DNA of 64,000 nt from Pseudoalteromonas prydzensis (GTDB lineage: Bacteria; Pseudomonadota; Gammaproteobacteria; Enterobacterales; Alteromonadaceae), in NCBI RefSeq assembly GCF_011050055.1, contig NZ_DRGM01000037.1, forward strand, positions 1 through 64,000. The letters are read 5' to 3'. A program made the translations under genes and the position numbers. Each line of letters begins with the position of its first letter. Positions within the stretch are counted from its first letter, which is position 1. Of this stretch, positions 1 to 64,000 are shown piece after piece. Below the pieces are notes generated by a model. That model did not search any database. It saw only the letters and a program-made list of their open reading frames with translations, and was not told the DNA's origin.

Positions 1-38
1 CCTCAAGGTAGCGTGTCTACCAATTCCACCACAACCGC
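1..38 (-). tRNA. leuU: tRNA-Leu(GAG), 5' half only, cut by the window edge
   Basis: The reverse complement of the first 38 bases reads as the 5' half of a leucine tRNA: acceptor strand GCGGTTG, D-arm GTGG-AATTGGTAGA, then anticodon-stem bases CTACC and a loop beginning TTGAGG. This gives anticodon GAG, which reads CUC/CUU. The remainder (variable arm, T arm, CCA end) lies outside the window. A leucine tRNA directly downstream of secG is also the E. coli order (secG-leuU), which supports the call. It is probably processed from the secG transcript or from its own promoter in the 83-base gap. Confidence 0.9.
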
Positions 39-121
39 ATTGTTAAAGCTTTCGCTTTAGCTGTTAAACATAGTGATTTATTTGAGGAGAATAAATCGTT
101 TAACGATACTTGTAACAAGTA

Positions 122-472
122 TTAATTTGGTACGTCAGATTTCTCTTTCGTTGATGTTACTGGAACATCGTCAGCTGCAGGAGCCGTTGTTTCAACTGCT
201 GGTGCTGCTTCTAGGTTTTCCCACTCGTCAGTCTTTTTGATCTGACCTGCGGTTAAGTTACCTAGTACAATACTTAGCACAAAGAACACACTGGCTAAGA
301 TTGTGGTTGTTTTAGTCATAAAGTTACCTGCGCCTGATGAACCAAAAACAGTTCCAGAAGCGCCAGCACCAAATGATGAACCCATATCTGCGCCTTTGCC
401 TTGTTGAATTAAAACCATACCAACAAGCGCTAAAGCGACAACTAAATAAACTACTAATAAAATTTCGTACAT
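122..472 (-). CDS. secG: SecG, preprotein translocase subunit
   Basis: SecG is the small inner-membrane subunit of the SecYEG channel that aids protein export. The 116-residue product starts MYEILLVVYL, has one hydrophobic segment at about 3-22, the conserved QQGKGADMGSSFG loop with FGSSG after it, and a second segment at about 53-73. The tail is Ala/Pro/Thr-rich and acidic. I start it at the ATG ending at 472 rather than at an in-frame codon nine residues upstream, because SecG proteins begin at this point and the longer start would lie inside tpiA. The tpiA stop is one base away, so the genes are probably translationally coupled. Confidence 0.95.
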   Translation of the reverse strand: MYEILLVVYLVVALALVGMVLIQQGKGADMGSSFGAGASGTVFGSSGAGNFMTKTTTILASVFFVLSIVLGNLTAGQIKKTDEWENLEAAPAVETTAPAADDVPVTSTKEKSDVPN

Positions 473-473
473 C

Positions 474-1223
474 TTATACGGTCCCTTTTGCACTTTCACA
501 GATTGCAGTAAATAAATCTGCTTTTAGACTAGCGCCACCAATCAGGCCGCCGTCTATATCTGGTTGTGCAAATAATAATTCGCTATTTTTTTCATTTACG
601 CTGCCACCATACAGAATGGTCAGCCCTTGTGCTAAATCACTACTAATAGCAGCAATTTTATCACGGATAAATTTGTGCACATGTTGTGCTTGTTCAGGCG
701 ATGCAGTCTTACCTGTGCCAATGGCCCAAACGGGCTCGTATGCTATCACAGAATCTTTCAGTGCTGCTAGACCTAATTTATCAATTACTGCATCAATTTG
801 TGCAGCAACCACTAATTCAGTTTGACCTTGTTCGCGTTGTTGTTCACTTTCACCAACACATAAGATAGGTGTTAAACCCACTTGTTGGGCACGAGCAAAC
901 TTAGCTGCAACGGTGTCATTGCTTTCGCCATAAATACTACGTCGTTCAGAATGGCCAACTAAGGTATATTCGCCACCTAAATCTTTAATTAATTGCGCAT
1001 CAACTTCACCAGTAAATGCACCAGCTTCGTGTTCAGAAACCGTTTGTGCCCCTGTTGTTACACCGGTTGCACTTAGCATAGATAACAATGGGTAAGGTGG
1101 AAACACCACAACGTCTATCTCTGTTGATTTTACGTTGTTGATTGCGTCAGATAATTGCTGAACTAACTGTTTTGAGCCGTTCATTTTCCAATTGCCTGCG
1201 ACCATTGGCTTGCGTATTGCCAT
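474..1223 (-). CDS. tpiA: Triosephosphate isomerase
   Basis: TpiA interconverts dihydroxyacetone phosphate and glyceraldehyde 3-phosphate in glycolysis and gluconeogenesis in the cytoplasm. The 249-residue TIM barrel shows the N-terminal GNWKMNG lysine motif, the VGHSERR histidine motif and the catalytic glutamate in AYEPVWAIGTG, followed by the phosphate-binding YGGSV. The ATG at MAIRKPMV is used because an upstream in-frame extension of 17 residues is not part of the family. It lies between glmM and secG, an order seen in several gammaproteobacteria although not in E. coli, where tpiA is elsewhere. Confidence 0.97.
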   Translation of the reverse strand: MAIRKPMVAGNWKMNGSKQLVQQLSDAINNVKSTEIDVVVFPPYPLLSMLSATGVTTGAQTVSEHEAGAFTGEVDAQLIKDLGGEYTLVGHSERRSIYGESNDTVAAKFARAQQVGLTPILCVGESEQQREQGQTELVVAAQIDAVIDKLGLAALKDSVIAYEPVWAIGTGKTASPEQAQHVHKFIRDKIAAISSDLAQGLTILYGGSVNEKNSELLFAQPDIDGGLIGGASLKADLFTAICESAKGTV

Positions 1224-1246
1224 TTTTCCACTCCACATTAGAAAGC

Positions 1247-1272
1247 GGGCGAGATAGTAACTCGACTCGCCC
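1247..1272. other. Hairpin in the glmM-tpiA gap
   Basis: A perfect 7-bp inverted repeat (GGGCGAG at 1247-1253, CTCGCCC at 1266-1272) sits in the 72-base gap between glmM and tpiA. It is not followed by a T tract on the minus strand, so it looks more like an mRNA processing or stabilising hairpin than an intrinsic terminator. Function not shown. Confidence 0.4.
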
Positions 1273-1295
1273 AAAGTTACAAGAGGTTATTGTTC

Positions 1296-2645
1296 TTAAT
1301 CAGTTTGTTTGCTCATAGATTCAACAACTGCGGCAATTTTTTGTGCACTATCAAGCACCACTTTCTCTTCTTCGGCTTCGACCATGACACGCACAACCGG
1401 TTCAGTACCCGATTTACGTAATAACACACGGCCTTTTCCTGCTAGTTGTTTTTCAACATCAGCAACTGCAGCAATAACTTCTGGCGCTTGCGTTGGATCA
1501 GTGCCCGCTTTGTAGCGCACATTAATCATCTTCATTGGGTATTTAACAAAGCCTGCACCTAAATCTTTGAGCGTGCGGTTTTGCGCCACCATAGCAGCCA
1601 GTACTTGCAGGCTTGAAATGATGCCATCACCGGTGCTGATCAAATCCAGATTCAAGACATGGCCTGAGCTTTCGCCGCCGATTTTCCAGCCTTTTTCTTG
1701 TAGTAATTCCATCACATAACGATCGCCCACTTTACTGCGAGCAAACTCGATACCTTTGGCTTTAAGCGCGTTTTCAAGACCCATATTAGACATCACAGTG
1801 CCCACAACCCCACCACCTAACATATCATCATTGGCAGCTTGGCAGGCAATAATGTAAACAATATCATCACCATCAAATACACGGCCATTGTGATCAACCA
1901 TCATCACCCGGTCGCCATCACCATCATAGGCAATGCCGACATCAGCATTATGTTCTAATACTTTGCGTTTTAATGCATCAACATGGGTAGCACCACATTC
2001 TAGGTTGATATTTACACCATTTGGCTCGCAAGCATGGCAAATTATCTCAGCGCCAAGCTCACGCATTACTGATGGCGCAATATGATAGGTTGCGCCGTTG
2101 GCACAATCTAAAACAATTTTTAAGCCTTCTAACGACAAACCTTGTGGAAACTGGCTTTTACAAAACTCAATATAACGGCCATCCGCGCTTTCTAAACGGC
2201 GGGCTTTACCGAGCTTATCAGATGCTACACAGGTCATTGGTTCATCAAGCATCGCTTCAATTTGTAGCTCTACTTCATCAGCTAACTTTAAACCTCGGCC
2301 ACAAAAAAACTTAATGCCATTGTCGTGATATGGGTTATGAGATGCACTGATCACAATCCCAGCTTCGGCACGAAACGTCTGCGTTAAATACGCAACGGCT
2401 GGTGTTGGCATCGGGCCAAGTAATACCACATCAATACCTGCGGCAATCAAACCCGCTTCAAGGGATGTCTCTAACATATAACCAGAAATGCGAGTATCTT
2501 TACCAATAATGACTTTCTTAGTGCCATTTTTTGATAGTACCTTGCCTGCAGCCCAACCTAATTTAAGTGCAAATTCAGGGGTAATTGGGTATTCACCCAC
2601 CATGCCACGTACACCATCGGTGCCAAAATACTTTCTTTCTTTCAT
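1296..2645 (-). CDS. glmM: Phosphoglucosamine mutase
   Basis: GlmM converts glucosamine 6-phosphate to glucosamine 1-phosphate for UDP-GlcNAc, peptidoglycan and LPS synthesis. The 449-residue protein begins with the FGTDGVRG motif, carries the phosphoserine loop ISASHNP with Ser102 (the same number as the E. coli phosphoserine), the Mg2+ loop DGDGDR at about residue 240, the sugar-binding GGESSGH and the C-terminal phosphate site RKSGTEP. It follows folP by three bases, as in the folP-glmM pair of many gammaproteobacteria, and is probably co-transcribed with it. Confidence 0.98.
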
Positions 2646-2648
2646 TTT

Positions 2649-3503
2649 TTAAATTCCTTGTTCGCAAGCTTGCCATACGCCAAGCACATCTGCGGTTTCT
2701 TTTACATCATGTACACGAATAATTTTTGCGCCATTTTGCGCTGCAATTAATGCCCCTGCTAAACTGCCAGCAAGGCGCTCGTTTGTTTGTCTGTTTAATA
2801 AGGTGCCAAGCATTGACTTGCGCGAGAGTCCTGCTAAAACAGGTAAACCAAAGTGGTTAAATTCATTAAACCGCGCCAGTAATTGGTAGTTGTGACTGAG
2901 TGTTTTACCAAAGCCAAATCCGGGGTCTAGAATAAGTCGCTGACGCTGAATCCCCGCTGTTTCACAGGCATTGATCCGCTGTGCAAAAAAATCATTTATA
3001 TCACTGAATAAATCATCGTAATGAGGTGAGGTTTGCATACTACGGGGTTGACCCTGCATGTGCATTAGGCACACTGCGACGTCTGGAAACTGTGCAACTG
3101 TTGTCAGTGCGTTAGGCTCCTGTAAAGCTCGCACATCATTAACAATATCGACACCAGCTAAAATAGCTTGGCGCATCACTTCACTTTTACTGGTATCAAT
3201 CGAAATGATGCAATCATTTACGGCACTATCGCTGTGGGCACGAATTGCCTCGATGGCGGGGATTACTCTGGCTAATTCATCTTCAAGGCTAACATCAGGT
3301 GCGCCTGGACGTGTCGATTCACCACCAATATCGAGTATGGTAGCGCCGTCTGCTAATAAGGCTTGGGCTTTTATGACAGCGTTGTCTGTTTGATAATAAC
3401 GCCCACCATCTGAGAAAGAATCAGGCGTGACATTCAGGATCCCCATTATCACTGGGGTGTTGAGGTGTAAAATGCGACCTCTAGGTAAATCAACTGTGGT
3501 CAT
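2649..3503 (-). CDS. folP: Dihydropteroate synthase
   Basis: FolP joins p-aminobenzoate to dihydropterin pyrophosphate in folate synthesis and is the sulfonamide target. The 284-residue barrel shows the pterin-binding motif GILNVTPDSFSDGG, the second signature DIGGESTRPGA and the basic IRVHDV loop near the C-terminus. It lies downstream of ftsH, but a strong intrinsic terminator separates the two, so folP may have its own promoter in the 100-base gap or depend on read-through. Confidence 0.97.
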   Translation of the reverse strand: MTTVDLPRGRILHLNTPVIMGILNVTPDSFSDGGRYYQTDNAVIKAQALLADGATILDIGGESTRPGAPDVSLEDELARVIPAIEAIRAHSDSAVNDCIISIDTSKSEVMRQAILAGVDIVNDVRALQEPNALTTVAQFPDVAVCLMHMQGQPRSMQTSPHYDDLFSDINDFFAQRINACETAGIQRQRLILDPGFGFGKTLSHNYQLLARFNEFNHFGLPVLAGLSRKSMLGTLLNRQTNERLAGSLAGALIAAQNGAKIIRVHDVKETADVLGVWQACEQGI

Positions 3504-3560
3504 CTATCACCTTCAATACATCCGTTGCATTGATATTAATAGTTTAATTCAAAACTACAA

Positions 3561-3585
3561 AAAAGCCCCGACAATCGGGGCTTTT
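3561..3585 (-). terminator. Intrinsic terminator after ftsH
   Basis: On the minus strand a 10-bp stem AAAGCCCCGA / TCGGGGCTTT with a 3-base loop (TTG) is followed by a run of T. It sits just downstream of the ftsH stop codon and before folP. The A/T flanks on both sides would also allow activity on the plus strand, but no plus-strand gene ends here. Confidence 0.85.
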
Positions 3586-3604
3586 AGTATTGCTATTTTA
3601 ACTG

Positions 3605-5557
3605 TTATTCAGCTTTGTCATCAAGATTTGTTTCATCTTTTTCAGCTGGTTTGTCGTCTTTTTCAACCATTGGCTCTGCTTTTGTCTCAGCAGCTGCTGG
3701 TTTTTTGTCTGTTTTATCATGACGGTCATGTGCATCACGCGGTTCACGTACTGGCTGACGCGCCATTAAGTCATCAATTTGCTTTGCATCAATCGTTTCA
3801 TATTTCATTAATGCATCTTTCATTGCATGCAAAATATCAATATGATCTTTTAAGATTTGCTCAGCACGTTGGTAGTTACGATCTGATAACAAACGAACTT
3901 CCGCATCAATTACTTTAGCCGTTTCATCTGACATGCTCATAGCACGGCCACCGCCGCCACCCATGTACATCTCATTTTGGTCTTCAGTGTACATTAACGG
4001 CCCTAGTTTCTCACTTAGACCCCACTGAGTTACCATTTTACGGGCAATATCTGTTGCTCGCTCGATATCGTTACTGGCACCTGTAGTGACTTTATCTTCA
4101 CCGTAAATAAGTGCTTCCGCGATACGACCACCGTATAAACTTGAAATCATTGATTCCAGTAGCTCTTTAGAGTGGCTAACACGGTCTTGTTCAGGTAAGT
4201 ACATAGTTACACCAAGGGCACGACCGCGTGGAATAATTGATACTTTATAAACAGGATCATGCTCAGGTACGATGCGACCAACAATCGCGTGACCGGCTTC
4301 GTGATAAGCCGTCATTTCTTTTTCTTTCTCGCTCATCACCATGGTCTTGCGCTCTGCGCCCATCATGATTTTATCTTTAGCGGCATCAAATTCAGCCATG
4401 CTCACAACACGTTTATTACCACGAGCTGCGTATAGAGCGGCTTCATTTACTAAGTTTGCTAAATCAGCTCCAGAGAAACCAGGTGTACCACGCGCAATAA
4501 CCGATGCTTCAACGTTGTCACCTAATGGTACTTTACGCATGTGCACTTTAAGGATTTGCTCACGACCACGAATATCGGGTAAACCAACCACAACTTGACG
4601 GTCAAAACGACCCGGACGAAGTAGCGCGGGGTCAAGTACGTCTGGACGGTTAGTCGCGGCAATTACGATAATCCCTTCGTTACCTTCAAAGCCATCCATC
4701 TCAACAAGCATTTGGTTAAGTGTTTGCTCACGTTCATCGTGCCCACCACCCATGCCTGCGCCACGTTTACGACCTACGGCATCAATTTCATCGATAAAGA
4801 TAATACACGGCGCTGCTTTTTTCGCTTGTTCGAACATATCCCGAACACGCGATGCACCTACACCGACAAACATCTCAACAAAGTCTGAACCTGAAATCGT
4901 AAAGAACGGTACTTTCGCTTCACCTGCAACAGCTTTAGCCAGCAAAGTTTTACCAGTACCTGGAGGACCTACCATCAGTACGCCCTTAGGAATACTACCA
5001 CCGAGTTTTTGGAACTTAGATGGGTCACGTAAGAAATCAACCAGCTCTGTAACATCTTCTTTGGCTTCATCACAACCGGCAACATCGGCAAACGTGGTTT
5101 TAATCTGATCTTCACCCATTAAGCGTGCTTTACTTTTACCAAACGACATAGCACCTTTGCCACCGCCGCCTTGCATTTGACGCATGAAGAAAATCCATAC
5201 CCCAATCAGTAATAACATTGGGAACCATGAAATTAAGATACTCGCTAAGAACGATTGTTCTTCAGGCTTCACACCTTTTACATTCACATCACTTTTTAAT
5301 AAGTCATTAAGAATGTCTTTATCATAAATAGGCATGATCGTTTGAAAACGTTCGCCATTGGTTTTAGTACCAGTAATTGTGCCACTGGTGCTTTCTATTG
5401 CCACTTCTTGTAAAGCGCCACTGCGGGCATCTTTAACAAACTGACTGTAACTTGTTTGACGGTCTGTTTGATCGCCACCATTAAAGCTCTGAAATACTGA
5501 CATTAGCACAACTGCAATGACCAGCCAGAGTATTAGATTTTTCGCCATATCGCTCAA
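3605..5557 (-). CDS. ftsH: FtsH, membrane ATP-dependent zinc metalloprotease
   Basis: FtsH is the membrane-anchored AAA+ protease that degrades misassembled membrane proteins and short-lived regulators. Two membrane segments (about 7-24 and 103-124) flank a periplasmic domain. The AAA domain has Walker A GPPGTGKT (197-204), Walker B IIFIDEID and the SRH region ending LLRPGRFD; the protease site is HEAGH at about residue 420. The tail is long, charged and variable. Start: a TTG ending at 5557 (MSDMAKNL) has AGAGG eight bases upstream, whereas the ATG ending at 5548 (MAKNL) has it 17 bases away, so I prefer TTG. The two products differ by three residues. It follows rlmE, as in E. coli. Confidence 0.97.
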
Positions 5558-5614
5558 GGGGTTAACCTCTTGTATCCAATTAATTTAAATTCAACTAAAC
5601 GCCTGACAACTGTA

Positions 5615-6244
5615 CTACAGTTTGTAGCCTGTCGCTACTATATATACTTCACGCGATCGTGCACGCGAGGCGTTGGGTTTACGGATTTTTACAGTTTTAA
5701 AGCTATCACGCACTGTTTTTAAGAATTCATCAAAGCCTTCACCTTGGAATACTTTAACCACAAATGCACCATTTTTCTTTAAAACCTGGCTACACATATC
5801 TAATGCTAATTCCACTAAATACATACTGCCAGCTTGATCTACTGAGCTATTACCGCTCATATTGGGTGCCATATCTGAGAGCACCACATCAACATTTTTA
5901 CCATTAATGCGATTTAATAACGCATCTAAAACAGCTTCTTCTCGGAAATCTCCTTGTAAAAAATCAACGCCGGCCAGTGAATCCATCGGTAATATATCAC
6001 AAGCAATAACTTGTCCTTTATCGCCTACTTTTTCTGCTAAATACTGTGACCAGCTTCCCGGTGCAGCTCCCAAATCAACCACAGTCATGGCTGGGCGTAG
6101 TAATTTATCTTTATTTTGGATCTCGTCGAGTTTAAAAATCGCACGAGAACGCCAACCTTTCTTTTGTGCCTCGTGAACATAAGGATCATCAAAATGTTCC
6201 TTCAACCATCGCTGTGAACTGGCCGAAAGTTTTTTATTCGTCAT
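5615..6244 (-). CDS. rlmE: RlmE, 23S rRNA Um2552 2'-O-methyltransferase
   Basis: RlmE (RrmJ/FtsJ) methylates the ribose of U2552 in the 50S A-site loop. The 209-residue protein has the E. coli length and shows the SAM motif [12 protein letters not shown], the acidic VLSDMAPN motif (catalytic Asp), the KVFQGEGF segment with the third catalytic residue (Lys), and [11 protein letters not shown] containing the last residue (Glu). An N-terminal lysine at about residue 38 (FKLDEI) completes the K-D-K-E tetrad. It precedes ftsH on the same strand and is divergent from yhbY, the usual arrangement. Confidence 0.97.
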
Positions 6245-6332
6245 AAATTAACACGCAACTAATTAGTAATATTCTCTAGATGGCGTTAGAATACCCTTAA
6301 TTCAAGCCATATTCAGCAAAATTTGTAACAAC

Positions 6333-6629
6333 ATGAAATTATCGAACAAACAAAAGCAGTTTTTAAAAGGTCAGGCACACTCTCTAAAACCAGTAGTACT
6401 ACTAGGTTCTAACGGTTTAACGGAAGGTGTATTAGTTGAAATTCAAAGCGCTTTAGAAATTCACGAACTTATCAAAGTAAAGGTACCTACTGATGATCGT
6501 GAAACTAAAGCTCTGATTTTTGAAGCGATTATTCGTGAAACCGGTGCTGAGAAATTACAGTCAATCGGCCACACGCTGGTGCTTTATCGTCAAAGTGAAG
6601 AAAAGAAAATTCAATTACCACGTAATTAA
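6333..6629 (+). CDS. yhbY: YhbY-family RNA-binding protein (CRM domain)
   Basis: This 98-residue protein is a single CRM domain that associates with pre-50S ribosomal subunits in E. coli. The sequence has the basic N-terminus, the LGSNGLTEGV loop corresponding to the GxxG RNA-binding motif, and the conserved DDRETK and GHTLVLYR strands. It is near full length compared with E. coli YhbY. It is divergent from rlmE-ftsH, giving a 50S-biogenesis pair around a shared 88-base promoter region, and it ends at a strong terminator. Confidence 0.95.
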   Translation: MKLSNKQKQFLKGQAHSLKPVVLLGSNGLTEGVLVEIQSALEIHELIKVKVPTDDRETKALIFEAIIRETGAEKLQSIGHTLVLYRQSEEKKIQLPRN

Positions 6630-6650
6630 TTATTTCTACTGTTTGCAAAA

Positions 6651-6674
6651 AAACCAGCTGTTGCTGGTTTTTTT
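6651..6674 (+). terminator. Intrinsic terminator after yhbY
   Basis: Perfect 8-bp stem AAACCAGC / GCTGGTTT with a TGTT loop, preceded by A and followed by T residues, 21 bases after the yhbY stop. It could act in both directions, but the next gene on the minus strand ends at 6724, so it may also serve that gene. Confidence 0.85.
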
Positions 6675-6723
6675 ATGCCTACTACTGGACGCCAATAAAT
6701 TGTAAAGAAATATATCGTGGTGC

Positions 6724-7200
6724 TCAAAAATTCATCTTTAAACGACTCAATTGATAGCCTTGCCCTACTTTTTGTAAGATAAAATAACGGTCAAACTCAG
6801 TTTCTGGCATTTTTTCAACGATCACTTGCGCTATTAATTCAGCTAATTTTGCTGTGGTATTACTGTGACCCACGACAACAACGACGCCACTTTGTGCGAG
6901 CACTGTTTGTTTAAACTTGGCTAAATCACCCGGTTCATAAGTTTCAATGGGCATGTCAAAATACTCAGCCAAAGGCGTTGCAGTCTCTATAGTGCGATTA
7001 TAGTCAGTACTAAAGATTGCATTTGGCTGGACTTTACTAAGCAAGCTCACTAACTGCTGCGCCCGTTGCTTACCAGCATCAGAAAGTTGGGGATCTTTCC
7101 CAGTTAGCTTTTCACTATGACGAAATAAAAAAACAGTGTCTGGTGCCGCGCTCAAATTAACAGCAAATAGCAATATTAAACTCGCTAAAACATATTTCAT
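6724..7200 (-). CDS. Exported histidine phosphatase family protein
   Basis: The 158-residue product has a signal peptide (hydrophobic 3-14, cleavage likely after LSAA) and a short histidine-phosphatase domain: FRHSEK at about 27 with the phosphohistidine, and VVGHSNTTA at about 110 with the second active-site His. It is much shorter than phosphoglycerate mutases and closer in size to SixA-like domains. The substrate cannot be predicted. Its start overlaps the stop of the upstream serine hydrolase by four bases (ATGA type), so the two exported enzymes are very likely made from one transcript. The intervening sequence is intact. Confidence 0.8.
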   Translation of the reverse strand: MKYVLASLILLFAVNLSAAPDTVFLFRHSEKLTGKDPQLSDAGKQRAQQLVSLLSKVQPNAIFSTDYNRTIETATPLAEYFDMPIETYEPGDLAKFKQTVLAQSGVVVVVGHSNTTAKLAELIAQVIVEKMPETEFDRYFILQKVGQGYQLSRLKMNF

Positions 7201-8375
7201 TTGTTTTCCCCGCTATGCGCTGCGACTTGCTGTGTACGTTTATACGCCAATGCACGGTCAATAAACTCTGTGGTTAATTCATTGATAAGACCCGTTTCGG
7301 CATTAAGGATCAGGCTAAAACCAATATTTAAATGCGGTATTACCACAAGGTCACTACGGTAACCCTGCACCCAACCGCTGTGATAATAGAGCGTTTCATT
7401 ATCATAATCATAGACCCGCCAACCTAAACCATAATAGGCTTCTGTTAGGTGTTTTTTCCATACTCTACGACGTAGCTCTTTTTTAGTATCTGTATAAGGC
7501 CTGGTTTGGCTGGCTAACTGATCGCTTGATAAGACGGTTGGGTAATAACCTAACTGTGCTTTTAACCAAATAGCCATATCACTGGCACTGGCATTAACAC
7601 CAGCGGCAGGCAGTACCTTATAATAATTTTTTTTCAATTTTGCCGTATGCCAACGTTTTCGCCCTCGTACATGGGGATAGGCATAATTATCATCAATTAC
7701 CATGGCTGCATAGCCAAGACTGGCATCATTCATACCCAGTGGTGAGAATATAAATTCATTAAGCCACCGCGCGTAATCCATTTGCGTACTGGCTTTTATC
7801 ACTTCATCAATCAAGCTAAACATCACATTTTGATAACCATAACATTGCCCAGGCTGACAGATAGGCTTAACACTGAGCAACTTTTCGACTATATCTGGGT
7901 AACTCATTCTTGATTCAACCAAGTTGTCATACGCATTAGGGACTAAACCACTGGAATGACTTAGTAAGTGGAAAACTTTTAAATGATTTTTATATCCAGT
8001 CTGTGCAAAAGCAGGTATAAATTTACTTACAGGGTCATCTAAAGAAAACTTACCTTCAACAGCTAATTTTGCACTAAGAGAACCTGCAAACGTTTTTGAT
8101 ACTGATGCTAAGCGAAATCGAGTATGGGCATTGACTGGTAACCCTTTATGCATTTTTGTGACCCCAAAGCCTTGCACATAGCTATCATCTGGGCCATTCA
8201 CTATCGACAATGCAGCCCCTGGAATACCTTTGCTTTTTAATTTATGTTCAAGGTGTTGGTTATAATCACTGATAAGTTCTTGCCATTGCTGGTCACGAGC
8301 ATAAACGTGCGTTTGAAATAACACTAAAGAGGTGAGTAAAAAAAAAGCATATATAAACGGTACTAGGGTCTTCAT
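7197..8375 (-). CDS. Exported beta-lactamase-fold serine hydrolase (class C/AmpC-like family)
   Basis: A 392-residue secreted protein with a hydrophobic signal at about 4-24. It has the serine beta-lactamase/esterase family motifs: SVSK (the SxxK nucleophile motif, about residue 93), a YxN element in GYQN, and an HSG triad near 334 in place of KTG. Members of this family act as D-aminopeptidases, esterases or penicillin-binding-like enzymes as often as beta-lactamases, so resistance should not be assumed. The HSG variant is common in the esterase/peptidase members. The gene overlaps the histidine phosphatase gene by four bases. Confidence 0.85.
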   Translation of the reverse strand: MKTLVPFIYAFFLLTSLVLFQTHVYARDQQWQELISDYNQHLEHKLKSKGIPGAALSIVNGPDDSYVQGFGVTKMHKGLPVNAHTRFRLASVSKTFAGSLSAKLAVEGKFSLDDPVSKFIPAFAQTGYKNHLKVFHLLSHSSGLVPNAYDNLVESRMSYPDIVEKLLSVKPICQPGQCYGYQNVMFSLIDEVIKASTQMDYARWLNEFIFSPLGMNDASLGYAAMVIDDNYAYPHVRGRKRWHTAKLKKNYYKVLPAAGVNASASDMAIWLKAQLGYYPTVLSSDQLASQTRPYTDTKKELRRRVWKKHLTEAYYGLGWRVYDYDNETLYYHSGWVQGYRSDLVVIPHLNIGFSLILNAETGLINELTTEFIDRALAYKRTQQVAAHSGENK

Positions 8376-8486
8376 TATTTTATTATTTTAATCTAAATTA
8401 AGACGTTTGTGGCTTCATAATACCATGAAGTTTTACTAAGACTAACGTACAATATCGTGATTATTGAGTTTTTAAAGGATTTTACA

Positions 8487-9296
8487 GTGTTTATTCGTTA
8501 TTTATCAGTTGTGCTTTTCAGTTTTATTACAACAGCCTGTGTCACTGCACCGCCACCTGCTGCGCCTTTAGAAATGCCACTTAAGCCACAATTAAGAAGT
8601 CAAAGCTATCAAGTTTCCTATGAAACTGAGCACGCGTCGCCTAAAGTAAAATCAGTGCAGTTACCAGCGCATAAAATTACTCGAAACCAAACGGTGCAAG
8701 TTGTTGCAGACAAAGCAAGTGTCACTGACACCTTGTTTAAACAAATTACCGATGCATTAACAACCATGAATTTACGTGTAATTGAGCAAGGCGACAGTGA
8801 TTACACACTTGCTATTCATCAACTAGAACTTAACTTTATTGAAGATACTAAATATCAAATTCAGCCGCCGGTTAAACCGTATGCCTTATTCGATGATATT
8901 GCCCAGCTATATCCAATTCAACAGTGCGCGACAATTAATGCCCAAGTGAGCATGCGGCTGATCCATCGTGCATCAGGTGATGTGGTATGGTTTGGTAAAT
9001 CATCAATTGATAGCGCAAGTTTCCATCGTGAGCCACTTACCTATAGCTTTAGTGAAGAACAAGTTATTAGTAATGAGTTAGAGGTAGCTACCTTTATCCA
9101 TCAACAAAATACCGACCAAGCACGTCTTGCTAGGGCGACTCAAGAGGTCAGCATTCCTAGCTATAAAACCATTTCAAAAATGACCAGCTTAACAAAACTG
9201 CAAGGTCCCTGTAATCGTACTGAAGTAAGCGCCCTAACGCCGATGATGCACTATTATTTAAGCAGTATTTTGATCGATAAAATTAAAGTACATTGA
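8487..9296 (+). CDS. Putative lipoprotein of unknown function
   Basis: I do not recognise a family. The product (269 residues) begins with a hydrophobic signal ending FITTAC, a plausible lipobox with Cys18, followed by a Pro-rich stretch. The rest looks like a mixed alpha/beta periplasmic protein with few charged clusters, and two further Cys residues. Start choice: an upstream in-frame GTG at 8457 has no ribosome site, whereas the GTG at 8487 has AAAGGA seven bases upstream and gives a clean lipoprotein signal. It stands alone between two divergent or unrelated units, and precedes the first MipA cassette by about 100 bases without a terminator I can see. Confidence 0.65.
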   Translation: MFIRYLSVVLFSFITTACVTAPPPAAPLEMPLKPQLRSQSYQVSYETEHASPKVKSVQLPAHKITRNQTVQVVADKASVTDTLFKQITDALTTMNLRVIEQGDSDYTLAIHQLELNFIEDTKYQIQPPVKPYALFDDIAQLYPIQQCATINAQVSMRLIHRASGDVVWFGKSSIDSASFHREPLTYSFSEEQVISNELEVATFIHQQNTDQARLARATQEVSIPSYKTISKMTSLTKLQGPCNRTEVSALTPMMHYYLSSILIDKIKVH

Positions 9297-9323
9297 GCCA
9301 ATGTTCAGATAATGAAGACTGGC

Positions 9324-9337
9324 TACAATTTTTTACA
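9324..9337 (+). promoter_or_regulatory. Candidate RstA-type direct repeat (TACA-N6-TACA) upstream of mipA-1
   Basis: TACAATTTTTTACA lies 64 bases before the start of the first cassette. It matches the TACA-N6-TACA skeleton of the E. coli RstA box (TACATNTNGTTACA). The downstream cassette encodes an RstA-like regulator, so autoregulation is a sensible guess, but the motif is short and AT-rich and could occur by chance. Confidence 0.3.
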
Positions 9338-9400
9338 GTTCAAGGGCACTCTTTGACAATATAATACATTTAATAACTGCTTAATTTATTTGGATCATGG

Positions 9401-10258
9401 ATGCAACGTAACCAACACACCCTACAGAAACTACTGTTATTATTGATCTGTGTCGGTTTATGGAGCAACCCTAGCAATGCCAGTAATCGCTATTATGCCG
9501 ATAATACCTTAGAGCCGACCGCTGGCTTTGCATGGGATTGGAGTGCTGGTGCGGGTTATTATATAGAAGATTCTTATTTAGTTGGCATGGACTCTTACAG
9601 TGACGGTCTAGAGCTTGATATTAACCTTGCTGTTTCGTACCAACGTTTTTATTTAGATATTGACCACAGCCAGCTTAGTGGTGGGGTTATTATCGGTTAT
9701 AGCATCATCAATAAGTATGATTGGGATCTGGATATTCTTGGTACTAATATCCAAGCTGGATTTGATGAAACCGGACTCGACTTTTATAACAGTGGTACTG
9801 TTGCTGAACTCGAAGGAATACGTAGTCGCAAGTATGACTTTGATACCGGGCTGCGACTTACCCGCCGTTTTGAAAACTCACAAATTTCTTTCGAATATTT
9901 ACATGATATTTCCAGTGCCCACAACGGTTGGGTCATCAATAGCTTTTTTAGTCATATCTTACCTTGGCAAAACTGGGAGTTTCGTACCGGTGTTGGTATC
10001 AGTGCGTACTCTGCTGACTTTACCAACTATTACTTTGGCATTACCGCAGATGAAGCAACAGCTCAACGGCCAGTTTATCAAGCAGATAGCGCAGTCAGTG
10101 TTATTTTTGAATTCCATGCCGAGTACCCATTAAATCAACATTGGGTCTTTCTTGGTGGCTTGCTGTCAACTTGGTTTTCAGATGAAATCACTAACAGCCC
10201 TATCGTATCACAAGGCTATCAGCACAAAGCCATGATAGGCGTGCGCTATGTATTTTAA
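9401..10258 (+). CDS. MipA/OmpV-family outer-membrane protein, cassette 1
   Basis: The 285-residue product has a signal peptide (hydrophobic 10-22, cleavage after SNA) and alternating amphipathic strands typical of an outer-membrane barrel, ending in the aromatic RYVF that BamA recognises. It resembles MipA/OmpV proteins, which in E. coli scaffold murein hydrolase and synthase and in Vibrio act as porin-like adhesins. It opens a four-gene unit with a DUF3019 gene, a response regulator and a histidine kinase. Its stop overlaps the DUF3019 start by 11 bases. A paralogue with the same neighbours is at 20765-21622. Confidence 0.75.
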   Translation: MQRNQHTLQKLLLLLICVGLWSNPSNASNRYYADNTLEPTAGFAWDWSAGAGYYIEDSYLVGMDSYSDGLELDINLAVSYQRFYLDIDHSQLSGGVIIGYSIINKYDWDLDILGTNIQAGFDETGLDFYNSGTVAELEGIRSRKYDFDTGLRLTRRFENSQISFEYLHDISSAHNGWVINSFFSHILPWQNWEFRTGVGISAYSADFTNYYFGITADEATAQRPVYQADSAVSVIFEFHAEYPLNQHWVFLGGLLSTWFSDEITNSPIVSQGYQHKAMIGVRYVF

Positions 10259-10640
10259 AGCTTCAGCCATCGTCTGTTTGCTATTAAGCGCTAAGCCCTT
10301 ATTAGCCAGTGACGAACGCTCCCAAGATTCTGCTTTAATTGCTTTGCCCGACACCTGTGTGGCACTGCGTGAAGGGCGTAACTGCTATGCTGATATAGAA
10401 CTAAACTGGCAACAAGACAGCATAGGGAATTACTGCCTACGCGACGCCACCTCTAAACATATAATGCAATGTTGGCTCAGACAAAAAAGTGGCCAGCTCA
10501 ATTATGCTTTCGATTCTGTTGAAAGTATTTCATTTGAATTGATTAACAGCGACACCGGTAAAACCATTGCTGCAACACAAGTACAGTTGCAATGGGTTTA
10601 TCAAAACCGCCAAAAGAAACGCCGCTGGCGCCTTTTTTAA
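10248..10640 (+). CDS. DUF3019 exported small protein, cassette 1
   Basis: A 130-residue protein with an N-terminal signal (cleavage near LLA-SDE) and a mature part that resembles DUF3019. Four cysteines after the signal (37, 46, 63, 75) recur with nearly the same spacing in the second-cassette homologue (34, 43, 60, 70), suggesting two periplasmic disulfides. The C-terminus is very basic and ends KKRRWRLF. The gene overlaps mipA-1 by 11 bases and precedes the response regulator by 12, so it belongs to the operon. Function unknown; a periplasmic sensor or accessory protein for the kinase is an inference from context. Confidence 0.75.
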   Translation: MYFKASAIVCLLLSAKPLLASDERSQDSALIALPDTCVALREGRNCYADIELNWQQDSIGNYCLRDATSKHIMQCWLRQKSGQLNYAFDSVESISFELINSDTGKTIAATQVQLQWVYQNRQKKRRWRLF

Positions 10641-10652
10641 AACGAGAATAGT

Positions 10653-11357
10653 ATGAATAATTACGGCACAATATTACTTGTTGAAGATGACGGCTCATTA
10701 GCCCAATGGGTGGCAGAGTATTTGACCGAGCAAGGCTACACTACACATATTTGTGAACGTGGTGATCAGGTCGTAAGTCATGTTAAAGAGCTTAAGCCGG
10801 ACTTAATTTTACTCGATATTATGTTACCCGGCCAAGACGGTATTAGTGTTTGCCGTGAACTGCGCCAGTTTTACCAAAGCCCTATTATTATGCTGACCGC
10901 CAGAGACGAAGAAATGGATGAAGTCATAGGCCTTGAAGTCGGTGCCAGTGACTACATCATGAAACCCGTACGACCGCGTGCCTTGCTAGCTCGCATAAAA
11001 GCAGCGCTGCGCGCAACAAGCGACAACGCTGAGCCAAAAGCGGATGAGACGATTGTGCAAGTTGGCTGTTTAAAAATCGACACCCAATCTCGCAATGTCT
11101 TTATTAATGACATTGAGCAAGGTGTTTCTAGCGCCGAATATTTATTACTGCATTACTTGGCCTGTAATGCAGGTCAAGTGGTTTCCCGTGATGCCGTATT
11201 TAAAGCCACCAAAGGCCGAGAATACGATGGACTTGATCGTAGTGTGGATGTGCTTATTTCTGCACTGCGCAAAAAATTTAATGATGATCCGCAACACCCT
11301 GAAAAAATTAAAACAATTTGGGGACGAGGCTACTTACTGGTCGCAAGCGCATGGTAA
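10653..11357 (+). CDS. RstA-like OmpR-family response regulator, cassette 1
   Basis: A 234-residue transcription factor: an N-terminal receiver with acidic pocket EDD (11-13), phospho-acceptor Asp55 in LLDIMLPG and the conserved lysine in YIMKPVRP, then a C-terminal winged helix. The DNA-binding end, with YDGLDRSVDVLISALRKK and the GYLLVASAW terminus, resembles E. coli RstA rather than PhoB or CpxR. It sits between the DUF3019 gene and its cognate kinase. It probably regulates this cassette; a TACA-N6-TACA repeat lies upstream of mipA-1. Confidence 0.88.
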   Translation: MNNYGTILLVEDDGSLAQWVAEYLTEQGYTTHICERGDQVVSHVKELKPDLILLDIMLPGQDGISVCRELRQFYQSPIIMLTARDEEMDEVIGLEVGASDYIMKPVRPRALLARIKAALRATSDNAEPKADETIVQVGCLKIDTQSRNVFINDIEQGVSSAEYLLLHYLACNAGQVVSRDAVFKATKGREYDGLDRSVDVLISALRKKFNDDPQHPEKIKTIWGRGYLLVASAW

Positions 11358-11388
11358 CAACCATTAACAAAGCTTGGTTCATCATACT

Positions 11389-12681
11389 ATGAAAAAGTTT
11401 TATTTATCTTTATTAACCAGCGCCCTACTGTCGATCGTGGTTTTAGGCTGGTTAATTGATGCATTCAGCCAACAAACCCATACCAGCCAAGATGAATTTG
11501 CATTGCAAAGCAAGTTGTTAATGGGCTTTAGTCAACAAATTGCTGCGCAAGCCGTACAACAAAGAGCAGACTACACGGCCTTGCTGGCAGAGCAATTTTC
11601 ATTAGGACTTAGTTATCGCGCTACACAATCGTTAGCACTACCGCCTTCGTTGCTGGAGCAGATCAACGCCAAAGGCGGATTGATTTTAGAAGATCAACAA
11701 GGGTTTTATCTCCTTTACAGTAATGATGCACTCGCCCCTTTCCACCTTAAACTACGCTTAGAGAAGCCCCATGAGCAAGACCAACAAAATGATATGCTGC
11801 TTACCTTATTATTTTATGCAGGCTTATGTGTGTTTATGGGGTTTATTATCGCGCCATTAGCGAAACGATTAGGTGTAGTCAACGAAGCCGCTAAAAAGTT
11901 TGCCAACGGCGATCTGCACGCCCGCATTCGGGTATCACATTTCACCTATATAAAAGATGTTGAACTGACGTTTAACCGCATGGCGAGTCAGATTGAAAAA
12001 TTACTCGATGAAAATAAGCTGATGGCGACAAGTTTATCCCATGATATACGCACGCCTATTGCCTGCTTGCGGTTTGGCCTTGATGCTGCGCTGGACAGTG
12101 CAAACGAAGAAAAGCTAAAACATTACCTTAATCGCATGGAAGCTGACTTAGACCAAATGGAGTCAATGCTGAAAAGCTATTTAGCATTCGCCACTTTAGA
12201 ACAAAAAGCCAACCAGCTGACCTATTCACATACCGAGTCCAATAGTTACTTAAGCACCATAGTACAGCAGCTTGAACCCAAACTGCTGCAGCAACAACTT
12301 GATTTGCAGGTTATCTGCGATAACAGCCGGATCCATGCAGATTTACATTGGCTCGCCCGCGCAATTACAAATTTATTGTCCAATGCCTGTGACTTCGCAA
12401 AACAAAAAATCATTTTAACTGCATACAGTACCGAGCAAACGCTCATTATAACCGTTGAAGATGATGGCCCTGGTATTGCAGAAAAAAATTGGCACAAAGT
12501 GTTTAGCCCGTTTTTTCAAGAGCAAACCCATCGTAATCGGGCTGATAAAAGTTATGGTTTGGGGCTGGCTATTGTTGCTAAGGTGGTAGATTGGCATCAT
12601 GGCGAAGTAACGGTGGATCGCAGTAAAAAACTCGCAGGAGCATGTTTTACGCTGAAAATACATAACGCACAGCAATTGTAA
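11389..12681 (+). CDS. RstB-like sensor histidine kinase, cassette 1
   Basis: A 430-residue membrane kinase. Membrane segments at about 5-23 and 136-156 bracket a roughly 110-residue Gln-rich periplasmic sensor without a recognised fold. Then come HAMP (about 157-207), the dimerisation/phospho-acceptor helix SLSHDIRTP with His218, and an ATPase domain with N box (NLLSNACDFA), G1 (DDGPGI) and G2 (GLGLAI). The ATG at 11389 is used; a TTG five codons upstream lacks a better ribosome site. It ends the cassette and follows the regulator by 31 bases. Sensor halves of the two kinases differ strongly, so they probably sense different cues. Confidence 0.87.
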   Translation: MKKFYLSLLTSALLSIVVLGWLIDAFSQQTHTSQDEFALQSKLLMGFSQQIAAQAVQQRADYTALLAEQFSLGLSYRATQSLALPPSLLEQINAKGGLILEDQQGFYLLYSNDALAPFHLKLRLEKPHEQDQQNDMLLTLLFYAGLCVFMGFIIAPLAKRLGVVNEAAKKFANGDLHARIRVSHFTYIKDVELTFNRMASQIEKLLDENKLMATSLSHDIRTPIACLRFGLDAALDSANEEKLKHYLNRMEADLDQMESMLKSYLAFATLEQKANQLTYSHTESNSYLSTIVQQLEPKLLQQQLDLQVICDNSRIHADLHWLARAITNLLSNACDFAKQKIILTAYSTEQTLIITVEDDGPGIAEKNWHKVFSPFFQEQTHRNRADKSYGLGLAIVAKVVDWHHGEVTVDRSKKLAGACFTLKIHNAQQL

Positions 12682-12895
12682 CTTTAATGTTACAGTTTAC
12701 AGTGGCTAATTTTGAATATATAGCTATAAAACAAATGGATAGCATATTTTTATGAATACCACTGAATAGCTACCACTGTTTACATATCGTAATTGCTTGC
12801 TTTACCCTGAAAATCTACTCAATAAGAGCTTTTTATTTTTTAACAATTACAGTAGATTGTCAGCGCCGTCACAAAATAGAGAAGAATTAATAATT

Positions 12896-14248
12896 ATGAG
12901 CGCAGTCAGAGGGGAGTTTAGCTCCCGTTTTGGATTCATTATGGCCGCAGCAGGTTCTGCTGTAGGACTTGGTAATATTTGGGGCTTCCCAACACAAACC
13001 GCTAGTAATGGGGGCGCCGCTTTTTTAATTGCGTACCTTGTTTTAGCATTTTGTTTAGCGTATCCGGCATTGATGGCAGAACTTACAATTGGTCGCCACG
13101 GTCAAGCGAATGCGGTTAGTTCATTACGCAAAATTTCGAATACTCCACTTCAAAAGCGCTTTGCATTTGTGGTCGGTTTTGGCGGCATTATTTGTGCGGG
13201 TCTTATTCTCAGTTTTTATGCCATAGTGGCCGGTTGGATGATCAGTGCTACCGTTGAGCCTATCGCCACTTTAGCTGGTAGCGATACGGCCTCAACATGG
13301 TTAAGTGAACAGTCACTATCAAGAAATATGATATTTACAGCGGGCTTCATTATTCTTACTGTAGCAATTATTAGTCGCGGCGTTGAACACGGCATCGAAA
13401 AATGGTCGAAACGTTTAATGCCGGCACTGCTGTCTATTTTATTTGCACTGATTGTCTATGTAATGATGCAAGAAGGTGCGATGACGGGCCTAAAAGCTTA
13501 CCTAGTACCTGATTTCAAATCGATTTTAGATCCTGAATTACTGGTCAGTGCCCTTGGCCAAGCCTTTTTCTCATTATCGCTAGGCACCAGTGTAATGATT
13601 ATCTACGGCTCCTATATTAGTAAAAAAGAAAACCTAGTGTCCCTTGGTGCCTATGTCACCCTTATTGATGTGTTTATCGCCTTTGTTGCAGGGTTACTTA
13701 TTATCCCTGCAATGTATGTTGCGCAGGCGCAAGGGGTGGAAATATTCTCCGCCACGGGAGAATTACTTTCTGAAGACACCTTAGTGTTTCAAGTATTACC
13801 GGCGCTTTTTGATGGTATGGGCACCATAGGTTTATTTGTTGGCTTTGCCTTTTTTGCATTGATGAGTATCGCCGCATTGACATCGTCTATTTCAATGCTG
13901 GAAGCGCCAGTATCTTATGCGGTAGAGCGTTTTACTATGAGTCGTGTTGCAGCGACTTGGTTGATTGGTGTGGTCATTGCGTTAGTCAGCTTTACTATAC
14001 TATTGAATTTTGGGAGCTTGTTTGGTTTGGTTATTGCGCTAACCACTAAATTTGGTCAGCCAATTCTGGGCTTAATGTGCTGCTTATTTGTTGGCTGGAT
14101 CTGGTATCGCAATTCGCTACTTAACGAAATTAAGCAAGGCTGCCCAGAGGTTGCCACCAGCCTATTTTGGAAAATATGGCCATGGTACATTAAGTTTATT
14201 TGCCCAATAGCCATTGGTTTAGTGTTTGTAAGCTCGATAGTAGGCTAA
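12896..14248 (+). CDS. Neurotransmitter:sodium symporter (NSS/SNF) family transporter
   Basis: A 450-residue polytopic membrane protein with about 11-12 hydrophobic segments. The first carries the NSS signature GSAVGLGNIWGFP, which lines the Na+ and substrate sites in LeuT-type transporters. Bacterial members take up amino acids or related solutes with Na+; the substrate cannot be told here. I start at MSAVRGEF, because the 33-residue upstream extension is not part of the family, although the ribosome site before this ATG (AGAAG) is weak. It stands alone and ends at a bidirectional terminator shared with the acetyltransferase gene. Confidence 0.9.
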   Translation: MSAVRGEFSSRFGFIMAAAGSAVGLGNIWGFPTQTASNGGAAFLIAYLVLAFCLAYPALMAELTIGRHGQANAVSSLRKISNTPLQKRFAFVVGFGGIICAGLILSFYAIVAGWMISATVEPIATLAGSDTASTWLSEQSLSRNMIFTAGFIILTVAIISRGVEHGIEKWSKRLMPALLSILFALIVYVMMQEGAMTGLKAYLVPDFKSILDPELLVSALGQAFFSLSLGTSVMIIYGSYISKKENLVSLGAYVTLIDVFIAFVAGLLIIPAMYVAQAQGVEIFSATGELLSEDTLVFQVLPALFDGMGTIGLFVGFAFFALMSIAALTSSISMLEAPVSYAVERFTMSRVAATWLIGVVIALVSFTILLNFGSLFGLVIALTTKFGQPILGLMCCLFVGWIWYRNSLLNEIKQGCPEVATSLFWKIWPWYIKFICPIAIGLVFVSSIVG

Positions 14249-14263
14249 GTTAGCTCACCCAAT

Positions 14264-14295
14264 AAAAAACCGCTCTTTATACTGAGCGGTTTTTT
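14264..14295. terminator. Bidirectional intrinsic terminator, transporter / acetyltransferase
   Basis: Stem CCGCTC (14270-14275) / GAGCGG (14284-14289), extended by A on one side and T on the other, between the convergent NSS transporter and ElaA-like genes. The acetyltransferase stop codon falls in the loop, so on the minus strand the hairpin overlaps the coding end. Confidence 0.85.
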
Positions 14296-14729
14296 AAAAT
14301 CATATCTTGGTGTGCAATGCCATCCTCTAAATATGGCTCGCCGGTACATTGAAAGCCCAGTGACTGATAAAAGCCGAGTAAATAAGTTTGTGCCCCGATA
14401 TATATATCCTTGTTCGGCCAGTGCGTAAAGCAACACTGGATCGCCTCTTTCACTAACTGCGCAGCTAACCCCTTACCTCTTTGTGATTGTTCAACCAGCA
14501 CGCGGCCAATCGCACTGTACTGCTCATTTTTCTCATAACAACGTGCGTATGCAGCTAATTGTTCAGCCTCGAGCCAATAGAGATGCTGAGTTGTTGCACT
14601 GCAATCGATATCGTCTAATTCAGGGTATGGGCATTGCTGCTCAACCACAAACACATCTACCCGAGTGCGCATAATAGCAAACAGCTCACGTGTACTAAGC
14701 TCTGAAAATACCTTACTTACTAATTGCAT
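14277..14729 (-). CDS. ElaA-like GNAT acetyltransferase
   Basis: A 150-residue GNAT-fold enzyme with strong similarity to E. coli ElaA: RTRVDVFVVEQQCPYPELDD near the N-terminus, the acetyl-CoA loop around QRGKGLAAQL, and the YIGAQTYLLGFYQSLGF segment typical of this group. The acceptor is unknown in the family. The ATG ending at 14729 has AGGAG at a proper distance; an upstream in-frame ATG ending at 14744 overlaps the preceding terminator and is less likely. It is separated from the upstream Spo0M-like gene by a terminator. Confidence 0.85.
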   Translation of the reverse strand: MQLVSKVFSELSTRELFAIMRTRVDVFVVEQQCPYPELDDIDCSATTQHLYWLEAEQLAAYARCYEKNEQYSAIGRVLVEQSQRGKGLAAQLVKEAIQCCFTHWPNKDIYIGAQTYLLGFYQSLGFQCTGEPYLEDGIAHQDMILKNRSV

Positions 14730-14744
14730 AAAGACTCCTAACAT

Positions 14745-14769
14745 AAAAAAGCCCAGTCGATGCTGGGCT
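14745..14769 (-). terminator. Intrinsic terminator after the Spo0M-like gene
   Basis: On the minus strand a 7-bp stem AGCCCAG / CTGGGCT with a 6-base loop is followed by T residues. It lies 36 bases past the stop of the 14805-15548 gene and just before the acetyltransferase start. Confidence 0.85.
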
Positions 14770-14804
14770 ATTTCTCACGCTTCGCTAACGAACCTTATTA
14801 ATCG

Positions 14805-15548
14805 CTAGGCAAATAAACGTTCTAACTGATCACATAAATGCGATAAGTTTACGTGATCATGTTCAATGGTTAAATCGACATAACCATCGCCACGCAAACC
14901 ACGGTCAAGCTCAATTAAAACATGGGTTTTATGAGCTTCTGGCACAAATGACAGTTCAATTTCTTGGATGCCAAATAAGCTACGACTAGTTGGCTTATAT
15001 TCAAGCTCTTGATAACAACCAGAGAGCGAATTAAATGTACTGGCGCGTAAAAAGCCTTTTTCAACATCCGCTTTCACTAAACTAAAACCGAGTCTATCCA
15101 TTGCTTGCATAAATGTAGTTACGGCATCATTTGGATAAATATGTAGTTGGTCTTTATCTTTAGGGTCGAGCGCCAAATCGATATCAAGCCCAGTTTCAAG
15201 CCAGACATGTGACTGGTTATAACCGGCATTGATTTCGGTGATCGGGGTTTCAGAATGTAAGCGTGCTTCAAATGGAATGTGCTTTTGCTGACCCGGCTCA
15301 ATAGTGCCTATATCAGTTATGCGCCACTTATCGATAATATGATTAGTAAAATAAGCGCCGTTTTCACCTTCAACTTTCACTCGCGTCATTAATGCTAAAT
15401 CAAGGCCTACAATTTCTTGGCTTACATCGCCTGCGGTGATCACAATTTGGGCATTAAATAGTTGCCCTGGTTGCAAGTGCTCAGTTTCAAGCACGGTATC
15501 CACTGTTGCTGCACCAATACCGACTGATGCAAGTATTTTTTTAAACAT
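14805..15548 (-). CDS. Spo0M-like (sporulation-control) family protein
   Basis: The 247-residue protein has the arrangement of Spo0M proteins: MFKKILASVGIGAATVDT at the start, an arrestin-like beta-sandwich N-terminal half and a C-terminal half ending in a helical stretch. In Bacillus the homologue affects sporulation and cell shape; in non-sporulating gammaproteobacteria the role is unknown. There is no signal peptide, so it should be cytoplasmic. It is a single-gene unit with its own terminator, divergent from the Kef-type antiporter. Confidence 0.82.
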   Translation of the reverse strand: MFKKILASVGIGAATVDTVLETEHLQPGQLFNAQIVITAGDVSQEIVGLDLALMTRVKVEGENGAYFTNHIIDKWRITDIGTIEPGQQKHIPFEARLHSETPITEINAGYNQSHVWLETGLDIDLALDPKDKDQLHIYPNDAVTTFMQAMDRLGFSLVKADVEKGFLRASTFNSLSGCYQELEYKPTSRSLFGIQEIELSFVPEAHKTHVLIELDRGLRGDGYVDLTIEHDHVNLSHLCDQLERLFA

Positions 15549-15811
15549 CTATTTCTCCTTAAGCCTAACTCACTTAAATCTGAATCACGCTTAAATTCCT
15601 TTGTTACTGCATCTTAACCATATTTAAAAGCTGCTGTCAGTGAAAAAATAGCTATTTATTGACTTTTTACAGTAATAACCCGTTAAACGGACGTTTTTCA
15701 TACATACGCTTCTCTAGATGCACAATTTATAGCTACAATATGTACGAATGATTTTCAAAAATGCTGATATTTCGCTACACTGACTACCCAAATGAAGTGA
15801 TATTAAGAATT

Positions 15812-17383
15812 ATGGAACTATTATATTTTGCTGTCGCATTTGTGTGTGGCTTTGCCGTTTATCAACTTAAGCTTCCCCCACTTATCGGTTTTTTGATCGC
15901 AGGCTTTGTGCTCAATTTAGCTGGCTTTAAAACCACCGAATTACTTAATACGATAGCTAATTTAGGGATCACATTACTGCTCTTTAGTATTGGTTTAAAG
16001 CTAAAAGTAAGCCACCTAATTAAGCCACAGGTCTGGGCTCCAGCCTCTTTACATATTATTATCAGTAGCGCTATTTTTTGCAGTTTAATGCTGTTACTCG
16101 GTGCACTTGCGTTACCGCTATTTGCTGATCTTAGTTGGCAAAGTGCATTACTTGTTGGTTTTGCTTTTAGCTTTTCCAGTACTGTTTTTGCCGTTAAAGT
16201 ACTTGAAGAGCGCGGAGAAATGGCCAGCCTTCACGGTAAAATTGCCATTGGTATTTTGGTTATGCAAGATATCTTCGCGGTCATTTTTCTCGCTATCAGC
16301 ACAGGTAAAGCTCCCAATGGTTGGGCTTTTGCACTCCTCGTTGCCTTACCTTTATTACGACCTTTGATGTTTTGGGTGTTGAACCGCTCTAAACACGGTG
16401 AGTTACTGCCGCTGTTTGGCTTTTTCTTTGCGTTAGTAGTTGGTTACCACGCGTTTGAATTTGCCGGCTTAAAAGGCGATTTAGGCGCATTGATCATAGG
16501 GATGATTTTTGCACCTCACAAAAAAGCCAGTGAACTTGCCAAATCACTACTAAACCTAAAGGAGATCCTGTTAGTCGGGTTTTTCTTAACAATTGGTTTA
16601 GGCGCTGAGCTTACTGTTAATTCACTGATGATAGCGACCATTATTGTGTTGGTACTGCCTGTTAAAGTAGCCTTATATTATGTATTAACGAATGCCTTTA
16701 AATTACGCGCGCGTACATCTTTATTAGCTTCATTTACCCTTGCTAATTACAGTGAGTTTGGTCTGATCGTATGTATGGTAGCAGCCAGTAGCGGATTAAT
16801 TACTGCTGAGTGGCTTGCAGTAATGGCGATTGCGGTTTCTATTACCTTTATTGTCGCTTCCCCACTGAATAAACGTTCAAACGAAATTTATGTAAAGATC
16901 GAAGCTTGGTTGCTACGCTTTGAAAGCCCAACCCGTTTAGCAGAAGAACTGCCCGTGAATTTAAATGATACCAAAATAGTTATTTTTGGTATGGGCCGCA
17001 TTGGCACAGGTGCGTACGAAACAATCAATATTACTCACCCAGGCGTTGTTGCAGGTGTAGACATCAAACCCGAAGTCGTCGAAAAGCATGTTACTCGAGG
17101 CCGCAAGGCACTCTTAGCCGATGCTACCGATCCAGACTTTTGGCAACGGGTAAACCATTCTCATGTAGAAATGATCATGCTGGCAATGCCAAAACATATG
17201 CAAAACATTTTTGCTTTAGAGCAATTAAGAGCGTCGGGTTATCAGGGTCAAGTAACGGCGATTGCGAACTACCCGGATCAGCAAAAAGAATTAGAAGATA
17301 TGGGCGTAGATTCTACCTATAACTTCTATTTAGAGGCCGGTAGTGGCTTTGCTGAACATGTAAAACAAAAATTATTTCCTTAA
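15812..17383 (+). CDS. Kef-type monovalent cation:H+ antiporter with RCK (TrkA-N) domain
   Basis: A 523-residue protein of the CPA2 family. Residues 1 to about 375 form some 12 hydrophobic segments, including the LGITLLLFSIGLKL and GFAFSFSSTVFAVKVL elements. Residues from about 390 form a Rossmann TrkA-N domain beginning KIVIFGMGRIGTGAYE, which would bind a nucleotide and gate K+ or Na+ efflux. The ATG at MELLYF is preferred over one 17 codons upstream because membrane segment 1 starts here. I cannot assign KefB, KefC or another subtype. It ends at a strong hairpin terminator. Confidence 0.88.
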   Translation: MELLYFAVAFVCGFAVYQLKLPPLIGFLIAGFVLNLAGFKTTELLNTIANLGITLLLFSIGLKLKVSHLIKPQVWAPASLHIIISSAIFCSLMLLLGALALPLFADLSWQSALLVGFAFSFSSTVFAVKVLEERGEMASLHGKIAIGILVMQDIFAVIFLAISTGKAPNGWAFALLVALPLLRPLMFWVLNRSKHGELLPLFGFFFALVVGYHAFEFAGLKGDLGALIIGMIFAPHKKASELAKSLLNLKEILLVGFFLTIGLGAELTVNSLMIATIIVLVLPVKVALYYVLTNAFKLRARTSLLASFTLANYSEFGLIVCMVAASSGLITAEWLAVMAIAVSITFIVASPLNKRSNEIYVKIEAWLLRFESPTRLAEELPVNLNDTKIVIFGMGRIGTGAYETINITHPGVVAGVDIKPEVVEKHVTRGRKALLADATDPDFWQRVNHSHVEMIMLAMPKHMQNIFALEQLRASGYQGQVTAIANYPDQQKELEDMGVDSTYNFYLEAGSGFAEHVKQKLFP

Positions 17384-17393
17384 TATAAATATC

Positions 17394-17430
17394 GTTCTCA
17401 GTACTGTGTAAGGTACTGAGAACTATTTTC
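17394..17430 (+). terminator. Intrinsic terminator after the Kef-type gene
   Basis: A perfect 11-bp stem GTTCTCAGTAC (17394-17404) / GTACTGAGAAC (17413-17423) with an 8-base loop, followed by TATTTTC, ten bases after the antiporter stop codon. Confidence 0.8.
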
Positions 17431-17506
17431 ATTTAATTTTCATAACCTTACATCTAGACGTCTAAAACACCCCTACAACAGTCCCGAAATAAGAGTCAAG
17501 CGCATT

Positions 17507-17520
17507 TACAAAGCTTTACA
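17507..17520 (+). promoter_or_regulatory. Second candidate RstA-type repeat (TACA-N6-TACA)
   Basis: TACAAAGCTTTACA lies about 150 bases upstream of the small gene at 17670, between the two RstAB-like cassettes. It fits the same TACA-N6-TACA skeleton as the repeat before mipA-1. Occurrence by chance in AT-rich intergenic DNA is quite possible. Confidence 0.22.
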
Positions 17521-17669
17521 TCCGAATTGGCATTTAGCCATGAAAAAAGAGTACACTGCGTTTGTTGGTTAATCCGTAAGTATCTCTTTTTAGCACAGAA
17601 ATAGTTTTTCCTGCTTTTACATACGTATTCATCAGCATTTTACACTTTGCTATTAAATAAGGTTTTTAG

Positions 17670-17951
17670 ATGAAAAATAAATTTGCTACACAGTTCCAAG
17701 CCGTGGCGGATGATTTAACCAACTCAAAACTGGTTGAACTGCAAAATCGCCTTGATGAAATACAAAGAAGTGGGATGACAGCGTTAACAATGCGCGCTGT
17801 ATTATTTCAAAAAATGCTTGATGTATACCAAGTGCCAGAAGATCATTTTTTGCGTGATAGCGAGATCCCACAGCGCATTGATGATCCGTCAATTATAAAC
17901 AGACTCGAACAACTCGGGTTTTCTAAAAAACAACAGTATCAGATCCACTAG
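17670..17951 (+). CDS. Small conserved-looking cytoplasmic protein, unknown
   Basis: I do not recognise this 93-residue protein. It is predicted mostly helical, with no signal peptide, membrane segment or cysteines. Its heptad-like pattern in the first half (FQAVADDLTNSKLVELQNRL) could pack as a coiled coil. The gene has an ATG with AAGG-type upstream sequence (TAAGGTTTTTAG), an own upstream region of nearly 300 bases, and two hairpins after the stop, all consistent with a real monocistronic gene. A role in regulation is only a guess. Confidence 0.6.
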   Translation: MKNKFATQFQAVADDLTNSKLVELQNRLDEIQRSGMTALTMRAVLFQKMLDVYQVPEDHFLRDSEIPQRIDDPSIINRLEQLGFSKKQQYQIH

Positions 17952-17956
17952 TAAAT

Positions 17957-18014
17957 AATGAGGGCCTACTCCCTCATTAAATAGGCTGTTTCATGCCCGT
18001 CACAGCCTATTTTC
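17957..18014 (+). terminator. Two consecutive hairpins after the 93-residue gene
   Basis: First hairpin: AATGAGGG (17957-17964) / CCCTCATT (17971-17978). Second: AATAGGCTG (17980-17988) / CAGCCTATT (18003-18011) followed by TTC. The second, followed by a short T run, is the more likely terminator; the first may be part of a 3' structure. Confidence 0.6.
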
Positions 18015-18067
18015 TTCCCCTCTTTTGTAATACACTGCTCATCTAATTCAGCGACTAAAGCCCTCTC

Positions 18068-18292
18068 ATGGATCCAGAACTATTAAAAATAGCAATCAAT
18101 ACTAAAATGCCATTCGGGAAGTATGCAGGCCGCCCTTTATTGTTACTCCCTGAGCCTTATTTAGTCTGGTTTAAGCAACAAGGCTTTCCACAAGGCAGAT
18201 TAGGTGCTCAATTAGCGATGATGTATGAAGTAAAACTCAATGGCTTAGAAGAAATGCTGATGCCGTTGTTACAAAACAATAAAAGAAATTAA
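18068..18292 (+). CDS. DUF3820 family protein
   Basis: A 74-residue protein with the DUF3820 signature: the MPFGKYAGRPLLLLPEPYL segment followed by VWFKQQGFPQG and YEVKLNGLEE. The family is small and cytoplasmic and has been labelled a putative quorum-sensing-regulated virulence factor in Pseudomonas, without a known activity. The N-terminal fold resembles the short zinc-free module found next to some exonuclease domains. It lies alone, convergent with the second histidine kinase and sharing its bidirectional terminator. Confidence 0.85.
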   Translation: MDPELLKIAINTKMPFGKYAGRPLLLLPEPYLVWFKQQGFPQGRLGAQLAMMYEVKLNGLEEMLMPLLQNNKRN

Positions 18293-18362
18293 AAATTATG
18301 GAACTTAGTCACATTTAGGCGGTCTATTAATTTGCTACTTGTTGATTTTGGTTTTAACCGTG

Positions 18363-18392
18363 AAAAAGCGCCTATATGGCGCTTTTTTTTTT
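18363..18392. terminator. Bidirectional terminator, DUF3820 gene / histidine kinase 2
   Basis: Stem AGCGCC (18367-18372) / GGCGCT (18378-18383) with a 5-base loop, preceded by an A run and followed by ten T on the plus strand. It serves the plus-strand DUF3820 gene, and equally the second sensor kinase on the minus strand ending at 18428. Confidence 0.85.
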
Positions 18393-18427
18393 GTAACCTA
18401 TCGCAGTACAAGCAGAAGTAAAACTCT

Positions 18428-19663
18428 TTACTTCGGTAAGCTAATCGTAAATTTAGCACCGCCTAGTTGCGAATGCGACAACTCACAACGGCCTTGATGC
18501 CAAGACACTATTTTTGCCACAATAGCTAACCCGAGTCCAAACCCGCCGGTTTTTTTATCGCGGCTTTTATCAAGCCGTGCAAAGGGTTTAAATACCGTGT
18601 CCCACTGGGCTTGGTCAATGCCTGGTCCATCATCTTCTACACTTATAATCACTTGCTGCGCATTTTCGCTGAGGCTAATCCTTACTTCATGACGGGCATG
18701 CTTGAGTGCATTGCCTACTAAGTTTTGCACACTACGGGCAATAAAATGACTATCACAAATGTAAGTGCATTTTAGCGGTAATTGCGTATTCAGCTGGATC
18801 TGCGTTGCAAAATCAAGCTTAGTAATAACACTTTCTAACAATTGCACTAAATTACATGTTTGCACTGTAAGGTTCGGCTGTTGACTATCAAGGCGTGCGT
18901 AATCGAGCATTTCTTTTACTAACGATTCCAACTCAACAATATCCAATTGCATATTATCAATGTAATCAAATGCTTTTTCATCTGTCACTTTATCCTCTAA
19001 CATAGCTAAGGCAAATTTTAACCGTGCCAGTGGGGTCCTGAACTCATGCGAGACCGATGAAGTAAGCTCTTGTTGCGCGGTTAATAAATGTTGTATGCGT
19101 TGCTGCATCGCGCTTAAAGTATCTGTGATTGGTAAGAAAAACGATTTAGAGGTCGCACTCAATTCAAAATCTTGTGAGCCATCGACGGCTTCACACGCCA
19201 AGCGTAATTTGGCAAAGTCACGCCATAGTAAAAAGCTCCATAAACCGACCGGAACTCCCACCACACATAACAGTAACAGATAGGGCCAAACCGATGGAAA
19301 TACTGGTGATAACACAGTAATTGGACCCACTTGCAATAGTTTTTCAGCATCGAGCGAAATATACCAAATAGCACGTTGTTGCTGATCAAAGACATAAATA
19401 TAGTGATGCTGGGTAAGCTCTTCACGTTGCTCTTTTGGCAGCATCAGATCTTGCTTTTGGATAACCTTACTTTGAAACCGCAAGGCAATATTGGCGATAC
19501 CTTCTGGGCTTTGCGTTAATAACCAAAGAGATTGGCCAAATTCGTCATCGAGGGAAAGTTGTTGCTGAGTATCTTCGTAAGGCCAAAGTTGTTCAATCAC
19601 GCCACTGACTAAAAACAGAGAAACTATCATATACAAATATAAACTTGCGAATAGTTTCCCCAT
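18428..19663 (-). CDS. RstB-like sensor histidine kinase, cassette 2
   Basis: A 411-residue kinase with the same plan as the cassette 1 kinase: membrane segments at about 8-24 and 126-147, a roughly 100-residue periplasmic sensor, HAMP-like linker, phospho-acceptor helix SSVSHEFRTP with His206, then an ATPase with N box (NLVGNALKHA), DDGPGI and GLGLAI. The C-terminal half (FKPFARLDKSRDKKTGGFGLG) is strikingly like E. coli RstB. It follows its regulator by six bases and closes the cassette. Its sensor sequence differs from that of kinase 1. Confidence 0.9.
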   Translation of the reverse strand: MGKLFASLYLYMIVSLFLVSGVIEQLWPYEDTQQQLSLDDEFGQSLWLLTQSPEGIANIALRFQSKVIQKQDLMLPKEQREELTQHHYIYVFDQQQRAIWYISLDAEKLLQVGPITVLSPVFPSVWPYLLLLCVVGVPVGLWSFLLWRDFAKLRLACEAVDGSQDFELSATSKSFFLPITDTLSAMQQRIQHLLTAQQELTSSVSHEFRTPLARLKFALAMLEDKVTDEKAFDYIDNMQLDIVELESLVKEMLDYARLDSQQPNLTVQTCNLVQLLESVITKLDFATQIQLNTQLPLKCTYICDSHFIARSVQNLVGNALKHARHEVRISLSENAQQVIISVEDDGPGIDQAQWDTVFKPFARLDKSRDKKTGGFGLGLAIVAKIVSWHQGRCELSHSQLGGAKFTISLPK

Positions 19664-19669
19664 TAACAG

Positions 19670-20362
19670 TTACATACCCCATGCGTCGGAGACAAATAGG
19701 TAACCTTGTCCCCAAACAGTTTTAATCCGGTAGGGTTTATCGCTGTTATCACCTAGCTTTTTACGAATGCGTGATACACGCACGTCAACCGTACGGTCTA
19801 AGCCATCATACTGACGACCTATCATGTGTTGGTGTACATGTTCGCGGCTCAGTACTTCTCCAGCGTTTGAAGCTAATAGCCAAAGTAATTCAAATTCATG
19901 CGAAGTCAGGGTAATTTCGTTATTTCTTAATCGCACAATACGGCTGGTTTTATCAATCGCTAAATCACCAAATTGTAATTCTTCTGGTACTTTTACTGAT
20001 GCTTGCCCACGACGTAATAGCGCACTAATACGGGCAAGTAATACTCTTGGCTCTGCAGGTTTTATAACGTAATCATCGGCGCCTAACTCTAAACCTATTA
20101 CTTGGTCAAAGTCTTCACCTTTAGCTGTTAACATTAAAATAGGTAAGCTGAATTTATCGCGCACTTGTCGACAAACGCTAAAGCCATCTTTCCCCGGCAA
20201 CATGACGTCAAGGATCATTAAATCAACGGGATTGTTTTCAAGGTAAGTAAATACTTCATCGCCACGGTCTAATACCGCCACTTCAAGGCCATTATTTTCA
20301 AGATAGTCACGAGTTAATTGCTGTAACCCTAAATCATCTTCTACAAGTAAGATCTTTGCCAT
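19670..20362 (-). CDS. RstA-like OmpR-family response regulator, cassette 2
   Basis: A 230-residue OmpR-type regulator. The receiver has acidic pocket EDD (8-10), phospho-acceptor Asp52 in LDVMLPGKDG and lysine in YVIKPAEP; the DNA-binding domain has YDGLDRTVDVRVSRIRKK and terminates GYLFVSDAWGM, again RstA-like. The ATG ending at 20362 (MAKILLVEDD) has GGAG seven bases upstream; a longer in-frame start would add ten residues with no family support. It sits 14 bases after the DUF3019 gene and six before the kinase. Confidence 0.92.
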   Translation of the reverse strand: MAKILLVEDDLGLQQLTRDYLENNGLEVAVLDRGDEVFTYLENNPVDLMILDVMLPGKDGFSVCRQVRDKFSLPILMLTAKGEDFDQVIGLELGADDYVIKPAEPRVLLARISALLRRGQASVKVPEELQFGDLAIDKTSRIVRLRNNEITLTSHEFELLWLLASNAGEVLSREHVHQHMIGRQYDGLDRTVDVRVSRIRKKLGDNSDKPYRIKTVWGQGYLFVSDAWGM

Positions 20363-20376
20363 TTGCAGCTCCAAGA

Positions 20377-20763
20377 TTAAAAAAAGCTCCACGGTGAACG
20401 TAATCGGCGCCGAGTGGTTTTAGCGCGAGTACTCTGTACTTCAATACGTGTTGTCGCCAGCAGTTCATCCGTGTGCGGATTGACTAAGGAGTATATGGTT
20501 TCAACCTGAACACGCGCTTTATGATTGAATCGCTCTGTGGTAACTTGTTGCCAACACTGCAGTTGTTGCTCCTCATGATACAAACATACATCCATTTTAT
20601 AGGGCATATTTAAAGCAAATTCCAAATCAAGATCACAAAATTCTTGTTGTTCGGAAACCACACAGACTTTTGGGGATACTGTTAATATATCTTTTTTTGC
20701 AACTGCCAACTTTGGCCATACCAACAAAAAAACGACGCATACACCAAGTTGTAAATACTTCAT
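20377..20763 (-). CDS. DUF3019 exported small protein, cassette 2
   Basis: A 128-residue homologue of the cassette 1 DUF3019 protein: signal peptide with cleavage near AVA, then cysteines at 34, 43, 60 and 70 matching the four of the paralogue (37, 46, 63, 75), a shared LQCW/MQCW block and a basic, aromatic C-terminus. The pair is diverged in sequence but keeps cysteine spacing and gene position, pointing to an old duplication or independent acquisition of the same cassette. It starts one base after the mipA-2 stop. Confidence 0.75.
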   Translation of the reverse strand: MKYLQLGVCVVFLLVWPKLAVAKKDILTVSPKVCVVSEQQEFCDLDLEFALNMPYKMDVCLYHEEQQLQCWQQVTTERFNHKARVQVETIYSLVNPHTDELLATTRIEVQSTRAKTTRRRLRSPWSFF

Positions 20764-20764
20764 A

Positions 20765-21622
20765 TTAAAAAATATGATCGAATCCTATAAAGGCAGTCAT
20801 TGAATACGTTTGCTCAAACAGCGGACTGTCATCTAAGGCCGAATAATCATAATAAGCCAAATGAAAACGCAAAGAATTGGCGTCATTTAAGGGCCAACGG
20901 GCATCTATTTTAGCATAAGGCTGCCAGCTACTACCAACCTCAATTGCACCATTTCGGGACTCTTTTGCCGATACGCCATAAAAATATGTATTCAGCGCTG
21001 CCGATTTGTACCAGATGCCTATCGTTGGTTTGATCTGTAACTCACCAATGTTATTGTGCATTTGCCACTGCAATGCACTTCGCCACCCTTTATACACGCC
21101 GGATACATCAGCTAATGCCTGCACAGAAAATACATGCTGCTGGTAGCTATAATGGTAACTTAAGCCGGCATCAAGTGCCCATTTACGTTTATCAAGCTCT
21201 GTGATATCTAGACTAGGTTGTTGGATTTGTAATTCATTTTCACTGCTCGTAAATGAACTCTCTGATCTTAACGCAAAAATGTTACTAGGATGCCAATCAA
21301 CAAAAAAACGTGTTTCCGAATTAAACTCAGTGACTAGATTAAAGGTATGTGGGGAGTCTTGTATCAAGCTATAGCCTAAGCGACCATTGTCAAAAAAGAA
21401 CTGTTCACCGTAATAAGCTATATCTGGGATCAACACTAATGGTAAATCACCTCCACCAGCTAATGGATTGGTTATGACTCCTAACCCCGTGTTAAGGCTC
21501 AAGTGCCACTGCCCTATTGTTATATCCTGCACAGGCTCAGCTTCTGATGGCTGTGCAAAACAAGGTACTGTAAGCCATACAGAGATGCAAAGCGCAGTAA
21601 GAATATTAACTATCGACTTCAT
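20765..21622 (-). CDS. MipA/OmpV-family outer-membrane protein, cassette 2
   Basis: A 285-residue exported protein, exactly the length of its cassette 1 counterpart, with a signal peptide cleaved near CFA, alternating amphipathic strands and a C-terminal aromatic FDHIF expected of an outer-membrane barrel. The WHLSLNTGLGVITNPLAGGG start of the mature part, with FDNGRLGYSL, resembles MipA/OmpV proteins. It is the first gene of cassette 2, with about 150 bases of upstream DNA shared with the ilvY end. Confidence 0.8.
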   Translation of the reverse strand: MKSIVNILTALCISVWLTVPCFAQPSEAEPVQDITIGQWHLSLNTGLGVITNPLAGGGDLPLVLIPDIAYYGEQFFFDNGRLGYSLIQDSPHTFNLVTEFNSETRFFVDWHPSNIFALRSESSFTSSENELQIQQPSLDITELDKRKWALDAGLSYHYSYQQHVFSVQALADVSGVYKGWRSALQWQMHNNIGELQIKPTIGIWYKSAALNTYFYGVSAKESRNGAIEVGSSWQPYAKIDARWPLNDANSLRFHLAYYDYSALDDSPLFEQTYSMTAFIGFDHIF

Positions 21623-21774
21623 TGTTGTTATTTATGCCAAAAGAGACAATCCAATATCGTCATCATAGCAAGGTATTAATAACTAATCCCTAGCTGATTA
21701 CAATCATTCACACTTTTGATACATGTGGAACGATTCAAGGTAAATAAACTTTACATCTACGTATTTAAGCTCGG

Positions 21775-22689
21775 CTAAGGAGCTAAACTATTAACGTTTT
21801 TGAGTGATTGCGCAATTTCCCATAACGCTTTTAGTGCCGCATCAGGCAATGCTTTATGTAACACAACCAAGCCAATTTCAAAGCCTGGCGGCGCTTCTTT
21901 TTGATCACTTAACACCTGAACACGATCTTTTAACGGGCTATTGTCTAATACAATCTTTGGCACCATAGCAATGCCAAGCCCTAAGCTAACCATAGAAACC
22001 ATGGCTTCATGCCCTGCCACTTGCGCGTATATTTTGGCATTAATACCATGCTTTCGCCACCACTGCTCTAACCTCTGACGGGTAAAACCTTGCTCCGGAA
22101 CTATAAACTCAAGCTCAGACCAATCAATATTATCGCCAAACTGAGCTAGCTTTTCTGTGAGCAATGACGCATTACGTGGCGCAATAAACACCAATGACGA
22201 ATAGCCAATACTGGCAAATGCAATTTGCGCGGGTAACTTGTCGGGTTTTGCTGCAATTGCCATCGCTTCATGGCCATCCAGTACACGGTTAATGGCGACA
22301 GCTGGATCGCCTGTATTAAGCTTTATTTCTATATGTTGATGTTGCAGTCGCAGTTGCTCTAACATTTGATGTAAAAAACTATAGGACGCCGTAACCGAGC
22401 AATAAATACTGACCTTGCCATAAATCGTCTGCTCAGGATCTTGTACATTTGCCCGAAAACGCTGCCAGTTGGTAAGCGTTGCATTAGCATAATCAATAAA
22501 GGACTCCCCTTCGCGGGTTAGTTTTACGCTGCGATTATCACGACTAAATAGTGTTACCCCCACTTCATCTTCTAGCTGTTTGATATTACGACTTAAGGTT
22601 GGCGCACTGATGTGGCAAAGCTCACTTGCGCGGGCAAAGTGTAAGGTTTTAGCTAATGCTAAAAAATAATGTAAGCGCTTATGATCCAT
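21775..22689 (-). CDS. ilvY: IlvY, LysR-type activator of ilvC
   Basis: A 304-residue LysR-type regulator. The N-terminal winged helix-turn-helix (about 1-60) includes ASELCHISAPTLSRNIKQLE; the remainder is the periplasmic-binding-protein-like effector domain. In E. coli IlvY senses acetolactate and acetohydroxybutyrate and activates the divergent ilvC. Its divergent position relative to ilvC here, 162 bases apart, fits that role. The intergenic region contains two dyads that may be its operators. Confidence 0.93.
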   Translation of the reverse strand: MDHKRLHYFLALAKTLHFARASELCHISAPTLSRNIKQLEDEVGVTLFSRDNRSVKLTREGESFIDYANATLTNWQRFRANVQDPEQTIYGKVSIYCSVTASYSFLHQMLEQLRLQHQHIEIKLNTGDPAVAINRVLDGHEAMAIAAKPDKLPAQIAFASIGYSSLVFIAPRNASLLTEKLAQFGDNIDWSELEFIVPEQGFTRQRLEQWWRKHGINAKIYAQVAGHEAMVSMVSLGLGIAMVPKIVLDNSPLKDRVQVLSDQKEAPPGFEIGLVVLHKALPDAALKALWEIAQSLKNVNSLAP

Positions 22690-22723
22690 CCGACCCTCTA
22701 ATTATGATTTTAAAACCGCCACA

Positions 22724-22738
22724 TTTCATTTTATGAAA
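22724..22738. promoter_or_regulatory. Dyad in the ilvY-ilvC intergenic region (1)
   Basis: TTTCAT-TTT-ATGAAA is a 6-bp inverted repeat, 35 bases upstream of the ilvY start. It could be part of an IlvY operator, but no sequence match to a known site is claimed. Confidence 0.25.
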
Positions 22739-22797
22739 CACTTTAATGCAAATATATCATTTTACGCAAGGTTAAATTTTCCTTATGGTAGTTTTAA

Positions 22798-22816
22798 GCA
22801 AGGCAAAATGCCTTGC
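22798..22816. promoter_or_regulatory. Dyad in the ilvC leader (2)
   Basis: GCAAGGCA-AAA-TGCCTTGC is a perfect 8-bp inverted repeat 36 bases before the ilvC ATG. It could be an operator for IlvY or an mRNA hairpin in the 5' leader. It lies outside the ribosome-binding AGGA, so it would not mask it directly. Confidence 0.35.
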
Positions 22817-22851
22817 ATCTAACAAACTATGAAATAGATAGGATACTAACA

Positions 22852-24324
22852 ATGGCGAATTATTTTAATACTCTTCCTTTGCGTGAGCAGCTAGCACAAT
22901 TAGCACAATGTGAATTTATGGATCCGGCTGAATTTGCCGATGGTGTTGATGCACTTAAAGGCAAAAAACTTGTTATTGTTGGGTGTGGTGCACAAGGTTT
23001 GAACCAAGGCCTTAACTTACGCGATTCAGGCTTAGATGTGTCTTACACATTACGTGATTCAGCAATCAGTGAACGTCGTCAATCATTTTTAAATGCATCA
23101 GAAAATGGTTTTACTGTAGGTACTTACGAAGAATTAATTCCAACAGCTGATGTCGTTTTAAACTTAACACCTGATAAGCAACACACCGCCGTGGTTAACG
23201 CAATCATGCCAATGATGAAACAAGGTTCAACGCTTGCTTACTCACATGGTTTCAACATTGTTGAAGAAGGTATGCAAGTACGTGACGATATTACCGTAAT
23301 CATGGTGGCACCTAAGTGCCCAGGCTCTGAAGTACGTGAAGAATATAAGCGTGGTTTTGGTGTACCAACGCTAATTGCAGTGCACCCTGAAAACGACCCT
23401 CAAGGCCATGGTTTAGCGCAAGCAAAAGCCTATGCAGCAGGCACAGGTGGTCACCGTGCCGGTGTATTGAAGTCATCGTTTATCGCTGAAGTTAAGTCTG
23501 ACTTAATGGGTGAACAAACCATCCTTTGCGGTATGTTACAAACGGGTTCAATCTTATGTTTTGATAAGATGATCGAAAAAGGCATAGACGCCGGTTACGC
23601 ATCAAAGCTAATTCAATACGGTTGGGAAGTTGTTACTGAAGCACTTAAGTACGGCGGTGTGACAAACATGCTTGACCGTTTATCAAACCCTGCAAAAGTA
23701 AAAGCGTTTGAATTAAGTGAACAATTAAAAGTGATCATGCGCCCGCTTTACAATAAACACCAAGACGACATCATCGATGGTACTTTCTCTCGGGTAATGA
23801 TGGAAGATTGGGCCAATGATGATGCAAACCTTTTAAAATGGCGTGCAGAAACCGCAGAAACTAATTTTGAAAAAACCCCTGCAGGTGATGTTGAAATCAC
23901 CGAACAAGAGTTTTTTGATAACGGTATCTTGATGGTTGCAATGGTTAAAGCCGGTGTTGAACTTGCGTTCGAAACCATGACGGCAGCAGGTATTATTGCT
24001 GAGTCAGCATATTATGAGTCGCTGCATGAAACACCATTAATTGCCAACACCATTGCACGTAAAAAATTATTCGAAATGAACCGCACCATTTCTGATACAG
24101 CAGAGTATGGTTGTTACTTATACAATCACGCATGTTTGCCACTGTTACAAGACTTTATGCAAAACATCGATACTGATGTTATTGGTAGAGGCTTAGGCGA
24201 GCGCTGTAATCATGTTGATAACCAAACACTAATTGCAATCAACAAGTCGTTGCGTGAGCACCCTGTTGAAATCATTGGTACCAAATTGCGTGGCTACATG
24301 TCAGCAATGAAGAAAATTGTTTAA
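22852..24324 (+). CDS. ilvC: Ketol-acid reductoisomerase (class II)
   Basis: IlvC isomerises and reduces acetolactate or acetohydroxybutyrate with NADPH in branched-chain amino-acid synthesis. The 490-residue length marks the long class II enzyme, with a duplicated C-terminal knot domain. The Rossmann motif VGCGAQG is at about 45, and the Asp/Glu Mg2+ ligands lie in the helical domain ([11 protein letters not shown]). ATG at 22852 ([14 protein letters not shown]) with AGGA upstream is chosen; the ORF extends 13 codons further upstream but that part is not in the family. It ends at a good terminator. Confidence 0.98.
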
Positions 24325-24358
24325 CCCTGGAAAGTAACAATTTCGCTTGTTAGAAACC

Positions 24359-24390
24359 AAGCCCACCTGCTCAACGCTGTGGGCTTTTTC
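24359..24390 (+). terminator. Intrinsic terminator after ilvC
   Basis: Stem AAGCCCAC (24359-24366) / GTGGGCTT (24379-24386) with a 12-base loop and a T run, 34 bases after the ilvC stop. Confidence 0.85.
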
Positions 24391-24518
24391 ATTTTATTTA
24401 CTGTGTCAAAATACGTCTTAGCGTAAATTACAAACTGAGTACTTACTCTATTAGATAATGAACTACATGAAAAAAACATGCTAAAATACCCTCATAATTT
24501 GTAAAGTCAGTACCCACA

Positions 24519-26432
24519 ATGTCGTATAAAAGTCTTAGTATCACCCGTAAGATCACTATTTTAGGGATCGCTATTGCCTTGTCAGTCGCCAGCTTGATTG
24601 GCATTACGGCGCTGTTATCCGCCAAAAGCATTATCGAACAACGGATGATCCAATCTGAGTTGCCCAGTAAACTCCACGCCATTAATAACTATATCAGCTT
24701 AGAGATCAATGAATTACTCAGTGCGGCAGAGCAAGTATCAAGTAACCATTTTATCCTCGCGTGGGCAAATAGCCGTGATAACAATGATGAAGTTTTAATA
24801 AAAGAATTAAATCGTCTGGTAAAACAATACGGCCTAGCAACCGCATCATGGGCAAACCGTGATACCGCGCAGTACTGGAATCAAGACGGCTTTTTAAGAG
24901 TATTAGATCAACAACAAGATGGCTGGTTTTTTGATTTTAAAAATGCCAACCAAGCTTACTCGATTAGCTTATATCAAGAGCCTAATGGCGACACAAAAAT
25001 GTTTGTTAATCATCAACAGCTCAATGGCATCGGCTTAACTGGGCTGGCAAAAAGTATTGATGATATGCAAGCACTACTGAATAAATTTACTATTGAGCAG
25101 ACCGGTTTTGTATTTATTACTGATGATCAAGGCGTCATTAAACTCCATCAAGACGTCAACAAAGTAGAGAACACAAACCTGGATAGCTTGTATGGTCATC
25201 AAGTAAGTGGTCAATTATTAACAAGCAATGAATTTAACTTGCAAGAAGTCGAACTCAATGGCGACACTTTTTTTCTAGCGGCGAGTCCGATTAAAAACAC
25301 CCAGCTTTATGTGGTTGCACAGGTACCAAAAGCGGAAGTGTTTGCAGGGATCACTACATTACAGTGGCAAATTTTAAGTTTTGCTCTTGTTATTGCATTG
25401 CTTGCATGTGTTATCAGCTTTTTATTAGCTCGTTCATTGTCATCACCGTTATCAAAAATGGCCGAGTTATTTACTCGCTTAGGTTCAGGGGATGCTAATT
25501 TGGCATATCGCCTGCCACACAGTGAGCAGCCTGAACTAGCAGCATTGAGTAATGGATTTAATCAATTCATTGATAAAATTGAAACCGCTATTGCACAAGT
25601 CTCACATGAAAGTTTAGAAATTCGTCAAAGCTCAGATCAGGTCTTTGCTCAAGCCAAACGCAACTCACAGGCAATGGATAATCAAAAAGAGCAAACAATT
25701 TCTGTTGCCGCAGCAATCAACGAAATGGGTGCAACAGTGCAAGAAATTGCCCACAGCGCCGCAACTGCCGCAAAACTTACCGAAGACAGTAAAGCCAATA
25801 CATTACAAAGCCACCAGCAAGTAGTGCAAAGTCAACAAAGTATTACAGCATTAGCCGGTGATATTGACACAATTGCGGGACAAGTGACTGAGCTTGCCAA
25901 TAAAACCCAAACAATCGCCAGTATTGTTGACTCTATTCGTGGCATCTCAGAGCAAACCAATTTATTAGCACTAAATGCCGCAATTGAGTCGGCACGTGCT
26001 GGTGAGCACGGTCGCGGCTTTGCAGTAGTCGCAGATGAAGTAAGGGCACTGGCCAATCGTACATCGCAATCAACAACTGAAATTCAGGCAATGATTGAAG
26101 AACTGGCAAACACAGCGACCAATGTGGTTGAGCAAATTGCGTTATCAAAAAGCAAAGCTCAGCACAGTGTAGCAACCATGCAAAGTTCTGTGCAGTTACT
26201 TGATGCTATTACCAATACCGCTAATGAAATAAATGATATGGCGACCTTGATTGCAACCGCTACTGAAGAGCAAAGTAGCGTGGTTGCTGATGTTGGCCGT
26301 AATATTGAACAAATTAGTGAGATCAGTGATATAGCGATGCGAGAGCAAATTGATACGGAGCAGGCAATCAAAGGACTTGCCAGCAGTGCACAAACATTAG
26401 CACGTTTAGTGGCCACCTTTGAAAAGCACTGA
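24519..26432 (+). CDS. Methyl-accepting chemotaxis protein with Cache-like sensor
   Basis: A 637-residue chemoreceptor. A membrane segment at about 12-34 and another near 283-304 bracket a roughly 245-residue periplasmic region that looks Cache-like ([16 protein letters not shown] strand-turn typical of the fold). A HAMP domain follows, then a long coiled coil with the conserved hairpin tip [19 protein letters not shown] and [12 protein letters not shown]. There is no C-terminal CheR-tethering pentapeptide. Ligand cannot be predicted. It is monocistronic and presumably feeds CheA of the polar operon at 57-59 kb. Confidence 0.92.
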
Positions 26433-26512
26433 CACAGTTTGTAACAGTTAATATCCACTTTAACTAAAAATAGACTAAACTTAACAAGTCAGTATTTAGT
26501 TGGAGTGTGATT

Positions 26513-27712
26513 ATGGCAACATTAACGTGGCTTGCTAAATTAGTCGTTATTTTGTCGCTGTGCAGTTTATCGGCTTGCACTAATACACATAAAAAATCGG
26601 CGCTGATTGCGCCAATTGTTACAAATAACCCATCCTTCAGCGTTTATCCTGTGGAGCATAGTGATGAAATATTCGCCTTAAACGATAACATAACACAACA
26701 ACTCGATGCCGCCTTCCCAAGCAATAAACGCAATTTAAATAACACCAAAAAATTATTAAACTTTTTATTAGAAAATGGCGATGCATCTTTATCATATCAA
26801 GCAGGAGCGACCCTCACTGCTAATCAAGCTTACACCGATTTAAATGCCAATTGTTTATCTTTGTCGATTTTAGCTTATAGCATGGCGGAATATTTAGGTC
26901 TGCAGGGGCAGTTTCAAACAGTACATATTCCTGAATATTGGGCGGTAAGTAACGGCTATAGTTTATTAACTGGACATATAAATTTAGTCGTTACACAGCA
27001 GCGTGATACCAGTGCCAGCAGCAGTGTGACTTACCTTTACAATACCGAAAACTCACTCGTCATTGATTTTGATCCTAATTCGCGTGGTGAAAAATTTAAA
27101 ACGACGCCGATCAGCAAACAACGAATTACCGCGATGTTTTATAACAACAAAGGCGCAACAGCAATGCTGAATGGGCAGCACGACTTAGCCTACAGCTACT
27201 TTTTAGCTGCCACAAAAGCCGATGAAAATTATTCTGGGGCATGGGGTAACTTAGCGGTATTGCTGCGCCTACATTCACAATACGCAAACGCCGAGCTAGC
27301 CTATAACTACGCAATAGCACTAAACCCTGACAATAACACCGCACTGGGCAATTTAGCTCTGCTGTATCAACTCACTGAACGGGCTGAGTTAGCAGATGAA
27401 ATATTAACTAAACTTGACTTAAAACGTCAAAGTAATCCATATTACCATGTTGCTTTAGGTAACGATGCTTACCTTATCAAAAACTATCAAGACGCTATTA
27501 AACACTTTAATAAAGCCAAGCTAATTGATAGACATATTCATGATAGCTACTTTGGCTTGGCTCGTACCTATTATCAATTAGGTGATTTTAAACAAGCATA
27601 TACACAACTACGTTTTGCTAATAAGTACGCTGATTTTGCTCACGACAAACAACGTTATCAAAATAAATTACAGGCTCTGGGTGCGATGACTGCCAAGGTA
27701 GATAGCCATTAA
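26513..27712 (+). CDS. TPR lipoprotein with a transglutaminase-like N-terminal domain
   Basis: A 399-residue predicted lipoprotein: signal with lipobox LSAC (Cys22). Residues about 95-185 contain Cys114 in NANCLSLSIL, His155 in GHINLVV and Asp175 in VIDFDP, the order and spacing of a transglutaminase/papain-like catalytic set. Residues about 210-390 form at least four TPR units (GNLAVLLRLHSQY, GNLALLYQLTERA). ATG at 26513 has GGAG seven bases upstream; a GTG two codons earlier is too close. It likely acts as a periplasmic amidase, peptidase or structural protein. Its stop overlaps the start of the M28 peptidase. Confidence 0.72.
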   Translation: MATLTWLAKLVVILSLCSLSACTNTHKKSALIAPIVTNNPSFSVYPVEHSDEIFALNDNITQQLDAAFPSNKRNLNNTKKLLNFLLENGDASLSYQAGATLTANQAYTDLNANCLSLSILAYSMAEYLGLQGQFQTVHIPEYWAVSNGYSLLTGHINLVVTQQRDTSASSSVTYLYNTENSLVIDFDPNSRGEKFKTTPISKQRITAMFYNNKGATAMLNGQHDLAYSYFLAATKADENYSGAWGNLAVLLRLHSQYANAELAYNYAIALNPDNNTALGNLALLYQLTERAELADEILTKLDLKRQSNPYYHVALGNDAYLIKNYQDAIKHFNKAKLIDRHIHDSYFGLARTYYQLGDFKQAYTQLRFANKYADFAHDKQRYQNKLQALGAMTAKVDSH

Positions 27713-28607
27713 GTTAATTATTCTAATCCTGAGTATCCTATTTTCTGGTACCGCTTATGCAAACAATGCAAACCAGCAACTAATTAGCGATTTAAATTAC
27801 CTCAGCTCAGCGGCCTTAAATGGTCGTAAAACCAATACGGATGACGCCGTTGCAAGCGCTGAGTTTATTAACCAACGCTTGCAGCAGCTTGGCTATCAAA
27901 GTCAATTACAAACGTTTAATTATACGGCTGGTTTTTTTACTGAAATGTCAGGGCAAAATGTAGTGGCGACTTTAATGCCTGCACACCCCGTCAAGGCCCA
28001 TGTGATACTCACAGCCCATTACGATCATTTAGGTAAGCAAGGCCATAACTTGTATGCTGGTGCCAATGACAACGCCAGTGGCGTCAGTGCACTACTATTT
28101 ATAGCCGCACAATTTGCCGATACAACACTGTCCTTTCAACTGAGTTTTGTTGCGACCGATGCTGAAGAAAATGGCTTACATGGGGCAAAGTTTTTTGTTA
28201 GCCAATTACAGCGTGACGACTCCATAACCGTGCTCAATATTAATTTAGATATGTTAGCCGTTAGTCGCCCAAAAAAAACCTTATATGCATTTACATCGCA
28301 TGCACAACGACAGGCTTTACAGCATCAACTCGCTGGAATATCCAGCGATACTATAAAAGTTAAAGTAACCAGCTCGTCTCATAGGATGAACCGACTAAGC
28401 AGAGGAGGAAAGATAGATTGGCGTCGCGCCAGTGACCATTACGCATTTGCTAAAGCGGGGTTTGCGTATATCTATTTTGGCATGGGGTATGATCCACATC
28501 ACCACAAAAGTTCCGACCAACTGAGTAATATCGATCAGCAGTTATATATTGAAGCCGTCAATTATATTGCCCAATTTATTGATCAGCTGGATATGACAAA
28601 ACTTTAG
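27708..28607 (+). CDS. Exported M28-family zinc aminopeptidase, probable ATT start
   Basis: From an ATT at 27708 the frame gives a 299-residue protein with signal MKLIILILSILF...AYA. The mature enzyme has the M28 zinc ligands: His104 (TAHYDHLG), Asp121 (NDNASG), catalytic Glu153 and Glu154 ligand (DAEENG), Asp171 (NLDML) and a His near the DPHHHKSSD segment. The only other common start codon is a TTG at 27879 that would remove the signal peptide and part of the N-terminal domain. AAGG lies nine bases before the ATT. The TPR gene stop TAA overlaps (ATTAA), so translation is probably coupled. The 3' end overlaps a convergent GIY-YIG gene. Confidence 0.78.
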   Translation: MKLIILILSILFSGTAYANNANQQLISDLNYLSSAALNGRKTNTDDAVASAEFINQRLQQLGYQSQLQTFNYTAGFFTEMSGQNVVATLMPAHPVKAHVILTAHYDHLGKQGHNLYAGANDNASGVSALLFIAAQFADTTLSFQLSFVATDAEENGLHGAKFFVSQLQRDDSITVLNINLDMLAVSRPKKTLYAFTSHAQRQALQHQLAGISSDTIKVKVTSSSHRMNRLSRGGKIDWRRASDHYAFAKAGFAYIYFGMGYDPHHHKSSDQLSNIDQQLYIEAVNYIAQFIDQLDMTKL

Positions 28608-28917
28608 GCTGCTGTCCTGTAGCAACAAACACGCGCTTTTGCGCTTTACTTAACTGTTTAATTTTTATTTCAAGTTTTGTTGCCTCACTTCGTGAGCCCA
28701 CTTCACATTGGTAAATAAGTATTAATGGCCCTTTACCCTTTAAGTTTTTAGCGCCTTTGCCCGCTTGATGAGCTGCAAAACGCTTCGCCACATCGGGGCT
28801 TATCCCTGTATACCAGTGACCTAAACGTGTTTGTACAATATAAAGCGACCAAATAGCGGGATTGATTAGTGTGCTATTTTCAGGGTTAGTTAAACTTTTA
28901 GCAGACTGCGAGGTCAA
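28576..28917 (-). CDS. GIY-YIG nuclease-superfamily protein (YhbQ-like)
   Basis: A 113-residue single-domain protein. The GIY motif is LYIV and the YIG motif is YTGI (HWYTGIS), followed by the conserved Arg/His region KRFAAHQAGKGAKNLKGKGPL that is characteristic of YhbQ-type UPF0213 proteins. The C-terminal glutamate in EIKIKQLSK is also present. It starts at TTG with GGAG seven bases upstream; no ATG in frame is better. Its last 32 bases overlap the convergent M28 peptidase gene. Members are thought to be DNA-associated; activity is unproven. Confidence 0.85.
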   Translation of the reverse strand: MTSQSAKSLTNPENSTLINPAIWSLYIVQTRLGHWYTGISPDVAKRFAAHQAGKGAKNLKGKGPLILIYQCEVGSRSEATKLEIKIKQLSKAQKRVFVATGQQPKVLSYPADQ

Positions 28918-29036
28918 AATTACGCTCCAAACATCAATAGTTAAAATTAAGTCACAAACAATTACCTAAAAGGGTTTTACCTTAGGTGACTAATCGGTAT
29001 CATGCAGTTTATAAAAAATAAGGATCCAAACAAACA

Positions 29037-29396
29037 ATGCAGTCGTTAAAAACTTTTTCTCTTTGCTTGATCGTTGCTCTCACATTAAGTGCAACCGCAG
29101 GTTGTTCTAGTTGGGTTTATCGTATCAATATCCCACAAGGTAACTTTTTAGAACAAAGCGATGTTGATAAACTTCGTGTCAGCATGACCCGAGAGCAAGT
29201 GCTTTATGTATTAGGTAAACCGGTAGCCGAAGACGCTTTCGATAAAAATACTTGGCATTACTTATACTCTTTTAATCTTGGCCGTGATAACGAACAACGC
29301 AAATCACTCACCATTGTGTTTGAAAATGAAAAACTTCAGTCAATCAGCGGTGACTACGAACAACCCGCCGAGTTCAACACGCCGCTTGAACAGTAA
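29037..29396 (+). CDS. bamE: BamE, outer-membrane assembly lipoprotein
   Basis: BamE (SmpA/OmlA) is the small lipoprotein of the BAM complex that assists outer-membrane protein folding. The 119-residue precursor has signal LSATAGC with Cys23, the YRINIPQGNFLEQSDVDKL segment that contacts BamD/BamA, and TWHYLYSF with the SLTIVF strand of the BamE fold. It is in the conserved cluster bamE, ratB, ratA, smpB, convergent with ratB and sharing a terminator with it. Confidence 0.97.
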   Translation: MQSLKTFSLCLIVALTLSATAGCSSWVYRINIPQGNFLEQSDVDKLRVSMTREQVLYVLGKPVAEDAFDKNTWHYLYSFNLGRDNEQRKSLTIVFENEKLQSISGDYEQPAEFNTPLEQ

Positions 29397-29422
29397 TCGC
29401 GAAAACAATTAAGATTATGACG

Positions 29423-29449
29423 AAAAGGTTAGCTACGGCTAACCTTTTT
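29423..29449. terminator. Bidirectional terminator, bamE / ratB
   Basis: Stem AAAGGTTAGC (29424-29433) / GCTAACCTTT (29438-29447) with a 4-base loop, flanked by A and T runs, between two convergent genes. Confidence 0.88.
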
Positions 29450-29460
29450 GTTTAGTTTAA

Positions 29461-29793
29461 TTATTTCGCTTTATCCAATGGTCGCCCACCGGTAACTTTA
29501 TTTGCACGGCCTTCGTCTTTGGCTTTTTCCGCACGTTTGCGTCTGGCATCTTTAGGGTCGGCAATTAAAGGCCGGTAAATTTCAATTCTATCGCCATCCT
29601 CAAGCACTTGTGTCAGCTTACAGGTACGATTCCAAACACCTAATGTGAGCGCTAAACCATCAATCTCAGGGCATTTTGCAAGAATACCAGATTGGATCAC
29701 CGCCTCTTCAGCCGTTGTCCCTGTAGGCACCTCAACCAGTAAACAGGTTGCTGTTGTTGGTAACGCATACACTACTTCTACTTTTATCATCAT
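29461..29793 (-). CDS. ratB: RnfH/RatB family ubiquitin-like protein
   Basis: A 110-residue beta-grasp protein of the RnfH/RatB (YfjF) family, with the VEVVYALP start, LTLGVWNR and DGDRIEIYRPLIADPKDARR segment. The basic C-terminal tail is variable. In E. coli it is encoded with ratA, but its role is unclear. The start overlaps the ratA stop by four bases (ATGA type), a tight operon. Confidence 0.93.
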   Translation of the reverse strand: MMIKVEVVYALPTTATCLLVEVPTGTTAEEAVIQSGILAKCPEIDGLALTLGVWNRTCKLTQVLEDGDRIEIYRPLIADPKDARRKRAEKAKDEGRANKVTGGRPLDKAK

Positions 29794-30227
29794 CGCGGTC
29801 CGTATACTTGTTTCGCTCGCTGAGTAAATGCATTCACCATGTTTTTTGCAACATCATTAAATACCCTACCAAACGCCAGCTCAATGAGCTTACTAGCAAA
29901 TTCAAACTCAAGCTGTAGTTGAACTTTACATGCATTGTCATCCAACACTTGAAAATGCCAACGCCCTTGCAACGCTTTAAATGGTCCATCCACTAAACGT
30001 AATGTCACAGTATTTCCGTCTGCAAGTGTGTTTTCAGTGGTAAACCATTTTTTTATACCCGCTTTAGAAATTTCTAAACTGGCGGTCATGGTATTATCTT
30101 GCTGAGCAATAATTTTCGCATCTGAGCAATGCGGTAAAAATTCAGGATAAGCATCCACATCATTGACTAAATCAAACATTTCTTTGCTGCTATACATTAC
30201 TAGCGCACTTTTTTCTATTTGTGGCAT
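29790..30227 (-). CDS. ratA: RatA, START-domain protein (toxin-antitoxin-like / coenzyme Q-binding family)
   Basis: A 145-residue START/Bet v1-like protein (YfjG). In E. coli RatA was reported to block 70S association when overexpressed, while homologues such as Coq10 bind ubiquinone; the physiological role is uncertain. The conserved MYDLVNDVDAYPEFLPHC-like block is present here as MFDLVNDVDAYPEFLPHCSD. I use the ATG at 30227, with GGGAG upstream, instead of an in-frame TTG four codons earlier. It is divergent from smpB, the usual position. Confidence 0.93.
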   Translation of the reverse strand: MPQIEKSALVMYSSKEMFDLVNDVDAYPEFLPHCSDAKIIAQQDNTMTASLEISKAGIKKWFTTENTLADGNTVTLRLVDGPFKALQGRWHFQVLDDNACKVQLQLEFEFASKLIELAFGRVFNDVAKNMVNAFTQRAKQVYGPR

Positions 30228-30373
30228 ACTCACTCCCAACTGTGTGGGCGAATTTTAGCAAGCTTTGCGTTTTTCCCCAAACTTTCCTGGCGCTTTATTT
30301 ACTGACACTTTTTTATTGGCAAAAATAAAAAATCGATGTAAAAAGCAGAGCTTTACGTATAATATGGGCCACT

Positions 30374-30853
30374 ATGGCTAAGAAAAATTCATCTAAATCG
30401 ACAAGTAATACTATCGCGCTAAATAAAAAGGCGCGTCATGAGTATTTTTTACACGACAAGTTTGAGGCTGGTGTTGAACTACAAGGCTGGGAAGTAAAAA
30501 GTATCCGAGCTGGTAAAGTAAACATCTCTGAAACGTACATTCACCTTAAAAATGGCGAAGCGTTTTTGCTTGGCAGTCAAATACAGCCACTCAATAGCGC
30601 TTCAACCCATGTTATTTGCGATCCATTACGTTATCGCAAGTTATTATTAAGCAGACGCGAGCTAGACCGTTTAGTTGGTGCAACTGAGCGCGACGGCTAT
30701 TCATTGATCGCCACTGCCATGTATTGGAAAAAATGCTGGGTGAAACTAGAGTTTCACTTAGGCAAAGGTAAGAAAATGCATGACAAACGTGAAGATGGCA
30801 AAAACAAAGACTGGTCTCGCGAAAAAGAACGGTTAATGAAACATAAAGTTTAA
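30374..30853 (+). CDS. smpB: SmpB, tmRNA-binding protein
   Basis: SmpB delivers tmRNA to stalled ribosomes in trans-translation. The 159-residue protein has the [12 protein letters not shown] start, the [19 protein letters not shown] oligonucleotide-binding barrel, and a basic C-terminal tail ([12 protein letters not shown]) that enters the mRNA channel. It is monocistronic and followed by a terminator. The tmRNA gene, which lies directly downstream in some gammaproteobacteria, is not here. Confidence 0.98.
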
Positions 30854-30873
30854 TCTATCCAAACAACCTCAAA

Positions 30874-30900
30874 AGCGCCTAACTCAGTTAGGCGTTTTTA
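30874..30900 (+). terminator. Intrinsic terminator after smpB
   Basis: Stem CGCCTAAC (30876-30883) / GTTAGGCG (30887-30894), 3-base loop, T run; 23 bases after the smpB stop. Confidence 0.85.
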
Positions 30901-31041
30901 TTTTCCTCCCTAAATTCTCGTAACTGTATCGATTTTAGTACACAACCTCACCAAACAATTTGATAACAATCCTCTTACATGATATTGATATTACTGGTTG
31001 ATTTAACCAGATAAAATTAACATGACAACAAGGATTTAAGG

Positions 31042-33639
31042 ATGAAGAACAGAACACTCCCATTTAAACCTAAGCTAATTGCTTGTGTAACACTCGCACT
31101 TGCAACGACAGGTTATACTTCTCAATCATTAGCTGCTGACGAAGCAAAAAAAGTTGAACGCATTGAAGTGACGGGCTCTCGGATAAAACGTACTGATATT
31201 GAAGGTCCTTCCCCAGTGCAATCAATTAGTCGTGCCGATATCGATAATATGGGCTATGACAACCTACAACAATTACTGGAAAGAATGCCTGTTGCTGGTA
31301 ATGGTACTTTTTCTACTCGCGGTAATAATCAGGATTCGACCGCTAACGGCTCTGCAGCGGTATCGCTACGCGGTTTAGGCGCTGATGCAACACTGGTGTT
31401 AATTAATGGCCGTCGTGTTGCGATCAGCGCATTTGCAGAAAGCATCACCAATTCATTTGTTGATATTAACAGCATCCCCGTTTCTGCTATTGAACGTATT
31501 GATATCCTTAAAGATGGTGCATCGGCAATTTATGGCTCAGATGCCGTTGCAGGTGTGGTAAATATTATCTTAAAAAAGGACATCGATGGTTTAGAGGTTA
31601 ATTTAGGTTACGGTGGTACTGACGGCCCTAACTACGAAGAAACCTCTGCAAGCATTGTATGGGGAACATCAAGTGAAAAAAGTAGCGCCTCTGTCATCAT
31701 CGATTACTTTAAAAACACCTCTTTATCATCAGATGAAATGGGCCGTTTAGGTACTGCTAATCAAGCGCCCTATGGCGGAGAAGATTTTCGTTCATCTCGT
31801 GGCTTTCCTGGTACATTTGGCGTAAATGGCGTCCAAACTCCAGATCCAAGTTGCCCTGCAGATCAAATTAGTGGTAGCGATAGTTGTGTGTTTGATTATG
31901 GGCCCTATGGCTATATTGCCCCAGCTTCTGAACGTGTTGGCGCAATTTCTCAGTTTGAATATAACTTTGATAATGGTATTACTGCCTTTATGGAAATGGC
32001 CGTTCAACACAACAATTCAATTGCCGCAGGTGCTCCAACACCATTAGATAAAGATGCAGGTTTAACAGTCCCGGGGAATCATCCAAATAATCCTTTCAAT
32101 CAAGAAGTAATTATCAACTACTATAGAACTGTTGATGCAGGTGCCCGTCAATGGGATATTGAGTCAGACACTTTGCGCTTTGTCGCTGGTCTACGTGGTG
32201 AGCTCAGTGATTGGAGCTGGGAAGCAGCGGTACAAAAAGGTCGCAGCAAATCAATGCAAACTGGCGATAGAACTCAAGGCTGGGTAAGAACTGATTTTTT
32301 ACAGCAAGAAATAGATGCCGGCAACTACAACCCATTTGGCGGCACTTATAACGATCCGGCCGTAATAGATCGTATTACCACCAGCTTAGTACGCAGTGGT
32401 GAATCACATATGACCTCATTTGATGCCAATATTACCGGTGAAGCATTTAGTTTTGGCGACAGTGTTGTGATGATGGCTGCGGGTATTGAGTATCGTGAAG
32501 AAGATGTTAGTGACATCCCTGATGATCAATTTCAGCGCGGTCTAATTTTTGGTACTGAGTCTGTTTCTGCTGCCGCTGAGCGCGACCAATATGCAGCCTA
32601 TGTTGAATTCTCGATTCCCCTTGCAGATAGCTTAGAACTACAACTTGCAGGTCGTTATGATGATTACAGTGACTTTGGCACCACAACCAATCCTAAAGTA
32701 GCGCTACGCTGGGCACCTACCGATGAAATTACCGTTCGCGGCTCATGGGCACAAGGTTTTAGAGCCCCCTCACTAGCACAAATAGGCCTAGGTCCATCAG
32801 AGAAAAGTCAATTCTTTATTGATAATTACCGCTGTAGTGCTACAGGTCTTGATTGTAATGCTCTTGATTACAACATTCGATTTGCTGGTAACCCTGATTT
32901 ACAAGCTGAAGAATCGGAATCATGGAACGTTGGTTTTATTTGGGCTCCGATGGCCGATCTTGGTTTCAGTATTGATGTGTGGAGCATCACTCAAGACAAC
33001 AAGATTGATGAACAAGCCTTTGGTCCTATCTATGATGCTGAATGTAATAATCAAAATAGCACTGTGTGTGTTCGGCTAGCGCCCCAAGGTGGGCAAAGCT
33101 TAGGGGTGATCCAAAAAATTCACAGTACTTTTGAAAATGTCTCTTCGCAAGAAGTATCAGGTATTGATTTTTCAGCAAATTATAATCACTCGCTGGATGA
33201 TTTAGGACTATTAAAATTCAATTTAGAATGGGCCTATCAAGACAAGTTTGAAAAAGATGGCCGCGATTATACCGGTGAATATGGCTACCCTGAGCACCGC
33301 TGGATGTTTTCAACCAATTGGGAGCTTGGCGAATTCAACACTAATGTGAATATTAGTTATGTGGGTGAATTTGAAGATACGCCTGATATTGATTTTGACG
33401 GTACGCTTGATTTTGATAGCAATACATCAAGAATGGTTGACTCGCAAATCTTAGTCGATTTGCAAACCGCTTATCGTATTACCGAATCGACCAAAATCTC
33501 GCTTGGCGTAAATAACCTATTTGATGAAGAGCCACCATTTGCAATTGGTGATGGTGATAGCGACTTGTACGGTTATGCATCCGCGGTTCACAACCCTCGT
33601 GGACGTTATATTTATACTAAAGTGTCATTCGCTTTCTAA
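31042..33639 (+). CDS. TonB-dependent outer-membrane receptor
   Basis: An 865-residue receptor. A signal peptide ends near LAA-DEA; a TonB-box-like RIEVTGSRIKR stretch follows, then a plug domain (about 45-165, with LRGLGADATLVLINGRR and DILKDGASAIYGSDAVAGVVNI) and a 22-strand barrel ending in the aromatic KVSFAF. The family imports siderophores, vitamin B12, or, in marine Alteromonadales, many oligosaccharides and peptides. No enzyme, regulator or transporter gene lies beside it, so the substrate is open. AAGG is at a good distance before the ATG at 31042. It is monocistronic. Confidence 0.92.
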   Translation: MKNRTLPFKPKLIACVTLALATTGYTSQSLAADEAKKVERIEVTGSRIKRTDIEGPSPVQSISRADIDNMGYDNLQQLLERMPVAGNGTFSTRGNNQDSTANGSAAVSLRGLGADATLVLINGRRVAISAFAESITNSFVDINSIPVSAIERIDILKDGASAIYGSDAVAGVVNIILKKDIDGLEVNLGYGGTDGPNYEETSASIVWGTSSEKSSASVIIDYFKNTSLSSDEMGRLGTANQAPYGGEDFRSSRGFPGTFGVNGVQTPDPSCPADQISGSDSCVFDYGPYGYIAPASERVGAISQFEYNFDNGITAFMEMAVQHNNSIAAGAPTPLDKDAGLTVPGNHPNNPFNQEVIINYYRTVDAGARQWDIESDTLRFVAGLRGELSDWSWEAAVQKGRSKSMQTGDRTQGWVRTDFLQQEIDAGNYNPFGGTYNDPAVIDRITTSLVRSGESHMTSFDANITGEAFSFGDSVVMMAAGIEYREEDVSDIPDDQFQRGLIFGTESVSAAAERDQYAAYVEFSIPLADSLELQLAGRYDDYSDFGTTTNPKVALRWAPTDEITVRGSWAQGFRAPSLAQIGLGPSEKSQFFIDNYRCSATGLDCNALDYNIRFAGNPDLQAEESESWNVGFIWAPMADLGFSIDVWSITQDNKIDEQAFGPIYDAECNNQNSTVCVRLAPQGGQSLGVIQKIHSTFENVSSQEVSGIDFSANYNHSLDDLGLLKFNLEWAYQDKFEKDGRDYTGEYGYPEHRWMFSTNWELGEFNTNVNISYVGEFEDTPDIDFDGTLDFDSNTSRMVDSQILVDLQTAYRITESTKISLGVNNLFDEEPPFAIGDGDSDLYGYASAVHNPRGRYIYTKVSFAF

Positions 33640-33655
33640 CGATTACTCTAAACAA

Positions 33656-33682
33656 AAACACCCGCCAATTGGCGGGTGTTTT
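33656..33682. terminator. Bidirectional terminator, TonB receptor / peroxiredoxin
   Basis: A 9-bp stem ACACCCGCC (33658-33666) / GGCGGGTGT (33671-33679) with AATT loop and A/T flanks, between convergent genes. Confidence 0.88.
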
Positions 33683-33705
33683 ATATTCTAACGCAAAGGC
33701 CTAAA

Positions 33706-34311
33706 TTATAGGTCGCTTTCGTTTTCAGAAAGGAATTTAGCAACGCCTGCTGGGCTTGCGTCCATACCTTTTTTACCTTCAGTCCAACCAGCTGGACACA
33801 CTTCACCGTGCTCAGTATGGAACGCTAGAGCGTCAACCATACGCAGCATTTCATCGATGTTACGACCCAGTGGTAAATCATTTACTACTTGGTGACGTAC
33901 ATTACCTTCTTCATCAATTAAGAATGAACCACGAAATGCAACGCCCGCTTCTGGATGCTCAACATCGTATGCTTTACAGATTTCGTGTTTAACGTCTGCA
34001 ACTAGTGCATATTTAACTGCGCCAATACCACCGTCAGCAACAGCAGTGTTACGCCATGCGTTGTGCGAGAATTGTGAATCGATTGAAACACCAATTACTT
34101 CAACGCCACGTTTTTGGAATTCTTCATAACGCTTGTCAAAAGCAATTAGTTCAGAAGGACATACGAAAGTGAAATCTAGTGGGTAAAAGAAGATGACTGC
34201 TTTTTTACCTTTGATTGTTTCGTGAAGATTGTAGCTATCTACGATCTCGCCGTTACCTAATACTGCTGCAGCGGTAAAGTCTGGTGCCTGGCGGCCTACT
34301 AATACACCCAT
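33706..34311 (-). CDS. Typical 2-Cys peroxiredoxin (AhpC/Prx1 type)
   Basis: A 201-residue thiol peroxidase. Peroxidatic Cys51 is in DFTFVCPSE and resolving Cys172 in EVCPAGW, the two-cysteine layout of the Prx1/AhpC subfamily; the GGIGAVKYALVAD region also fits. It would reduce H2O2 and organic peroxides in the cytoplasm using thioredoxin or AhpF. No ahpF is adjacent. The ATG at 34311 has GGAG seven bases upstream; an upstream TTG/ATG extension of four codons is not needed. It is a single-gene unit. Confidence 0.94.
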   Translation of the reverse strand: MGVLVGRQAPDFTAAAVLGNGEIVDSYNLHETIKGKKAVIFFYPLDFTFVCPSELIAFDKRYEEFQKRGVEVIGVSIDSQFSHNAWRNTAVADGGIGAVKYALVADVKHEICKAYDVEHPEAGVAFRGSFLIDEEGNVRHQVVNDLPLGRNIDEMLRMVDALAFHTEHGEVCPAGWTEGKKGMDASPAGVAKFLSENESDL

Positions 34312-34402
34312 TTTATTCTCCAAATATTTGAGTTTGCTTTTAATTGCTTACGCAATGCTTGCCTTTAATATGGCATCTAAAAACTAAATACCAAGGGCTG
34401 GC

Positions 34403-34531
34403 ATGCATAATTATCAAAATATTTTAGAGACTAAAGACTTAAAAGAACAATCGTATTTTCCGATGCCCATCATCGAAAATATCGAACGTCGAGTGAAAGG
34501 ATTAAAAAAGCCTGCAGAAGCAGGCTTTTAA
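34403..34531 (+). CDS. Putative small protein of 42 residues
   Basis: An ATG at 34403 with AAGGG six bases upstream opens a 42-codon frame that ends TTT TAA at 34531. The product is hydrophilic and mixed-charge (MHNYQNILETKD... and ...IERRVKGLKK), with no signal or membrane segment. Its last codons (PAEAGF) coincide with the fadR terminator. It lies in the 233-base gap between the divergent peroxiredoxin start and the fadR end. I do not recognise it; conservation in relatives would decide whether it is expressed. Confidence 0.35.
   Translation: MHNYQNILETKDLKEQSYFPMPIIENIERRVKGLKKPAEAGF
34504..34529 (-). terminator. Intrinsic terminator after fadR
   Basis: On the minus strand AAAAGCCTGC / GCAGGCTTTT (34506-34515 and 34520-34529 on plus coordinates) with a 4-base loop, followed by TT; 16 bases after the fadR stop. 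The other orientation would overlap the possible 42-residue gene. Confidence 0.8.
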
Positions 34532-34544
34532 ATCGTGGAAATTA

Positions 34545-35258
34545 TTAATCCATAATATTTTCAGGCATATCACCGCGGATTTTTTGCCAAATTTCACCGG
34601 TTTGATGACCATATTTACGCATCATTGAAATAGCGCCGTCATGCTCGCGTTTCTCAGCAAGTATGGTTAAATCTTTATAGAATTGACGCGCTAATTGACG
34701 AGTACCCGGATCGGAGAAGTAGTGGCAACCAATTTTCGAATAAAAGCCTTTAAAACCATTGAGGATAAGTACATAAATACGGTTATTACCTGCAACGGCT
34801 AACTCATGGTGTACTTTGTAATCGTAATCAGCAAAAGCCTGCGCACTATCTTCAAGTTCATCGCTTTGTGAAAGAATTTCTATAACACGATCAGGTGCTA
34901 GTTTAATCGCAGCACGAGTATAGATAGCGCTAATATTAGTACGCGCAGAAAGTAACTGGTCGGTTAACTCGGGCATTTTATCTTCATCAAGACGCGCTAA
35001 GGTCTCTAAAATGTTAAGCCCTGAAGTTTCCCAAAAGTTATTAACTCGCGTTGGTTTTCCATGTTGGATGGTTAACCATCCATCACGCGCTAAACGTTGT
35101 AATACTTCACGTAATGTTGTGCGTGTAACACCTATTAATTCTGATAACTCGCGCTCAGCAGGAAGTATAGAGCCCGGCGGAAAATCACCATTCCAAATTG
35201 ATTCAACAATATACTCTTCCGCAAATCCGGCTGGACTTTTCGCTTTAAAAATTCTCAT
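34545..35258 (-). CDS. fadR: FadR, fatty-acid metabolism regulator
   Basis: A 237-residue GntR-family regulator. The N-terminal winged helix ([30 protein letters not shown]) is almost identical to E. coli FadR, and the acyl-CoA-binding C-terminal domain shares [19 protein letters not shown] and later [13 protein letters not shown]. In E. coli FadR represses fad genes and activates fabAB, released by long-chain acyl-CoA. No fad or fab gene is here. In E. coli the neighbours are nhaB and dsbB; dsbB follows here but nhaB is absent. Confidence 0.97.
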
Positions 35259-35699
35259 TCAATTCCCACTCGAGTTATCAATATTACTTCACTTAAAAAC
35301 GATTAACCGACTGATTGTACCAGACGAAGCAAAACTAACAAGTAAAGTCACTTCATTAAATCATTTACAGCGGCTGTCGAATATCTGCCCGTCGGTATTT
35401 TTCAATGAATATTACCATACTGGTTACTTGTAAAAATAATCACCGAGTCTAGCTTGAAAAAAAACCATGCAATGCAACTGAACCTTATATTACATAACCT
35501 GAAATTAACTTAACTTAACGAATGAATATAATCCACATAGCTTGAACAATCATAGTCTTAATGTACGGAATAACGGCAGCAGCAAACATAAAGTGCGTGC
35601 TGGGACGACAGCTTTTCTTGCCACAAAGCATATTTACCCTTGCGCCTAGTTTAATGACTAAGTCATAATCTCATTGAGATATTAATATTTGGAAATACT
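35259..35699. other. Intergenic region between fadR and dsbB (441 bases)
   Basis: No gene that I can support. A short in-frame stretch on the plus strand (35011-35433) is a shadow of fadR. Near the dsbB end two dyads stand side by side: TGACT-A-AGTCA (35655-35665) and ATCTCA-T-TGAGAT (35668-35680), possibly an operator or an mRNA structure in the dsbB leader. In E. coli nhaB lies between these genes; I see no trace of it here. Confidence 0.5.
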
Positions 35700-36212
35700 A
35701 TGAATTGGTTAGCAAATTTAGCACAGCAACGCACTCCTTGGGTTTTATTAGCATTAACTGCATTTACATTTGAAGTGGTTGCTTTATTTTTCCAATATCA
35801 AATGGGGTTAGAGCCATGCATTATGTGTATCTATCAGCGAACTGCGATGTTAGGGCTACTGATTGCAAGCATTATTGGGGCAATAAATCCAACTAACATG
35901 TTAATGCGTGTTAGCGCTTTATCTAGCTGGGCCGTTGCCAGTATTTGGGGCTATCTGCTTGCTCGTCAACATCTCGAGATGCAAACCACGACTGACCCTT
36001 TTGCATTTAGCTGCGAGTTTGAGCCGAACTTCCCCGTCCCGTTACATCAGTGGATACCACAATTCTTCGCCGCTACTGGTGACTGTGGCAATATTGATTG
36101 GCAGTTTGCTGGATTGAGTATGCCCGCTTGGATGGAAGTTATTTTTGGCGCATTTACTCTGATCCTGATAAGTGTTGTTGCAAGTCGTTTAATAATTAAA
36201 AAGTCGCTGTGA
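35700..36212 (+). CDS. dsbB: DsbB, disulfide bond formation protein B
   Basis: DsbB reoxidises DsbA with ubiquinone in the inner membrane. The 170-residue protein has four hydrophobic segments, the first periplasmic pair in EPCIMCIYQR (CxxC at about 41-44), and a second pair, Cys in SCEF and in GDCGNI, in the second periplasmic loop. Its stop overlaps the next gene (TGATG), so the two are co-translated. It supports disulfide formation, which the ccm system and DUF3019 proteins would need. Confidence 0.95.
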   Translation: MNWLANLAQQRTPWVLLALTAFTFEVVALFFQYQMGLEPCIMCIYQRTAMLGLLIASIIGAINPTNMLMRVSALSSWAVASIWGYLLARQHLEMQTTTDPFAFSCEFEPNFPVPLHQWIPQFFAATGDCGNIDWQFAGLSMPAWMEVIFGAFTLILISVVASRLIIKKSL

Positions 36213-36514
36213 TGATGACATTTTTTTCAAGCCAAGTAACGCTATTAAAACCATTTAAAATACGCCAACGTCAGCAAATTATTGCCTTAGCTTTAAGTAT
36301 GTTAACGCCAATGCAAAAAATCGCTTTACGTATTTTAAAATTGCTTTTATTAACCCCTGTATTTTTATCATTAGCGTATATTGAAGGTTGGTTTTTGCTG
36401 CCTGTATTACTGATCACCGGTATGGCTTACCCCTTGCTTACGACTCCAGTGGAGATCAAGTTTGCTAAAGGGCATTTACAACAAGCGATTGCAGAGTTTA
36501 CACAGGGCGAATAA
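36212..36514 (+). CDS. Small membrane protein, unknown
   Basis: A product of about 100 residues with a strongly hydrophobic central stretch, probably two membrane segments (LLLLTPVFLSLAYIEGW and LLPVLLITGMAYPLL), and a basic N-terminal part. It may be one of the Alteromonadales-restricted small membrane families (possibly DUF6170), but I am not sure. The start ATG overlaps the dsbB stop as TGATG, so its function may relate to DsbB or simply to its transcript. Confidence 0.65.
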   Translation: MMTFFSSQVTLLKPFKIRQRQQIIALALSMLTPMQKIALRILKLLLLTPVFLSLAYIEGWFLLPVLLITGMAYPLLTTPVEIKFAKGHLQQAIAEFTQGE

Positions 36515-36530
36515 TTCGCCCTGTTATTTA
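36502..36530. terminator. Hairpin terminator after the dsbB unit
   Basis: Perfect 10-bp stem ACAGGGCGAA (36502-36511) / TTCGCCCTGT (36515-36524); the stop codon TAA forms the loop. A TATTTATT tract follows on the plus strand. It is shared with the convergent comEA-like gene. Confidence 0.7.
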
Positions 36531-36560
36531 TTAAGATTTAACTTATTAATATTTAACTTA

Positions 36561-36857
36561 TTAAAATTTGACTTTCCCTTCTAGTTTAGCGATGAGTTTG
36601 TCGCCAATTCCTTTCACCTGAGCCAAATCAGCAATAGACTTAAATTTACCTTGCTTGGTACGATAATCAACGATCGCCTGCGCTTTTGATTTACCAATAC
36701 CTGGCAGTTGGATAAGTTGTTCGACTGTTGCTTGATTAACATTGACTAACTGGCTTTTTTCCGCACTTTCAGTTGCTTCGGTTTTAGTTACAGCTGCATT
36801 ACTAGGCAATGAAATAGCGAGGCCAAGCACTACCACTATTAAAGTTAAAAACTTCAT
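36561..36857 (-). CDS. ComEA-like helix-hairpin-helix protein
   Basis: A 98-residue exported protein with a signal peptide (cleavage near NAA) and a double helix-hairpin-helix in the C-terminal 60 residues, showing VNVNQATVEQLIQLPGIGKSKAQAIVDYR and KGIGDKLIAKLEG. ComEA proteins bind DNA in the periplasm during natural transformation. The gene stands alone with no other competence gene in the window; short, soluble ComEA like this is common in gammaproteobacteria, including Vibrio. Confidence 0.92.
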   Translation of the reverse strand: MKFLTLIVVVLGLAISLPSNAAVTKTEATESAEKSQLVNVNQATVEQLIQLPGIGKSKAQAIVDYRTKQGKFKSIADLAQVKGIGDKLIAKLEGKVKF

Positions 36858-37048
36858 GTTTCTTCTCCATGATCCATACGTGGACTCAGTTAATAGTTGA
36901 TTTTAATGCCCTCACTTTTGGACTACATCCAAATAAAGTCATACTGAAAAAGTGCGACCATTTAAATAAAGTAAAGTTGTACCTCTTTGTCAATATACCG
37001 ATAGTAAAAAAATAAAAATGTTCACTTGCAAAAAGGCCAACAAACTAT

Positions 37049-37068
37049 TACTGTACATAAAAACAGTA
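37049..37068 (+). promoter_or_regulatory. LexA (SOS) box upstream of yebG
   Basis: TACTGTACATAAAAACAGTA matches the E. coli LexA consensus CTG-N10-CAG (CTG at 37051-37053, CAG at 37064-37066) with matching TA flanks. It lies 51 bases before the yebG start codon, the expected location in the promoter region. Confidence 0.88.
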
Positions 37069-37118
37069 ATCAATCAAGGTGAACATGTTATTCACCAAGC
37101 AAATTGGCAGGAGAAATC

Positions 37119-37442
37119 ATGGCTGTTGTTGTTAAATATGTTGTAGAAAGAAACGGAGTCGAGCGTATGACGTTTACTACTAAAAAAGAAGCGGATGCGT
37201 ATGATAAAATGCTTGATATAGCAGAGTCGCTTGAGATGATGCTAGAAAAAGTGGATGTCCCTTTAAGTGAACAACAAATTGAATCGCTTGCACTTGAGAT
37301 TGCAAAAAGTAAAGACGACTTTATCAATGTACTCAAAGGCGCTAAAGATGTTGCCCCTGCTAAAGCAGCACCGGCTAAAACGAAGAAAACAGCAGAAAAC
37401 GTGGCTGACTTAAAAGCCAGCACTGACAAAGCCGCGAGCTAA
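37119..37442 (+). CDS. yebG: YebG, SOS-induced DNA-damage response protein
   Basis: A 107-residue protein of the YebG family: VVVKYVVERNGVERMTF followed by TTKKEADAYDKMLDIAE, close to E. coli YebG, plus a Lys/Ala-rich tail. In E. coli it is LexA-regulated but its activity is not known. The ATG at 37119 has AGGAG upstream; an in-frame start five codons earlier is not used. A LexA box sits upstream, so SOS control is seen directly. Confidence 0.94.
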   Translation: MAVVVKYVVERNGVERMTFTTKKEADAYDKMLDIAESLEMMLEKVDVPLSEQQIESLALEIAKSKDDFINVLKGAKDVAPAKAAPAKTKKTAENVADLKASTDKAAS

Positions 37443-37463
37443 TACCAACAAGTTAACAAATAA

Positions 37464-37490
37464 AAAGGAGCTTATAAAAAGCTCCTTTTT
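37464..37490. terminator. Bidirectional terminator, yebG / putP
   Basis: AAAGGAGCT (37464-37472) / AGCTCCTTT (37480-37488) with A and T flanks, between convergent genes. Confidence 0.88.
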
Positions 37491-37507
37491 TGTTGGTCTG
37501 GTTATTA

Positions 37508-39034
37508 TTAGGCCAGCGAGCCCTCTACTTCATCAAATAACTGCGTGATCTCTTTACTTGGAGGCGGTGTTGATAAGCTCACCACTACAATCGCAATACT
37601 TGATAAAATAAAGCCCGGTATAATTTCATAGATGATACTGCTAAGGCTCTCACCATTAATGGTTATTGGCGCATAGATCCACACCAACACTGTGCCAGCA
37701 CCGACAACCATGCCGCTTATCGCACCTTGTAGGTTCATTCGCTTCCAATATAAGCTTAGCAATACTAATGGGCCGAATGCAGCACCAAAACCAGCCCAAG
37801 CATTACTGACTAAATCTAAAATCGAACTATCGCGATCATAAGCCAAGTAAATAGCAAATAATGCCACTAGTAACACACTAATTCGACCCACTAAAACCAA
37901 TTCAGTTTGTGAAGCACTGCGGTTTAGATAAATCTTATAAAAATCTTCAGTTAGTGAGCTTGAGCATACTAATAGCTGCGACGAAATAGTACTCATGATC
38001 GCCGCTAAAATTGCAGCAAGTAAAAAACCAGCAATTAACGGGTGGAATATCAGTTCAGATAACACTAAAAAGATTGTTTCTTTATCGTCAATTAGCATTT
38101 GGTTTTCAATCATATAAGCAGCACCAAATAATCCAGTTAACACGGCACCAATTGCCGAAAGCGTCATCCACGACATACCAATACGACGCATGGTAGGCAT
38201 ATCTTTAACGGATCGAACTGACATAAAACGAACGATGATATGCGGTTGACCGAAATAACCTAAGCCCCATGCCATTGCAGAAATAATCGCGATGGTAGAA
38301 CCACCAGCAAACCAATCGAGCATATTAAGTGCGTGGATCTCAGTCTCTTTGGGTGAACTCAATAATAAATCATAACGTGCGTTGGCTAATGTATCCATCA
38401 CCGGCTGCTCTAACATCATGTAAGTTGCTACAGGAACCGCTAGCAAGGAAATAAACATAATGCAACCTTGCACAAAGTCAGTCAAACTAACGGCTAAAAA
38501 GCCACCAAACAAGGTATAAAGTACCACCACCCCCGTGGTAACGTATAACCCTGTTTCATAACTCATTTGAAATGAATTTTCGAATAATTTACCACCGGCA
38601 ACAACCCCCGATGAGGTATAAAGTGTAAAGAAAACAATAATTACAATTGCCGAGATAACACGTAATATATTTTTATTATCAGCAAAACGGTTAGCAAAGT
38701 AATCAGGGATAGTAATCGAATCATTTGCTTTTTCAGTATACACACGCAAGCGTGGTGCGACTAAAAAGTAGTTTGCCCAAGCCCCCAGTACCAAACCAAT
38801 TGCAATCCATACTTTACTTAAACCAAATAGATACATTGCACCGGGTAAACCCATCAGTAGCCAACCACTCATGTCCGATGCGCCGGCAGATAAAGCCGCT
38901 ACTGCTGGAGATAAACTTCTTCCACCCAACATATAACCAGATACGTCGGCGGTAGACTGCTTATATGCATATAAGCCAATACCTAGCATTACGATAAAAT
39001 ACGCAGCTAAAGAAATAATCATTCCAGTTTCCAA
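37508..39034 (-). CDS. putP: PutP, sodium/proline symporter
   Basis: A 508-residue SSS-family transporter with about 13 membrane segments that takes up proline with Na+. The ADVSGYMLGGRSL start, SAGASDMSGWLLMGLPGA signature (TM2), and SWMTLSAIG region are typical of PutP. Start: TTG ending at 39034 (METGMI) has GGAGG five bases upstream, whereas the ATG at residue 5 of that frame has no suitable site; a TTG four codons further upstream is also possible. No putA or putR is near. It is monocistronic. Confidence 0.95.
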   Translation of the reverse strand: METGMIISLAAYFIVMLGIGLYAYKQSTADVSGYMLGGRSLSPAVAALSAGASDMSGWLLMGLPGAMYLFGLSKVWIAIGLVLGAWANYFLVAPRLRVYTEKANDSITIPDYFANRFADNKNILRVISAIVIIVFFTLYTSSGVVAGGKLFENSFQMSYETGLYVTTGVVVLYTLFGGFLAVSLTDFVQGCIMFISLLAVPVATYMMLEQPVMDTLANARYDLLLSSPKETEIHALNMLDWFAGGSTIAIISAMAWGLGYFGQPHIIVRFMSVRSVKDMPTMRRIGMSWMTLSAIGAVLTGLFGAAYMIENQMLIDDKETIFLVLSELIFHPLIAGFLLAAILAAIMSTISSQLLVCSSSLTEDFYKIYLNRSASQTELVLVGRISVLLVALFAIYLAYDRDSSILDLVSNAWAGFGAAFGPLVLLSLYWKRMNLQGAISGMVVGAGTVLVWIYAPITINGESLSSIIYEIIPGFILSSIAIVVVSLSTPPPSKEITQLFDEVEGSLA

Positions 39035-39411
39035 ATTCGCCTCCAACTCTGAAGTTAAAACCTGGCTTTTAATCCTAATAATGACTCACAAATCAGTATT
39101 AAATCAATATGATACAAAGTCATTATTGGTGTAAAAACCATCCTAGAAGTTGACTATAGCATGCTAAGGGTGAATAACTCCAATTACTGCGATAACCATG
39201 CAACCGTATGAGGTAAAGTTGTTTTTACGAGTTAAATAACAATTTACCAATAGAATATGGTAATTAATGCTTAATTACCCTAGGATTAGATCAATGATTT
39301 CTTAAATAATCAATACTTTAGTATTTATATTGTAAATATAATTAATGCTATTTATGCTGTTTTACCTTATATTGCCCAAGTATTCGTTTAACTGATGTGG
39401 ATCCATTTTTT
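39035..39411. other. AT-rich intergenic region between putP and the EAL-HDOD gene (about 380 bases)
   Basis: No gene that I can support. It holds three inverted repeats: AATAATGACT (39077-39086) / AGTCATTATT (39118-39127), a perfect 10-bp repeat 31 bases apart; GGTAATTAA-TGC-TTAATTACC (39259-39279), a 9-bp dyad with 3-base centre; and TTATATT-GTA-AATATAA (39325-39341). The first lies just upstream of putP, the other two upstream of the EAL-HDOD gene. Confidence 0.6.
39259..39279. promoter_or_regulatory. Near-perfect dyad, candidate operator
   Basis: GGTAATTAA-TGC-TTAATTACC is a 9-bp perfect inverted repeat with a 3-base centre, about 130 bases upstream of the EAL-HDOD gene. The symmetry suggests a dimeric regulator, but no known site is identified. 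Confidence 0.3.
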
Positions 39412-40635
39412 ATGTATTTTTATGCTGCACGCCAACCAATTTTAGATCGAAACAAAGAACTTGTAGGTTATGAGTTACTCTTTCGTGACGGCGTTGATAA
39501 TGTGTTCCCAGATATTGATGGCGATGAGGCAACAACTCGGTTGATTGAAGGCAGCCAATTTAATTTTGGTTTAGAAGATCTCACTGATAATAAACCAGCG
39601 TATATCAACTTTACGCTGGAAACGTTACAAAAAGGCTACCCAACACTACTGGGTAAAGATCAGATTGTTGTAGAAATACTCGAAACAATTCAACCGGGGA
39701 AACGCTTACTAGCAATAGTCAAAGAGTTAAAAGAAAAAGGCTACACATTGGCGTTGGATGATTACATCCATCAACCTGTGTGGCGTCATTTTTATCCCTT
39801 TATTGATATTATAAAAATAGATTTTCTCAGTTGCGAACTGGACACTATCCATACCATAATCGAAGAAGTTAAGCCTTATCCGCATATAAAGTTATTAGCT
39901 GAAAAAGTAGAAACCTATGAAAAGTACCAATTAGCATTAGAGCTTGGCTTTGCTTACTTTCAAGGGTTTTTCTTTTCCAAACCAGAAATGGTGCAAAGTA
40001 AAACTTTGCCGCCATCGGAAATCGCATTGGCTGAACTGCTTTATGAGACCTCTGTTGTCGAGGTTAATTTAAAGAAAATTACCGACGTATTTGAGCGAGA
40101 TGTAAATCTTTCCTATAAATTATTGCGTTATAGTAATTCAGCGGCATTTAAGCGCAGAGCAGAGATCAGCACCATCAAACAAGCACTCATTGTGTTAGGT
40201 GCGCAAGAGATCAAAAAGTTTTTGTCGTTATTGTTTGCTGCTCAAGTAGCTGGTGATAAACCTGCAGAATTAATACGGCTTTCGTTAACCAGAGCGCGCT
40301 TTACTGAGCTACTGGCTATAAACCACAGTAAACTCAAAGATACTGGGATGGCTTTTTTAACCGGTATGATGTCATTAATGGATGCCATATTGGATGAAGA
40401 TATGGCCAGTGTAATGAAAAAACTGCCATTATCGAATGACATCAAATTAGCTTTATTAAATGATGAGGGTTTGCTGGCACAGTATCTGCGATTGGTAAAA
40501 CAGTATGAGCAAGCTAACTGGCAAGGCGCGAATGCGATTCAAGGTGAGTTAGGCTTAGCGGCTGAAAAAGTGCCAGATGCCTACCATGACGCTGTACATT
40601 GGGCGAATGAGCAAATGAAAGTACTCGGTGGATAA
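39412..40635 (+). CDS. EAL-like/HDOD two-domain protein
   Basis: A 407-residue cytoplasmic protein. Residues about 1-200 are EAL-like but degenerate: first motif ELL (YELLFRD), DDYIHQPVW in place of DDFGTGYSS, KID retained, AEKVET for AEGVE, and FQGFFFSKP. Residues about 205-390 form an HDOD domain (KLLRYSNSAAFKRR, IKQALIVLGAQEI). The lost DDFG and EAL residues argue against phosphodiesterase activity; homologues such as CdgJ in Vibrio influence motility. The ATG at 39412 is chosen because the family starts MYFYAARQP; a GTG five codons upstream is possible. Confidence 0.88.
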   Translation: MYFYAARQPILDRNKELVGYELLFRDGVDNVFPDIDGDEATTRLIEGSQFNFGLEDLTDNKPAYINFTLETLQKGYPTLLGKDQIVVEILETIQPGKRLLAIVKELKEKGYTLALDDYIHQPVWRHFYPFIDIIKIDFLSCELDTIHTIIEEVKPYPHIKLLAEKVETYEKYQLALELGFAYFQGFFFSKPEMVQSKTLPPSEIALAELLYETSVVEVNLKKITDVFERDVNLSYKLLRYSNSAAFKRRAEISTIKQALIVLGAQEIKKFLSLLFAAQVAGDKPAELIRLSLTRARFTELLAINHSKLKDTGMAFLTGMMSLMDAILDEDMASVMKKLPLSNDIKLALLNDEGLLAQYLRLVKQYEQANWQGANAIQGELGLAAEKVPDAYHDAVHWANEQMKVLGG

Positions 40636-40656
40636 TCTCGCTTTGCTTTGAAAATA

Positions 40657-40684
40657 AAAATGCCAGCTTAGATGCTGGCATTTT
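40657..40684. terminator. Bidirectional terminator, EAL-HDOD / mlaA
   Basis: AAAATGCCAGC (40657-40667) / GCTGGCATTTT (40674-40684), 6-base loop, between convergent genes, with A and T flanks. Confidence 0.88.
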
Positions 40685-40705
40685 TATTTATTTTTAAACT
40701 GCACA

Positions 40706-41437
40706 CTAAAGGCTTTCTAAAAAGTCTTCATCGAAGTCTTCAGGCTCTTCTTCGATCGGTGGATTACCGTCATGTAGTTCATAGAGTTGACGTTGAAAGT
40801 AAATATCTTTCATAAAAATATACGGATCAAGCGATTCATTTAATAAGCTTTCTTGTGGAATTAATGAAGCACGTGCCTCAACGGCTTTCAGCACAAACAC
40901 CAGCACAGTTTGTGGCGTTGTTAAGGCTATCTCCGGTAACACAAAATTATCAACCACATCACCGGTTAAATTACGTGCTGTTGAAGGGCCCATGCCGGGT
41001 AGCATTAAATAAGCACCATCGCCAATTCCCCACACACCGAGAGTTTGCCCAAAGTCTTCATCGACAATATTTAAACCAAGTGATGTAGCCACATCAAACA
41101 AGCCAAAAATACCGACCGTTGAATTAACTAAAAACCGCGCAACACTAATTCCTGCATTACCAGCCTTACCTTGTAAGCTGGCATTGATGACATCGGTTGG
41201 CGCACTAATGTTATCGGTAAAGTTAACAACACTGCGACGCACCGGAGTTGGCGTGACGGCTACATAACCAACGGCAACAGGACGCAGCACATAAGCATCC
41301 AGCACATCCATATTAAAATCGTACATTGGCCGGTTAAATGATTGTAGTGGGTCCCGCTCATCTACTTTTTCATCAGGAACTTGCGCGCATCCTGCAAGTA
41401 CAAGTAATGCCAATAAAACTAAACTCTGTCTTAACAT
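40706..41437 (-). CDS. mlaA: MlaA (VacJ), outer-membrane lipid asymmetry lipoprotein
   Basis: MlaA is the outer-membrane lipoprotein that removes phospholipids from the outer leaflet and passes them to MlaC. The 243-residue precursor has lipobox VLAGC (Cys17), and conserved blocks DPLQSFNRPMYDFN, ISAPTDVINASLQGK, ARFLVNSTVGIFGLFDVA, DEDFGQTLGVWGIGDGAYLMLPG. It lies 11 bases after ccmI, so it is probably on the ccm transcript, a link that is positional only. Confidence 0.97.
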   Translation of the reverse strand: MLRQSLVLLALLVLAGCAQVPDEKVDERDPLQSFNRPMYDFNMDVLDAYVLRPVAVGYVAVTPTPVRRSVVNFTDNISAPTDVINASLQGKAGNAGISVARFLVNSTVGIFGLFDVATSLGLNIVDEDFGQTLGVWGIGDGAYLMLPGMGPSTARNLTGDVVDNFVLPEIALTTPQTVLVFVLKAVEARASLIPQESLLNESLDPYIFMKDIYFQRQLYELHDGNPPIEEEPEDFDEDFLESL

Positions 41438-41448
41438 CTTTGATCCTT

Positions 41449-42729
41449 TTAAGGTATTAATTCATTGATAAGTAAATCATAAGCCTGAGTTTGGCTGCGC
41501 TCTAAGACTTCAGAACGCCCTTCTAACTCACCCGTTGCAGGCATTACCGAGGCATCTTTTGAAATACGCGCGGTTAAAATTATTTGCTCAACACTTGAAA
41601 GCGTTAATCCGGCAACCATGGCATTACTATCACTTAACTGCACTTCAATTGGAAAACGATAATCTGTCAACTTAACCACAGCTAATGGCATTGGCGGGCC
41701 ATTGGCAGCCTTAGCAAATACAAATAAGGTGCCTTGCGTTGGCAGCTTGTCTACAAGCTGTTGCGCAAGATCAACTGTGACTTTAATAGTACTCGTTTGG
41801 GCTACGTTATTATCTTCGTCACTGCCCTGCTGAACTTGTTGCTGTGTATTTCCAGCAGTAATATTTTCTTCAATTTCAGTAATCCGCTGAGCAATCATGC
41901 TATAACGTGAGTCTTGCTTATCCATACTATTTAACAGTACTTCAAAAGCGGCTTTTGCTTGTAACCAATCATGACGTTCATAAGCAATTAACGCCAACAA
42001 TGAAATAGCATCAAGGTTAGTTGGATCGTCTTTAAGCACTTTAGAGAGCATACCAGCAGCGCGGGTCATATTAGCATCGCTGCCCTCAAGTAATAACACT
42101 TGGCTATAACTGATCAGCACAGGCATATTGTCAGGATCCAGACGCAGCACTTTATCAAATGACTGTTGCGCCATATCGTATTCGTTCAGTGACATAGCAA
42201 CCCGGCCAAGTAACATCCAGGCCACTTGATCATCACCACTTTGGGCAAGTTTAGTACGTAACCCTAACGCAAATGCTTGCAATTCATTTTGGCTTAGAGG
42301 CTCACCTTGTTGCATTACAGCTCGCTCACCGTAGGCAGGTAAATTATCCATCGCACTGTGCCAATTCTGCAATTGTTGCTGGGAGCCCGTCGCAGTATAA
42401 AATATAACTGTAAACGCCACCAAAAAGGCACTGCCTGTTAATGCAAAGATACGGTTGTTACCTTTACTCATTAGCGACTTTTCAGGTGATAACTCATTCA
42501 GTAAACGGCGTTTAAGTTCAACCACCGATTCATCATGGTTAACTTGATCGATACGTTGCTCTGACAAATCGTTCGCCAACTCACCAAGACGCTGATGAAA
42601 AATAGCAATAAGCTCTGAGTTAGCATTGTAAGTAAGGCTTTGTACGCGCTCTTTACTCAAAAAAGGCAGAGCAACAAACGCCACAGCTAATAAGGTTAAT
42701 AATACAAAAGCAACCCACATTAGTATCAT
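41449..42729 (-). CDS. ccmI: CcmI, apocytochrome c chaperone
   Basis: CcmI (CycH) binds apocytochrome c and hands it to the heme ligase CcmF/H. The 426-residue protein has two hydrophobic segments (about 2-23 and 95-112) and a periplasmic TPR section (about 150-280, with AWMLLGRVAMSLNEYDMAQQSFDKVLRLDPD-type repeats), then a C-terminal beta domain. In E. coli this function is fused to CcmH. It is adjacent to ccmH with no gap. Confidence 0.93.
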   Translation of the reverse strand: MILMWVAFVLLTLLAVAFVALPFLSKERVQSLTYNANSELIAIFHQRLGELANDLSEQRIDQVNHDESVVELKRRLLNELSPEKSLMSKGNNRIFALTGSAFLVAFTVIFYTATGSQQQLQNWHSAMDNLPAYGERAVMQQGEPLSQNELQAFALGLRTKLAQSGDDQVAWMLLGRVAMSLNEYDMAQQSFDKVLRLDPDNMPVLISYSQVLLLEGSDANMTRAAGMLSKVLKDDPTNLDAISLLALIAYERHDWLQAKAAFEVLLNSMDKQDSRYSMIAQRITEIEENITAGNTQQQVQQGSDEDNNVAQTSTIKVTVDLAQQLVDKLPTQGTLFVFAKAANGPPMPLAVVKLTDYRFPIEVQLSDSNAMVAGLTLSSVEQIILTARISKDASVMPATGELEGRSEVLERSQTQAYDLLINELIP

Positions 42730-43191
42730 TTAAATCTGCTCCTGACGTTCGTTTTGCGCAATGAGCTTGGCTAATTGCGCTTCATCTTGCTCACTCCATG
42801 TTTGTTTAACCGCGGCCTTTCGTTGCCGAAAAATAATAAACCCAAAACCAAATACCACAATCAATATCGGTAAGACCCACAACACCAATGTTGCTGGTGT
42901 AACAGGAGGGTCGTAATGAACAAAATAACCATAACGGTCAATCATATATGCAATCACATCGTCTTTCGATTTGCCCTCTTTCACTAAAGCTAATACTTTT
43001 TCGCGAAGATCTTTAGCAACCACGGCATCTGAATCGGCAATATTTTGATTCTGACATTTAGGGCAACGTAATTCTTTGGTCAACTCTGAAAAGCGTTGTG
43101 CTTGTTCATTGTTATCAAACTGATAACGGTCTTGTTCAGCCATAGCGATGCCACTGATAAGCATGATCAATACAACTAAAAAATATTTCAT
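42730..43191 (-). CDS. ccmH: CcmH (CcmL-type) thioredoxin-like heme-lyase subunit
   Basis: A 153-residue periplasmic protein anchored by a C-terminal membrane segment (about 105-125), with a signal peptide at the N-terminus and the redox motif LRCPKCQNQ that reduces apocytochrome cysteines together with CcmG. Its start overlaps the ccmG stop by four bases (43188-43191). In E. coli the CcmH protein is larger because it includes CcmI. Confidence 0.95.
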   Translation of the reverse strand: MKYFLVVLIMLISGIAMAEQDRYQFDNNEQAQRFSELTKELRCPKCQNQNIADSDAVVAKDLREKVLALVKEGKSKDDVIAYMIDRYGYFVHYDPPVTPATLVLWVLPILIVVFGFGFIIFRQRKAAVKQTWSEQDEAQLAKLIAQNERQEQI

Positions 43192-43760
43192 GGCTGTAAC
43201 TCCTGCATTAAGGGCGCAAATTTAGCACGCCAGACTCGCGGGTTTATATCGCCGGTGTGATGCAATAAAATAGTGCCTTTACTGTCCACTAAAAAAGTCT
43301 CCGGCGCACCCGACACACCTAGATCAAGGGATAAAGTGCGGTGTAAATCAAGAATATTAAACTGATACGGATCACCGGCCCGACTTAGCATTGACTTAAC
43401 TTCTTCACGCAGCGCTGGCAAATCAAATTCACCATCAAAATCGGCATCATAACTTTGCACATAGTAAAGCCCGATAATTTTAACGCCTTGCTCACGCAAT
43501 TGGCTTAAATAATCTAATTCAGCTAAACAAGTAGGACACCAAGTGCCCCAGACATTAAGTAAATAGACATCGCCTTTTAATTGGCTATCCTGCCAACGCT
43601 TTGAGTCCTGCATTAAATCAGGTAAATCAAAAGCTGGCATTGGCTGACCTAAACGGCCAGTTTGCAGTTCTCGAGGATTAGAAAACAAACCTTGGAATAA
43701 AAACACACATACTAAAGCAAATGCTAGCAGCGGTATCAGCGCTAATAATTTGCGATTCAT
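43188..43760 (-). CDS. ccmG: CcmG/DsbE, thiol:disulfide oxidoreductase
   Basis: A 190-residue membrane-anchored thioredoxin (one N-terminal segment at about 7-25). The catalytic motif GTWCPTC at about residue 73 and the GAPETFLVDSKG cis-Pro strand are typical of DsbE, which keeps apocytochrome c thiols reduced. It overlaps ccmF by four bases and ccmH by four. Confidence 0.95.
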   Translation of the reverse strand: MNRKLLALIPLLAFALVCVFLFQGLFSNPRELQTGRLGQPMPAFDLPDLMQDSKRWQDSQLKGDVYLLNVWGTWCPTCLAELDYLSQLREQGVKIIGLYYVQSYDADFDGEFDLPALREEVKSMLSRAGDPYQFNILDLHRTLSLDLGVSGAPETFLVDSKGTILLHHTGDINPRVWRAKFAPLMQELQP

Positions 43761-45724
43761 ACTAACTGCTCCTCTGATTTATCAGACTTCTTTTTGCTCG
43801 TGCGATAGCGTCGATCACCCAAAATCATAAAGCCAGCGAGTGAAATCAACACACCACCAATCCACATCCAACGTACATAGGGTTTATGATAAATTCGCAG
43901 TGACCAACCACCGTTACTTAACTGCTCACCCAACGCCAAATATAAATCGCGGGTAAAACCAGCATCAATTGCCGCTTCAGTCATAAATTGCATACCAATA
44001 TCATAGCGGCGCTTTTCAGCATGCAATACGGTAACTAGCTTATCATTTTTCAGGACACTCACTTCTCCCGCATGGCCACTGTAGTTTGCCCCACGAATAG
44101 TATTCACCCCTTCAAAACGATACTGGTATTGATTTAACTCTACGATCTCGCCCGGTTTCATTGAGACATCACGCTCAACAGAATACGCCGAGGTTAACGT
44201 AACGCCCGCAATAACAAAAGCGATACCAATATGACCTAACACCATTGCCCAATAACTAAGCGCTAGCCTTTTAAGGCCTTGGCTAAAATTAGTTTGTACG
44301 GTTGCTTTAACATACAAGTCAACACCGGTAGTCACCACAATCCATACCGCAAGTGTGGTTGCCAATAACGTTAAAGGTGCAACAACGGCATAGCTTGAAT
44401 ACAACCAAGTGGCTGTTATAACAATGCTTATTAGCGCAGCAGTAAGTAATTTATTTTGCAAAAAAGACCACTTATTTTGCTTCCAACGTAGCAAAGGCCC
44501 TATGCCCATTAGAATGGCAAACGGTACCAAAAGAATGGCAAACATTTTATTAAAAAACGGTTCGCCAATTGAAATGCTGCCTAAGCCCATTTCTTTATGC
44601 ACCATAGGTAATAAAGTACCCAGTAACACAATAAAAGTAGCCACCACTAAAAATATATTATTGAGCCATAATGCCACTTCACGTGATACCAGCTTATAAC
44701 GTCCTTCACTGCGCACTTGCGATACTCTAAAGGCGTATAACGTTAATGCGCCACCGACGACGATCGCTAAAAACGCTAAGATAAATAACCCGCGATCAGG
44801 GTCGGTTGCAAAGGCATGTACAGACACGATAATGCCAGAGCGAACAATAAATGTGCCCAGTAAACTCAATGAAAATGCCGCTATAGCAAGTAGTACTGTC
44901 CATGATTTGAACACACCGCGTTTTTCAGTTACCGACAATGAGTGCAATAATGCCGTTGCCACAAGCCATGGCATGAGTGATGCGTTTTCAACGGGATCCC
45001 AGAACCACCAACCGCCCCAGCCAAGCTCAGAATAAGCCCACCAGCTACCAATTGTGATGCCTAAGGTTAAAAAGCCCCACGCAGTCATAGTCCACGGACG
45101 TGACCATTTAGCCCAGGTATTATCTAGCTTACCGGTTAATAACGCTGCAATAGCAAATGAAAATGACACAGATAGTCCCACATAGCCCATATACAGCAAA
45201 GGCGGATGGATGATCATGCCAGGGTCTTGCAATAACGGGTTGAGGTCGCGACCTTCAACAGGAAAATACGGCAGTAATAATTCAAACGGGTTCGACATCC
45301 ACAGGGTATAAAGCATAAAGCCAACCCCTAAAAAGCCTAACACGCCCAGTACACGTGCTCGCAATATCCAAGGTAGTGAGTTAGAACGCACCGCAACGAC
45401 TGCAGTCCAACCTGCTTGCATCACTAACCATAACAAAATAGCGCCTTCATGGCCGCCCCAAGTCGAAGTGATTTTATAATACCAAGGTAAAGTACTGCTG
45501 GAATGATACGCTACGTATGCAACAGTAAAGTCATCAGTTAAACTTGCGTAAATAAGGGCTGCGAATGCCAACAGCACAAATACAAATTGGCCAACGGCTA
45601 ATGAAGGCGCTGCACGCATTAGTCGTAAATTACCAGTATATGCGCCCCATAAAGGAAAAATACACAATAAAACACTCAGCACCATGGCCAGTGTTAGGGA
45701 AAAATAACCGATTTCTGGGATCAT
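43757..45724 (-). CDS. ccmF: CcmF, cytochrome c heme lyase subunit
   Basis: A 655-residue protein with about 15 membrane segments and the heme-handling WWD signature WGGWWFWDPVENAS (about 230-243). It attaches heme from CcmE to apocytochrome c. I use the ATG at 45724 (MIPEIGYFSLTL), one base after the ccmE stop, rather than the in-frame start four codons earlier inside ccmE. Confidence 0.96.
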   Translation of the reverse strand: MIPEIGYFSLTLAMVLSVLLCIFPLWGAYTGNLRLMRAAPSLAVGQFVFVLLAFAALIYASLTDDFTVAYVAYHSSSTLPWYYKITSTWGGHEGAILLWLVMQAGWTAVVAVRSNSLPWILRARVLGVLGFLGVGFMLYTLWMSNPFELLLPYFPVEGRDLNPLLQDPGMIIHPPLLYMGYVGLSVSFSFAIAALLTGKLDNTWAKWSRPWTMTAWGFLTLGITIGSWWAYSELGWGGWWFWDPVENASLMPWLVATALLHSLSVTEKRGVFKSWTVLLAIAAFSLSLLGTFIVRSGIIVSVHAFATDPDRGLFILAFLAIVVGGALTLYAFRVSQVRSEGRYKLVSREVALWLNNIFLVVATFIVLLGTLLPMVHKEMGLGSISIGEPFFNKMFAILLVPFAILMGIGPLLRWKQNKWSFLQNKLLTAALISIVITATWLYSSYAVVAPLTLLATTLAVWIVVTTGVDLYVKATVQTNFSQGLKRLALSYWAMVLGHIGIAFVIAGVTLTSAYSVERDVSMKPGEIVELNQYQYRFEGVNTIRGANYSGHAGEVSVLKNDKLVTVLHAEKRRYDIGMQFMTEAAIDAGFTRDLYLALGEQLSNGGWSLRIYHKPYVRWMWIGGVLISLAGFMILGDRRYRTSKKKSDKSEEQLV

Positions 45725-45725
45725 C

Positions 45726-46205
45726 TTAATTGCCACTTTCTAAGTTATATTTAGGTTTCTCATGTTTGATTCCCTTTACCGCTTCAGCAACTTCAGCTGG
45801 CATGTATTCTTCATCATGCTTTGCCAATACTTCAAACGCTTCAATTACATTCGGTTCAACCAACACCCCTTGCGCCACAATCCCTTGTCCCTCACGAAAT
45901 AAATCCGGCAAAATACCTTGGTATTTAATCGTGACTAAAGGGCCAGTATCAATTAATTTAAAGCTGACTTGTAAGCTGGTTTCATCTCTGATCACAGAGC
46001 CTGGAACCACCATGCCACCAATACGTAATTTTTGACCAATATGTGGTTTTTCTTTAGCTGGGCCTTTACCTTCGACTAATTCACTCGGGGTATAAAATAA
46101 ATTAATGTTCTCTTGCAGCGCATACAGCACTAAACCAATTGCAGCCCCAACACCAAATACAATGGCTGCTACAGCTAACAGACGTTTTTTGCGTCTTGGA
46201 TTCAT
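45726..46205 (-). CDS. ccmE: CcmE, heme chaperone
   Basis: A 159-residue protein with one N-terminal membrane anchor (about 8-29) and a beta-barrel periplasmic domain. His130, in [11 protein letters not shown], is the covalent heme-binding residue and has the same number as E. coli His130. CcmABCD loads heme onto it. It overlaps ccmD by four bases. Confidence 0.97.
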
Positions 46206-46405
46206 AGTTGTTGCTCCTGTTTAGCCTGCTGAATACGCGCTTCTCGTTCAGCTTGTTGCTGCACAGAAGCCATAATGCGCTTGGTATCATTTAAAGAACT
46301 AACTAAAATACCTAACAAAATCAATGCACATGTACCAAAAGAGAGCCATACATAAAAACCATAGCCGCCCATGGCAATAAAATCAGAAAAAGAATCAAAC
46401 TGCAT
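46202..46405 (-). CDS. ccmD: CcmD, small heme-exporter protein
   Basis: A 67-residue protein with a single membrane segment (about 17-37) and a basic, Gln-rich cytoplasmic tail, [13 protein letters not shown] being the typical core. CcmD is required for release of holo-CcmE from CcmABC. It lies between ccmC and ccmE as in E. coli, with a 2-base gap to ccmC. Confidence 0.92.
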
Positions 46406-46407
46406 AA

Positions 46408-47145
46408 CTAGCCCCTATTTAACAACTGACGCACCCAAGGGCGGTGCTTCTCACGTTGTAAAATTTCATTTTTAAGACGCATCAACGTCACCGTACCAAC
46501 AAAACCAGCGAAGGCGACTATATTTACCATTAATGGCCAAAACATACTTGAATCAATAGCTTTCGTGTCAAACTTAGTAATAGTGGCACCTTGATGCAGG
46601 GTGTTCCACCACTCAACCGAAAAATGGATAATTGGCAGATTAATAACCCCGACAATCGCCAAAATAGCTGCAGCACGACCCGCTGCTTTTTTATCTTCAA
46701 AGGCATGGTATAAAGACAACACACCTAAATATAAAAATAATAGAATGAGCTCAGAGGTAAGCCGTGCATCCCACACCCACCATGCCCCCCACATAGGTTT
46801 GCCCCATGCAGCGCCGGTGATTAATGCGATGGCTGTCACACAAGCACCAACAGGTGCAATAGCAATCACTGCCAATTCAGCATTACGAAGTTGCCATACT
46901 AAAGCGATCACTGCCGCAATCGCCATCGATGAATAAGCCCCCATCGATAGGATCGCTGAAGGGACATGAATAAAAATGATACGATAACTGTCTTTTTGCT
47001 GATAGTCGGCAGGCGCATAGGCTAACCCCCAGACCCAACCAACGAGCATACAGACAACCGTTATCACGGCAAAATAGGGCAGTAACGTATTACATAATTG
47101 ATATGCACGATCTGCTTTAGCGTAGGGATGTAACCACTTCCACAT
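46408..47145 (-). CDS. ccmC: CcmC, heme-handling membrane protein
   Basis: A 245-residue protein with six membrane segments and the WWD motif (WGAWWVWDARLTSE) that presents heme to CcmE. The N-terminal MWKWLHPYAK matches the family. It follows ccmB by one base and precedes ccmD. Confidence 0.96.
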   Translation of the reverse strand: MWKWLHPYAKADRAYQLCNTLLPYFAVITVVCMLVGWVWGLAYAPADYQQKDSYRIIFIHVPSAILSMGAYSSMAIAAVIALVWQLRNAELAVIAIAPVGACVTAIALITGAAWGKPMWGAWWVWDARLTSELILLFLYLGVLSLYHAFEDKKAAGRAAAILAIVGVINLPIIHFSVEWWNTLHQGATITKFDTKAIDSSMFWPLMVNIVAFAGFVGTVTLMRLKNEILQREKHRPWVRQLLNRG

Positions 47146-47146
47146 A

Positions 47147-47833
47147 TTAACTTACACTCACTTTCAATGCTGACGATATGGCGATTGGTGCGCTGATAAT
47201 AGCAATGACGAGCATCGCACCAAGAATAGCAAGCTGACCACTATAATCCAGCGACATAGTGCTGGTATCAATAGCGGACGTTGCAAAAATTAACACTGGG
47301 ATATACAAAGGTAATACGAGCAAACTCATCAAAATGCCCCCTTTTTGTAACCCCACGGTAAGCCCAGCACCAATGGCGCCGATAAAACTAAGTAATGGTG
47401 TACCTAACAATAAAGTAAGCACAGTCGCTATTAACGCTTGATTGTCTAGGTTTAGCAACAGTGCAAACAGCGGTGTCATTAACACCAGTGGTAAGCCAGT
47501 AATCAACCAATGGGCGACGACTTTGCCAAGTACTGTTAGCGGTAACGGATATGATGAAGCAATTAATTGCTCTAAACTACCATCATTAAAATCATCACGA
47601 AATAACTTATCTAACCCTAACATGGTTGATAGTAATGCAGCGACCCAAATAATGCCCGGCGCCATACGCGCAAGAAGACCCGGTTCAGGGCCAATCGCTA
47701 GCGGGAATAAAGTAATAACAATCAAAAAGAACAAAATGGGATTAACAATTTCAGCACGCTGGCGAAAGGCCAACTGTAAGTCTTTTTTACAAACGGCACT
47801 AAACAGCTGCCAATATGAATGTTGGCGTAACAT
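47147..47833 (-). CDS. ccmB: CcmB, heme exporter permease subunit
   Basis: A 228-residue permease with six membrane segments, showing LQLAFRQRAEIVNPILFFL and the LGLDKLFRDDFNDGSLEQL loop of the family. It pairs with CcmA as an ABC transporter. The start overlaps the ccmA stop by one base (TGATG). Confidence 0.95.
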   Translation of the reverse strand: MLRQHSYWQLFSAVCKKDLQLAFRQRAEIVNPILFFLIVITLFPLAIGPEPGLLARMAPGIIWVAALLSTMLGLDKLFRDDFNDGSLEQLIASSYPLPLTVLGKVVAHWLITGLPLVLMTPLFALLLNLDNQALIATVLTLLLGTPLLSFIGAIGAGLTVGLQKGGILMSLLVLPLYIPVLIFATSAIDTSTMSLDYSGQLAILGAMLVIAIISAPIAISSALKVSVS

Positions 47834-48453
47834 CAGTGTCGGTACTCCAGCGTCACGGTTTGTAACTGTGCAAAGTGGGTAGTTAAGTCTTGATGGGTGG
47901 TTAATAAAATCGCCCCACCTTGCTCAAGGTGAGTTAAAAATCGTTGTTGTAAAAACGCAACACCGGCTTTATCTAGCGCTGTAAAAGGTTCATCAAGTAC
48001 CCATAACTTCGCATCATTAAGCCACAGTCGAATCAATGCAACACGGCGCTGTTGCCCTGCTGATAAAGTACGCACTGGCACATCTTCAAGGCCGACTAAA
48101 CCAATTTTAGCCAGTAACGGATACAGGTCTTGAGCGGTGTTATAACCTTGTATTTGCAACCAAAAGCGTAGATTTTCAATCGCACTCAGTTGGTTATTTA
48201 CGCCGGTTTTATGACCGATAAACAATAACTCACGGGCAAACTCATCATAATTTTTTACAATCGATTCACCCTGCCACATCACTTGCCCTTCATCAGGCGC
48301 AGAAAAACCCGCAATTATACGCAATAATGATGTTTTACCAGCCCCGTTTGGGCCTGCTAATTGCATGATTTGACCTGATTTCAAGCGGAAATTAAGATCC
48401 GCAAACAAACAACGGTCTTGCTTGATGCAGGTGACGGACTTAATGTGTAACAA
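47833..48453 (-). CDS. ccmA: CcmA, heme exporter ATPase
   Basis: A 206-residue ABC ATPase with Walker A GPNGAGKT (about 35-42), signature LSAGQQRR and Walker B LWVLDEP. With CcmB it drives release of holo-CcmE from CcmCD. It is the first gene of the ccm operon. The start codon appears to be TTG (MLHIKSVTCIKQDR), with GAGA about nine bases upstream; no better ATG occurs. Divergent from the FliK-like gene. Confidence 0.95.
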   Translation of the reverse strand: MLHIKSVTCIKQDRCLFADLNFRLKSGQIMQLAGPNGAGKTSLLRIIAGFSAPDEGQVMWQGESIVKNYDEFARELLFIGHKTGVNNQLSAIENLRFWLQIQGYNTAQDLYPLLAKIGLVGLEDVPVRTLSAGQQRRVALIRLWLNDAKLWVLDEPFTALDKAGVAFLQQRFLTHLEQGGAILLTTHQDLTTHFAQLQTVTLEYRH

Positions 48454-48555
48454 GATGATGATTCTCTATACCCAAAATTAGGCGTTAGTCTAGCATAATG
48501 ATAGGGTAATACGAATAATGCTTTACACCGATTAATGAAAACTTGATGTAAAATA

Positions 48556-51168
48556 ATGAATAAACCTACACAGATAACATTAGCCAATTCGCTTTCTGTC
48601 AGTCATTCGTCGCACAATGGCGCAGGACAGCAAATACCAGTTCTGGGCGAACAAACGCTCAGTGCCAAAAATATTGTATTTGCTAAAGGCTCAGTGCAGC
48701 TGGAAGTGTACGTTGACAAACATTGGCAAACATTACGCTTAGCTACCACTGAGTCGCAAAGTACCCCAGCAAGAATTGCCAGTGCCGATATTCAACTTAG
48801 TCATGATGGTAAGCAACTGACTATTTTGCCAACACAAACAGCAATAAGTCTGCATCAAACAAAGCAATTACAAAGCATTTTAAATTTTATCAACAGCGGT
48901 GATCAACTCAACAATAAGCCATTGTCATTACAAATTATTTTACAGCCTGCTGCAAAATTACTATTAAACCAATTAGATGCCAGTATTCCTGTTAATAAAG
49001 AACTCGCACAACTATTACATAATGAAACAGGGCTGAAAGCCATTATCACCCCAAACAGTCGCAATTTTACCTTGAGTATAGTTAACCGTTTTGCTGATAC
49101 TTTGCACCAACAACCAATCAGCCAAGCAAAACTTGCGGTTTGGTTAACTAAGCTGGTACCGCAAGGGCAACTTCAGTTAGATAAAAACACGATAACCCTG
49201 AGTTTTAATAATTATAACGGTAATCTCAAACTGACTGTGCCGCCCAGCAATAACCAACTTCACAGCCAACACCAAGCCAATACAGTGGCGCAAAAAGTAC
49301 AACTCATCGCTGTTAATGAACAACTTATAATCAAAACACAACAACCTAAAATAGCTTTGTTGCTAAAAAATTCATTAACCCACACTTTTCAGGCACTGGT
49401 ACAGAAAAGCCAACTATCAACACCGACAAATTTTCCTACAACGCCAGTCAGCCCATCACTAGTCAGTAGCAGTCCGATCAGCTCGTGGCTACAGCACAGT
49501 TTTGCCGATTTAAAAACCCGTATCAACGATGCAGTACGCTATTTTGAAAGTAAACCATTTAGTCAGCTTAGCCCAAGCAGCGCTAAACCTAGTATGGCGA
49601 CCTCAACCCAGCGGCTAATACAGGCGCCACAAACAGAGCAAACCTTGTTGCCAAAATCGTTAACGCGAATAAACCTTGCGGCACTGGCAGTTAACCATCC
49701 CCAGCCATTGCAAGCAGATATAAGTCAAGCGACATCATTACCTAAAAACTTTCATCAAGCCCCCCCATTGGTGCAGATATTCCAGCAATTAAAAGCGGGC
49801 TTAGCCAGCATTACACAAGCAATACAATTACCCATGGCAGTAGCCGCCCCACTGCAGCCAAATAAAACGGCACTGACTGAACCAGTACATAAAAATACAC
49901 CAGCAACGACTGAGCAAACTAAGGCTACATCGGCAGTTAATTCACAAAATATTGCTGTTACATCACCACAAAAACAGCAACAAGCTGGCCCTTTACTATC
50001 CAGCTCAAACCCAAGCAGTGACAGTAAACCTATTGGCACGGCAACTAACCACGGCGAAGCTCTCGCAAAAACAGTAAAAAACGCTGTTGCAGATCAAAGC
50101 ATCCAAAAAAATGACGTGCAACCACCACTGCTTGCAACCACAGCTAAAGTGAGTACTAACAAAACAGAGCAACTCGCAGCACTTTCATTACCCACGCAGT
50201 TAAAAGGGCCGCTTACAACAGGTTTACCAATCAGTCAGTTAAGCTTGCCACTAGAAGCCAAATTGCTGGCGTCGCTACTAAAAACTCCTCTCGAAAAACC
50301 ATTACCTAATTTTAACATCTCCGCAGCCCGTGATAAGCAGCAAGTCGCGGCGCAAATCGATAAATTTATCAATACTAAAGTCAGTGATAATGTTGATTTG
50401 AATCGATTAGTTAATCAGGCTTTTAGCCGGATGATTGATAGTCAATCGCTGCAACCGTTAACCATTCAACGAGAAATACTCAGCGTTTTGCGCCCTGAAA
50501 GCTTAACCCCAAGTGCGCTGCAAAATAGTTTTAGCCAATCCCTTGAACACTTAGCGGTGGGTATTTTAGCCACCCCAAGCTTGGCGAATATCAGTGCCTT
50601 AAATTTTAACAGTCAAAGTTCATTAGATGCCCTACTACAAGTATTAGTACCAAACTTTAAAGCGACTAATCCGCAAAAACTCCAAGAGCAATTACTGCAA
50701 CCGCAATCACAAGCATTGGCCGCGGAGCTGAGCCAAATAAAAACGGCAATCAGCCAAGTTAATAGTACTCCTATTAATCAGCAGTCGGATACAAATCCGT
50801 TGGTACAGTTTTTATTACCGATGCGACTGCCACCGGACACTGCACAAACCGAAATATCATTAGGACAATATAAAAAACCCAGTAAAGATCAACTCGAAGG
50901 AAAAAATGTTTGGTTTGTCCGGCTTAATTTTGATTATGCCGAGCTGGGTCAGTTGCAGATCACCGCAGAGTTGATGGATAAGGCACTCGATTGCCAATTG
51001 CTGGCATCAAGCCAAGAGGTTACAGCAATGGCGCATCCTCACCTTGAAAGTCTGCGCCATAAACTCACTGCTCATGGCTTACAGGTAGGCGAACTGGCAC
51101 TTAGTCAAGGCGCGCCACAACACCAAGCATTTTACCAATCCCATGCCATTATTAATATAAAGGTTTAG
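48556..51168 (+). CDS. FliK-like (Flg_hook domain) protein, polar flagellar accessory
   Basis: An 870-residue, low-complexity protein rich in Gln, Ala, Ser, Thr and Pro, with almost no cysteine. Only the C-terminal part (from about 740) looks structured, with GKNVWFVRLNFDYAELGQLQITAELMDKALDCQLLAS and the Flg_hook-like end, resembling the substrate-specificity domain of FliK. The middle is probably unfolded, as in hook-length rulers. Unlike normal FliK it lies away from the hook genes and next to an FlhX-like gene, suggesting an alternative or auxiliary export switch. Confidence 0.72.
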   Translation: MNKPTQITLANSLSVSHSSHNGAGQQIPVLGEQTLSAKNIVFAKGSVQLEVYVDKHWQTLRLATTESQSTPARIASADIQLSHDGKQLTILPTQTAISLHQTKQLQSILNFINSGDQLNNKPLSLQIILQPAAKLLLNQLDASIPVNKELAQLLHNETGLKAIITPNSRNFTLSIVNRFADTLHQQPISQAKLAVWLTKLVPQGQLQLDKNTITLSFNNYNGNLKLTVPPSNNQLHSQHQANTVAQKVQLIAVNEQLIIKTQQPKIALLLKNSLTHTFQALVQKSQLSTPTNFPTTPVSPSLVSSSPISSWLQHSFADLKTRINDAVRYFESKPFSQLSPSSAKPSMATSTQRLIQAPQTEQTLLPKSLTRINLAALAVNHPQPLQADISQATSLPKNFHQAPPLVQIFQQLKAGLASITQAIQLPMAVAAPLQPNKTALTEPVHKNTPATTEQTKATSAVNSQNIAVTSPQKQQQAGPLLSSSNPSSDSKPIGTATNHGEALAKTVKNAVADQSIQKNDVQPPLLATTAKVSTNKTEQLAALSLPTQLKGPLTTGLPISQLSLPLEAKLLASLLKTPLEKPLPNFNISAARDKQQVAAQIDKFINTKVSDNVDLNRLVNQAFSRMIDSQSLQPLTIQREILSVLRPESLTPSALQNSFSQSLEHLAVGILATPSLANISALNFNSQSSLDALLQVLVPNFKATNPQKLQEQLLQPQSQALAAELSQIKTAISQVNSTPINQQSDTNPLVQFLLPMRLPPDTAQTEISLGQYKKPSKDQLEGKNVWFVRLNFDYAELGQLQITAELMDKALDCQLLASSQEVTAMAHPHLESLRHKLTAHGLQVGELALSQGAPQHQAFYQSHAIINIKV

Positions 51169-51171
51169 ACT

Positions 51172-51480
51172 ATGAGTGAAAGTTCTCAACATAAATCTGC
51201 AATTGGCTTACTTTACGAAGCAGGCCGCGCACCAACAGTAGCCAGTAAAGGATTTGGCAAGCTGGCAGAAGAAATTATTAAAGTCGCGGAAGAAAAAGGC
51301 ATTTTGATCCACAAAGATGAAGCCTTGGCAAAAACATTATCGCATTTAGAGCTAGGTGAGGAGATCCCCAAAGAGTTGTATTATGTGATTGCCGAGTTGA
51401 TTGCTTTTTCGTATGTACTACGGGGAAAGTTTCCACCAGGCTGGCAAGACTTTCAAGGTAAGTTAAATATTAAGGCTTAA
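51172..51480 (+). CDS. FlhX-like protein (stand-alone FlhB cytoplasmic domain)
   Basis: A 102-residue protein equivalent to the FlhB/YscU C-terminal domain after the autocleavage site, with ASKGFGKLAEEIIKVAEEKGI and the PKELYYVIAELIAF helix. The cleavage motif NPTH is replaced by RAPTVA, so no self-cleavage is needed: the product equals the already cleaved fragment. FlhX proteins have been reported to complement a truncated FlhB. It follows the FliK-like gene by three bases, so the pair is one unit. Confidence 0.88.
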   Translation: MSESSQHKSAIGLLYEAGRAPTVASKGFGKLAEEIIKVAEEKGILIHKDEALAKTLSHLELGEEIPKELYYVIAELIAFSYVLRGKFPPGWQDFQGKLNIKA

Positions 51481-51485
51481 GCAGC

Positions 51486-51512
51486 AAAAAAGCGCTAATT
51501 AGCGCCCTTTTG
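51486..51512. terminator. Hairpin at the convergent FlhX / DUF2802 ends
   Basis: GCGCTAATTAGCGC (51492-51505) is a 14-base palindrome (GCGCTAA/TTAGCGC) bordered by an A run on the left and a T run on the right. It can act on both strands; the DUF2802 stop codon falls inside it. Confidence 0.6.
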
Positions 51513-51899
51513 CTGATGTAACGACATTAATAATTCAGCTTCGGCGCGAGGCAGCTCGCATTCACGAATGATCTCTTCGAGATCCGCGCCTAACTCAACC
51601 ATTTTGACTGCACGAGAGTAAATTTTCGCATCAGGATCATCATACTTTTGCGCATCTTGTAATTGCGCTAATTCCTGATTACGCTGCTCCACAGCAACTA
51701 ACCGCTTGCCAATACTTAGCATACCGGTACGCATTTCAGCCACTTCACTGCGTAAAATACTCAGCTGTTGTTGTGCTTCTTGCAGTTGCAGCGTTCGACT
51801 TTTTAACGCTGCAACGTGTTTATTATTATTGATAAAAATTAGCCCCAAACATACTATAACAAGTAACAATGAGACGCCAAGCAACGAGTATACCAACAT
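51495..51899 (-). CDS. DUF2802 protein, distal chemotaxis-operon gene
   Basis: A 134-residue protein with a membrane anchor at about 3-23, a coiled-coil middle (HVAALKSRTLQLQEAQQQLSIL) and a helical C-terminal DUF2802 motif (MVELGADLEEIIRECELPRAEAELLMSLHQ). The family is the usual last gene after cheW in polar flagellar operons of gammaproteobacteria. Function unknown; the helical end resembles a DNA-binding-like fold. It follows cheW by 16 bases. Confidence 0.87.
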   Translation of the reverse strand: MLVYSLLGVSLLLVIVCLGLIFINNNKHVAALKSRTLQLQEAQQQLSILRSEVAEMRTGMLSIGKRLVAVEQRNQELAQLQDAQKYDDPDAKIYSRAVKMVELGADLEEIIRECELPRAEAELLMSLHQQKGAN

Positions 51900-51915
51900 A
51901 GTTCTTCCGTAAGCG

Positions 51916-52413
51916 TTATAAACCGCTCAGCTCGTCCCACTCTTCATCATTTAGCAATTTGTTTAAATCAACTAAAATCAATAATTCGCCATCGCGATTA
52001 CTTACACCTTGGATAAACTTAGCACTTTCTTCTGTGCCAATGTTTGGTGCGCTGTCGATTTCTGAGCTGCGTAAATAAACCACTTCAGCGACACTGTCAG
52101 CGAGAATACCAATAACTTGCTCTTCTGCTTCGATGATCAAAACCCGTGAATTATCCGTTGCCTCAGCCGACATTAAACCAAATCGTGCGCGGGTATCAAT
52201 AACGGTTACAACGTTACCACGTAGGTTAATGATCCCTAATACATAGCTTGGCGCGCCAGGTACTGGCGCAATTTCTGTGTAACGCAAAATCTCTTGGACT
52301 TGCATTACATTTACGCCATAGGTTTCTGATTCCAGCTTAAAAGTGACCCATTGCAATACTTCATCATTGCCGTCGGTATTTTTACTGGTTGATAATAATC
52401 TTTGTTCACTCAT
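51916..52413 (-). CDS. cheW: CheW, chemotaxis coupling protein
   Basis: A 165-residue SH3-like adaptor that joins chemoreceptors to CheA. It shows QWVTFKLESETYGVNVMQVQEILRY, NLRGNVVTVIDTR and the last strand with LVDLNKLL. It follows the ParP gene and precedes the DUF2802 gene in the same operon. Confidence 0.96.
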   Translation of the reverse strand: MSEQRLLSTSKNTDGNDEVLQWVTFKLESETYGVNVMQVQEILRYTEIAPVPGAPSYVLGIINLRGNVVTVIDTRARFGLMSAEATDNSRVLIIEAEEQVIGILADSVAEVVYLRSSEIDSAPNIGTEESAKFIQGVSNRDGELLILVDLNKLLNDEEWDELSGL

Positions 52414-52432
52414 GTTAGTACTCCGAATATCG

Positions 52433-53230
52433 TTACTGCTCGCGGCTATCTAAGCCCTGCTCTAATAATTGATTTAAGCTTTGCACATCAATTAAGGCAC
52501 ACATTTTTTCTTTAATTACACCTGCAAGCCAAGGCCGTTTACCACTTTTAGCTCGCCATTTCACATCCTCACTACGAAGTGTGATGTTATTTACTAGCTT
52601 TTCTGCCAACAATCCCCATTGGCTATCACCTAAGGTGATCAAGTATTGGTAGTTTAATTTGTCTTCTAACTCTTGGGTATACTTTTCTGGCATCACCCAA
52701 CGAGCGGTATCAACCACATTCAGGTTTTCTTCACGATTGAGCATAACCCCTTTAAACCATTTAGGTTTACCAAACAGTTGGTTTACTTCACCTAATTGAT
52801 GAATGCCCCCAAGCGCCTTGAGGGGTACTGCAAGGGTCAGCCCCGCTACTTCAAAAAATAATGCTTGAAATTCGCCATCAAAGTAATCCTCTTGACGTTG
52901 TACTGGCGTTTTCGCTTCAACGACATCAAGTTGTCTATTAACTTTAGCTATATCATTGATATTAGCTTGGATCTGCGGTTTCTCAAGGGATGGTGTAATT
53001 TGTGGCGGTATTTCTTCTTCAGCACTTGGTTTTGGCTCATCCAGTGCACCTGGTTGCACAATCGTTTGCTGCGACGCTTTCGCTGGCATTTTATTGCTAG
53101 TGTCTGTCGATGAAACTTGTTCGAGTAATTTTGCAACCGGTTCTAAGTCCGTCGACTTTTCTTCTTCGCACAGTAAAGCCCCCAAGTACTGGGTCATTAC
53201 TTTTTCATTAGCAAATAATTGCTTACTCAT
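52433..53230 (-). CDS. parP: ParP, polar chemotaxis array protein with CheW-like domain
   Basis: A 265-residue protein. Residues about 1-110 are low-complexity and Pro/Glu-rich; the C-terminal half is CheW-like (LFFEVAGLTLAVPLKALGGIHQL, GKPKWFKGVMLNREENLNVVDTARWV). In Vibrio ParP binds ParC and the CheA LID region, so that the array is kept at the pole. The location between parC and cheW is the same. Its low-complexity half would be the flexible linker. Confidence 0.85.
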   Translation of the reverse strand: MSKQLFANEKVMTQYLGALLCEEEKSTDLEPVAKLLEQVSSTDTSNKMPAKASQQTIVQPGALDEPKPSAEEEIPPQITPSLEKPQIQANINDIAKVNRQLDVVEAKTPVQRQEDYFDGEFQALFFEVAGLTLAVPLKALGGIHQLGEVNQLFGKPKWFKGVMLNREENLNVVDTARWVMPEKYTQELEDKLNYQYLITLGDSQWGLLAEKLVNNITLRSEDVKWRAKSGKRPWLAGVIKEKMCALIDVQSLNQLLEQGLDSREQ

Positions 53231-53233
53231 TCA

Positions 53234-54004
53234 TTAACCTTGTTCAATTAAATAATCGAGTAATGCACGATAAGCATAAACACCTCTTGAGCGTGGACAA
53301 TACTGAACCGGTACTTGCTGGGCTAAACTTGCATCACGAAACTTCGTATCTACAGGTATTACCCCTGGCCAAACCTTTTCTTGGTAGCTCTGCTGTAATG
53401 TTTTATATGCCTCGAGGGATGCATTGGTGCGCTTATCATACATTGTCGGAATAATGGTATATTGATACTGCTTTGATTGCGAGCTTTGCATTAATTCCAT
53501 GGTTCGCATCATGCGGTCCAGCCCTTTTAGCGCTAAAAACTCCGTTTGCACCGGCACTAAAATCCGTTCACTGGCAGCCAACGCATTCACCATTAAAACA
53601 CCCAGCACTGGCGGACAATCTAATATAGCATAATCATAATGTTCACTGATTTTTGTTAGCGCTTTTTTTAAAATCAACCCCATCCCCGTTTTATTACCCA
53701 TACTGCGATCTAAGGTGGCTATCGCCATGGTAGCAGGCAAAATGTCTAAATTATCAATATTTGATGGGCAAAGCGCTTGTAAAATCTCTTCACTGACCAT
53801 CGCGCTACCACGGGCAAATACATCATATACACTGACTTCTAAATCTTCAGAGTCAATGCCAAAGTAATAGGTTAAAGATGCATGGGGATCAGTATCAATC
53901 AGTAATACTCGCTTTCCTTGCAGCGCTAATATGCCAGCTAAACTCACAGCCGTGGTGGTTTTCCCTACTCCGCCTTTTTGATTCGCTACCGTCCAGATTT
54001 TCAC
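53234..54004 (-). CDS. parC: ParC, ParA-like ATPase for polar chemotaxis array placement
   Basis: A 256-residue MinD/ParA-family ATPase with a deviant Walker A KGGVGKTT at about residue 10, switch DTDPHASLTY, and switch II DCPPVLG. In Vibrio ParC recruits the chemotaxis array to the pole. It sits in the che operon between motD and parP, not near the replication origin, hence not a chromosome-partition gene. Confidence 0.87.
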   Translation of the reverse strand: MKIWTVANQKGGVGKTTTAVSLAGILALQGKRVLLIDTDPHASLTYYFGIDSEDLEVSVYDVFARGSAMVSEEILQALCPSNIDNLDILPATMAIATLDRSMGNKTGMGLILKKALTKISEHYDYAILDCPPVLGVLMVNALAASERILVPVQTEFLALKGLDRMMRTMELMQSSQSKQYQYTIIPTMYDKRTNASLEAYKTLQQSYQEKVWPGVIPVDTKFRDASLAQQVPVQYCPRSRGVYAYRALLDYLIEQG

Positions 54005-54012
54005 ATCACACC

Positions 54013-54975
54013 TTATTTTTTTTCATTGCGCGTTGTAATTCGTATGCCACCATGTGGGAGTTGGATCACTTTAATGCTGTTATCATCACTTGGCAACTCA
54101 ATTGCTTGCGGCTCTGCTGCTAGTTGCTGCGTTTCTAGCTCCTCAGCGACTGCTGGTTTCGCTGGTAAACCATATTTAGATAATGCCACCACTACTTTAC
54201 GATTTTCTGCACGACCTTGCTCGGTGTCATTCTCGGCGAAGGGTGAATACTGACCATAGCCTTCTATAGCCATTCTCGCAGGATTAATGCCCAGCGTATC
54301 TAGTTCGACTAAAATAGAAGTGGCCCGTGCCACAGACAGCTCCCAGTTTGAACGAAACATTTCATTATGAATAGTTTCATTATCGGTATAACCACGAACA
54401 CGAATGTAATTATCAACGGGCGCAATTATATCTTTTACTAATTTGATCACTTGTTTTGCACGTAAGTGTGCCACGGCACTACCACTTGAAAACAACATCC
54501 CAGAGCTTAATTCAATAATCAACCAATCTTGGTGTAGCTCTAAACTGGCTTCGCCGTCGCGTATTTCATCAATTAAAGCTGATTGCAGTTTAGTCAGTAA
54601 ACTATCCAGAGGTTTACCTAAATGCTTTTGTTTTATATTACTCGTATCACTTTGACCATCAAGCAGTTCAGGGCCAACTTCTTGCTTTTGAATACTTTCA
54701 CCAAACAGTAGTTCTTTCTCAGGGCTGACTCTATCGGTTAATAAACCAGTGCCAGTTACGCCCTGGCCTGCTTGGGAATGCTGACGAGCTGATTTATCAA
54801 AAACTTGCTCCAGCGAATCAGATAAAATTTGAAAGCTTTCTTCTTTATTGATAGCAATGGCATACATCACCACAAAAAAAGCAAACATAATAGTCATGTA
54901 ATCGGCATACGAAACCAGCCAACGCTCAGTATGTTGATTTTTATTCGATGAATGGCGAAGACGGCGGCGTATCAT
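54013..54975 (-). CDS. motD: MotD (MotB/PomB-like), flagellar stator with OmpA domain
   Basis: A 320-residue protein with a single N-terminal membrane segment carrying the proton-channel Asp in SYADYMTIMFAFFVV (about 25-30). The C-terminal half is an OmpA-like peptidoglycan-binding domain with YTDNETIHNEMFRSNWELSVARATSI and GYGQYSPFAEND. It pairs with MotC; in Pseudomonas and relatives MotCD is an auxiliary stator. Location after cheB is characteristic. It overlaps motC by one base (TAATG). Confidence 0.93.
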   Translation of the reverse strand: MIRRRLRHSSNKNQHTERWLVSYADYMTIMFAFFVVMYAIAINKEESFQILSDSLEQVFDKSARQHSQAGQGVTGTGLLTDRVSPEKELLFGESIQKQEVGPELLDGQSDTSNIKQKHLGKPLDSLLTKLQSALIDEIRDGEASLELHQDWLIIELSSGMLFSSGSAVAHLRAKQVIKLVKDIIAPVDNYIRVRGYTDNETIHNEMFRSNWELSVARATSILVELDTLGINPARMAIEGYGQYSPFAENDTEQGRAENRKVVVALSKYGLPAKPAVAEELETQQLAAEPQAIELPSDDNSIKVIQLPHGGIRITTRNEKK

Positions 54976-55739
54976 TATTGTTGTAACTGAGTTGGTCGCT
55001 CAACGCGATACGCTTCAAGTTTAAGCTCAATATTGACCGGACTATCGCCTTGGCTCATCGCAATAATTCCTTCAGCGAGTAGCTCATGGTAAAGCATTTT
55101 TTGTTCAACTTGCTGCTGCAGTTTGTTAGCCATTGGCAAAAACAATAAATTGGCTAAGCCAACACCGTAAATAGTCGCGATAAATGCCGTTGCGACACCG
55201 GCTCCTAATTTTTCGGGATCAGTGATAAACGACATCGCCTGAATAAGCCCAAGCACCGCACCTAAAATACCAATGGTAGGGCTGTAACCGCCCAACGCTT
55301 CATAGACACGACTGGCCTCAAGTAAACGCTCACGCTCCAGTAATAAATCAATTTCGAGTGTGTCTCTGAGCTTTTGCTCACTATTACCATCAATGAGTAA
55401 ACTCAACCCTTTGGCAACGTAAGGGTCTGAGTGCGTCAACGCAATCTCTTCTAGTGCCAAATACCCTTCTTGACGCGCTTTCTGTGACCAACTTTTAACT
55501 TGCTCAATTGCCCCATCAATATCATGACTCGGCGGAAAAAACACCCAATGACTAATCTTTAATACTTTGCTAAAAGTACTGGCGGGTGTTTGCAGCATCA
55601 CCGCTCCGAGTGTGCCACCGAGTACAATTATCAATGCTGGGCCATTAAATAATGCGCTAACGACCCCACCTTCCAATGAATAACCAAAGCCAATTGCAAA
55701 AAGTGCAACTAACAGGCCTAAAAATGACAGTTTATCCAC
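54975..55739 (-). CDS. motC: MotC (MotA-like), flagellar stator membrane subunit
   Basis: A MotA/PomA-family protein (about 254 residues) with four membrane segments, including [29 protein letters not shown] and the third/fourth at [18 protein letters not shown] and [12 protein letters not shown]. Its conserved Arg/Glu cytoplasmic loop ([19 protein letters not shown]) contacts the rotor. Start: GTG at 55739 (VDKLSFLG) with GAG seven bases upstream is preferred over a GTG ending at 55751 that overlaps cheB further and lacks a site. Confidence 0.92.
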
Positions 55740-56859
55740 AACCAATCTCACGAACTAACCGAGTAGCAACGTCGCTAAGCGCAATACTTGCCGATGATAA
55801 TCCTGCACTTGTAACCGCTTGCGGCATGCCATATACCACACTAGTTTTTTCATCTTGTGCCCAAATAGTGGCGCCAGCTTGTTTCAACATTCTTGCACCA
55901 TCGCGTCCATCGGCCCCCATGCCAGTAAGCACAACAGCGAGTACATCCCCCTGAAAGGCTTTCGCAGTACTGGCAAAAGTGACATCGACACTCGGTTTAT
56001 AAGTGATCCGCACACTATCGTCTTCAAAAACCCGCAGTGTACGATTAGCACCGCGCCCTTCAATCAACATTTGTTGACCACCGGGTGCCAAATAAGCCAC
56101 GCCAGGCATTAATTTATCCCCCTGTTGAGCTTCTTTTACTTGTATTTTACACAAACCATTTAAGCGGGCAGCAAACGCAGGTGTAAACGCTGCAGGCATA
56201 TGCTGTATTAACAAAATTGGGTGTGGGAAATTAGCCGGTAACTGAGTCAAAATCGTTTGTAGTGCAACTGGCCCACCCGTAGAGGTACCAATGGCGACAA
56301 TTTGATATTTTTTTCCTGATGCACGAATATTCGCGGTTGGGCTAGGCGCAGTACTGCGGTTAAAACTTCGATCAGGCTGAGTAATTGCAGGTCGTGTTGT
56401 AGTCGCTGTAGACGTGGGCGTCACTGGCGTTGTTGCTGTAGGCCGACTAAAACGTGATAATCGTCTGCGGCCAATTTCTTTTACTTTATTTTGTAGTAGT
56501 TTAATCGCGTCTTCATTATTACGGGCAATATCTTCAAACTTTTTCGGTAAAAAATCCAAAGCACCTGCATCAAGCGCATCTAAGGTAGCTGTTGCGCCAT
56601 CACGAGTCAGTGAAGAAAACATCAGGATTGGCGTTGGGTTGGCTGCCATGATCTCTTTGACAGCACTAATCCCATCAAGCACCGGCATTTCAACATCCAT
56701 AGTGATTACGTCTGGTCGTAATTGATTTGCTTTGTCTACGGCTTCTCGGCCGTTTACTGCAAAACCAATGACTTCAATATCCTTATCTTGCTCGAGTATT
56801 TCGCTCACTCTACGGCGAAAGAAACTTGAATCATCAACAACTAAAACTTTAACTGCCAT
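55732..56859 (-). CDS. cheB: CheB, chemotaxis methylesterase/deamidase
   Basis: A 375-residue protein: receiver domain (about 1-120, [10 protein letters not shown], phospho-acceptor in [11 protein letters not shown]) and C-terminal methylesterase with the Ser-containing GTSTGGP motif, IQHMPAAFT histidine and GMGADGRDG aspartate. The 70-residue Thr-rich linker ([16 protein letters not shown] region) is long. It demethylates chemoreceptors for adaptation. The ATG at 56859 ([10 protein letters not shown]) has AAGAG seven bases upstream. The stop overlaps motC. Confidence 0.95.
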
Positions 56860-56884
56860 TGGCATACTCTTGTTAAATTTTATC

Positions 56885-56910
56885 TGTGAGAGCCATGTTT
56901 AGCTCTCACA
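56885..56910. other. Intercistronic hairpin between cheA and cheB
   Basis: A perfect 9-bp stem TGTGAGAGC (56885-56893) / GCTCTCACA (56902-56910) with an 8-base loop, in the 68-base gap. No T tract follows on the minus strand, so it is unlikely to terminate; it may stabilise or cut the transcript between cheA and cheB. Confidence 0.5.
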
Positions 56911-56927
56911 ATAAGATAAGAATTGGA

Positions 56928-59120
56928 CTAACCTGCGTAGTGTTTTAACAGGTTTGGCACATCTAAGATCAGCGCTATTCCGCCGTCAGAGGTGATCGTT
57001 GCACCTGCCATACCCGGTGTTCCTTGTAGTAAAGCATCAAGCGGTTTAATAACCACTTCTTCTTGACCAATCAATGAATCCACTACAAAACCAACTTGTT
57101 GCGTACCTATTTGTACAATTACAACATGGCCTTGCGCTTTGCGTAATGATCTGTCTGCACCTTTAACTAACCAATGTTCTAAATAAAACAACGGTCGTGC
57201 TTTCTTACGCACAATAATAGTTAATTGACCATCAACAACATTCGTTTTAGTTAGATCTAGGTGGAATATTTCATTAACACCAGCCAGTGGTAATGCAAAT
57301 GTTTGCTCACCGACAACCACCATCAATGTCGGCAAAATAGCCAACGTTAACGGAACTTTAATTTCTAGGATTGTGCCAACACCTAGCTCAGATTGAATAC
57401 TCACAGAGCCATTAAGCTGGGTAATTTTGGTTTTCACCACATCCATACCTACGCCACGGCCTGAAATATCCGAGATCTGCTCTTTGGTTGAAAAGCCAGG
57501 TGCAAAAATGAGGTTATACGCTTCCGTATCAGACAAGCGCGCTGCTTGTTCGTGGTCAAGTACCCCTTTATTAATGGCAATTTTTTTCAGCTTTTCAGGA
57601 TCCATACCCGCCCCATCATCACGAATGGTAAGCAAAATATGGTCACCCTCTTGAGATGCTGACAATGTCACGGTACCTGTGCGCGATTTACCTGCAGCTT
57701 CACGCACATCTGGCATTTCAATACCATGGTCAACTGAATTACGTACTAAGTGGACAAGTGGATCAGCCAGTGCTTCAACTAAGTTTTTATCTAGATCGGT
57801 TTCTTCACCAACCAATAACAGGTTAATGTCTTTTTTCAAGCTACGCGCTAAATCTCGTACCACACGAGGGAAACGACCAAACACTTTCTTGATTGGTTGC
57901 ATCCGCGTTTTCATCACCGCACCTTGTAAATCTGCTGTCACTACATCAAGGTTAGAGATGGCTTTACCCATCGCTTCGCTTTCAGTATTGGTGGCAAGGC
58001 TCACTAAACGATTACGAACTAATACTAACTCACCGACCATATTCATTATTTGATCGAGGCGCTTAGTATCAACGCGCACTGTGGTATCGGCTTGTGGTGG
58101 TGGCGCTTTTTTAGCCGCAGCAGGGGCTGGCGCAGGCGTTGCTGTAGGGGTTGGCTTTTCAACCGCCTTACTTGCTTCACTTGGAGCTGGTTTTTTAATT
58201 TCAGGCTTAGCGGCAACAGCAGCGGATGGCGTTGGCGCAGGTGCTGATTCTGTCGCTTGGGGAGCACTTCCTTTACCATGCAGTTCATCAAGTAAAGCTT
58301 CAAATTCATCATCACTGATTTCATCTGGGTTGGTGCTTTTCGGCGCTTCAATCGGCGCGGGGTTAGGAGCAGCAGCTTGGCTACTTGCAGTATTGTTGCT
58401 CACCATACCAAAGCTGCCAACACCATGTAATTCATCTAATAAGTTGTCAAATTCGTCATCAGTAATATCACTGCTCGATGAATCATTATGCACTGAACCG
58501 GTTGTGGTTATTGGGCTTTGGCCTTTACCATGCAGCTCATCGAGTAAACTTTCAAATTCATCTTCAGTAATTTCATCAATTTGAGTATCATTTTGGTCAC
58601 TATCTACCTGACCATCAAATAATAAGTCAAATGCAAATGGATCGTCATCATCTAAAATAGCATCAGCATCTACGACTGGTGTAGGTGTCTCATCCACTGA
58701 TGCTGCTGCACCACTGATTTCATCAGCAGTTGGCGGCAAACCTAACTTATGTAAAACGGCGAGTAGTTCAGGATTGGCAGGCTCTGGCTTTTCTCTGCTT
58801 TGGATAGTCGCGAACATTTCGTTAATTGTGTCGAGCGCTTGCAGGATAACATCCATCAGCTCAGAATTAACTTTTCGCACGCCTTGGCGTAATAAATCAA
58901 ACACGTTCTCAGCGCCGTGACAAGCATCGACTAACTCAGTCATACTTAAAAAGCCAGCGCCACCTTTGACCGTATGAAAACCACGAAAAATTGCATTGAG
59001 TAATTCGGTATCATCTGGGTTATTTTCAAGCTCCACCAGCTGTTCTGACAAAAGCTCAAGAATTTCTCCAGCCTCTACTAGAAAATCTTGTAAAATATCT
59101 TCATCGACTTCAAAGCTCAT
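56928..59120 (-). CDS. cheA: CheA, chemotaxis histidine kinase, with triple acidic repeat in the linker
   Basis: A 730-residue kinase. HPt domain 1 to about 110 has His49 (FRGFHTVKGGAGF). Dimerisation (about 350-400), HATPase (about 400-550, LVHLVRNSVDHGIE and GRGVGMDVV) and CheW-like (about 580-730) domains follow. Between HPt and dimerisation lies a low-complexity region with three copies of a D-E-I-x-x-D-E-F-x-x-L-L-D-E-L-H-G motif (about 182-200, 218-235, 266-284), then an Ala/Pro linker. I see no E. coli-type P2 CheY-binding domain. In the Vibrio polar system CheA uses a LID region to bind ParP. Confidence 0.96.
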   Translation of the reverse strand: MSFEVDEDILQDFLVEAGEILELLSEQLVELENNPDDTELLNAIFRGFHTVKGGAGFLSMTELVDACHGAENVFDLLRQGVRKVNSELMDVILQALDTINEMFATIQSREKPEPANPELLAVLHKLGLPPTADEISGAAASVDETPTPVVDADAILDDDDPFAFDLLFDGQVDSDQNDTQIDEITEDEFESLLDELHGKGQSPITTTGSVHNDSSSSDITDDEFDNLLDELHGVGSFGMVSNNTASSQAAAPNPAPIEAPKSTNPDEISDDEFEALLDELHGKGSAPQATESAPAPTPSAAVAAKPEIKKPAPSEASKAVEKPTPTATPAPAPAAAKKAPPPQADTTVRVDTKRLDQIMNMVGELVLVRNRLVSLATNTESEAMGKAISNLDVVTADLQGAVMKTRMQPIKKVFGRFPRVVRDLARSLKKDINLLLVGEETDLDKNLVEALADPLVHLVRNSVDHGIEMPDVREAAGKSRTGTVTLSASQEGDHILLTIRDDGAGMDPEKLKKIAINKGVLDHEQAARLSDTEAYNLIFAPGFSTKEQISDISGRGVGMDVVKTKITQLNGSVSIQSELGVGTILEIKVPLTLAILPTLMVVVGEQTFALPLAGVNEIFHLDLTKTNVVDGQLTIIVRKKARPLFYLEHWLVKGADRSLRKAQGHVVIVQIGTQQVGFVVDSLIGQEEVVIKPLDALLQGTPGMAGATITSDGGIALILDVPNLLKHYAG
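58269..58577 (-). repeat. Three tandem-like acidic motifs within cheA
   Basis: Encodes residues 182-284 of CheA with three copies of the motif DEI[ST][ED]DEF[ED]xLLDELHG[KV]G. Key residues: the Phe residues are 35 and 49 residues apart (189, 224, 273), and the LLDELHG core is invariant. The intervening sequences are Ser/Asn/Gln-rich and unrelated to one another. Confidence 0.88.
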
Positions 59121-59134
59121 GCAGTTTTCTCCTC

Positions 59135-59899
59135 TTAGAAGCCCAAGCTTGATAATAAATCATCTACATCATCTTGCCCTGAGACAACATCATCACGAGA
59201 TTCTTTATCAATAATTGGCCCTTCAGGGCCTGCAAGTGTATTTTCAGCAGGCGGTTTTTCAATGGCTGGTGCTATTGTTTTTGTTTCGCTATCATCTTGG
59301 CTGCCAAATGCGGTTAACAAGTGGATCAAGCTGTCTTCTACTTCTCTAACTAATTCGATCACCCGACGGATAACTTGACCAGTCAAATCTTGGAAATCTT
59401 GCGCCATTAACACATTGGTCATCAGCCCTTGCAATTCATCCGTTTTAGCTTGTGAGTTATTCATGAAGTTATCTAAGCTATGACAGAGTGTTTTAAACTC
59501 TCCCAGCTCAATTTCACGATTCATGAGACGGTCCCACGTAGGTTTGATATGTGAAATTTCATCTGCAAGTTGTTGAGCAATTGGTAAGCTTGCTTCTACC
59601 GCATCCATGGTCTTGTTGGCAGCGTTTTCTGTCATTTCCATAACATAATTAAGGCGCTGCTTAGCATCAGGGATAGCTTCAGTCGTCAAGTCAGCTAAAC
59701 GTGTATCAAGCTCAAAATTTTTCAACGCGTCATGAAGCTGACGCGTCAGTTTGCCTACTTCGGCGAATAATTCTGATTGCTCTTTTGACGCCGCATCAAT
59801 AATTAATTGATCAGCTTTTTCTTGTTCACCGTTTTCAAGGTAAACCACAAGCTGACGGGCTTGTTCTAAACTGATCTGAGGCGCAGCTGGTGCTGACAT
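59135..59899 (-). CDS. cheZ: CheZ, CheY-P phosphatase
   Basis: A 254-residue helical protein that dephosphorylates CheY-P. The catalytic Gln lies in MAQDFQDLTGQVIRRV, and the C-terminal tail ending VDDLLSSLGF is the CheY-binding peptide. The region from about 205-240 is a Ser/Asp-rich linker. It is placed between cheY and cheA. Confidence 0.95.
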   Translation of the reverse strand: MSAPAAPQISLEQARQLVVYLENGEQEKADQLIIDAASKEQSELFAEVGKLTRQLHDALKNFELDTRLADLTTEAIPDAKQRLNYVMEMTENAANKTMDAVEASLPIAQQLADEISHIKPTWDRLMNREIELGEFKTLCHSLDNFMNNSQAKTDELQGLMTNVLMAQDFQDLTGQVIRRVIELVREVEDSLIHLLTAFGSQDDSETKTIAPAIEKPPAENTLAGPEGPIIDKESRDDVVSGQDDVDDLLSSLGF

Positions 59900-59916
59900 A
59901 AGCCTCTCCTATTTAT

Positions 59917-60300
59917 TTAACCTAAACGCTCAAACACTTTTTCCAATTTGGTCTTAAGTGTTGCAGCTGTAAATGGTTTAACGATATAGCCGTTAACACC
60001 AGCTTGGGCAGCAGCAACTATTTGTTCTTTTTTAGCTTCTGCTGTTACCATCAAAACTGGAAGATGTTTCAGGCTGTCATCGGCCCTAATAGCGCGCAAC
60101 AAATCAATCCCTTGCATGCCCGGCATGTTCCAATCTGTTACCACAAAATCAAATTCTTGATTCTGTAACATCGGTAAAGCTGTTGAGCCATCATCAGCTT
60201 CTTGTACATTTGTAAAACCCAAATCTCTTAACAGATTTTTGATAATACGTCTCATCGTCGAAAAATCATCAACAACAAGAATTTTCATGTTTTTATCCAA
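59917..60300 (-). CDS. cheY: CheY, chemotaxis response regulator
   Basis: A 127-residue single receiver that sets flagellar rotation direction. It has [11 protein letters not shown] (acidic pocket), phospho-acceptor in VTDWNMPG (about Asp60), TAEAKKEQ and [12 protein letters not shown]. Start: TTG with GGAGG five bases upstream (residues MDKNMKI); the ATG four codons in has a poor site, so TTG is favoured. Not otherwise unusual. Confidence 0.97.
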
Positions 60301-60340
60301 AACATCCTCCGGTGAGGTCTGAACCTATATTTACTTACTA

Positions 60341-61075
60341 CTAATTTATCCAGTCATTGATTTTTGCTTTGAGCTTAATCATCGCCTGACCATGTATCTG
60401 ACTCACACGCGATTCGCTTACATCGAGTATATGTCCAATCTCTTTTAAATTCATTTCATCGTTATAATACAGCGACAATACTAACCCATCTCGTTCAGGT
60501 AAAGATTGTATAGCCGTTAACAATGATTGATTAAAACGTTCATTTTTAACGTTATTAAAGGGCTTGTCTAGCGCTAAATCATGTCCCACAGGGGTAATTA
60601 CATCTTCATCAACCCCTAAGTCCTCTATTCCTAGCACTTTACTTGAATTGACATCATTAAGAATATGATGGTACTCATCCAGTGTAATATCAAGTTTTTC
60701 AGCAACTTCAATGTCTTTCGGCGCGCGATTAAGTTCGCTTTCTAGTTCGCTGATAGCCTCTGCTACTTTGCGGCTATTACGATGTACAGAGCGAGGAGCC
60801 CAATCGCCACGACGCATTTCATCAAGCATCGCACCGCGAATACGAATACCTGCAAAGGTTTCAAAGCTTGCGCCTTTACTTGCATCAAAGTTTTTTGATG
60901 CTTCAATTAACCCTATCATCCCCGATTGAATTAAATCATCGAGTTGCACACTCGCAGGTAAACGAGCGATTAAATGACACGCTACTTTTTTGACCAGAGA
61001 AGCATGTCGTTCAACAATCACATTTAAATTTTGTGTAGATTGATATCCCATCGCTTTATTCACCGATGCCGTCAT
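60341..61075 (-). CDS. fliA: FliA, flagellar sigma factor (sigma-28)
   Basis: A 244-residue sigma factor for late flagellar and chemotaxis genes. Region 2 includes LIQSGMIGLIEASKNFDASKGASFETFAGIRIRGAMLDEMRR, and region 4 NLKEIGHILDVSESRVSQIHGQAMIKL. It would drive the cheYZAB operon and the receptor gene. Three bases separate it from the flhG stop. Confidence 0.97.
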   Translation of the reverse strand: MTASVNKAMGYQSTQNLNVIVERHASLVKKVACHLIARLPASVQLDDLIQSGMIGLIEASKNFDASKGASFETFAGIRIRGAMLDEMRRGDWAPRSVHRNSRKVAEAISELESELNRAPKDIEVAEKLDITLDEYHHILNDVNSSKVLGIEDLGVDEDVITPVGHDLALDKPFNNVKNERFNQSLLTAIQSLPERDGLVLSLYYNDEMNLKEIGHILDVSESRVSQIHGQAMIKLKAKINDWIN

Positions 61076-61077
61076 AA

Positions 61078-61938
61078 TTAGCCGTTTACTAGTTTTTCTA
61101 TGAAAAATTCTAAATGGCCAGAAGGTTGATTAGGTATAGGCCATTTAACTGCTTTTGTCGCTAATGTTTTAAATGCTATTGCCGCAGGAGAACTTGGAAA
61201 TAAATCAACAATCACTTTTTGCCGGCGCGTTGCTTTACGCATATTTTCATCATAAGGGACGGTTGCCACCAACTCCATCGATACATCCAAAAAGCGATCT
61301 GTTACTTTTGAGAGTTTAGCAAATAGTTCATGGCCTTCACGCATACTGCGCACCATATTAGCCACGATTTTAAATTTATATACGCCATGCTCACGGCTTA
61401 ATACCTTGATTAATGCATAAGCATCGGTGATTGAGGTTGGTTCATCACATACTACCACCATGACATCTTGCGCTGCGCGCGAAAAACTTAATACCATGTC
61501 AGAAATACCAGCAGCAGTATCAACGATTAATATATCAAATTCGGTATTTAATTCGCTAAAAGCACGGATCAAACCGGCATGCTCAGAGGGAGAAAGTTCG
61601 ACCATGCTTTGTGAGCCAGAAGTTGCAGGCACTATTTTTATTCCTGCAGGACCTTCGACTAAAATTTCATCAAGTTCACATTCACCTGATAATACATGAG
61701 ATAGGTTGCGCTCTACTCGCAGTCCTAACATCACATCACAATTTGCCAAACCTAAATCGGCATCCAGTACTAATACTCGGTTTCCGAGTTGACCTAACGC
61801 AATCGCAGTGTTTAGTGAGACGTTAGTTTTACCAACCCCTCCTTTACCACCTGTGACAGCGATAACTTTAACGCCGTTATTATTGTTTTGACTCATTTTA
61901 CGCAGGCCACTTGCTTGATCTAATACTGTGTTAATCAT
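61078..61938 (-). CDS. flhG: FlhG (FleN), MinD-like ATPase for flagellar number
   Basis: A 286-residue ATPase with deviant Walker A GGKGGVGKTN (about 30-39), DADLGLANCDVMLGL and VDTAAGI. It has an N-terminal extension (SGLRKM) resembling the FlhF-activating DQAxxLR motif of the family: residues DQASGLR are at 7-13. It restricts polar flagella number by counteracting FlhF. It overlaps the flhF 3' end by eight bases. Confidence 0.96.
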   Translation of the reverse strand: MINTVLDQASGLRKMSQNNNNGVKVIAVTGGKGGVGKTNVSLNTAIALGQLGNRVLVLDADLGLANCDVMLGLRVERNLSHVLSGECELDEILVEGPAGIKIVPATSGSQSMVELSPSEHAGLIRAFSELNTEFDILIVDTAAGISDMVLSFSRAAQDVMVVVCDEPTSITDAYALIKVLSREHGVYKFKIVANMVRSMREGHELFAKLSKVTDRFLDVSMELVATVPYDENMRKATRRQKVIVDLFPSSPAAIAFKTLATKAVKWPIPNQPSGHLEFFIEKLVNG

Positions 61939-63412
61939 ACATCCCTACTGTGCTTGACGCTACTGCTTGACGTCTTGAATGTTGTGCTTTTGTTCTTTTT
62001 AAATACAATTGTTCAGCTTTTTTTACTAATTTCTCTGCATTAGCGACCCGAATGTCCTCAGGAACGCGCTGACCGTTAGTAAGATACCCTATTGGGAGGC
62101 GATTTTGAATCGCTATACTGATAATCTCACCTAAACTTAGCGATTCGTCTAATTTAGTGAAAATACAGCCACTTAATTGTACTTTTTTAAAGTGCCTTAC
62201 GGTTTCTTGTAACACGTTAATTTGTGCTGTGGCGCTAAGTACCAAATAGTTACGAATATCGACACGTTGATTACGCATTAGCGTATTTAATTGCTCGGTT
62301 AAGCGTAAATCACGTTGGCTCATGCCAGCGGTATCTATTAATACTAGACGCTTATTGCGTAAATGATATAAAACTTCTGCTAATTCATTGGCATCTTTTA
62401 CTTGTTTTACACCACAGCCGATAATACGGCCATAAGTAGCTAATTGCTCATAAGCACCAATACGGTAAGTATCAGTAGTAATAAGTGCGACTTTATCAGC
62501 GCCGTACTTCTGTGCACCGAGGGCGGCAAGTTTAGCCACCGTGGTTGTTTTACCGACCCCCGTTGGGCCAACAAGTGCATAAACTCCGCCTTGGCGTAAA
62601 ATTTCATTGTTCGTAGTATGCATTTGGTTTTCAACCATTTGCAACAGTGCTTGCCATGCTTGCTGACGTGATACATCATCAGGAATGAAACAGGCCATTT
62701 GCTCTGCGACTTCACTGTCGATGCCCATACCCACTAAGCGGTCAATCATGCAAGCACGAGTTGGATCGCGACGAGCCATATCTTGTTGCATTAAACCCGA
62801 TACTTGATATTCAAGTAATTGACGCATCGCGGCCATTTCATCACGCATTGCGCTGATCTCATCAGTTTTTGCTGCGCTTTTGGTTGCCACTGGCGTATCT
62901 AAATCATCAAAACCACTTTCAAGCTCATCATCAAAACCTAAGCTGTGTGCTTGTGTTTGTGGACGAGGCGCGCTATCGCGACGAGCAAAATCATTATGTG
63001 CTTGAGGTTCATGGCGAGTTTGCGGTGCTTGATGTTGTTGCTGTGGCTGATACTGAGTTGCAGTATCAATCCCTGACTGGCTGAACATTGAGGCAAGCTC
63101 AGGTGAGCGCGGACGTGGTGATTGACGCTCTAATAATGCTTGTAGGCTGTCAGCTACCGCGGCTTGCGGTTCAGGCTGTGTACGTTGCGGCGCAGGTTTC
63201 ACAAAGTTAGCATTGGTTTGTGCTTGTGCCATTGTAACTTGTGGCTGTGCTGGTGCTTTAGGGGCAGCTTTTTCATAATCAACGGCGGCGACAATCTCGA
63301 CTCCATTGGCTAACTTTTTATTTGACATGATAACAGCATCTACACCGAGTTCATCTTTCACTTCTTTCAGTGCGGTACGCATATCTTTAGCAAAAAAACG
63401 TTTTATTTTCAT
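61931..63412 (-). CDS. flhF: FlhF, SRP-type GTPase for polar flagellar placement
   Basis: A 493-residue GTPase. An N-terminal B domain (KIKRFFAKDMRTALKEVKDELG) is followed by a Gln/Pro-rich variable region (about 55-175), an N domain and a G domain with P-loop GPTGVGKTTTVAKL (about 275), DTAGMSQRD and TKLDES. FlhF recruits early flagellar proteins to the pole. It is placed between flhA and flhG as usual. Confidence 0.96.
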   Translation of the reverse strand: MKIKRFFAKDMRTALKEVKDELGVDAVIMSNKKLANGVEIVAAVDYEKAAPKAPAQPQVTMAQAQTNANFVKPAPQRTQPEPQAAVADSLQALLERQSPRPRSPELASMFSQSGIDTATQYQPQQQHQAPQTRHEPQAHNDFARRDSAPRPQTQAHSLGFDDELESGFDDLDTPVATKSAAKTDEISAMRDEMAAMRQLLEYQVSGLMQQDMARRDPTRACMIDRLVGMGIDSEVAEQMACFIPDDVSRQQAWQALLQMVENQMHTTNNEILRQGGVYALVGPTGVGKTTTVAKLAALGAQKYGADKVALITTDTYRIGAYEQLATYGRIIGCGVKQVKDANELAEVLYHLRNKRLVLIDTAGMSQRDLRLTEQLNTLMRNQRVDIRNYLVLSATAQINVLQETVRHFKKVQLSGCIFTKLDESLSLGEIISIAIQNRLPIGYLTNGQRVPEDIRVANAEKLVKKAEQLYLKRTKAQHSRRQAVASSTVGMYD

Positions 63413-63435
63413 GGTTCAACCCCTTTAAAATCCGA

Positions 63436-64000
63436 TTATTGGCCTACTGAGCTGACAATCTTGATCTGTCTTTCGTCTGGTACCTCTTGGTAAGACATCA
63501 CTCGCAATCCTGGAATGGTGTACTTAACAAAACGAGATAACACAGTGCGTAACATTCCTGACGTTAGCAATATCGAAGGTTCACCGGCCATTTCTTGGTT
63601 TTGATGCGCTTCATTTAATGATTGTTGAAGTCGCTCTGCAAGTCCTGGTTCTATTCCGGCCCCTTCGTCGCCTGCATTTTGCAGTGACTGATGCAACATC
63701 TGTTCCAACTCAGGCGCCAAGGTTATGACAGGGATTTCTGCTGACATACCAACCGCGTCTTGAACAATTAATCTGCGCAGGGAAATACGCACTGCGGCCG
63801 TTAGTACATCAGGATCTTGACTACGTGGGCCGTACTCAACTAAGGTTTGCACAATTGAGCGCATATCACGAATAGCAACGCCTTCATTCAATAAATTTTG
63901 TAATACTTTAACAATGACCGTCAGTGGCAAGGTATCTGGTACTAGCCCTTCAACTAACCGAGGGTGGCTCTTGGCAAGCATATCAAGGAGGTTTTGTACT
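63436..64000 (-). CDS. flhA: FlhA, flagellar export gate, C-terminal part cut by the window
   Basis: The last 180 or so residues of FlhA (cytoplasmic domain D3-D4). The frame continues upstream of the shown edge as VQNLLDMLAKSHPRLVEGLVPD, so it is a partial gene running off the window. Typical elements are LTVIVKVLQNLLNEGVAIRDMRSI and GMLRTVLSRFVKYTIPGLRVMSY. It ends 23 bases before flhF. Confidence 0.94.
   Translation of the reverse strand, partial: VQNLLDMLAKSHPRLVEGLVPDTLPLTVIVKVLQNLLNEGVAIRDMRSIVQTLVEYGPRSQDPDVLTAAVRISLRRLIVQDAVGMSAEIPVITLAPELEQMLHQSLQNAGDEGAGIEPGLAERLQQSLNEAHQNQEMAGEPSILLTSGMLRTVLSRFVKYTIPGLRVMSYQEVPDERQIKIVSSVGQ

Follow-up and report, generated by a model that had tools for sequence, protein, structure and literature searches.

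The question raised by this locus is how a chemotaxis kinase that has no detectable P2 domain might hold its response regulator CheY. The window, as we call the whole 64,000-nucleotide stretch of Pseudoalteromonas prydzensis DNA that was analysed, encodes such a CheA, and the place that P2 would occupy is taken by a linker with three acidic repeats. According to the parts of a 2023 survey used here, more than half of CheA proteins are without P2, and these have P1, P3, P4 and P5 together with an extended unstructured region at the P2 place (PMC10782961). The word 'motif' does not appear in the main text of that survey, and those same parts of it propose no linker docking peptides and give no explanation of how P2-less CheAs hold CheY (PMC10782961).

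The cheA locus and its linker

The window cheA gene (56,928–59,120, minus strand) encodes a chemotaxis histidine kinase of 730 aa by translation, and Pfam analysis finds the CheA domains in the expected order: Hpt (residues 8–99), H-kinase_dim (346–405), HATPase_c (453–592) and CheW (599–727). Its top named matches are the CheA proteins of P. ostreae, P. rhizosphaerae and P. haloplanktis (88–89% identity over the best segment). The minus-strand gene order is cheY (59,917–60,300; 127 aa, with 3to5, a 'CheY homolog', as the nearest solved structure), cheZ (59,135–59,899), cheA, cheB, a motA/motB-like pair named by inspection, a parC-like gene for a ParA-family ATPase (53,234–54,004), a parP-like gene with a CheW-type domain at residues 122–252 (52,433–53,230), and cheW (51,916–52,413; assigned by Pfam), all on the minus strand. 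The names parC and parP reflect resemblance and position, and we place both genes in one operon with cheA, as the earlier note had done. This gene order and the CheY residues described below indicate that the CheA lineage probably belongs to the chemosensory class that we take to be labelled F6.

A low-complexity linker (58,083–58,730, minus strand; CheA residues 131–346) runs from Hpt (P1) to the dimerisation domain (P3). Pfam reports no P2 or CheY-binding domain in the window CheA or in eight related full-length CheAs, and no P2 match among the families listed (25 of 26), although Pfam is insensitive for P2, naming a CheY-binding domain in only one of five distant CheAs. A P2-region profile was built from 11 distant CheAs, some of them close relatives of one another, whose linkers are taken to contain P2 from a reading of the sequences and one Pfam match (L131). 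In leave-one-out searches it recovers all 11 (20.7–200.6 bits), whereas the maximum among 179 other CheA linkers, including that of the window, is 16.8 bits (12 linkers at E≤0.01 and 45 at E≤1), so a P2 domain hidden in the linker is not found with this profile. Both searches thus agree with the earlier claim that no E. coli-type P2 lies between HPt and P3. Pfam matches of the linkers to GemA, SHOCT and EF-hand are judged spurious; those in the window fall under the curated cut-off, and a SHOCT match in L102 (32.7 bits) exceeds it, though likewise judged spurious.

The three acidic LLDELHG repeats that had been reported at 58,269–58,577 are present, and that range is correct. Repeat 1 (58,524–58,577, minus strand) spans CheA residues 182–199 (DEITEDEFESLLDELHGK) and repeat 2 (58,419–58,472, minus strand) spans residues 217–234 (SDITDDEFDNLLDELHGV); they score 46.2 bits (E 3.6e-11 in the own genome) and 42.7 bits (E 4.4e-10) respectively with a motif profile that was itself built with both copies included. 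Repeat 3 (58,272–58,325, minus strand; residues 266–283, DEISDDEFEALLDELHGK) is the linker's top site for the FliM profile described below, with a score of 14.0 that is equalled in none of 1000 shuffles. The core EF-x-x-LLDELHG is invariant across all three, the spacers between them are GQSPITTTGSVHNDSSS and GSFGMVSNNTASSQAAAPNPAPIEAPKSTNP, and EFxxLLDELHG does not arise in 20,000 shuffles of CheA residues 131–345. Pairs of repeats differ, per 18 codons, by 3–4 synonymous and 3–6 residue-changing differences, and we therefore reject a fresh DNA duplication of one repeat; a recent duplication is also rejected, because relatives out to Vibrio keep three repeats in matching order.

With the P2/CheY-binding domain of CheA (PF07194, PF09078) the repeats share the place between P1 and P3 and, hypothetically, the job, but P2 is a folded domain and the window motif a short linear peptide. 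The wording of the earlier note, that the repeats replace P2, is fair as a statement of position; a P2-like role itself is something that we infer.

Conservation and spread of the motif

The motif, with a consensus of about DEIT[DE][DE]EFEALLDxLHGxG, is real and widely conserved beyond this one genome. Its profile matches 109 of the 276 class genomes (E≤0.01), mostly with 1–4 copies per CheA, and among the matches listed most lie in CheA-length frames and a few in shorter ones. At E≤0.001 there are matches in 73 of 397 genomes of the phylum, all 73 of which are labelled as the own genome or as sharing its family, order or class.

A sample of CheA proteins was taken as the best 120 cheA loci from a search of the 276 class genomes. 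A strict motif pattern occurs in 93 of the 104 closer loci (L012–L115), with 1–4 copies in each. Among the 11 pattern-negative loci, five have a truncated or broken CheA (L024, L029, L065, L073 and L098, with motif copies in a separate ORF in L098 and L073) and six have copies that the pattern overlooked (L072, L102, L105, L109, L110 and L114); the strict pattern finds no motif in the 16 distant CheAs (L116–L131). Alignment of 192 copies, selected for F, gives the consensus D-E-I-T-D-D-E-F-E-A-L-L-D-Q-L-H-G-K-G, in which E, L, L and D are near-fixed.

Copy number was counted in 79 of 80 named CheA loci (L236 yielded no CheA by pattern). By the strict pattern 58 proteins have three copies, 15 have two, four have one and two have four, and by a slightly relaxed pattern 77 have three and two have four; three copies are also present in Vibrio fortis, Aliivibrio fischeri, Aeromonas and Shewanella. 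Apart from a few isolated prolines, conservation from residue 131 to the start of P3 is confined to the repeats in these 79 proteins, in a table in which the linkers of L195, L213 and L229 were mis-cut by an early P3-pattern match. ParC at 40% identity or more is found in 78 of the same loci, and a distinct ParP match in 77.

Likeness to the CheY-binding peptides of FliM and CheZ

The repeats resemble two CheY-binding peptides, the EIDALL peptide of FliM (LLSQDEIDALL) and SQDEVDDLLSSL of CheZ, with the common anchor pattern [IL]-[ST]-x-[DE]-E-[FIV]-[DE]-x-L-L, and this core is seen in the 192 repeat copies. FliM N-termini are mostly LLSQDEIDALLHG (30 FliM loci in 29 genomes), and CheZ proteins end like SQDEVDDLLSSLGF. 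The window cheZ product has the C-terminus VSGQDDVDDLLSSLGF, a pattern as at the CheZ C-termini of related loci.

To avoid circularity, a 12-residue BLOSUM-smoothed profile was made from 13 distinct FliM N-terminal peptides only, and was scanned against the 6,649 ORFs of the 120 cheA loci, with the window, and hence its own CheZ, left out. Most of the top 90 matches are CheZ C-termini or CheA repeats, with one FliM, two C-termini of CheW and two further ORFs among them. Of the 93 motif CheAs, 90 have their highest-scoring site on a repeat that the pattern defines, and inspection puts it, in the remaining three, on an additional copy that the pattern overlooked; in 92 of 93 CheZ proteins the best site lies within the C-terminal 16 residues. 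Median scores are 13.5 for motif CheAs, 15.6 for CheZ, 8.7 for distant CheAs and 7.7 for other long ORFs, and a score of 10 is also reached by 104 of 6,443 other ORFs and six of the 16 distant CheAs.

Used to distinguish 94 motif CheAs from the 149 other ORFs of at least 500 aa, the profile gives an AUC of 0.971, which none of 100 column-permuted profiles attains (mean 0.655, maximum 0.967); the reversed profile gives 0.755, and the 16 distant CheAs (L116–L131) give 0.678. In 95 of 100 related linkers the best score is reached by no more than 37 of 1000 shuffles, whereas the corresponding numbers are 101–979 for 15 distant CheAs (L117–L131) and nine for L116. Five related linkers do not exceed their shuffles (81–539 per 1000), two of them in truncated or broken CheAs (L023 and L073) and three with motif variants (L072, L105 and L114); four loci (L024, L029, L065 and L098) were left out of this test. 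The match to CheY-binding peptides of the FliM-N/CheZ-C type goes beyond composition, with no equal score among 1000 shuffles of the window linker or 100 permuted profiles.

Profile–profile alignment with hhalign places the motif and FliM-N in register over 15 columns (probability 73%, E 3e-5), while the alignment with CheZ-C is weak (probability 19%). When the complete own genome is searched at E≤10, a FliM-N HMM detects the two FliM genes alone, with no CheA repeat, and a CheA-motif HMM detects the three repeats alone, with neither FliM nor CheZ; this counts against homology, although it is not defining for a linear motif. A strict CheA-derived profile scores the window CheZ at -11.8 and the window FliM at -7.3, low values that arise because F is fixed in the profile, and some CheZ C-termini are among its best non-CheA matches.

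The FliM and CheA sequences agree in register and anchors (LLSQDEIDALL and EISDDEFEALL), and both are acidic and end in LL, which is followed by HG in the majority of the 30 FliM loci. The similarity covers a short stretch only, and the CheA motif differs in being internal, in being present in 1–4 copies, in having F where FliM has I/V and in having three extra residues before HG. FliM-N occupies a groove that lies between CheY helices alpha4 and alpha5, as described in the part of the work cited here (PMC9126983). The window CheZ ends GQDDVDDLLSSLGF and the CheZ proteins of relatives share the core, with a leucine three residues past LL as in CheA LLDxL; the CheZ peptide differs from the repeats in being a single copy at the extreme C-terminus. 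The C-terminal peptide of CheZ binds CheY. The CheA motif also has a conserved D-x-LHG-x-G tail that is missing from FliM and CheZ, and it may accordingly have another or an additional partner.

Among 88 CheY sequences encoded beside motif CheAs, including that of the window and chosen at 60% identity or more to it, I95, Y106 and K119 are present in all 88, V103 in 86, Q94 in 85, K117 in 76 and R92 in 74, with K92 in the window CheY. Positions follow E. coli numbering by way of the phosphorylated aspartate; 92, 94, 103 and 117 are those of the study cited next, and the others were added to them. Positions 92, 94 and 103 are P2-facing and 117 is in the FliM-interacting helix, and in the part of the study consulted all four differ between the CheY of this system and a CheY recruited by another CheA (PMC7184735). 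The residue pattern fits a changed docking partner on the same CheY face, but only indirectly, since FliM binding alone would also conserve that face.

Candidate partners and a proposed role

The earlier note had suggested that the repeats may dock either ParP or CheY, leaning towards ParP by way of the LID. The CheY half of this suggestion finds support at the sequence level in the FliM/CheZ match, and the ParP half stands only in part. In the sections of the literature drawn on here, the CheA-LID is placed between P2 and P3 and reported only for CheA proteins that occur with ParC and ParP (PMC7534058, PMC5706961). If the repeats were the LID or part of it, they would mainly bind the CheW-like AIF domain of ParP and tether arrays to the pole, with the copies giving avidity. 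They do lie in the interval of the Vibrio LID (residues 182–283, between Hpt and H-kinase_dim) and are the conserved blocks of that interval, and most motif carriers have parC. ParC was scored as present at a best match of E≤2.6e-56, a second group of genomes having E≥3.2e-48 (one best match per genome), and on this basis the 276 genomes comprise 99 with both motif and ParC, 10 with the motif only, four with ParC only (G171, G190, G206 and G275) and 163 with neither. In two of the four, the CheA match begins only at query residue 58 (G190) or is an open, truncated frame (G275). The association is strong yet not obligatory (99 of 109 motif genomes), and strong co-occurrence is expected anyway because parC, parP and cheA are in one operon.

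The 10 motif genomes without ParC, nine of them with no ParP match above CheW-like scores either, contradict the expectation that the motif is confined to species with parP, and set it apart from a LID reported only alongside ParC and ParP. In a search of 17 genomes with a ParP profile, a ParP adjoining ParC scores 74–275 bits in six of seven ParC-positive genomes; the profile is not fully sensitive, since a divergent ParC neighbour in the seventh (G010) scores 24. Nine of the 10 motif genomes without ParC (G001, G008, G020, G024, G137, G152, G154, G172 and G261, from six families) have no ParP above CheW-like scores, with best matches of 36 bits or less and none in G261, and in six of them (G001, G008, G020, G137, G152 and G154) the top match coincides with cheW by coordinates. 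The tenth, G161, has a ParP-like ORF (L083) and was outside this search.

BLAST with the window ParC and ParP likewise finds no such gene downstream of cheA in any of the eight genomes in which the downstream region is visible; the contig of G024 (L094) stops 436 bases past cheA and was excluded. The gene runs are cheA-cheB-motB-cheW in L091 and L098, cheA-cheB-cheW in L072 and cheA-cheW in L102, L105 and L085, with no ParC or ParP match between, and in L109 and L110 neither is found downstream of cheA. ParC is present in a genome of the same genus as G001 (G240) and in one of the same family as G137 (G235), and at assembly completeness of 91% and 95% respectively a gap elsewhere is possible for G001 and G137.

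Near-canonical copies are kept in six of the genomes without ParC or ParP (G001, G020, G024, G137, G152 and G154). G172 and G261, which are ParC-less and of one family (L102 and L105), keep ITDDEFEALL and ITDEEFELLL and have lost the LHG tail, so the tail is separable from the core. Docking of ParP alone is weakened by these genomes, and as the sole role of the repeats it is unlikely. The core is moreover common to FliM and CheZ, neither of which is known to bind ParP. A repeat array that acts mainly as the ParP-binding LID is doubtful, although the conserved LHGxG tail, which the FliM/CheZ match leaves unexplained, speaks for it, and in species that have ParP this protein may bind the same or adjacent segments.

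It is rather improbable that the repeats dock some other partner instead, such as the receiver domain of CheV or CheB, a response regulator unconnected with chemotaxis, or the P1, P4 or P5 surface of CheA itself in regulating the kinase. P2 docks both CheY and CheB in the account cited here (PMC11978298), so that a substitute for P2 could serve both, and the 1–4 copies across the class are consistent with several partners, but the specific match is to CheY-binding peptides, and none of the results suggests a surface on CheA itself. In the same account pull-downs with the P. putida CheA recover CheY and CheZ, and this CheA is drawn with a Pfam-predicted P2 (PMC11978298). Very improbable is a mere spacer of acidic, leucine-containing helices with a chance likeness to FliM: the linkers are acidic and of low complexity, the HMMs do not detect one another, and composition explains part of the score, as the permuted (up to 0.967) and reversed profiles indicate, but most shuffles and all permuted profiles fall short, E, LL and D are near-invariant in the copies chosen for F while the spacers diverge, and the core residues are retained across families.

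We return to CheY. What is observed is that the repeats are present and conserved, that no P2 is detected, that the sequences match FliM-N and CheZ-C and that the motif persists without parC and parP; on this footing we favour, as the probable reading of the sequences, that the repeats are FliM/CheZ-like CheY-docking motifs that do the job of P2. Each would be a short, acidic, leucine-rich stretch, presumably forming an amphipathic helix, and would act as a short linear motif that docks CheY on the kinase. As this CheA lineage has no P2 domain, a flexible linker with 1–4 such motifs would take over its job; docking would concentrate CheY locally, next to the P1 phospho-histidine, and speed phosphotransfer, and CheY~P would then be released to a similar site on FliM. 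The LHGxG tail could cap the helix or make a second contact, perhaps with ParP.

There is about an even chance, in our estimate, that the CheA proteins of a large Gammaproteobacterial lineage, including Pseudoalteromonas, Vibrio, Shewanella, Aeromonas and others, carry tandem mimics of the motor's CheY-binding peptide, with one motif at kinase, motor and phosphatase and copy number tuning CheY. CheY would pass among similar sites at the kinase (1–4 copies), the motor (FliM) and the phosphatase (CheZ), and the number of copies in CheA, whose effect we conjecture, would tune both the amount of CheY held at the array and the speed of its phosphorylation. On that view, enteric CheA would meet the same need in another way, with its P2 domain. 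Five motif strings have no occurrence in the open-access full texts searched (text only, figures apart; subscription papers may describe them), where CheA occurs together with EIDALL only in an archaellum paper. If the proposal is true, a short and mutable motif common to kinase, motor and phosphatase would be the answer for one large P2-less lineage, the reading of the Vibrio CheA linker and its LID would change, and repeat copy number would become a testable gain parameter.

CheA repeats: number, tails and variants

The number of acidic repeats in the linker between the Hpt and P3 domains is nearly constant in the CheA proteins of the named organisms (loci L163–L242), with three copies in 77 of the 79 and four in the other two when counted with the relaxed form of the motif pattern; across the genomes of the class, unlike this set, it ranges from 1 to 4 per protein. 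In the CheA alignment the tail of repeat 3 is an invariant GxGxxP, and that of repeat 2 reads GxGxF in many Alteromonadales rows versus GxGxxP in those of the Vibrionaceae. It may be that the repeats are not wholly equivalent to one another.

Variant repeats are present at two loci, L102 (genome G172) with three copies of ITDDEFEALLNQRD, and L105 (genome G261) with two, ITDEEFELLLQMRE and ITDEEFEQLLQMRE. These retain the FliM-like core and have lost the LHG; both genomes belong to the same family and both are without ParC. Upstream of repeat 1 in the CheA of the window is an acidic-aromatic block, DPFAFDLLFDG (58611–58643; residues 160–170), which among the 36 rows of the alignment is nearly complete in two others, L163 and L166, both Pseudoalteromonas, and partial in a few more.

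ParC, ParP and flagellar genes

Genome G161 has a ParP-like ORF at its cheA locus (L083) and no match at the ParC level. The one-contig genome G031 (cheA locus L043), rated 100% complete, has matches to the motif-bearing CheA, CheZ, ParC and ParP, and a PF02154 search of it did not find FliM. The assembly containing the window (G000) has two similar yet distinct fliM copies, on contigs C37 (L010) and C220 (L009); the assembly, with a contamination of 8.62%, may be mixed, or there may be two clusters of flagellar genes. We note that a short protein of 102 aa (51172–51480, forward strand), whose match to the FlhB family is confined to the C-terminal part, adjoins the chemotaxis operon on the opposite strand.

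The CheW C-terminus

CheW of the window ends in KLLNDEEWDELSGL (51919–51960), which is similar to the profile built from FliM N-terminal peptides, as are the C-terminal ends of CheW at related loci. When CheWs of related loci were scanned with this profile, the best site was the C-terminus in 30 of 74, with a top C-terminal score of 15.1 in L012. On this resemblance, the CheW C-terminus is possibly a further docking peptide.
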